A DNA stretch of 26,024 nucleotides from a virus. Under the pieces are notes generated by a model. That model was not told the DNA's origin, did no database searches, and saw nothing but the letters and a program-made list of their open reading frames with translations. A program made the position numbers and the translations under genes. The stretch spans positions 1 to 26,024 of the IMG/VR virus record IMGVR_UViG_3300021139_000127, one strand, 5' to 3'. Shown here in pieces: positions 1 to 26,024 of this stretch (its first letter is position 1; each line of letters opens with the position of its first letter).

Positions 1-1
1 G

Positions 2-133
2 TTTCTTGTTGTAAAGAAGATCCAGGAAGATGAGCGTGAGGCGTGTGCAAATAGAGCCAGTGTTGCCCTGCTAGGTACGCTTCAGACAACCACAGATAGG
101 GTATTAAAATCTATTAGAAAAGAACAAGAATGA
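2..133 (+). CDS. Unknown protein, 3' end only (truncated by window edge)
   Basis: An open frame enters from the left edge and encodes 43 residues before a TGA stop. The visible part is charged and probably helical, with no recognisable motif (it ends in KSIRKEQE). Its stop overlaps the start of the next gene in an ATGA arrangement, which is the junction style of this whole plus-strand operon and supports it being real coding sequence. Function unknown; the N-terminal part lies outside the window. Confidence 0.5.
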   Translation, partial: FLVVKKIQEDEREACANRASVALLGTLQTTTDRVLKSIRKEQE

Positions 134-303
134 CTAAAGAAGAAATATTAACTAAAGATTATGCGTTAGCAGTTGCACTTGAGGCACTTGTGTTGGCTAG
201 GACTCTTTCAACTGGTAAAGCGAGTGATCAATTCCATAATGCCATAGAAATTATTAAAAGAACATTTATAGAACAGCAAGGGGACAAGAATGAACATACA
301 TGA
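130..303 (+). CDS. Small unknown protein (57 aa)
   Basis: This short frame starts with ATG inside the stop codon of the preceding gene (ATGA) and ends 14 nt inside the next gene. It encodes a mostly alpha-helical, soluble-looking peptide with an alanine/leucine-rich stretch around residues 12-25 and a basic patch near residues 43-46. There is no good Shine-Dalgarno sequence, so translation probably depends on coupling to the upstream gene. No family recognised. Its reality rests on tight packing and absence of any other frame here. Confidence 0.55.
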   Translation: MTKEEILTKDYALAVALEALVLARTLSTGKASDQFHNAIEIIKRTFIEQQGDKNEHT

Positions 304-496
304 CCCACAAAAAGACATTGACTACTTGGTCGCTAAAAACAACACCAAGGATCTGGCGGAGGCTATTTTAATAGCTATCCTGTACCTTAAAGACTCAGAG
401 GGAAAGTTGCTGAGGGTCAAGCTAGGCGAGACATTTCAGGACCAGATTAATTTTGCAATGCAGATAGCTAAGATGCTAAGGGGAGGACGAGATTGA
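290..496 (+). CDS. Small unknown helical protein (68 aa)
   Basis: The frame begins with ATG preceded by a purine-rich Shine-Dalgarno sequence (AGGGGA). It encodes a helical protein with a hydrophobic central helix (LAEAILIAILYL, residues 22-33), too short and too flanked by charge to be a confident membrane anchor. It overlaps the previous gene by 14 nt, and its last codons contain the ribosome-binding site of the metallophosphoesterase downstream. No domain recognised. Likely an early accessory protein, by position only. Confidence 0.6.
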   Translation: MNIHDPQKDIDYLVAKNNTKDLAEAILIAILYLKDSEGKLLRVKLGETFQDQINFAMQIAKMLRGGRD

Positions 497-1029
497 ACAC
501 ATTCTTTACAGCGGACACGCACTTTGGCCACGCAGGCGTGTGCAAGTTCCTGCGCGATGACGGGACCAAACTGCGGCCATGGGATAACGCCGACGAGATG
601 GACGAGGACCTGGTCAAGTACTGGAACGAAACAGTTAAGCCAAACGACAAAGTCTACCACCTGGGCGATGTGGTCATCAACCGCAAGGCGCTTAAGACGA
701 TGGCCAGGCTGAACGGGGACAAGATTTTAGTAAAGGGAAACCATGACATCTTTAAACTTGAGGACTACACGCCGTACTTCAGGGACATTCGTGCCTACGC
801 GGTACTCGACAATATCCTCTGCTCGCATATCCCTGTACACCCCGACTCAAAGGGACGATTTCGCGCAAACGTGCACGGGCACCTGCACTCCAATATTGTC
901 TGCAAGCCTGACGTTTACCGTGGCGGCAAGCCGGTCCGAGACCCATGGTACGTCTGTGTCTCGGTAGAGCACACCAACTTCAGGCCTATCAGCTTTGAAG
1001 AGGTAAAGAAACAACTGGAGGTTATATGA
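493..1029 (+). CDS. Calcineurin-like metallophosphoesterase
   Basis: This 178-residue protein has the metal-binding signature of binuclear metallophosphoesterases in order: D8-x-H10 (ADTHFGH), G58-D59 (LGDVV), G82-N83-H84-D85, H112 (CSHIPVHP), and H128-G-H130-L-H132. These residues bind two metal ions and hydrolyse phosphomonoester or phosphodiester bonds; the true substrate is not visible. The start is TTG, chosen because a strong AAGGGGAGG site lies just upstream and the first metal ligand is already at residue 8; the next in-frame Met (residue 36) would remove it. The start overlaps the previous stop (TTGA). Adjacent RNA ligase and kinase genes suggest a role in RNA-end processing, for example removing 3' or cyclic phosphates. 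This is inference; nucleotide or protein phosphatase activity is also possible. The gene is clearly richer in G+C than the small genes around it. Confidence 0.9.
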   Translation: MNTFFTADTHFGHAGVCKFLRDDGTKLRPWDNADEMDEDLVKYWNETVKPNDKVYHLGDVVINRKALKTMARLNGDKILVKGNHDIFKLEDYTPYFRDIRAYAVLDNILCSHIPVHPDSKGRFRANVHGHLHSNIVCKPDVYRGGKPVRDPWYVCVSVEHTNFRPISFEEVKKQLEVI

Positions 1030-1190
1030 ACAAGAAAGTCTTTTTCTCGATTTTGATATTTGGTGCTTTTATGGCGTGGCTATCTGGCTATAATTTTGAC
1101 TACAGAAGTGAGGGGGTGGCATCTTACTTTTTCTTTGTTATTGGGATTTCTTTTATGGCGTCCATAGCGCCTGAAATGTGGGATGAGTAA
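1026..1190 (+). CDS. Small two-segment membrane protein (54 aa)
   Basis: The ATG overlaps the metallophosphoesterase stop (ATGA) and is preceded by TGGAGG. The product starts with MNKK, followed by two hydrophobic stretches (about residues 5-20 and 32-46) around a short polar loop (GYNFDYRSEG), so it should sit in the inner membrane as a hairpin. No family recognised. Such small early membrane proteins in phages sometimes act in superinfection exclusion or host takeover, but nothing here demonstrates that. The base composition is AT-rich compared with the genes on each side. Confidence 0.7.
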   Translation: MNKKVFFSILIFGAFMAWLSGYNFDYRSEGVASYFFFVIGISFMASIAPEMWDE

Positions 1191-1457
1191 ATGGATATTG
1201 AAGTACTAGACCCAATAACAGACCTCAGCGAGTTTATAGCGTTCTGCACGCAACCCATGGTGCAGATTACCCCACAGTTTATGCAACAGGCTACACAAAT
1301 AGCCAACGAGTGTGCTAAACTGCGAAAAGAAGTTAAAAAGCTAAACCAGATAATCAGCCTACAAAGGAAAAAGTATGAAGTTTCTAAAGATAGAAAGTCT
1401 AAGCGATCTGTTGCCGTTCGTGGAGGACAAGAAAGAGATCAGCATCCGCAAGACTGA
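1191..1457 (+). CDS. Small unknown protein with basic coiled-coil segment
   Basis: The ATG abuts the previous TAA directly and has GGGA upstream. The first 60 residues look like a genuine protein: an acidic N-terminus (MDIEVLDPITDLSEF) followed by a helical, lysine-rich segment around residues 34-62 with heptad-like hydrophobics. The last 28 residues are read from within the RNA ligase gene and look like frame-shadow sequence (rich in K, R, G, Q). The 83-nt overlap is unusually long for this operon. Function unknown. It could be an authentic gene with a meaningless tail, or its end could have been altered when the ligase gene was inserted. Confidence 0.55.
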   Translation: MDIEVLDPITDLSEFIAFCTQPMVQITPQFMQQATQIANECAKLRKEVKKLNQIISLQRKKYEVSKDRKSKRSVAVRGGQERDQHPQD

Positions 1458-2493
1458 CGACGGAGGCACCACGGTTGTCTACCGATTCCTGGACTCCAAG
1501 ACGTTTGACAGCTACGAGTCCCTGGAGGCCCGCGGGATCATGTTCGATGACCTGGACCGCGTCATATCGCGCCCACTGCACAAGTTCCATAACCTGGACT
1601 CTACGGGCTCCGGCGTCAACACGTACACCCGAGACTACATACTGGCCAACAAGGACCAGGTAAAGGCCATCTACGAGAAGCTAGACGGGTCCATGATATC
1701 CACCGCCAACTTCAACGGCACTGTGCGCCTGCGCTCCAAGAGCGCGTATGGCACAGACGTATGCAGACTGGCCTACAAGATCTACAACCAGGATCGCGAC
1801 ATTCAGTTCCTGTGCATGTTCTGCGTCGAGCGCGGGCTCACGGCCACGTTTGAGCTAACACACCCACAGTCACGCATCGTGCTCGCCTACAGCAAGCCTG
1901 AGCTACGACTGCTACACATCCGCGACAACGTCACCGGCGAGTACGTTACGGACCAGATCAGGGCCGCGCAAAACGTCAAGCAGTGCCCACAGATACCCGT
2001 GACCCGCCTTGAGGAGATCATCTCCCGCGAGCACCTGGAGGGGCTCAAAAACGAGGAGGGGTACGTGATCCAGTTCAGGGATGGGGACATGGTCAAGGTT
2101 AAGTGCCCCTGGTACGTCGGCCTGCACCGCGTGGTTACCTTTGTCCGTGAGCGGGACATCGCCAATATGGTCCTTGAGGAGCGCCTGGATGATGTATACT
2201 CAGCGTTTGCACACCTGGGGATTGACGTTGAGTCAATTGAAATAATTGAGAGCGCGGTTAAGAACAAACTGATCGAGATAGCCGACCAGGTTGAGCAGGC
2301 CTACCGGGAGGTGACCGCTGAGAAGTTAAGCCGTAAAGATGTGGCGTTGCGCTACGATGGTTGGGACTTTCGTAGCCTGCTGTTTACCATGCTTGACGGC
2401 AAAGAGCCTAAGTACAAGGAGTACTACAAGCGCAACATACTGGACAAGCGTTGGGGCTTAAATGTGGTAGGTAACGTAGGAGAAAAAGAATGA
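1375..2493 (+). CDS. RNA ligase, T4 Rnl1 type
   Basis: The 372-residue product matches the size (374 aa) and motif order of T4 RNA ligase 1. It has an upstream EARGIMF segment and SRPLHKFHNL (residues 51-74); motif I with the adenylated lysine K102 in EKLDGS; a strand resembling nucleotidyltransferase motif III with E160 (TFELTHPQSRIVL); motif IV EEGYVIQF (227-234); and motif V VKVK (240-243). A helical C-terminal domain of about 120 residues follows, as in Rnl1. The family joins 3'-OH and 5'-phosphate RNA ends using ATP, and in T4 it reseals tRNA cut by the host anticodon nuclease PrrC. The start has AAGGA seven bases upstream. The kinase gene follows with an ATGA overlap. Base composition is markedly GC-rich compared with the small genes upstream, compatible with separate acquisition. 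Confidence 0.93.
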   Translation: MKFLKIESLSDLLPFVEDKKEISIRKTDDGGTTVVYRFLDSKTFDSYESLEARGIMFDDLDRVISRPLHKFHNLDSTGSGVNTYTRDYILANKDQVKAIYEKLDGSMISTANFNGTVRLRSKSAYGTDVCRLAYKIYNQDRDIQFLCMFCVERGLTATFELTHPQSRIVLAYSKPELRLLHIRDNVTGEYVTDQIRAAQNVKQCPQIPVTRLEEIISREHLEGLKNEEGYVIQFRDGDMVKVKCPWYVGLHRVVTFVRERDIANMVLEERLDDVYSAFAHLGIDVESIEIIESAVKNKLIEIADQVEQAYREVTAEKLSRKDVALRYDGWDFRSLLFTMLDGKEPKYKEYYKRNILDKRWGLNVVGNVGEKE

Positions 2494-2909
2494 GCACACT
2501 AACACTAATACGCGGACTGCCCGGATCCGGCAAGAGCACACTGGCCGCCAAGTTAAGTAACGAAGCGGAGCGCAACACTGTTTGGCTTGAGGCCGATCAG
2601 CACTTTACTAATGAGGACGGAACGTATCAATTCGATATTAATAAAATTGGTGAGGCACACCTGAAATGTCAGAGTAGCGCACGCCGCTATTTAGAGCATA
2701 AATTTGACGTTATTGTGTCTAACACGTCCACAACGCTGAAAGAGATGCGCCCATACTTTGAGATGGCCAAAGAGCTTGGCGCAGAGTTTACCGTTATCAC
2801 CTGTCAGGGTCACTTCAAGAACGTGCACAACGTGCCGGAGGAGACTCTGTCAAAGATGGCCATGCGCTTCTTTTACGGTGACGTAATAGCCGCACTGGAG
2901 AGAACGTGA
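2490..2909 (+). CDS. P-loop kinase, probable 5'-polynucleotide kinase
   Basis: The 139-residue protein begins with a Walker A loop, GLPGSGKST (K15, S16, T17), followed by ADQHF with D36. In T4 polynucleotide kinase the equivalent positions are K15, S16 and the general base D35, so the spacing fits a polynucleotide kinase well. The middle segment (DVIVSNTSTTLKEMRPYFEMA) and the end (HNVPEETLSKMAMRF) resemble the N4BP2-like/AAA_33 kinase family. Unlike T4 Pnkp there is no C-terminal 3'-phosphatase domain. It would phosphorylate 5'-OH RNA ends so that the adjacent ligase can join them. The start overlaps the ligase stop (ATGA) and has AGGAG upstream, so the two are probably made together. The main alternative is a nucleotide or other small-molecule kinase of the same fold. 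Confidence 0.85.
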   Translation: MSTLTLIRGLPGSGKSTLAAKLSNEAERNTVWLEADQHFTNEDGTYQFDINKIGEAHLKCQSSARRYLEHKFDVIVSNTSTTLKEMRPYFEMAKELGAEFTVITCQGHFKNVHNVPEETLSKMAMRFFYGDVIAALERT

Positions 2910-4852
2910 TCTACAGCATCGACTTTGAGACCCGAAGTGTCATTGACTTAAAAGAGAATGGCCTTGATATCTACGCCAACGATAAGAGTACTGAGGTACT
3001 TTGCATTGCCTTTGGAACTGTTTTAGATAACGTGACTATTGTTGGTCTAGAACAAAACGTATTCGTTGATGATTTAGTTGTGCGTAGACATAAGTTTAAT
3101 GGCCTTATTGAGCACGTCCGAGCAGGCGGAAAGATCCAGGCCTGGAACGCGCTCTTTGAATACGCGATCTGGAACTGCGTCTGCGTGCCAAAATACGGTT
3201 GGCCAGAACTAAAATTGAGCCAGGTGATTGACTCCATGGCCATAGCCGCGGCCAATAACGTGCCACAGAGCCTGGAAGAAGCCGCGCTTTTTATGGACTC
3301 CGCGCACAAAAAGGATCCCATTGGCGCAAAATTGATCCAAAAGCTATGTAAACCTCTCAAAAACGGTAACTTTAACAACGACCCGGAGCTGCTACAACAA
3401 CTCTACGAGTACTGCGTTAAGGACGTCAAGGCTGAGATGTCGATCGTGGCCAAGCTACGGGGCCTAAGCGCCTCTGAGCAGGCCATATGGGAGCTTACAC
3501 AGCGTATCAACCTTAGAGGCGTGCCAGTGGACCCTCTTGAGCTAAAAAACGCTCAAAACGCGGTTAAAAACGCCCAAGACGCCATAGATCAGGAGCTACT
3601 CAACCTAACTGGCTGTAAGCCATCCGAGCGTGCCAAACTGCTTGCCTGGCTAAACGCTCACGGGGCGGATATGAAAGACCTTACTGCTGACACGGTTATT
3701 AAGAAACTTGCGGAGGACTTTATTTCTAAGAACGTGCGCAGGGCACTCGAACTACGCCAGGAGGGCAGTCAGACTAGCGTAGCCAAATACAATAAAATGT
3801 TGGAGATACAAAGAAATGGAAGAATTAGAAATACATTGGTCTATCACGGCGCGTCTACTGGCCGTTGGTCTTCGCGTGGTGGACTTAATCTTCAAAATAT
3901 CGCGCGTCCCGTACTTGGCGATGCACAGATTGCAGAAGCGATTCCAAGAGTCTTTGGCCGAGGAATTGGCACGATGTCAGAACTCTCGTCTCTGGTTAGG
4001 GGTGCACTTAAAGCTCCTGACAAGCAGACCTTCGTGGACGTCGATTTTTCTTCAATCGAAAACAGAGTGGGAGTTTGGTTGGCCGGCCAAAAAGACAAAG
4101 TTGAATTATTTAGACAGGGGCTAGATGAGTACAAAACCTTTGCCTCAACAGCACTGTATAAAATACCATATGACCAGGTATCCAAAGAACAGCGCCAGAT
4201 TAGTAAATCGGCTGTGCTTGGTTGTATGTTCGGCCAGGGATCTAAGGGCCTGGTAGAGTACGCCGATGGTATGGGCGTTAAGATGTCTCTCGGTGAGGCT
4301 GAGAGGGCCGTAAATGCGTACAGGCTGTCCTACGCAAGGGTAAAGAACTTATGGTACGAATGTGAAGAGGCGGCGATTAATGCGGTACAAAACCCGGGCA
4401 CTGCATTTGCTGCAGGTAACAAGATCCGACTAAAGTGTGAGAACAGAACGCTGTGGTTGATACTGCCTAGTAAGCGTTTAATCTGTTGGCAGAGACCGCA
4501 ATTAGATATGGTTATGACCCCGTGGGGCACTCAAAAACTCGCCGTCACCGTCCACAGTCAGAATACTTACACCCGTCAATGGAGTAGAAACGCGCTCATT
4601 GGGAGTAGCATATTCCAGAGCGCAACCCAGGGGCTCGCTCGTGACTTCCTGGCCCATGCTTCGCTTAACGTTGAAGAGCACGGATACGGAATACTCAATT
4701 TGATCCATGATGAGGTCCTATTGTTGACTGATGCTGAGAACGCTGAGTTTCATATGGAGGAGGTCATTAGAATTATGACCACACCCCCTAGTTGGGCTCC
4801 AGATATGCCACTCGCCGCTGAGGGATGGCACGGAGACCGTTATCGCAAGTGA
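2906..4852 (+). CDS. polA: DNA polymerase, family A, with 3'-5' exonuclease
   Basis: The 648-residue enzyme has an N-terminal DnaQ-like proofreading exonuclease (D6-F-E8; NALFEY at 81-86; YEYCVKD at 168-174) and a family A polymerase domain. Polymerase motif A is DVDFSSIENRV (378-388); motif B is R430-x3-K434-x7-FG; motif C is H601-D602-E603. TGRWSSRGGLNLQNI (318-332) is the typical segment before motif A. It copies the phage genome. Aligning motif B with E. coli Pol I (R754, K758, F762, Y766) places Leu438 at 762 and Phe442 at 766. The start is GTG, set by GGAGAG five bases upstream and a GTGA overlap with the kinase gene. There is no 5'-nuclease domain. The 3' end overlaps the convergent late operon by 13 nt. 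Confidence 0.97.
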   Translation: MIYSIDFETRSVIDLKENGLDIYANDKSTEVLCIAFGTVLDNVTIVGLEQNVFVDDLVVRRHKFNGLIEHVRAGGKIQAWNALFEYAIWNCVCVPKYGWPELKLSQVIDSMAIAAANNVPQSLEEAALFMDSAHKKDPIGAKLIQKLCKPLKNGNFNNDPELLQQLYEYCVKDVKAEMSIVAKLRGLSASEQAIWELTQRINLRGVPVDPLELKNAQNAVKNAQDAIDQELLNLTGCKPSERAKLLAWLNAHGADMKDLTADTVIKKLAEDFISKNVRRALELRQEGSQTSVAKYNKMLEIQRNGRIRNTLVYHGASTGRWSSRGGLNLQNIARPVLGDAQIAEAIPRVFGRGIGTMSELSSLVRGALKAPDKQTFVDVDFSSIENRVGVWLAGQKDKVELFRQGLDEYKTFASTALYKIPYDQVSKEQRQISKSAVLGCMFGQGSKGLVEYADGMGVKMSLGEAERAVNAYRLSYARVKNLWYECEEAAINAVQNPGTAFAAGNKIRLKCENRTLWLILPSKRLICWQRPQLDMVMTPWGTQKLAVTVHSQNTYTRQWSRNALIGSSIFQSATQGLARDFLAHASLNVEEHGYGILNLIHDEVLLLTDAENAEFHMEEVIRIMTTPPSWAPDMPLAAEGWHGDRYRK

Positions 4853-5664
4853 GTCAGACCGCCCGACTTATAAGTTGGGCTCTCAGGATCCTTGGGGTTT
4901 AATTTAAACTGCGGATCGTCTGGGTGTGCCTTAATTGGATTCTTAGCAAGAACCAAAGGTCCGACCTGGACGACTTCTTCTGCGCCAGTTACTGGCAACA
5001 TATCCGATTTGTCGTAAAAGTAACTGTGCCTATAAGGATTGTTACCTAACTGCGACCACTCGGGATCATTTAAATACTGCTGTGCCATTGCATGCACGTC
5101 TTCTGGAGGCGTATTGTTCCAGTCACCGTGGATGCGTGCGTAGGTTGTTTTGTCACTCTTGCCTGTTGCAATTGCATGCGCGGCTTTTGGGGGCGCTGTG
5201 AACTCAATAGGACCCGTTAAATGCGCTGTTTGGCCGTAACCTAAAGACTTACCTGCGTCAGCAGGATCGTGCAAGGACACAATCCACTTATCATAAGCGT
5301 TGTACGCCGGAATATCGAGCCTGGATGAGACACGCATACCCGTTGGGATATTTTTATTGACTCCAACAATACCCGTATCGACCTGGTTAGGTTTGAGGGC
5401 CGACGCCATTTCAACGTGTGAGGGCATTGGAGGCACCTCAGAGAACGGTTTGATGGGTAGGTGCTCCCTTACCACTGCCCGGTACTGTTCGGGCGTTATA
5501 ACCCTGTTTCCGAGGTCTATAGCGGCCTGTTTGGTCATGGGGTTGTTAGCTTGGCGTTGGCCGATGGAATTAACTTTGCGCCAGGCGTCCACCATGTCTT
5601 GAGTTAGACCCAATTTTTCAAATGCGGTTTTGCCTAATTGCGCTAATTCTTCAAGTTTAGTCAT
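4840..5664 (-). CDS. Virion-associated protein with polyvalent-protein-like domain (274 aa)
   Basis: This is the last gene of the minus-strand late operon. The central and C-terminal part contains segments that I recall from large polyvalent phage proteins: SSRLDIPAYNAYDKWIVSLHD (about residues 113-133, here with YDKW) and, later, RHSYFYDKSDMLPV followed by EEVVQVGPLVLAKNP near residues 229-243. The short N-terminal part is helical. The C-terminus is KSGGLTHLR, matching the GGL tails of the two genes before it. There are no signal peptide or membrane segments. The start overlaps the stop of the preceding gene by one base (TAATG), so translation is probably coupled. Likely role: an internal virion protein injected with the DNA. 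Enzymatic activity is not assignable; the family recognition comes from memory of sequence patterns and needs a profile search. Confidence 0.75.
   Translation of the reverse strand: MTKLEELAQLGKTAFEKLGLTQDMVDAWRKVNSIGQRQANNPMTKQAAIDLGNRVITPEQYRAVVREHLPIKPFSEVPPMPSHVEMASALKPNQVDTGIVGVNKNIPTGMRVSSRLDIPAYNAYDKWIVSLHDPADAGKSLGYGQTAHLTGPIEFTAPPKAAHAIATGKSDKTTYARIHGDWNNTPPEDVHAMAQQYLNDPEWSQLGNNPYRHSYFYDKSDMLPVTGAEEVVQVGPLVLAKNPIKAHPDDPQFKLNPKDPESPTYKSGGLTHLR
4861..4880 (+). terminator. Candidate terminator hairpin after the early operon
   Basis: GCCCGACT-TATA-AGTTGGGC forms an 8-bp stem with a four-base loop; one pair is G-U in plus-strand RNA and becomes an A-C mismatch in minus-strand RNA, so the hairpin favours the plus-strand transcript. 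It begins eight bases after the DNA polymerase stop. No uridine tract follows directly, so efficient intrinsic termination is uncertain. It lies inside the coding sequence for the last residues of the convergent late gene. Confidence 0.4.
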
Positions 5665-7223
5665 TATAGTAATCCAGATAGCCCACCCTGGGCCTGCTTT
5701 TGTACGTTCATGGGGTTAAACATTATTGCGGAGGGCTTTGTGTTATCTGGGTACAGCGCGCCGGAATAACCATGCTCTTTAATCATGCGCTCCAGGTCGC
5801 TATCCGCGTTGTATACCAGTCCTTGGTTAGCACTGGCCGTATACGGTGTTCTATTAGCTTCTTTGGCCAGTATACCAAGCCCCAGTGGATCCGCGCTCAC
5901 GTCATAAAGATTACTGGATGATGTTTTGTACTTGTAGGGACCCAGTCCAAGCTCTGGCGTCTGATCGCCTGCGTAGAAGTAGGTCCGATCCTTTACTGCG
6001 CCGGAGTAGTTCTTAAGCCTATCAGCCTCAGCGCCCGCTATGCCGGTCCCGTACTTAGTCGGATCGGTCTGTTTTAAGTCTGGCGAGTTACTAAAATGCG
6101 TAAGCTCAGATGCTGTTGTAGTGCCCTCTTGCGGCTTGATAAGCGGCTGAATATAGTCAGGCATACCGCCGGTGTAGTTAGTGTCGTGAAATTCTGGGGG
6201 CAGTATTACAGACTTCTGCGGGGCGTACTGAAAGTTATTCCACGCGTTTTTCTTTTGAGCCTCAAGCTCGGGTATTTTGTCTAGTTCCCCTGCACGTTTA
6301 GCATCATATATTTTACCGTCTAATTCATTAATGGCTTTTTTAACAGCCGCATTTAATGGTGTGTAATTTACTACACTATTTTGACCTCTAGTCTCTGAAG
6401 TCATGGCCAACTTAGCCAGTGGAGAAAACATTTGAGAGTGAGCGCCCCATGCAGTCTCTTCACCCTTGGGTCCAAAAGAGTTACCATGTGCGGCATGGCC
6501 ATAATAATCATGCACGGCCCTAAATTTTTCGTTCGTGTTAAGACCAGTTGTTGGATCCACAAAGTTTAAAAACTCATGTGGATCTCCTCCTTGAAACACA
6601 TAAAGATGATTATTGCCTATCACATCTTTTAACATTTCATTACTAGAATGATAATTGCCCTCACCATTCTGGTGAAAGCTCATATTAACGGGCAAAGTGC
6701 TAAACTGGTCTTCAGTCTCTTTGGCCAACTGACTATATGATTTATTTACCAAATCATCATAGTCTTTGATGTTGTGCTGTTCAATAAGATCAGGCATCTG
6801 TTTTTTATATGCGTCAAACACCGCGGTTTTATATGCAGGATCTTCTGTTGTGGCATGCAAAAAAGTGCGGCCAATTGCTGATTGTTTAGCCAAAGAACTC
6901 TCTGGCATATTGGGCAACGCGTATGGTTTTTGAAGCGTGTTGTTAGTGTACGCGTTGGCCCGTTGCTTTACGTGGTTGTTGGGGTCTTTGGCAAAGGCTT
7001 TGACCTGTTCATCCGATACTGTTGGTGAAACATCGTATCCACGTAGTCCTGACGTTTCTCTGACTCCTCTCGTTGGTGCCGCGCCTCTTGGTTGGACTCT
7101 GAGGAATGGTCCTTCTTGTCTTGCTTCATGTATGATCCTTTCAAGTTTTGGCATTGTACCACTTAAAGCCTCTTTGCCAAGCTGTAGCCCCGCCTTTATT
7201 TCAGGTAGTGTTGGAAGCGGCAT
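5664..7223 (-). CDS. Internal virion protein: HDYYGH domain plus ART-like C-terminal domain
   Basis: The 519-residue protein has three parts. Residues 1-118 are variable and basic. Residues about 120-300 form a strongly patterned domain with FRAVHDYYGHAAHGNSFGP (H238, D239, H243), the conserved acids of GEETAW, H262 of AHSQMFSPL, and SETRGQN (275-282). I recall this signature from polyvalent phage proteins; the cluster of His, Asp and Glu suggests a metal site or an enzyme. Residues about 374-505 look like an ADP-ribosyltransferase-like fold of the polyvalent type (HFSNSPDL, RTYFYAGD, then GYSGALYPDN and AIMFNPMNVQ). It ends with QGGLSGLL. The HDYYGH domain is encoded by distinctly AT-rich DNA inside a GC-richer gene. 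One-base TAATG overlaps join it to both neighbours. Activity unproven. Confidence 0.78.
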   Translation of the reverse strand: MPLPTLPEIKAGLQLGKEALSGTMPKLERIIHEARQEGPFLRVQPRGAAPTRGVRETSGLRGYDVSPTVSDEQVKAFAKDPNNHVKQRANAYTNNTLQKPYALPNMPESSLAKQSAIGRTFLHATTEDPAYKTAVFDAYKKQMPDLIEQHNIKDYDDLVNKSYSQLAKETEDQFSTLPVNMSFHQNGEGNYHSSNEMLKDVIGNNHLYVFQGGDPHEFLNFVDPTTGLNTNEKFRAVHDYYGHAAHGNSFGPKGEETAWGAHSQMFSPLAKLAMTSETRGQNSVVNYTPLNAAVKKAINELDGKIYDAKRAGELDKIPELEAQKKNAWNNFQYAPQKSVILPPEFHDTNYTGGMPDYIQPLIKPQEGTTTASELTHFSNSPDLKQTDPTKYGTGIAGAEADRLKNYSGAVKDRTYFYAGDQTPELGLGPYKYKTSSSNLYDVSADPLGLGILAKEANRTPYTASANQGLVYNADSDLERMIKEHGYSGALYPDNTKPSAIMFNPMNVQKQAQGGLSGLL

Positions 7224-9898
7224 TATGCGGCCTCTTTCAATTGAGCTAAACCGCCTTGTTTATATCCCAGATTACGCAAAGTTTTTTCTGTTAATATTCC
7301 GGCTTGTGGCCCCATTTCAAGTGCTCTTAAATCAATACGAGCAGGATTGGCAGGGTCAACAAGACCACGTTGAAGAGCTTTTTCTCTTAACAATTGATAA
7401 ATATTATGATTGCCACTTATTTGACCTAATCCAACACCTGGAGCAAATGATGGGTAGGAAAAGTTTCCGCTATTACGCAATACCGGTTTATCTGGATGCA
7501 ATTGACCAATATGTAAAATGCGGCCATCAGAACCAACCAATTGTTCTGGGTCTGTAATTGCTAATCTAGCTTGACCTAAACCAATACCCCCCTCATCTCT
7601 CATATGTTTATCTAAAATATTTTGTACTTGTTTTCTAACATTTGAGGGCGATTTTAAAAACTGATCTACGCTTGATGGATCATTTATACCTTTCCAATCT
7701 GGAATAATTGATCTCATATGATTATCTAATGCCATTTTTTGTGGTGCTGACATTGCAGCATCCGCATGGGCTAACATGGTTTCACCAGTCATATGAGCAA
7801 AATCACTACCCGATGGAGACATCTGCCATGGAATAAAGAGTGGATCTTTTCCACCAGTAAAATCTTTTAACGCGGATCCAAGTCGCATCATATCATCGGT
7901 AGGTACATCTCCGCCGGCCCAAAGATAGCCTGGATTGTTATACATAAAATGTTGTCCACCAGTACGATTAACTGGCCGATTAAACATTACATTATTTATA
8001 CCTAATAATTTTGAGCCGGCCGCTGTTCTATCAGCCATTCCAGTGATAAATGGATACCCTTCATATTGAGTCATATCTACTTTTGGAATATTTGTAGGAC
8101 CTGTTTGTTCTTCGTGAACAACCATATTTTGAACTTTTGGTAATTCTTTAACTCGTTTTTCAAATCTAGGATCAAAATTACTAATAGTTCTTGATGTGGG
8201 TGCGGCAAACATAGGTTGAGGAGTAATAGCCCTTAACATACTATTGCCCTCACCCATCATGGCTTTATTAATCTCCGATCCGGCTAACTTACCAACTCCC
8301 TTAATTCCACGCGCTATCTCACCAGGTCCGGCCAAAGGCGACCAATCGCCCGCAGCACTGGCCATCTTAACCAGGTTGGAGTTCATCCTTGCAGGATCAT
8401 TTGTGACCTCTGGGAACATTTGTTTTAGTTCCTCAGATCCATAGGGAGCATGTTCTAACCTATCTCCAGTTATGGCATTAGCTAGATTGTATATGTCAGA
8501 CGGTGCGCCAAGTGTTGCAGCAGTGGAGCTTCTTAATCCACTAGCTAGCGTATCACCTAATGCAGTCAATGGAGCACCAAAGCTCTTAACGTCATTAACT
8601 ACACGGTCTGTTGTCAGTGGTCCGCCTTGATTGGGCTGTCCGCCCCTTCCAAAATGCTGCACAGCGCCACCATCTGCATGCCCTGGAGGCTCATCGGCAA
8701 TTAAGTGTGCTAGACCGGCAGCGCCAGGGCCAATTAATCCCGCGTACTTACCAACCTTTGGAATGTGTGATAAGAATGGGGCAGCAGCACCCACTGAGTT
8801 AATTGCGCCTGCTATCTTATTACGAATACCTGGCTCTTGAAAACGTTCTGCGGCCTCGCCTGCGTTCCATCCTGCCAATGGTATTTGACCAGGTAATTTA
8901 CTTGCTCCGCCAATTAGTTTTGCCTTAGCAATTCTATTAGCCTCTTGTGCCATTCTGGCCTCTTCGGCTTTCTTTGCAAGTTGAAACTCTGATTGGCGTG
9001 CCGCATGAGCATTTTGTTTTTCGGCGTTAGTTGCTAAAAAACTAGACTGCCTTTCCTGCTCTGCCCTTGCATGATTAGCCTCTCTTTGTTTTTCAATATC
9101 ATTAAATGTTCTTAACCTGTGCGCTTCTCTATCTTCATGGGCTTGGCGTCTAGCCTCTTCAGTACGCTTGTGCTCGGCCTCTCTTTGATTCTCAGATTGC
9201 TCATGTGCAGCACGAGCGCTCTCTTCACGTTGAGCACGTTCAGCCTCAAGTTTATCTCTATACTCTTGTTCTTTTTGTGCCGCTACTTCAGGAGGCAATG
9301 CAAGTGATGTTCCACCCTGTGGGACTACAAATCCAGTGTTGCCGGCGTTAAACTGTTTTGCCGCCATAGCTTTTGCATATGCATCTTCGTAGTCTTTGCC
9401 ACCAAAGAATTGACCCTCACCTTCAGGTCCCTTATGTTGCGTTAAGCTGTAGTTTTCAACCGCATTTGGACCCTTGTCTAATTCAGGCGGTAAACCTGGA
9501 AACTCACGACGCTCAAACTCAGCGCCAGGTACATATGGCTTACCAGGAACATAAATACCTGGCTTATACGGTGCTCCAGGCTTATACGTGCCCTGTGTAA
9601 ATTCACCAGGGTTTTTAGGTAATGGATTCGGTTCAGATGGATGGTAGTCTGGGAAATCAGAATTAAACCAGTTCTTACTGCCAAAAGGCAATCCAACTAC
9701 TTGTGCGCCACCTGCACCAAGTGCACCTAATGCGGGATATGCCGCCTCGGGATGCAAGGTATTTTGGGATGCACTTGGAGCAGTTGGTGTGGTAGATGTA
9801 GTCGGAGAATCTTCCGCAGGCACTACATTAGACGCAGTTTGCGGTCTAAATACGTCAGGGTGAAGATCTTCTTGAGGTACTGGAGTTCCAATTGCCAT
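7223..9898 (-). CDS. Large multidomain internal virion (ejection) protein, 891 aa
   Basis: Regions in order: residues 1-100 disordered and Pro/Ser/Thr-rich; 103-127 a short repeat of the form YxPGxP; 205-325 a long, highly charged coiled coil rich in Glu, Arg, Ala, Gln and His; 360-402 a Gly/Ala-rich hydrophobic stretch (AGAINSVGAAAPFL, YAGLIGPGAAGLAHLIA) that could insert into membrane; 408-426 the xGG motif cluster (ADGGAVQHFGRGG); about 605-870 a conserved domain with EGYPFITGMADRTAAG, RPVNRTGGQHFM and PGYLWAGGDV, a pattern I recall from polyvalent phage proteins. The C-terminus is KQGGLAQLKEAA. The composition, membrane-active middle and size fit a protein packed in the capsid and ejected into the host. 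The DNA encoding the C-terminal domain is much more AT-rich than the middle. Confidence 0.8.
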   Translation of the reverse strand: MAIGTPVPQEDLHPDVFRPQTASNVVPAEDSPTTSTTPTAPSASQNTLHPEAAYPALGALGAGGAQVVGLPFGSKNWFNSDFPDYHPSEPNPLPKNPGEFTQGTYKPGAPYKPGIYVPGKPYVPGAEFERREFPGLPPELDKGPNAVENYSLTQHKGPEGEGQFFGGKDYEDAYAKAMAAKQFNAGNTGFVVPQGGTSLALPPEVAAQKEQEYRDKLEAERAQREESARAAHEQSENQREAEHKRTEEARRQAHEDREAHRLRTFNDIEKQREANHARAEQERQSSFLATNAEKQNAHAARQSEFQLAKKAEEARMAQEANRIAKAKLIGGASKLPGQIPLAGWNAGEAAERFQEPGIRNKIAGAINSVGAAAPFLSHIPKVGKYAGLIGPGAAGLAHLIADEPPGHADGGAVQHFGRGGQPNQGGPLTTDRVVNDVKSFGAPLTALGDTLASGLRSSTAATLGAPSDIYNLANAITGDRLEHAPYGSEELKQMFPEVTNDPARMNSNLVKMASAAGDWSPLAGPGEIARGIKGVGKLAGSEINKAMMGEGNSMLRAITPQPMFAAPTSRTISNFDPRFEKRVKELPKVQNMVVHEEQTGPTNIPKVDMTQYEGYPFITGMADRTAAGSKLLGINNVMFNRPVNRTGGQHFMYNNPGYLWAGGDVPTDDMMRLGSALKDFTGGKDPLFIPWQMSPSGSDFAHMTGETMLAHADAAMSAPQKMALDNHMRSIIPDWKGINDPSSVDQFLKSPSNVRKQVQNILDKHMRDEGGIGLGQARLAITDPEQLVGSDGRILHIGQLHPDKPVLRNSGNFSYPSFAPGVGLGQISGNHNIYQLLREKALQRGLVDPANPARIDLRALEMGPQAGILTEKTLRNLGYKQGGLAQLKEAA

Positions 9899-11652
9899 TA
9901 TTTATACACCCATTGTTTGCCATCCCATACGCTCATTTTTCCTGATTTAGTTGGACGTTCTTCACCAACTTTTGGAGGGATAGTTTTGTCGTTAAAATAT
10001 TTTGGAAAGTCTTGCTTGAGTTGTTTCTCGTATTTATCTTCTAATGCTTGATTTTCAGGAGACTGTATAAAATCATAAGGATCTGGATTATCGTGTGAGT
10101 TTTTATATTGACTCCACAAAGTTGCTTGCTCTTTTGCTTTTTGTGCGGCGGCTCTAATAATCGCTGAGTTCATTATGTTACTCTCAGCGGTATATTGTGT
10201 GCCAACACCCTTAGCATCAATTGCCATTTTCTCAAGTGCCGCACCAAGTCTTGCGCCAGATCCTGCAAACATTTGCTGCGCATAATCAAGACCCAATTTC
10301 TGTGCATTAGTATCTGTCTTGCTACGCTCTTGGATTGACTCTTCAGGCAATGTTAACTTACCGTACGCTTTTTCTGCACTTCCACCAACATATGGCAGGT
10401 GTGATATAGCACCAACAGCGGCAGGTACTATGCCTGCATGTTCTGTGATACCAAAGTCATAGGGGCGTCTAGTAGCATGGTCAATAACTTGATTGGCTGA
10501 TAAAGCAATCTCATCTGCCCGCTTACCGTTTTCTTCTACCTTAGAAATAAATTCACCGGCTTTTTTACGCTCTTCTGCAGTAGATTGTGATTTTGCCGCA
10601 TTAATTGCTTGTTGCCTTTTAGCCTCTGTTTCTATCTTAGCTTTAGCTGCCTCTTTAGCTATTTCATTTTGCAATTCTTGTTCTGCTTTTATCTGAGCTA
10701 AAGATTTATATCCGCCAGGTTGAGATACTGTTTGGAATGGTGCAGATTGTTGTTGGCCTGGAATTGCAGAAATTTGCTTGTTCTCAAATTTTAACAATTG
10801 GCCTTGACCTTGACCTTGACCAGGTTGCGGTATTGCATTTACCTGATTAGGCATCAATTTAGATATTGGGGTTTGTGGAGCACCTGGCGCTGTAGCAGTC
10901 GTTGGTTTTCCAGATGCTTGTGGTGTAGTCTGTTGAACTACAGATTTTGGAACAGATCTTCCACTTGGTAATTTTCCAGTGCTCACAAATTCGCGATACT
11001 GTATAGCATTCATATCCTCGACACCAACACCAGGGATATTAAATGGATGTTGTTCGTATGATGCAGGATTGTTTTGGAAGTTTTGTTCGGCCGTATTTCT
11101 AGCCTTATTCATCTCAGCCAGTTGCGCACCAATGAATTTATTGGCCTCTGCTAATCCTGCAGGACCTTGGCTCTTAAGGTATGCGGCATATTGAAGAACA
11201 CTAGGGGGAAGTGCAGATATATCTTGAGTGCCTGCTGTGCCTGCTGTGCCTGCTGTGCCTGCAGTGCCTGCACCGCCTGCAACATTCCCCCCGCGAAGAG
11301 CCTCAAGTTGCTTATCAAAACTGCTTGACATGTTTTGATTCATTTGTTGGCTACCACGTAAGGCAGCCATCTGAGCACGCATGTTGAATATATCTTGCGC
11401 TTGCTGATCTTTATAATTCTGGCGTTGCTGTGACTGACCCACAAGCGCGGCTTGCATGTCTTGTATCGTGTCACCCAAAGGATTAACTTTAGATTTTCTG
11501 TTAATCAAATCTTGCATTTGAGCAAGAAGCTCTTCCGTTTGTGTTGGATCAAGCATGTTGTTGCCAGGAACAGAAATGCCGCCCTTTACTGGAGCGGCCT
11601 TAACTACAGCGCCTGGTAGTGAATCTAATCCACCTGTTGTTTCTTCAGCCAT
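9898..11652 (-). CDS. Low-complexity internal virion protein, 584 aa
   Basis: No enzyme domain is recognised. The first 120 residues are helical and Gln/Met-rich (LLAQMQDLINRK, RQNYKDQQAQDIF). Then comes a (AGT)n low-complexity tract encoded by a 9-bp tandem repeat, a helical segment (AEANKFIGAQLAEMNKAR), a Pro/Gln/Thr-rich linker with GQGQGQ, and a long Ala/Lys/Glu-rich coiled coil (AKAKIETEAKRQQAINAAKS). A second helical domain follows (NAQKLGLDYAQQMFAGSGAR), with a C-terminal KSGKMSVWDGKQWVYK. This layout resembles podovirus ejection proteins by style rather than by identifiable homology. It sits between two other internal-virion-type genes and overlaps the downstream start by one base. 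Confidence 0.7.
   Translation of the reverse strand: MAEETTGGLDSLPGAVVKAAPVKGGISVPGNNMLDPTQTEELLAQMQDLINRKSKVNPLGDTIQDMQAALVGQSQQRQNYKDQQAQDIFNMRAQMAALRGSQQMNQNMSSSFDKQLEALRGGNVAGGAGTAGTAGTAGTAGTQDISALPPSVLQYAAYLKSQGPAGLAEANKFIGAQLAEMNKARNTAEQNFQNNPASYEQHPFNIPGVGVEDMNAIQYREFVSTGKLPSGRSVPKSVVQQTTPQASGKPTTATAPGAPQTPISKLMPNQVNAIPQPGQGQGQGQLLKFENKQISAIPGQQQSAPFQTVSQPGGYKSLAQIKAEQELQNEIAKEAAKAKIETEAKRQQAINAAKSQSTAEERKKAGEFISKVEENGKRADEIALSANQVIDHATRRPYDFGITEHAGIVPAAVGAISHLPYVGGSAEKAYGKLTLPEESIQERSKTDTNAQKLGLDYAQQMFAGSGARLGAALEKMAIDAKGVGTQYTAESNIMNSAIIRAAAQKAKEQATLWSQYKNSHDNPDPYDFIQSPENQALEDKYEKQLKQDFPKYFNDKTIPPKVGEERPTKSGKMSVWDGKQWVYK
11227..11280. repeat. 9-bp tandem repeat (six units, last degenerate)
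   Basis: Units of TGTGCCTGC are repeated head to tail: three exact copies flanked by AGTGCCTGC copies, with a final ACCGCCTGC. Because the unit is nine bases, copy-number change would add or remove Ala-Gly-Thr triplets in the internal virion protein without shifting the frame. It forms a flexible linker between two helical regions of that protein. Confidence 0.9.
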
Positions 11653-11662
11653 TGTTTATTCC

Positions 11663-12607
11663 TTATTGAGTAGCGTTATCAGAACTACTACTACTATTAT
11701 CTGGATTTGATTGTAATGGGTTACCATTTGCATCAGTTAAACCGCCTGTGGGAGCATTAACAGTGGTATTAATACCATTTGCTGTTGGGGCTGTTGTATT
11801 ACCTAATCCCGATAATCCCAAACTACTACCAATACTATTAATTAAATTTGCGCCAATTGCGCCAGGGTTAGCCGACGCATATTGTGATAAAGAATTTAAC
11901 AAACTAAGTGGCGATACATTTGTTGTGTTTGTAACAGTTGTTGGCGCTTGAATTGTTCCAAGAATATTTGCCAACTGTGCTGTAGCAGTCAGTGGACTTG
12001 CTTGTTGTGCCTGGCCAAGTGTTGTCTCAGCCGCCGTGCCCTGTGCGCCTGATTGGCTCTCACCTGTTGCCGCATTAACACCGGTTGCCTGGTTGTTAAG
12101 TGCCGCAGTGTTGAGTGCTGTATTCATTGTGGCGTTTGCGTTCGCAATTGCAGTATCTCTTGCTGTTTGACTGCGCAAACTACCAAATTGACCAGATGAT
12201 GTTCCGCCCGCACCGGCTTGATCCGCAATTTGCGGGAGAGATTGTGCAAGCATTTGCTGCTCAGATGCAGCTAAACCGCCTAAAGCAGTGTTGGTATTTG
12301 GTGTGATAGTTCCATTGGGATTTGTAATCCATGGATTAGCCGCACCAGATGCTATTGTATTAAGTGTGCTCTGTGATTGTGTAAATGGATTGTTTGGGCC
12401 ACTTAATTGATTGATCGCTTGTCCTGCAACAGTATTTTGCAACTGTGGCACATTACCAGAATTACTTACTGCATTATTAACTAAATTTTGTTGTGCGGTA
12501 TCGTACCATGATGGTAATGTTGTGGCCGTAGATGTGCTATTAACACCTAAACTACCGATTTTATTTGCTGCGGAATTTAATCCGGATGTAATGCTAGAGA
12601 GTGCCAT
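11663..12607 (-). CDS. Small-residue-rich internal virion protein, 314 aa
   Basis: The protein is dominated by Ala, Asn, Thr, Gly, Ser and Gln with few charges. A helical stretch lies near residues 38-70 (WYDTAQQNLVNNAV, LQNTVAGQAINQL), and another around residues 109-133 (GGLAASEQQMLAQSLPQIADQAG). A region GGTSSGQFGSLRSQTARDTA around residues 134-153 is the only part with conserved-looking charged residues. The end is a Ser/Asn/Asp tail. No transmembrane anchor is convincing. Position among other ejection-type genes and composition suggest an internal or minor structural protein, similar in style to podovirus DNA-injection proteins. No firm family. Confidence 0.68.
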   Translation of the reverse strand: MALSSITSGLNSAANKIGSLGVNSTSTATTLPSWYDTAQQNLVNNAVSNSGNVPQLQNTVAGQAINQLSGPNNPFTQSQSTLNTIASGAANPWITNPNGTITPNTNTALGGLAASEQQMLAQSLPQIADQAGAGGTSSGQFGSLRSQTARDTAIANANATMNTALNTAALNNQATGVNAATGESQSGAQGTAAETTLGQAQQASPLTATAQLANILGTIQAPTTVTNTTNVSPLSLLNSLSQYASANPGAIGANLINSIGSSLGLSGLGNTTAPTANGINTTVNAPTGGLTDANGNPLQSNPDNSSSSSDNATQ

Positions 12608-12608
12608 A

Positions 12609-13724
12609 TTACGCCTTTACCTTCTTATGTGCGTCTGCCAAATAGCCTAACGCCCCCTTACTATCTGGAGGTAATTTTTTAGGATCATGCGCTGTTTTAT
12701 GTGCGCGAATTGTTTCTAAAAAGTGATCAAGCACTTTGGCGCCACTATCGTTACTGCCGTTACCTAAAGATGATACAACATCTGCAGGAATAACAAACTC
12801 GCCATTGGCCAACATCGCAGGCACATCATCACTTGTACCATCTCCCGCACCTTTGACAAAACGGTTGTTCATACCGCCTTCGCTGTAAAATTCTGGAACA
12901 TGTCCGCCATCTGCAAAATGTGGCCCAACGTTGAGCATTGCGTGTGCATTAGATGGACCTAAATGTGCCGTACCGCGACCACGCCATAATCCGGCGCCAC
13001 GTGGCATCTCAGGATTAATATCAACATCACTACCTTCAGCATAATGCTGAATATGTCCGCCTTCTTTTACGTATTGATTTGCCGCTGTAGGAGGAGCAAA
13101 CTCTGCGCCAAATGGATTAACCTGCGAACCACTGGATTTTGTCAACCCTGGTGTTAATCCAGATACAGGAGCCGAGGCTCCCAGGCTAGATAATCCTCCA
13201 GAATTTCCGCCAGAACCTGTTCCAGAACTTCCACTACTACCAGTTCCAAATATTGCGTTAAGCGCTTTGTTAATTGCAGGAGACGCAAGATAGCTTGCTA
13301 ATCCTGCACCTGCCGCGACAGGAGCTGCTGAGGGCAAAGCACCGAGTGGTACACCAGACGCTGCTCCGGCCGCACCACCAGTTACAGGAGATGCTATCGC
13401 TCCAGATGCATCTGCGGCGTCAGCACCGACTGTTCCTGCATTAAATGCCGCTGTTTGTGCCGCCTCACCCGCTGCAGCATCTGCTGTAAGTCCTGCATCT
13501 GCCGCAGTTAATTCTGGAGCCGCTGCAGCACCTAATCCGCCAGTTGCAACAGTAGCGGCCAGTATTTCAGCAGGAAGCGCATATGGGTTTGCCTGCAAAT
13601 TGCTGAATGCTTTTGCGGGATTTGTTAGCGTCGTGGATATGTCATTTGGAATATTACTAATACTATTCAAAAGACCAGAACCCGCGTCTTCAATGCTTTG
13701 AACTGGATTGGACCAAAAGCTCAT
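12609..13724 (-). CDS. Internal virion/minor tail protein with xGG motifs and tape-measure-like C-terminal segment
   Basis: The N-terminal 20-160 residues are Ala/Gly/Pro-rich and include hydrophobic patches (AAPVAAGAGLASYLASPA). A Gly/Ser linker follows. From residue 219 a motif-rich part begins: KEGGHIQHYAEG, then ADGGHVPEFYSEGG (271-284), then GDGTSDDVPAMLANGEFVIP (294-313). The last pattern is widespread near the C-terminus of phage tape-measure and internal virion proteins. It ends with a basic helical tail (AHKTAHDPKK, LADAHKKVKA). The role is probably structural and ejected with DNA. Upstream lies a 60-bp gap with a TATATATA element and an AGGA ribosome-binding site. Confidence 0.75.
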   Translation of the reverse strand: MSFWSNPVQSIEDAGSGLLNSISNIPNDISTTLTNPAKAFSNLQANPYALPAEILAATVATGGLGAAAAPELTAADAGLTADAAAGEAAQTAAFNAGTVGADAADASGAIASPVTGGAAGAASGVPLGALPSAAPVAAGAGLASYLASPAINKALNAIFGTGSSGSSGTGSGGNSGGLSSLGASAPVSGLTPGLTKSSGSQVNPFGAEFAPPTAANQYVKEGGHIQHYAEGSDVDINPEMPRGAGLWRGRGTAHLGPSNAHAMLNVGPHFADGGHVPEFYSEGGMNNRFVKGAGDGTSDDVPAMLANGEFVIPADVVSSLGNGSNDSGAKVLDHFLETIRAHKTAHDPKKLPPDSKGALGYLADAHKKVKA

Positions 13725-13784
13725 TTTAAATTCCTATTATGCTATATATATTAATGCAGAAAACACGAGCTTAATGCCCTGTAA
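13725..13784 (-). promoter_or_regulatory. AT-rich intergenic region, possible late promoter
   Basis: This is one of only two sizeable gaps in the late operon. Read on the minus strand it holds TTAATATATATAGC followed by AATAGGAATTT just before the ATG of the internal virion gene. A similar ATATATA element precedes the gene at 20553. The likeness to TATA-like phage late promoters is suggestive only; no -35 box is evident. Confidence 0.22.
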
Positions 13785-14042
13785 TTAATGTGTTTTGCCG
13801 TTAACAACTGCCGTAAAATTCCTACCCCATTCTTGCCAAGTAGCAAAAGAATCGCCAGAGGGTAATGCATATGCAGAGAATGTTGGTGTTGCTGATATAG
13901 AATCGGCAGTTTCTCTCCAGTTAGCCTCTGACTCAATTATAAATGGCTCTTCGCTATAATAAACTTGTAGCTCACCAACATAATCATCCCAGGTTATGTG
14001 ATCTGGGGACACAGGGAAAGATTGATTAATCTTCCTTGGCAT
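13785..14042 (-). CDS. Small unknown structural-region protein (85 aa)
   Basis: A soluble, Trp/Tyr/Glu-rich protein (PDHITWDDYVGELQVYY near residues 13-27, then NWRETADS and FATWQEWGRNF near residues 66-76). No cysteines, signal or membrane segment. Its ATG shares one base with the stop of the nozzle-like gene upstream (TAATG), which supports coupled expression with virion genes. No family recognised; it may be a small head-tail or tail component. Shadow frames on either strand here are less plausible because this one keeps the operon spacing. Confidence 0.6.
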   Translation of the reverse strand: MPRKINQSFPVSPDHITWDDYVGELQVYYSEEPFIIESEANWRETADSISATPTFSAYALPSGDSFATWQEWGRNFTAVVNGKTH

Positions 14043-16195
14043 TATGGACGCTCGTCACCGAGTTCTACGGTCATTAGAATACGACCCAGTTCATAATTGC
14101 CATCAACTTCATTAGATTCAAACATTAATCGAGCCTCTCTATGCTCAATACGCATATCTATTTTATCCGGATTGCTTGTATTGGGTCCAAATGGTACTGG
14201 ATCAGAATCCTCTTCTGGCCCGTTGGCGTACTTTTTACCCAGTACAGTGACGTTTAATGTGCCGCTTTGAACAAAATCAGGCTCAATACGTCTGATATGT
14301 AGGCGTCTATTAACGCCAACCGGCTCCGCATGCGTTGATGGATTACCTGCTAACCAACTTAAATCACAAGTTGTGAAACTAGAGTCGATTGCACTTTCCT
14401 GAACGCCAGACGTCTTGTTCACGCCCTGCTCATGTTGCCAGATACCGTAACCGCCAACTACGCCGTAAACCGCTGTTCCGGCCGCAGGGGTTGATGCCAG
14501 TGTTGTCGTTACTGTTACCAGTGTGGCGCCAGGGATACCAATTGTGGTGTTGTTAATAAACGTACTTGTTGATACTTTGTATTTTGTTGCACTTGCTACA
14601 GTTGAAAACGTTACATATGTACCCGGTCCAAACGTTGGCGTAACGTCTCCACTCACATAAAATTGTGAAGATGTTGGCGCTGATTGTCCTGTTGGTGTGG
14701 CAATTACAAAGAATGGCTCACCAAACGTGACGTTATAATTCCAGTCCGCCCATAGTGGGTTAGGGAAAATCTCAGTGGTGTATCCGCAAGATCTTTGCGC
14801 ACCAACAGCCTGTCCGGCGTCATACCAGATCTGGTCTTTGGTGTTATAGATGATTGCGTCATTGCACTCTACAGACGTTCCGCGTGGGTAGAAAAACCAA
14901 ATCTCATTGTAGCGCGGGACCTTAGTGGCCCATACTTTCTGGCGCTGAGTGTAGTTCATGTTGTTGAACAACCAGTTTACATTCTTGTCGTTTGGCAGTA
15001 CCTTAACGCCACCACTGTACATGTAGAAACGGTCAACACCCATCCAGTAATATACGTTATCCATCTCAACAATTGCACTGGATGACATAACCGATATTTG
15101 ACTGGAAATAATGTCATAGTTCCAGTAATAGGGCGCTGTACCATTAAATGACACACGAATTAAGCTATCTGTAGCCCAGAACAGTCCAGACGGTGAGTTA
15201 GTACCACCGCGCATTGGCATGCCCTTGATGATTTTACTCGAGGACATGTTAACCTGGTTAGCCGTTGCGCCGTTCCAGTCGTTTAAGTTTTGAACGCTGT
15301 ATGTTGTGCTGACGTTGTTATTGGCAATATAGCCATCATTACCGTACACAAAAAGGTACGGATAGAGCACACAAACGCCCCCAGAGACGCTAATTGGCTG
15401 AAAGGTAGGGTACTGACCCCCGCTGTCTGATAAGCCCGCCAAGGACCATTGTTCAGAGCTATTAGGCAGTATGCTACCAATCTGGACCTGAGAGTTTACC
15501 GCACTGTCAATAGAGGATAGATTTTGGCCAGGATGCGCAATAAGTTCTAATACGCCACCACTTGGATTGTGTTGTGCGTCAAATTGCCATAACAGATTAG
15601 AGTTTGCCGCAAAGTTAACATTATCTGAGTATGCGGTTGTTAAAGAATTAACTGTTACTGCCGGCGTTCCGGTAAAGGTAATGACGGTGTTGGGGGTTGT
15701 AAAGGTTGCGCCGGTAACGGTATAAACCGGCGCGCCAACAACTTGAGAAAATACGACTTTTGAGCCAATTGGAAACGCCTTTGTGTAATCTATTACTGGT
15801 GTGGACGTACTAATTATTGTAAAGGTTGTAGTGGTGTTGGAATTAATCGGAACGCCGCCATAACCCGGTAAGAATTGAGCGCTGTAAGGCCCGGATCCAA
15901 CGCCATAAGTATTGCCAAGAGTAAATACATCAAGGCCGTTTTGATTTCCTGCGAAAACATAGTTTACTCCGTTATAAGGGACGGCGATCATGCCCCTCGG
16001 TATGCCGTTGAATGTATTGAAAATCTCACTGTAGCCGCCCATCTTTTTTGGCGTTCCACGTTGAAATCTGCACCATACACCATCGGTATATTCCGCAGTC
16101 TCAAATACAGTTCCGTCTCTTTTAATACCCGGCTTTACAGCCAAAGAGTAAACTTGACTGTATTGTGGTTGGACTTGTTGCTGTTCGTCAGCCAT
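14042..16195 (-). CDS. Tail hub/nozzle-like structural protein, 717 aa
   Basis: The N-terminus (LAVKPGIKRDGTVFETAEYTDGVWCRF, here residues about 18-44, then QRGTPKKMGGYSE) is the recognisable part: it resembles the family of podovirus tail proteins related to P22 gp10 or tail nozzle proteins, in which a short PGI/RDGT-like segment is followed by GVWCRFQRGTPKKMGG. The remainder is beta-rich with aromatic-rich strands (YVFAGNQNGLDVFTLG, YYWMGVDRFYMYSGGV, NEIWFFYPRG), consistent with a beta-propeller. The role would be to close and extend the portal-proximal tail. It follows the fiber gene and two adaptor-type genes in transcription order, which fits tail assembly. The exact family should be checked by structure prediction. 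Confidence 0.7.
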   Translation of the reverse strand: MADEQQQVQPQYSQVYSLAVKPGIKRDGTVFETAEYTDGVWCRFQRGTPKKMGGYSEIFNTFNGIPRGMIAVPYNGVNYVFAGNQNGLDVFTLGNTYGVGSGPYSAQFLPGYGGVPINSNTTTTFTIISTSTPVIDYTKAFPIGSKVVFSQVVGAPVYTVTGATFTTPNTVITFTGTPAVTVNSLTTAYSDNVNFAANSNLLWQFDAQHNPSGGVLELIAHPGQNLSSIDSAVNSQVQIGSILPNSSEQWSLAGLSDSGGQYPTFQPISVSGGVCVLYPYLFVYGNDGYIANNNVSTTYSVQNLNDWNGATANQVNMSSSKIIKGMPMRGGTNSPSGLFWATDSLIRVSFNGTAPYYWNYDIISSQISVMSSSAIVEMDNVYYWMGVDRFYMYSGGVKVLPNDKNVNWLFNNMNYTQRQKVWATKVPRYNEIWFFYPRGTSVECNDAIIYNTKDQIWYDAGQAVGAQRSCGYTTEIFPNPLWADWNYNVTFGEPFFVIATPTGQSAPTSSQFYVSGDVTPTFGPGTYVTFSTVASATKYKVSTSTFINNTTIGIPGATLVTVTTTLASTPAAGTAVYGVVGGYGIWQHEQGVNKTSGVQESAIDSSFTTCDLSWLAGNPSTHAEPVGVNRRLHIRRIEPDFVQSGTLNVTVLGKKYANGPEEDSDPVPFGPNTSNPDKIDMRIEHREARLMFESNEVDGNYELGRILMTVELGDERP

Positions 16196-17469
16196 CAGAA
16201 TCCTCCGCCGGAAATCCCATTAAGTGCTGTGAATGTTCCAGGTGTTGATATCGTTGGTGCAGATGTATTTGTATAATTCATATTCAATATGTTTCTACCG
16301 TTTGCAGCCAAACCTAGTTGACTTGTACCAATTAAATACATACCAGATGCTGTATCAGCACTAAACGTAAACTCAGGTGCTGCAGCAGTTCCCGTAGCCG
16401 GTGCGGTAAAACTGGAAATAATAGACTGAGTAATAACAAGTAAGTTACCGCCAGTACACAAAATAGTTGCTGTAGATCCAGGGCTAATTGTTATCGGAGA
16501 AACTGAACTGCCCGATGCCTGAAATGAAAGCGCATAACCCACTGTGTTTGGCAGTGAGTTTGTAATAACATAATACTGCGTTACCGCGGGCAATGTGACA
16601 AGTAAGTTAGTCGTTCTTACGCCAGATAATGCCACGTACGTTTGTAATATTGGCGCATAAGCTGTGAGGCTGAGTCCACTACCAGACACGCTATCTACGT
16701 CATACGATGCTGCCGTAAACGTTACGTTTGATGCAATAACCCAACCCACAGTAAAGAAGTTACCTGAGCCGATGTCATAGTATATAAAACCAGAGTCTCC
16801 GGCATTGGTTTGAATATTCGTATTGCCGTTTATTAACTCAGTATTTGTTCTGTTGAACGTGAGCGTACCTGTTCCACCATTCCTGAATCCAATCCACCAT
16901 CCTGCCGATAACCCTGTTATCGATGGAAGTGTAATACTACCAACACCTGCAGTCCACACATACGTATTACCACGACTGGCGTCTGTAAGTGTTGGTGCTG
17001 TTGATACTTGTACGATATTACCTGTTGTGGCCAATTTTCCAGATATAACTGTTAGTCCCGCGCCTGCAAGCGTACTTGCACTAGCAACAGAAGTGTTAAG
17101 TCCGAATATGGTGTTACTCCACACACCCGCATATGTTGTGTTGTTTGTTAGGTAGAAGTAAACTGATGCACCAGGTGATATAGTTGTGCCGTTTAATCCA
17201 GACGCATCTGTTACAGTGAACGAATATGTGCCAGATTTGTTAGTGAACAGTATGTCAGATCCAACCGCGCCTTGATCCGCCTCTGGTAACAGAATAGATA
17301 AATTAGCGGCAGATGGTGTGCAGTCCATAATCCGGGCCGCAGCGACCTGGGTTGGGTTTACAACAGACGGCCAATATAGCGGAGTATTTGCACTAAATGA
17401 AAGGGCAAAATACGATACATCCGTTGGTTCAATAACGGTGCCAGTAAATGGGGAAGTAAATGATGACAT
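16195..17469 (-). CDS. Fiber-like structural protein (head or tail fiber), 424 aa
   Basis: A Thr/Ser/Gly/Asn-rich, beta-structured protein with very few charges, typical of phage fibers. The interior alternates short strand-forming segments (LSILLPEADQGAVGSDILF, TYVWTAGVGSITLPSITG). Near the C-terminus FTFSADTASGMYLIGTSQLG and LAANGRNILNMN match the repeated pattern seen in phage head and tail fibers (a strand ending in S-x-D-T-x-x-G-x-Y). It ends in GGGF. It lies between an adaptor gene and the nozzle-like gene, so it is either an attached fiber of the neck or a capsid decoration. Its ATG is four bases from the stop of the upstream gene. Confidence 0.72.
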   Translation of the reverse strand: MSSFTSPFTGTVIEPTDVSYFALSFSANTPLYWPSVVNPTQVAAARIMDCTPSAANLSILLPEADQGAVGSDILFTNKSGTYSFTVTDASGLNGTTISPGASVYFYLTNNTTYAGVWSNTIFGLNTSVASASTLAGAGLTVISGKLATTGNIVQVSTAPTLTDASRGNTYVWTAGVGSITLPSITGLSAGWWIGFRNGGTGTLTFNRTNTELINGNTNIQTNAGDSGFIYYDIGSGNFFTVGWVIASNVTFTAASYDVDSVSGSGLSLTAYAPILQTYVALSGVRTTNLLVTLPAVTQYYVITNSLPNTVGYALSFQASGSSVSPITISPGSTATILCTGGNLLVITQSIISSFTAPATGTAAAPEFTFSADTASGMYLIGTSQLGLAANGRNILNMNYTNTSAPTISTPGTFTALNGISGGGF

Positions 17470-17472
17470 GTA

Positions 17473-18093
17473 TTAAGGTTCCTGAACAGATACGTTTCTG
17501 TCGATTCGACGGGAGTTGTCTTCTTTTTTGATTGCTGTAATAGCCTCGTCAAAATACCCTTTCCATGTGGCTATCTTGTCTTGTGCTTTTAGATAAACCA
17601 TTGCATGGTACATAGACGCGTACAACATAAGTTGTGGTGTCGTTTGTGTAAAAAGATTTTGTTCGTTATTAGAATCTAACGGCTGAATCAGGCTGTAGTA
17701 AATAATCTCAACTGGAACCGTAGCATTAGGCGCAGGTGCAAATGTCCAGTTCATGTAATCATAATCTGCGTAATACGTAGGCTGACCACTGCTAGACTCA
17801 GACTGATACATAGCCACATAGTCCTGACTGCGAAGTAACAACGGCTCGCCGTTAACCTTCATGGATACTGTCTTTCTCCACCTGGCAGGCTTTGCAAGCA
17901 CTGTCTGATTAGGCGCCAGGGTTGTCTCTACAACAATCAACTGTAAGAACGTTTTAAGTTCTGCTGCAATAGACGCCTCTGCCAACGCAATAATCGTCGG
18001 AATAGTAGCCACAAACTGCGGATCATTTCGCTCTGTGTAGTTAATTATGTCCGCAGTCAGCGAATCATATGTCATTACAGATGTGGTTGTCAT
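17473..18093 (-). CDS. Head-completion/adaptor protein (SU10-adaptor-like)
   Basis: A 206-residue protein with an N-terminal helical start (MTYDSLTADIINYTERND, here residues 8-25) followed by IPTIIALAEASIAAELK, the pattern of SU10-type adaptor (head completion) proteins. The middle is beta-rich (WRKTVSMKVNGEPLLLRS; YYADYDYMNWTFAPAPNA), and the C-terminus is helical (QLMLYASMYHAMVYLK), as in this family. The adaptor docks under the portal and connects it to the tail nozzle. The start is an ATGA overlap with the upstream connector gene. Identification is by memory of the family pattern, moderately secure. Confidence 0.72.
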   Translation of the reverse strand: MTTTSVMTYDSLTADIINYTERNDPQFVATIPTIIALAEASIAAELKTFLQLIVVETTLAPNQTVLAKPARWRKTVSMKVNGEPLLLRSQDYVAMYQSESSSGQPTYYADYDYMNWTFAPAPNATVPVEIIYYSLIQPLDSNNEQNLFTQTTPQLMLYASMYHAMVYLKAQDKIATWKGYFDEAITAIKKEDNSRRIDRNVSVQEP

Positions 18094-19160
18094 TTTGTGT
18101 AGTATGAGTAGTTAGGTTGGAAGTAAATTGGCGACTTATCGCGGTCCTCTTCCTCAGCCTCTGTGCGCATTTGCAGTGAGAGTGCTTTCAATTCTGTCCG
18201 CCTACCTGGATCAACATCTGGCAACTGGAACGCCATTTTATAAGACAGTTCTGCTTGGATGTATGGTAGCCAACGGTTTGGCAAATACAATTGGTTTGTT
18301 AGCGAACCAACGTCTTGTGGTTGTGTCTCAAGTACCAGTTGGAATACCTGGAAGTCATTTGACGGTACAGGCCATAAGTACATCTGTGGGTCAATCGTTC
18401 TATTGAACCAGTACTGTAATGACCTGACACTTGGGAATTGTTTGTTTGGCAGGTTCCAGTAATCGTCACGATTGAGTCGCGCCAATGGGATAATCTGCTG
18501 TGACTGAGCAAACACAATCTGACGTACAGAGAATGTTGTAGCCACTGTCTCACGCAGTCTATGGTAGTAATACTGCTGTGTAATATTAACCGGTATGTAA
18601 GTCCACTGTTTATCTGATACCGTTGTCGCAGGGATTTGAATCTGCGTTGTCCATGTAACGCCATCGTTACTGGTTTCATATGCCAGGTTATACGTTACTG
18701 TGGATCCATTTGTTGGACTGTATGCGTTAAAGCCGACATAGTAAACAGACGTTGCGGTCCCATAAGACGCGCCAAAATAGTTTTCGCCTGTTGTGGTTGT
18801 GCCATAACCGTTAAGATTACCGTCAAATACAATCGGCGATGTGGCGTTATCAGTCGGTAATGCTGTAGATATTTGCGGCGTTTGGATATAAACCCAGTTA
18901 GCCTCTAAGACGTCAATCGTATTAGTTGGCAGCGATAGTGCCTGTTGATTTGCTTGAGCGCCGAGTACAACGTTTTGCAGCAACCATAAATTCGGGCCGC
19001 GGTTTACGCTGTTTTGTAATATATAAAATAAAGCCTGTTTCGCTGTGTTAACAAGCTCAGGAGTCATCTCCTCAGCCTGTTTTCCACAGTCACGAAACGC
19101 GTACGCGATTAATTGGTCTACATTAACCGCGGTTTGGTTAGTTGTTCCAGAATAAGACAA
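18090..19160 (-). CDS. Connector/adaptor protein with inserted galactose-binding-like domain
   Basis: The first 75 residues are helical (VDQLIAYAFRDCGKQAEE, TPELVNTAKQALFYILQN), in the style of P22 gp4-like tail accessory or adaptor proteins. The end resumes that fold (IIPLARLNRDDYWNLPNK, then FNRTIDPQMYLWPVPSND, then LPYIQAELSYKMAFQLPDVD). Between about residues 110 and 235 lies a beta-rich segment with YETSNDGVTWTT and RLRETVATTFSVRQIVF, which resembles a discoidin/F5-8-type-C carbohydrate-binding domain. So a connector may carry a surface-exposed sugar-binding insertion. It is transcribed before the smaller adaptor and shares an ATGA junction with it. The fold prediction for the insertion is tentative. 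Confidence 0.68.
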   Translation of the reverse strand: MSYSGTTNQTAVNVDQLIAYAFRDCGKQAEEMTPELVNTAKQALFYILQNSVNRGPNLWLLQNVVLGAQANQQALSLPTNTIDVLEANWVYIQTPQISTALPTDNATSPIVFDGNLNGYGTTTTGENYFGASYGTATSVYYVGFNAYSPTNGSTVTYNLAYETSNDGVTWTTQIQIPATTVSDKQWTYIPVNITQQYYYHRLRETVATTFSVRQIVFAQSQQIIPLARLNRDDYWNLPNKQFPSVRSLQYWFNRTIDPQMYLWPVPSNDFQVFQLVLETQPQDVGSLTNQLYLPNRWLPYIQAELSYKMAFQLPDVDPGRRTELKALSLQMRTEAEEEDRDKSPIYFQPNYSYYTK

Positions 19161-19163
19161 GAA

Positions 19164-19331
19164 TTATCTCCCACGGCCAGATGATTTCCGTGCCGGTAGA
19201 TTAGCCTTGGCTTTGCCTGCTTTAACAAATTCTGCGCCTACCTTTTTGGGTATTCCTACCTTCTTGGCAAACTCAGGATTGTTTTTAACGCCTTGCATGA
19301 GGCGCTCTTGTGCTTTAGATTGAATTGGCAA
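19164..19331 (-). CDS. Small basic protein of the SKAQERLM type (55 aa)
   Basis: The frame starts with TTG seven bases after a strong AGGAG, which itself overlaps the stop of the preceding gene, so the start is well determined. The product begins (M)PIQSKAQERLMQGV and continues NNPEFAKKVGIPKKVGAEF, a pattern I recall from many small phage proteins of unknown function (compare the DUF3008-like SKAQ group). The last 20 residues are Lys/Arg-rich and end in SGRGR, so it probably binds nucleic acid. It is easily missed because it is short and lacks ATG. It lies just upstream of the connector gene. Confidence 0.78.
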   Translation of the reverse strand: MPIQSKAQERLMQGVKNNPEFAKKVGIPKKVGAEFVKAGKAKANLPARKSSGRGR

Positions 19332-19340
19332 AATATTCTC

Positions 19341-19730
19341 CTAACATTTCCAACGGTTTAGTGCGGCCTTCGCGCGCGGAGCATCGCCCTTTGCATGCTC
19401 AACCACACCAGACATACGAGCACAAAATGAATCTTTCCTAGAACCACCCTGCGGTTGTGGGGCCTTTAAATGTGAGCCAGTCTCACGATTGTATTTTTCA
19501 CGACCCTTTTGAGTAAGACCGGCGCCCTGCTTTGTTGGCAACTTTTCTTTGCGGCCAACTGAAAGAGAAACCGTACCACCAGTTTTCTTCTTCGCTGTCT
19601 TCTCAGACTGCTTAAAAGCCTCTGCAGTTGGTGCGCCCTTGGTCCCTGGTTTTCTCATGTGCTCGCCAGAACCTTTAGCGATACGTTCTTGCTTTTTGTG
19701 AATATTCGCATAAAGTCCGGGTTTTGCCAT
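19341..19730 (-). CDS. Basic conserved phage protein, DUF6321-like (129 aa)
   Basis: A lysine-rich 129-residue protein beginning MAKPGLYANIHKKQERIA, followed by GSGEHMRKPGTKGAPTAEAF. The C-terminal half has the conserved-looking GAGLTQKGREKYNRETGS, then QGGSRKDSFCARMSGVVEHA and ALNRWKC. This order matches what I remember of DUF6321-like phage proteins: a KYNRxTG segment followed by SFCARMSG and a C-terminal RWxC. Two cysteines bracket the end (one in CARMSG, one terminal). The biochemical role is not known. Strong positive charge and location in the structural region suggest contact with DNA inside the head, which is inference. Confidence 0.78.
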   Translation of the reverse strand: MAKPGLYANIHKKQERIAKGSGEHMRKPGTKGAPTAEAFKQSEKTAKKKTGGTVSLSVGRKEKLPTKQGAGLTQKGREKYNRETGSHLKAPQPQGGSRKDSFCARMSGVVEHAKGDAPRAKAALNRWKC

Positions 19731-19737
19731 GATATTA

Positions 19738-20553
19738 TTACATTGGTTGTTGCATGCCCTGGGGGATCATGCCTGGTTGTTGGGGTCTTGCCATCGCCAT
19801 ATTCTGTGGCTGCATCATTGGCGCAGGCTGTTGCTGAGGAATGTTACCTACGTTAGCAGGTTGGTACATGCTCTGCGCAATTTGCTCGCGTTGAATTGGG
19901 TTTAGCAAGTTTCCTGTGAGACTGCCGGCGGCCATCTTTTTGATGGAACCACCGGCTTTATGCTTTTTTACGGAGGACCCCTTTTTCATTCCGTCAATGT
20001 CATCTACCGCGTCCATGCCTTTTTTGGCAGGCTTTGCTTTGGCCTTAGACTCCGCATCGGCTTTTTTGTCTCCAGTGGGCGGGACCTTTTTGATCATGTC
20101 TTTATCGCCTGCGGGCTTGCTCTTTTCTTTTTCTACATCACTTGCGCGGCTTGATGGGCGCTTTACTGCCTCAGATGGTGCTGCTGCTTTTTTAGGCTCT
20201 GTGTCTTTAATCTTTTTGATCTTGTCTAAATCGCCAGAGTCTTTCTTCATCTCAATAGCGCCACCGGCCTTGTACTTGCGAACATTTCCGCCTTCTTTCT
20301 TAGCACGTCCGCCTTTACGGAGTTTGCTCAAATCTGTCTTTTCGCCATCATGTAACTGGTTATCGTGCATGCCAAATGCAGACTTAACAACCTTCTTAGC
20401 TGTCTTTTCATCTTGCTTCATATCAGCAAGGCCACCCTCTTTGTACTTACCACCGGCGCACATGACCTTAGTCGTTCCGCCTTTGTGCATTACGTTAACT
20501 TTGCCGCCTTCTTTGAAGTGCTGCATTTTAGGTAGTGTTTTAAATCCGTCCAT
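19738..20553 (-). CDS. Lysine-rich protein with repeated xGG motifs, 271 aa
   Basis: The N-terminal 100 residues contain at least eight short xGG motifs in a basic context: FKEGGKV, MHKGGT, CAGGKYKEGGLADM, RKGGRAKKEGGNVRKYKAGG. Between them lies KSAFGMHDNQLHDGEKTDLSKL (about residues 57-78), a recurring segment in aquatic phage proteins. A Lys/Asp/Pro/Ser-rich disordered region follows (105-200), then one further KAGGSIKKMAAGS and a Gln/Met/Pro tail (about 230-271). It has no enzymatic motif. Likely a packaged, DNA-associated protein. It follows a 70-bp gap with an inverted repeat and a TATATATA element and has AGGA six bases before the ATG. Confidence 0.75.
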   Translation of the reverse strand: MDGFKTLPKMQHFKEGGKVNVMHKGGTTKVMCAGGKYKEGGLADMKQDEKTAKKVVKSAFGMHDNQLHDGEKTDLSKLRKGGRAKKEGGNVRKYKAGGAIEMKKDSGDLDKIKKIKDTEPKKAAAPSEAVKRPSSRASDVEKEKSKPAGDKDMIKKVPPTGDKKADAESKAKAKPAKKGMDAVDDIDGMKKGSSVKKHKAGGSIKKMAAGSLTGNLLNPIQREQIAQSMYQPANVGNIPQQQPAPMMQPQNMAMARPQQPGMIPQGMQQPM

Positions 20554-20622
20554 TATAAATCCTATAGGTTATTGATGATTTAAGGATGATCAGTCCTTAT
20601 ATATAGTAATACAAAATTGCTA
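20554..20622 (-). promoter_or_regulatory. Intergenic gap with TATATATA element and inverted repeat
   Basis: On the minus strand the gap reads ACTATATATAAGGACTG, then a hairpin TAAGGA-CTGATCA-TCCTTA (plus coordinates 20581-20599), then AGGATTTATA before the ATG of the xGG gene. There is no uridine tract, so a regulatory or promoter role is as likely as termination. It separates the lysis block from the structural genes, where a change of transcription level would make sense. Confidence 0.28.
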
Positions 20623-21135
20623 CTAATTTTGCCCCAGAAATAGCGCTTTTTCTTTCTTTCGTCTGCCCTCTAATTCAGGGGGTTTGTTCCACATCATAAT
20701 GGCGTCTGCCGCGCCAGGGATGTCGTTTTCATTCAGCCTCTTAACGACTGTAGAGCTCTCAAAATGTGGTGCACCAATGTTGAAACAAAGGCTGTAGAGG
20801 GCGTCGTACTGGTGTTGCTCCAGGGGTATCTTAACTGACTTCTCAACGGCCTCAACACACCACTTTAAATCGCTTTCTAGCAACTCGTGGACCTGCTGAA
20901 TGGTAAGCTCACCCTCAAGCAAATGGGACTCTGTAGGCTTGATTAAATGCCCTACACCGATGGTCATTAGTCCCTTGGTATCTGGATACGCTTTGGTCCT
21001 AAATCCCTCAACGCCAGTTATGAACTCTAGGGTTGAATTTGCTACTGCCATAATATCTTTCTCTATTTTGTTAATTGGGGGTGATGCTATAAAAATGTCG
21101 AGCACTATGAGAAGTGCTAACAGCACTTTCTTCAT
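20623..21135 (-). CDS. Endolysin, GH24 lysozyme, probably signal-anchored
   Basis: The 170-residue product contains the T4/P22-type lysozyme triad E43-x8-D52-x5-T58 in GVEGFRTKAYPDTKGLMTIG, plus NENDIPGAADAIMMWNKPP and a basic GRRKKEK segment near the C-terminus. It cleaves the glycan strand of peptidoglycan. The chosen ATG comes one base after the holin stop and gives an N-terminal MKKVLLALLIVLDIFIASPP, a signal peptide or signal-anchor-release segment, so export could use the host Sec system. A longer frame beginning 72 bases upstream would have an improbable Cys-rich extension running inside the holin gene. A start at residue 29 (MAVANS) would give a cytoplasmic enzyme needing the holin. 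The two cysteines (93, 117) could take part in disulfide control. Confidence 0.9.
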   Translation of the reverse strand: MKKVLLALLIVLDIFIASPPINKIEKDIMAVANSTLEFITGVEGFRTKAYPDTKGLMTIGVGHLIKPTESHLLEGELTIQQVHELLESDLKWCVEAVEKSVKIPLEQHQYDALYSLCFNIGAPHFESSTVVKRLNENDIPGAADAIMMWNKPPELEGRRKKEKALFLGQN

Positions 21136-21136
21136 G

Positions 21137-21637
21137 CTATTTTTGGTTTGTCGGCATGGAGTTATGCAGCAAATTGTCTTTATTTTGGGAACTTGCAGAT
21201 GATCCAAAATAGAATGACATTATGGCAGTCCATGCCGTGCCGAGGCTACCTAACATAAGTAGGAGCGCGTCGCTTGTCTTGAACGTCTCCATCATCAATC
21301 CAAGTAAGATACCAAAAAATCCTGTTGTGACCATGATAGCGAGGGCGGGAGGAATAAACGAGTGCGTATTCGTTTGCATGTCCCTTGCCGACTTTCGGTC
21401 GTTCACCGCCAGTTGTTCAAAGTCTAGTCCAAGCTCCTGGGCCTTAGCCTTAAGCGCTATTTCAGCTTGCTGAACGCTTGCAATTTGCTCAGATGTCAGC
21501 TTACCATCATCTAGCATTTTCTTTGCATCGTCCTGCGATATATTCAATACTTTAGCCACGGCCTCATAGGCCAGACCACCAAGTGGGCCGCCCAGGCATG
21601 TTGCTATTGTTGGGCAAATTGTTTTTAACCAATCCAT
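21137..21637 (-). CDS. Holin, three-transmembrane type (GTA-holin-like)
   Basis: A 166-residue protein with a hydrophobic N-terminal stretch (GGPLGGLAYEAVAKVL, about residues 15-31), a helical soluble middle with Glu/Gln/Lys, VNDRKSARDMQ (79-87), and two clear transmembrane helices (about 96-116 and 123-145). The end has FYFGSSASSQNKD, the pattern I recall from 3TM holins of the gene-transfer-agent type, where a W/F-x-FGSS segment follows the last helix. Its role is to permeabilise the inner membrane and time lysis. It is followed one base later by the lysozyme gene, the classic holin-endolysin pair. Confidence 0.85.
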   Translation of the reverse strand: MDWLKTICPTIATCLGGPLGGLAYEAVAKVLNISQDDAKKMLDDGKLTSEQIASVQQAEIALKAKAQELGLDFEQLAVNDRKSARDMQTNTHSFIPPALAIMVTTGFFGILLGLMMETFKTSDALLLMLGSLGTAWTAIMSFYFGSSASSQNKDNLLHNSMPTNQK

Positions 21638-21649
21638 TTAATTCTCCTT

Positions 21650-22294
21650 TTAGCAGTACTTCGGTAAGATGCCGGTTTGATTAACAATCCTCCAACATTC
21701 AATAACCTTGGGGTCTGTTTCCCAATTCTTTTCAAAGAACTCTTGTTCTTTTATATTTGCTTTTTTACGGGCCTCGTAATCCGTATGAATGGCGTACATA
21801 ACGCCAGACATGACAAAGACCACAAATAACACCGCGCACATAATAGCGAACCGCAGGTGCCATCTGTCTATAAAGGCCTGCTTTTTGATTCGTTTGGCCT
21901 GTGCCTCTTTTCTTTCCCGCTCTTCTTGCTTTGCCTTTTTGGCCCTTAACTTATCACGTTCAGCCTGGAATTCGGACCATACCGCGCCCAGTTCAGGCGG
22001 CGCATGGTAGACAAGCAATTCTCGAAGTTGTATTTCTGCGTTTTCTAAACGCTTTTTGGCCAAGATATTATCGAGAATCATCGCGCTCTCGGACTTATCT
22101 TTTGGCGGGTTCTTTTCTTTTTCCTTAAGCTCTTCTATAGCTTTTTCTTGATGGTCAAAGAACGAACCAACATGTTTTCCCAGGTCACCTACAATATCTT
22201 GGACATCGTGCGCCGTGGCGGATACCTCTTTGTATATTGCTACTCCTTGCTTGATGGCGCCAAAAGCCATCATAGCAAGTGTCAAGGGATCCAT
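21650..22294 (-). CDS. Coiled-coil membrane protein of the lysis region, 214 aa
   Basis: The N-terminal 25 residues are amphipathic or hydrophobic (LTLAMMAFGAIKQGVAIY). A charged helical body follows with a long Lys/Glu/Arg coiled coil around 105-140, one strong transmembrane helix at about 147-169 (FAIMCAVLFVVFVMSGVMYA), and a soluble tail with two cysteines (ECWR, KYC at the end). The topology would put most of the protein in the cytoplasm and the short tail in the periplasm. Its position before the holin suggests a lysis role, but it does not look like a normal i-spanin (whose membrane helix is N-terminal). No family assigned. It shares a one-base overlap with the preceding gene. Confidence 0.65.
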   Translation of the reverse strand: MDPLTLAMMAFGAIKQGVAIYKEVSATAHDVQDIVGDLGKHVGSFFDHQEKAIEELKEKEKNPPKDKSESAMILDNILAKKRLENAEIQLRELLVYHAPPELGAVWSEFQAERDKLRAKKAKQEERERKEAQAKRIKKQAFIDRWHLRFAIMCAVLFVVFVMSGVMYAIHTDYEARKKANIKEQEFFEKNWETDPKVIECWRIVNQTGILPKYC

Positions 22295-22500
22295 TACTTC
22301 AGTACATTATGTGTTATATAGCCAACTACGCTGCTAATTAAAGACACAACTGCCATGCCCATCATAAATCCGCCCTTGGATTTATTGGCAATCTCGATAA
22401 GTTGGCAGACTGAGGCCTCCAATCTATCGATCTTTTTTTCCAGTGCATCTACGGTCGCAACCAATTGACCGTACTGGAACATGTCAATTGAATCACCCAT
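22294..22500 (-). CDS. Small coiled-coil/TM protein, XhlA-like (68 aa)
   Basis: Residues 12-40 form a short coiled coil (LVATVDALEKKIDRLEAS), and residues 45-66 a single transmembrane helix (FMMGMAVVSLISSVVGYI) following KSKGG. This architecture is that of XhlA-type hemolysin/holin-associated proteins that sit in the membrane and aid lysis. It overlaps both neighbours by one base (TAATG), indicating translational coupling in a lysis-block operon. Similarity is by architecture; sequence identity with XhlA cannot be tested here. Confidence 0.6.
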   Translation of the reverse strand: MGDSIDMFQYGQLVATVDALEKKIDRLEASVCQLIEIANKSKGGFMMGMAVVSLISSVVGYITHNVLK

Positions 22501-22898
22501 TATGCGCTCACTGTTGTCGCTGCAGGGGCCGCTACAGGCGCAATAGATGTAGGCGCAAGTACCGTTGGTGCTGTGGTTGTAATTACTGCAACATCAGCAG
22601 TTACGATTGGTGCAGGTGTCTCTTCAACAACTGGTGCAGGTGTATCCACAATAACTGGCGCGGCCTGTGCGGCTGCAATTACTTGTTGCTGAATTGGGGA
22701 TATCGACACTGCCGGTGCTACGGGTATAGCTGAGTCAGACTTTGTTGGGGGCACAGAAGATTTGTGCACGTGAGAAATAGCTGTGATAACATGGCCATCA
22801 AACACAGTTTCCAAGTGCTCAATAAATGCCTCGACTTCCGCTTTTGCTTTTGTATCAAAAGACGCAAGGTGCGTACGTAGTTCTTTAAAAAATGACAT
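22500..22898 (-). CDS. Small protein with Ala/Pro/Val/Thr-rich tail (132 aa)
   Basis: The first 45 residues are helical with balanced charge (FKELRTHLASFDTKAKAEVE, then FIEHLETVFDGHV). From residue 55 onward it is disordered and made almost entirely of Ala, Pro, Val, Thr and Ser with repeated APVV/APIV patterns. No family known. A head domain with an extended tail in this location, between fibers and lysis genes, could be a minor virion or decoration protein. It could equally be accessory to the lysis genes. Its end overlaps the XhlA-like start by one base. Confidence 0.6.
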   Translation of the reverse strand: MSFFKELRTHLASFDTKAKAEVEAFIEHLETVFDGHVITAISHVHKSSVPPTKSDSAIPVAPAVSISPIQQQVIAAAQAAPVIVDTPAPVVEETPAPIVTADVAVITTTAPTVLAPTSIAPVAAPAATTVSA

Positions 22899-22912
22899 GA
22901 AATACTCCAGGG

Positions 22913-24115
22913 TTAAGTAGAAACAGAAAAATTATTATTGTTTAAGCCAACAGCAATAAACCGTTGAGATGTATTGGCGTTGCATGCAATCGCTAAAAAA
23001 CTACTTACTTGGCTTGTGACTAATGAAGTATAAGTCCATGTTGTGCCATTAGTAGATTGAAAATATCCTTGATTGGTTCCGCCGTTTTGTGCTGATGCAA
23101 TCATTAACCCTGCGGCATTAACAGCAAGACAGCTAGATCCTTTACCGCCTACATTTACGCCTGTAGAACCGATTAAAACAGGTGTAGACCAACTTGTTCC
23201 TGTTGAATTTGACAAAGCATAATAAGAAGAACCATAAGCACCAATTGCAACAAATTGATTTAATTTAGTGTTCCAAACCAAACCCACTAAAATAGTTCCA
23301 TATGTACCTGGAACACCCATCAATCCACCACTAAAACTTGTGCCGTTTGATGATGTAATATAAACAGGCGTGTGAATTCCTGGGCCAGGTTGATAATATT
23401 CGCCAACACCAGACCAATAGCCCGCAGGATTTACAGTTAGCGCATACAGTGTTGGGCTACTGCCCGTACCGCTTATGGTTGCAGGAGAAGACCAAGAAGT
23501 GCCATTGGAAGAGTACACTGTCGCAATCAGCGAAGAGTACTGTCCCGCAACAACTGTTAGGCCTGCAGAGTTTACGGCCACACAACTAATAAAGAAATTT
23601 GCTATTGTGGCTTGTAGGGTAGCAGTTCCGCCGGTTGTTATCGTGTAAATAACCCCGTTGTTATTACCGTCTTGCCCTACAGCAATAAATACTCCCAGGG
23701 TTTGATTCCATGCCACAGATGACAGGAACGGTATTTTAGTGCTTGAGTTCAGTAATGTGGTCGGCGCACCCCAGGTTGTACCATTTGACGATAACCAAAA
23801 AGCCGCATTGTTGTTTGTGGGTCCACTGGTATAGTAACCACCCACAACGCAGTATGTGCCGTTTGAGCTGCAATCTACACCATAAGTAACGCCATTCGCA
23901 TATAAAGTAGTTGGTGTAGTAAATCCCAGAAACGCCGACGTGCTATGAAAACCGTTCATGTTAATAGTGCCAGATGTAGGTAAACCACTATTATTAGACG
24001 TATTGGGAACGTATCCACCGCCTCGGTAATATGTTTTCAAACCAATAGGCGTAGTACCGCCAAATTCACCCTGTATGGCTGAAAGAGATACCGCGCCAGA
24101 AGATGGGAGCGTCAT
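22913..24115 (-). CDS. Receptor-binding/tail fiber-like protein with Asp-box-like propeller repeats
   Basis: The N-terminal 60 residues (MTLPSSGAVSLSAIQGEFGG then SGLPTSGTINMNGFHS) match the small adaptor segment that starts many phage tail-tip fiber proteins. The remainder has five spaced copies of S-x-N-G-T-x-W/F: residues 109-115, 202-208, 255-261, 302-309 (variant STGTSW) and 354-360. These look like BNR/Asp-box loops of a sialidase-like beta-propeller, with Asn where the canonical box has Asp. Each is preceded by V-A-V-N/Y-type strands (AVNSAGLTVVAGQY). The role is probably host-surface glycan binding. No catalytic residues are evident, so it is more likely a binding domain than an enzyme. 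Confidence 0.75.
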   Translation of the reverse strand: MTLPSSGAVSLSAIQGEFGGTTPIGLKTYYRGGGYVPNTSNNSGLPTSGTINMNGFHSTSAFLGFTTPTTLYANGVTYGVDCSSNGTYCVVGGYYTSGPTNNNAAFWLSSNGTTWGAPTTLLNSSTKIPFLSSVAWNQTLGVFIAVGQDGNNNGVIYTITTGGTATLQATIANFFISCVAVNSAGLTVVAGQYSSLIATVYSSNGTSWSSPATISGTGSSPTLYALTVNPAGYWSGVGEYYQPGPGIHTPVYITSSNGTSFSGGLMGVPGTYGTILVGLVWNTKLNQFVAIGAYGSSYYALSNSTGTSWSTPVLIGSTGVNVGGKGSSCLAVNAAGLMIASAQNGGTNQGYFQSTNGTTWTYTSLVTSQVSSFLAIACNANTSQRFIAVGLNNNNFSVST

Positions 24116-24116
24116 G

Positions 24117-24437
24117 TTATGGTGTTCCTGATGCTGTTACATTTCCAAGAGCAATAATGTTTCCACTGGAGTCCATCGATGCAATAGCCGTACTGCCGTA
24201 ATAGAAGTACAATTTGCCACCAGACTCTTTTATGGAAAAACTGGCAGTGATGAGCGCACCCTTTGATGCCAACAACTGCACCGTTCCAGTGTTATCTTTG
24301 TAGTACAGCTTACCGTCTGTGTAGTTGATGGCCAACTCTGCGCCAGTGGCTGTACTGGTTAAATTGGCTGCTGACGGAACTGCAGACGCTGTAGGTGTTG
24401 CGTATAAAAGAATAGGTGTGTAACCGGTCTGAGCCAT
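24117..24437 (-). CDS. Short fiber/structural protein (106 aa)
   Basis: The N-terminus (MAQTGYTPILLYATPTASAV) and the central AELAINYTDGKLYYKDNTGT are characteristic of small phage structural proteins that often precede or form the head of fiber proteins. The C-terminal SIKESGGKLYFYYGSTAIAS and MDSSGNIIALGNVTASGTP are a beta-strand unit with a turn, also common in fiber trimerisation tips. It stands as a separate 106-residue gene here, one base from the next fiber. It could be a short fiber or an attachment piece for the propeller protein downstream. Confidence 0.72.
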   Translation of the reverse strand: MAQTGYTPILLYATPTASAVPSAANLTSTATGAELAINYTDGKLYYKDNTGTVQLLASKGALITASFSIKESGGKLYFYYGSTAIASMDSSGNIIALGNVTASGTP

Positions 24438-24448
24438 GTTTTAAGTCC

Positions 24449-24649
24449 TTATGGCAATGTAGCCAAGAATGTTGTTAGTGCTGATCCAGTAATAGGATTA
24501 CCTTCAGCATCGTTTAAGACTACTCCGTTTTGGATGTCTTTTTTAAATTGTTGGTAGTCTGTGTTGTCTGATGAAACAGGGATGTGCGATTGTTTTTGCA
24601 AATGCAAAATAAACATTTGACCAAACATTGTTTGATAGGTTTGATACAT
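24449..24649 (-). CDS. Small NTDYQ-motif protein (66 aa), second copy
   Basis: The C-terminal 39 residues hold DNTDYQQFKKDIQNGV and LNDAEGNPITGSALTTFL. They align without gaps with the 69-residue protein at the right end of the window, 24 of 39 residues being identical. The N-terminal 27 residues differ entirely. The gene begins one base after the stop of the fiber gene ending TASAEL. The NTDYQxF pattern is frequent in small phage proteins adjacent to fibers; its job (chaperone, connector or short fiber cap) is unknown. Confidence 0.72.
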   Translation of the reverse strand: MYQTYQTMFGQMFILHLQKQSHIPVSSDNTDYQQFKKDIQNGVVLNDAEGNPITGSALTTFLATLP

Positions 24650-24650
24650 T

Positions 24651-25751
24651 TTATAACTCCGCTGATGCAGTAAAGTGAACCAATATACAACCCGCAGTTG
24701 AACCTGAAGCAGATATTACAATTATAGAATTTGTATTTAAATAATTATTACCAACAGATTGATTGGCAGAATTCGCCACAGCTAACTGAGTTCTTGTACA
24801 TTTATTTATATTTCCAGAAGTATCATAATAAGTAATTGTAGGAGTTCCTCTTTTTGTTACTTTAAAAACAATTCCAGTATCAATTTCTGACGCTGTATTA
24901 GATCCTGTTATTCCAGTACCACCATATGTACCGTTAAATGAGGCTGTTCCAATTGCTGTACCAATGTCATAAGACATTTCAAAATACCTCTGACACAAAG
25001 CCAACTCAGTACCATAAGGACGATAATCAAAAGATGTTGCTTGGGTTCCTACTTCTAGTTGAACGCCAGTCAGGTAAAAGGTTGCTCCATTTGTTGCAAT
25101 TACGCTGACTGCACCAGTTGGGTTTGTGTAATTAGCAGATGCCCAAGTATTTGCAGTTCCAGAGTATGTAGATCCTGCTCCTAAGTTAAAAATTAACCAT
25201 GCACCAACACCATTTGTAGCACCAACCCAAGTCCCAGTAGTATCACCTGCTATAGTTACTGATATTTGAGTCCATGTATTTGCAGAAGAGATTGTGTAGC
25301 TAAAAGGATAACTTCTGGTCTGTGCTGAATTTTGAATTGCCCCACCGAAAGAGCCTGTTAATGAACTGTAAGCCCAAAATGAAATAGTTATTGTTTTTGC
25401 ATTTGCGGTTCCAAATCCTAAATCGGCAAAATTAAACCCTTCAATTTTTTGAAGGACATTAAAATAATCGCCTGACCCAACAGATACTGGAGAAGATACC
25501 GTCATTCCAAGGTAATTTGAAAAACCTACTGGAGGTGTGACAGAACCTGCATTTTGTTGAGCTGTAAATTTAGCATTTTGTGAAGAAAGTAATTGCCATC
25601 TATCCAAAGAAAAAGGATTAGAAGTTGCGGTAACAATGCCTCCATTATTCCTTTGGTCAATAACCATTGCACCATTAATAATCCTATTCTTCATAGAATA
25701 GTACTGTGCTGTCGTTTGGAGCATCCCACTTGGGACTTGTGTCAAGCTCAT
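24651..25751 (-). CDS. Tail fiber protein with carbohydrate-binding-like domain, 366 aa
   Basis: The N-terminal NRIINGAMVIDQRNNGG (residues 22-38), FSLDRWQLL, VGFSNYLGMTV, ITISFWAYSSLTGSFGGAI and YPFSYTISSANTWTQISVTI form a jelly-roll carbohydrate-binding-type domain found in many phage fibers. It is closed by FYLTGVQLEVGTQATSFDYR and the hallmark RPYGTELALCQRYFE. The final 115 residues are a distinct beta-rich tip (KRGTPTITYYDTSGN; ISASGSTAGCILVHFTASAEL at the end). Expected role: binding of surface glycans. It overlaps the preceding small gene (ATGA) and is followed at once by a second NTDYQ gene. The truncated gene at the window edge ends the same way (NSAEL), which points to a duplicated unit. 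Confidence 0.85.
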   Translation of the reverse strand: MSLTQVPSGMLQTTAQYYSMKNRIINGAMVIDQRNNGGIVTATSNPFSLDRWQLLSSQNAKFTAQQNAGSVTPPVGFSNYLGMTVSSPVSVGSGDYFNVLQKIEGFNFADLGFGTANAKTITISFWAYSSLTGSFGGAIQNSAQTRSYPFSYTISSANTWTQISVTIAGDTTGTWVGATNGVGAWLIFNLGAGSTYSGTANTWASANYTNPTGAVSVIATNGATFYLTGVQLEVGTQATSFDYRPYGTELALCQRYFEMSYDIGTAIGTASFNGTYGGTGITGSNTASEIDTGIVFKVTKRGTPTITYYDTSGNINKCTRTQLAVANSANQSVGNNYLNTNSIIVISASGSTAGCILVHFTASAEL

Positions 25752-25957
25752 GCTAATCCTTCAAGAAAGGTTTTAATCTGATCTGCCGTCATAGGGTTGC
25801 CTTCAGCATCACTTAGTGCTACGCCATTGGCTAGGTCTGCTTTGAAGCGTTGGTAATCGGTGTTGTCTGGGTCTAGCAAAAAAGAACTAACAGAATTATC
25901 TGAATTTTTACGGATAACAATAGGCTTGCTTGGAATTAGATTATCGTATGTATACAT
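25748..25957 (-). CDS. Small NTDYQ-motif protein (69 aa), first copy
   Basis: Residues about 31-69 (DNTDYQRFKADLANGVALSD, then AEGNPMTADQIKTFLEGLA) are paralogous to the gene at 24449-24649. The N-terminal half (MYTYDNLIPSKPIVIRK) is unique to this copy. It starts one base after the stop of a truncated fiber gene and ends in an ATGA overlap with the next fiber gene, so it lies between two fibers. Function unknown; placement supports a fiber-assembly or fiber-attachment role. Confidence 0.74.
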   Translation of the reverse strand: MYTYDNLIPSKPIVIRKNSDNSVSSFLLDPDNTDYQRFKADLANGVALSDAEGNPMTADQIKTFLEGLA

Positions 25958-25958
25958 C

Positions 25959-26024
25959 TTAAAGCTCCGCTGAATTTATTAATACTGCCGTACCATCATA
26001 ATCTAATAAAAATATTACCATGGC
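25959..26024 (-). CDS. Fiber-like protein, 3' end only (truncated by window edge)
   Basis: The last 21 codons of a minus-strand gene are visible (MVIFLLDYDGTAVLINSAEL). The C-terminal SAEL and the junction TCAGCGGAG...TAA followed by ATGTA of the small NTDYQ gene repeat the end of the fiber gene at 24651. A fiber identity is therefore inferred from context, not from the short sequence itself. Most of the gene lies outside the window to the right. Confidence 0.5.
   Translation of the reverse strand, partial: AMVIFLLDYDGTAVLINSAEL

Follow-up and report, generated by a model that had tools for sequence, protein, structure and literature searches.

A calcineurin-like phosphoesterase (MPE), a T4-Rnl1-type RNA ligase (LIG) and a short kinase (KIN) are encoded on the plus strand of a phage genome fragment, at positions 493-2909. 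They fairly probably work together as a module by which the phage heals and seals RNA ends, equivalent in function to bacterial Pnkp but split over separate genes. The window, the whole stretch of DNA analysed here, is a 26 kb fragment (26,024 nucleotides), and the phage may carry other repair genes outside it. Cleavage of tRNA or other RNA is a common bacterial defence, to which T4 PseT and RnlA are the textbook answer. In the proposed mechanism, host RNases would cut tRNA or other RNA to leave a 2',3'-cyclic phosphate or 3'-phosphate and a 5'-OH. MPE would open and/or strip the phosphate at the 3' terminus and so leave a 3'-OH; KIN would phosphorylate the 5'-OH with ATP (or GTP), and LIG would adenylylate the 5'-phosphate and join the ends, so that phage translation could continue despite RNA-cutting defences. 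The substrate would be RNA damaged by host defence, and the enzymes would act in the order MPE, KIN, LIG, with MPE as the healer of the 3' end. MPE probably supplies the 3'-phosphatase, and anticodon nucleases may, by analogy, be the target. The analysis establishes the family identities, intact motifs and folds, and a strong, recurrent linkage of the three families.

The genes lie where the original prediction placed them (Table 1), and all of the residues that it named in MPE, LIG (K102 in EKLDGS) and KIN (K15, S16, D36) are present. The prediction also described a single operon. The common strand and the gene order hold, and the LIG and KIN genes overlap by 4 bp, but two small ORFs split MPE from LIG. 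A second 4-bp overlap joins KIN to the gene for a family A DNA polymerase (PolA), which is the final gene ahead of a convergent structural block. Judged by these two overlaps, LIG, KIN and PolA make up the compact unit, and MPE lies some 0.35 kb upstream of it. A search of a defence-gene library gave no match that alters this reading.

Table 1. Genes of the MPE-LIG-KIN region of the window and the adjoining polymerase gene
Feature	Coordinates	Strand	Remarks
MPE, calcineurin-like metallophosphoesterase	493..1029	+	178 aa; TTG start; stop overlaps following small ORF
Small ORF, hydrophobic, unrecognised	1026..1190	+	54 aa; absent in L020
Small ORF overlapping LIG start	1191..1457	+	88 aa; not found in divergent relative L020
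LIG, T4 Rnl1-type RNA ligase	1375..2493	+	372 aa; adenylylation site K102 (EKLDGS)
KIN, stand-alone P-loop kinase, polynucleotide-kinase fold	2490..2909	+	139 aa; no HAD domain
PolA, family A DNA polymerase	2906..4852	+	648 aa; PF00476 94.8 bits; phrog_17 E 1e-85

LIG matches the Pfam family RNA_lig_T4_1 (PF09511) at 75.3 bits, where the curated cut-off is 28.3, and it contains the lysine of the KxDG motif. It matches T4 Rnl1 structures with an E value of 2e-23 and is 30% identical to T4 RnlA over 307 aligned positions. As regards the C-terminal, tRNA-specific helical domain of the T4 Rnl1 type, the two proteins are of similar length (372 versus 374 aa), but BLAST similarity stops near residue 294. 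The score against TIGR02308, the equivalog model of the T4 RnlA family, is 140.8 bits and does not reach the cut-off of 242, so LIG is a relative of the T4 equivalog and not the equivalog itself.

KIN scores 53.3 bits against Pfam AAA_33 (cut-off 27) and matches phrog_2071 with an E value of 1e-35; its family at present bears only the annotation 'ATPase'. In an alignment of 37 members, G14, K15 and D36 are invariant and position 16 is either S or T. The predicted structure (pLDDT 89.7) has T4 PNK, Cth PNK, Pnkp1 and PSTK as its top folds, with T4 PNK as the best match (Z 15.6). The absence of a fused phosphatase from the predicted kinase was borne out: the protein ends at 139 aa and has no HAD match in Pfam, and no KIN ORF of a trio locus exceeds 183 aa, apart from a KIN-LIG fusion. 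The likeness to T4 Pnkp, which the prediction drew from the spacing of KIN residues, is not specific. Its strong T4 match stemmed from T4-type rows in the alignment; once these were removed the match fell to E 4.5e-5, and fungal kinases, T4 PNK and seryl-tRNA kinase were about equally near. Membership of the T4 kinase subfamily was accordingly rejected. At two positions conserved in the aligned T4-type kinases KIN differs, with A35 in place of R and N78 in place of D; this weighs against the module reading, as do the solitary KIN relatives in bacterial genomes and the KIN loci that have neither partner.

A survey of co-occurrence in related phages, proposed with the original prediction, was anchored on KIN and MPE because the ligase alignment is without conserved stretches. 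It recovered 49 distinct loci from IMG/VR and cultured phages that carry all three genes on one strand. These loci show all six possible gene orders, with a median span of 2.75 kb, and 44 of the 49 fall within 5 kb. Among the KIN-anchored loci with at least 8 kb on both flanks (n = 35), both partners are present in 15, MPE alone in 8, LIG alone in 2 and neither in 10. Where an MPE is present, it lies within 2.2 kb of KIN in 21 of 23 cases, against about 23% expected from uniform placement, whereas an MPE is present in only 2052 of 50,697 phage records overall. Fusions of KIN with LIG, the only type of fusion observed among relatives, occur in L112, where MPE is 212 bp away, and in L156. Homologous operons had been expected not to lack one of the three genes routinely. 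This holds only in part: many KIN loci are without Rnl1, but for 7 of the 17 among them that have MPE and KIN the contig encodes an RNA ligase of the PF09414 type. In L101, a close relative of the window, a PF09414 RNA ligase stands where the window has Rnl1, with the same MPE and KIN on its two sides, and BLAST finds no significant similarity between the two ligases. The order there is MPE-ligase-KIN-PolA and all four genes overlap, as in L020. Carriers in culture include PaP1, Nitrincola 1M3-16, Aeromonas PAc and BUCT-ZZ01, and many carriers are far below jumbo size. In PaP1, MPE, KIN and LIG correspond to gp026, gp021 and gp022. The trio is not a chance arrangement; it is a recurrent unit in unrelated phages.

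A very improbable alternative is that LIG acts mainly as a tail-fibre attachment factor and KIN phosphorylates another substrate, with no RNA repair at all. Tail-fibre attachment is the second role of T4 gp63, PHROG annotates the LIG family as a tail fibre attachment catalyst, and close KIN relatives in Vibrio and Thalassospira genomes are solitary genes (80 of 80 loci). The genes of the window, however, sit with replication genes and not with tail genes, and the alignment shows the adenylylation motifs of LIG to be intact. Several trios have a ligase of a short Rnl1 form, about 305 aa long, and an RNA ligase of another family takes the place of Rnl1 in the same operon.

If the trio is a repair module, it resembles the T4 pair PseT (Pnkp) and RnlA (Rnl1) in having a separate Rnl1-type ligase, a kinase of the polynucleotide-kinase fold and, as predicted, the same order of healing and sealing. 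The T4 kinase, however, shares its polypeptide with a HAD 3'-phosphatase, whereas the window KIN stands alone, belongs to another subfamily and has an MPE gene in place of the phosphatase. In keeping with the contrast originally drawn, phages with the T4-type kinase-HAD protein, a control set that is nearly a single clade, have no MPE within 10 kb (18 loci) and no confident match to a window-type MPE (17 records). Bacterial Pnkp (e.g. of Clostridium thermocellum), which acts with Hen1, draws on the same superfamilies: a P-loop kinase (4gp7, Z 14.0 to KIN), a calcineurin-like phosphoesterase and an ATP-dependent RNA ligase. There they form one polypeptide, in contrast to the three separate genes here, of which the ligase is Rnl1-type; no search matched the window MPE to Pnkp, and the window has no recognisable Hen1 gene.

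The component enzymes are of known kinds, and their three-gene form with a metal-dependent phosphoesterase is little described. Within the limited collection of papers searched, none joins a metallophosphoesterase, an RNA ligase and Pnkp; the 2016 article of Burroughs and Aravind (NAR), reportedly the main prior survey, may contain the arrangement. The Pnkp1-Rnl-Hen1 complex of Capnocytophaga gingivalis (PMC4411300) likewise has a separate, cotranslated ligase and kinase that act in RNA repair, but its kinase is fused to a T4-type (HAD) phosphatase and it includes the Hen1 methyltransferase. The general idea of RNA repair sets in jumbo phages has been published (Iyer et al. 2021, PMC7824862); the passages of that paper considered here describe neither a three-gene module nor fusions, a survey of gene orders or an exchange of ligases. 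With the balance about even, we propose a widespread, unnamed phage RNA repair system of MPE, a stand-alone kinase and an interchangeable ATP-dependent RNA ligase (Rnl1 or PF09414). It would be a split Pnkp counterpart that many non-T4 phages have in place of the T4 kinase-phosphatase, and its MPE would found a new family of RNA 3'-end phosphatases or cyclic phosphodiesterases. If this is true, many non-T4 phages, among them cultured Pseudomonas aeruginosa phages such as PaP1, have a second answer to RNA cleavage, in which another enzyme heals the 3' end. A function would follow for a phosphoesterase family of about 2000 phage records and for the KIN family, and RNA repair could be predicted from sequence in phages that bear the trio.

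MPE belongs to phrog_547 (E 2.4e-50 in a profile search). Its score against Pfam Metallophos_2, 22.6 bits, is under the cut-off of 27. The metal-binding motifs of the calcineurin-like superfamily (DxH, GD, GNH, H and GHxH) are all present, and every one of 54 aligned relatives retains D8, H10, D59, N83, H84, H112, H130 and H132. The AlphaFold model (pLDDT 96.2) has only metallophosphoesterases as its top fold matches. The best of these, Aquifex aq_1665 (PDB 1xm7, Z 19.4), also matches the MPE profile (E 1e-25), and MPE thus falls in the 1xm7/phrog_547 family by both profile and fold. That family has no assigned function, so no activity follows for MPE by descent. In agreement with the predicted role, which was not that of a protein phosphatase, the GDxVDRG and GNHE signatures of PPP-type enzymes such as lambda phosphatase are missing (the window has GDVVINR and GNHD), and the structural match to lambda phosphatase is low (Z 8.5). 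Kinship with the phosphatase domain of bacterial Pnkp drew no match in PDB sequence and fold searches, a result that carries no weight as evidence, as the domain may be missing from the PDB search set.

MPE is the weak link of the module reading, since its subfamily is found mostly without KIN or LIG and among replication genes. Neither KIN nor Rnl1 accompanies 63 of its 70 closest relatives, and most other trios have an MPE outside its well supported clade (100/100). In that clade 67 of 78 rows are without KIN or LIG nearby, a count from a set gathered by similarity to the window MPE, so that sampling favours its many unlinked rows. It is conceivable, but unlikely, that MPE belongs to the DNA replication and nucleotide module, where it would serve as a nuclease or nucleotidase alongside RNR and PolA. 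Only LIG and KIN would then form an RNA repair pair, and the 3'-OH would either result from the attacking cut itself or be restored by a host enzyme. Unlinked close relatives of MPE do sit among replication genes, their recognised neighbours including genes for DNA polymerase, DNA ligase, primase/helicase and dCMP deaminase, and in L017 an MPE 79% identical to that of the window lies between SSB and RNR. The two small ORFs between MPE and LIG, and a subfamily that is not that of most trios, point the same way. Against this, MPE directly overlaps the ligase gene in both L020 and L101. The order in L019, which is outside the PolA context, is LIG-KIN-MPE with 4-bp overlaps, and its MPE is of the window's subfamily; MPE subfamilies other than the window's are linked to KIN and LIG as well.

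Less probable again is a role for MPE as a phosphodiesterase or nuclease on small signals (2',3'-cNMPs or cyclic oligonucleotides) or as an RNA-end trimmer, in which case the trio would be a counter-defence cluster whose products share no common RNA. A weak similarity to the PdeM nuclease (32.5 bits, cut-off 150) is consistent with such a role. So is the structural likeness to a Pseudomonas nuclease MPE (6nvo, Z 9.3) and to Mre11 (Z 9.2), which appear with LpxH among the further fold matches. In the Pseudomonas aeruginosa phage PaP1 the trio adjoins genes for NAD+ resynthesis and an annotated HD-region protein. MPE also lies near RtcB, which requires no separate 3'-phosphatase, in Kikimora and Erythrobacter phage L02; these two phages are exceptions, and RtcB was rejected as the usual partner of MPE (0 of 50, 3 of 50 and 0 of 17 records). 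The tight overlaps, fusions and order shuffling that occur specifically with KIN and RNA ligases fit one pathway better.

The metallophosphoesterase (MPE), RNA ligase (LIG) and stand-alone kinase (KIN) genes lie in a plus-strand block of the window, a complete IMG/VR entry whose 26,024 bases represent a phage fragment. The LIG/KIN and KIN/PolA junctions are ATGA and GTGA overlaps, PolA being a family A DNA polymerase gene. Beyond 4852 all genes are on the minus strand, and the recognised ones are virion or lysis genes; two large virion-block genes (7223-11652, minus strand; 891 and 584 aa) have no PHROG match. In the 90-95% identical relative L006, genes for a terminase small subunit, an exonuclease, a gp2.5-like SSB and a ribonucleotide reductase lie upstream of MPE, so that the trio closes a T7-like replication block. 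Between MPE and LIG (window 1026-1457), the small ORFs are unlike their L006 counterparts, which are 196 and 80 aa long, and the related loci L020 and L101 lack them; this gap thus takes up variable genes.

Coordinates of the proposed repair genes in the window and of kinase-ligase fusions in related loci
Feature	Locus	Position	Strand	Content
Gene block	window	130-4852	+	small ORFs, MPE, two small ORFs, LIG, KIN, PolA
MPE	window	493-1029	+	
LIG	window	1375-2493	+	
KIN	window	2490-2909	+	
PolA	window	2906-4852	+	
KIN-LIG fusion	L112	9992-11281		single ORF, about 430 aa, stand-alone-type kinase + Rnl1-type ligase
KIN-LIG fusion	L156	9962-11254		single ORF, about 430 aa, stand-alone-type kinase + Rnl1-type ligase

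Judged by its sequence, LIG is a Rnl1-type RNA ligase; it matches PF09511 at 75.3 bits and T4 Rnl1 structures at E 2e-23, and is 30% identical to T4 RnlA. KIN is a P-loop kinase of 139 aa whose predicted structure (pLDDT 89.7) matches T4 PNK (Z 15.6), PSTK (14.4), Cth PNK (14.0) and Pnkp1 (13.2), with G14, K15 and D36 invariant in the alignment. T4-type kinases, which are fused to a HAD 3'-phosphatase, carry R and D at KIN positions 35 and 78, whereas the KIN side has A/T/S and N. All calcineurin-type metal ligands are present in MPE (model pLDDT 96.2) and are kept in 54/54 relatives. Its nearest solved relative is Aquifex aq_1665, a structure without assigned function (profile E 1e-25, Z 19.4), followed by LpxH (Z 12), a Pseudomonas putida nuclease MPE (9.3), Mre11 (9.2) and lambda phosphatase (8.5).

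It is probable, and well supported by the comparative evidence, that the trio forms one RNA end-repair module. IMG/VR was sampled by KIN sequence alone, and MPE and Rnl1 were then sought with iterated profiles. Both partners accompany KIN in 26 of 78 distinct loci, MPE alone in 17 and LIG alone in 6, on the same strand in every linked locus. Where at least 8 kb was available on both sides (n = 35), the counts were 15 with both, 8 with MPE alone, 2 with LIG alone and 10 with neither; a linked MPE lies within 2.2 kb of KIN in 21/23. The background frequency of MPE is 2052/50,697 phage records, and the small chance probability computed for linkage is no more than indicative, since locus counts treat related loci as independent. 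All samples pooled gave 49 distinct three-gene loci, which span a median of 2.75 kb and show every one of the six possible gene orders. KIN and LIG are fused in L112, with MPE 212 bp upstream, and in L156, where MPE is missing.

The most telling relative is L101, which is arranged as in the window (MPE-ligase-KIN-PolA; overlaps of 11, 4 and 11 bp) and is closely related to it (KIN 56-57% identical, MPE 70%). In place of an Rnl1, however, it encodes an RNA ligase of the PF09414 family (59.9 bits), which shares no significant similarity with the ligase of the window. MPE, KIN and a PF09414 ligase also lie inside about 2.7 kb in L145 and L148, and in 7 of the 17 MPE+KIN loci without a nearby Rnl1 the contig carries such a ligase, scored above the curated cut-off. 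If these genes are an RNA repair module, a healing pair whose ligase can be exchanged is to be expected.

Other observations weaken the RNA-repair reading. The clade of the window's MPE (support 100/100) is dominated by members without KIN or LIG nearby (67/78 rows), a share exaggerated by gathering the clade by similarity to that MPE, and their recognised neighbours are mostly replication and nucleotide genes. PF09511 occurs in just 5/50 contigs of the set similar to this MPE, and the MPEs of most other trios fall outside the clade. In a second MPE sample, drawn with the other subfamilies, 25/78 loci are linked to KIN and/or LIG. Clade composition, neighbours and second sample together indicate a broader phage family joined repeatedly with KIN and RNA ligases, and the activity of MPE may go beyond the healing of RNA 3' ends. 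The reading is also weakened by close KIN relatives that stand alone in Vibrio and Thalassospira genomes. Close homologues (41-50% identity) occur in Vibrio, Thalassospira and Psychromonas genomes, and neither MPE nor Rnl1 was found in the flanks examined at 80/80 bacterial loci (L279-L358).

The further proposal, that MPE replaces the HAD phosphatase, fits the T4-type kinase loci, where MPE is found inside 10 kb in 0/18 and a confident match to the MPE family phrog_547 in 0/17 records (one fragment, E 3.5e-4, 15.9 bits), but this set is nearly one phage group, and outside it Acinetobacter phages of T4-like genome size are listed with an MPE. A role for MPE specifically as a putative 3'-phosphatase or cyclic phosphodiesterase is plausible and slightly favoured. 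By analogy with T4, anticodon nucleases may cause the RNA damage.

The trio resembles the bacterial Pnkp1-Rnl-Hen1 complex in being a split system but differs in its phosphatase, which in that complex resembles that of T4 Pnkp (PMC4411300). Iyer et al. 2021 (PMC7824862) describe RNA repair sets of jumbo phages and already give the idea in general form. A description of the three-gene module was not found in the literature searched, which did not extend to Burroughs and Aravind 2016, the chief previous survey.

Cultured carriers of the trio are Pseudomonas phage PaP1 (gp026, gp022, gp021), Nitrincola phage 1M3-16, Aeromonas phage PAc and Synechococcus phage BUCT-ZZ01 (order LIG-KIN-MPE). Beside the PaP1 trio (L095, 2580-9238) are an annotated HD-region phosphohydrolase, PRPP synthetase and nicotinamide phosphoribosyltransferase; these neighbours point to a possible counter-defence cluster in which RNA repair is combined with NAD+ resynthesis. 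An RtcB RNA ligase lies 2-3 kb upstream of an MPE relative in Brevundimonas phage Kikimora (L098, 875-4549) and Erythrobacter phage L02 (L100, 1297-5606).
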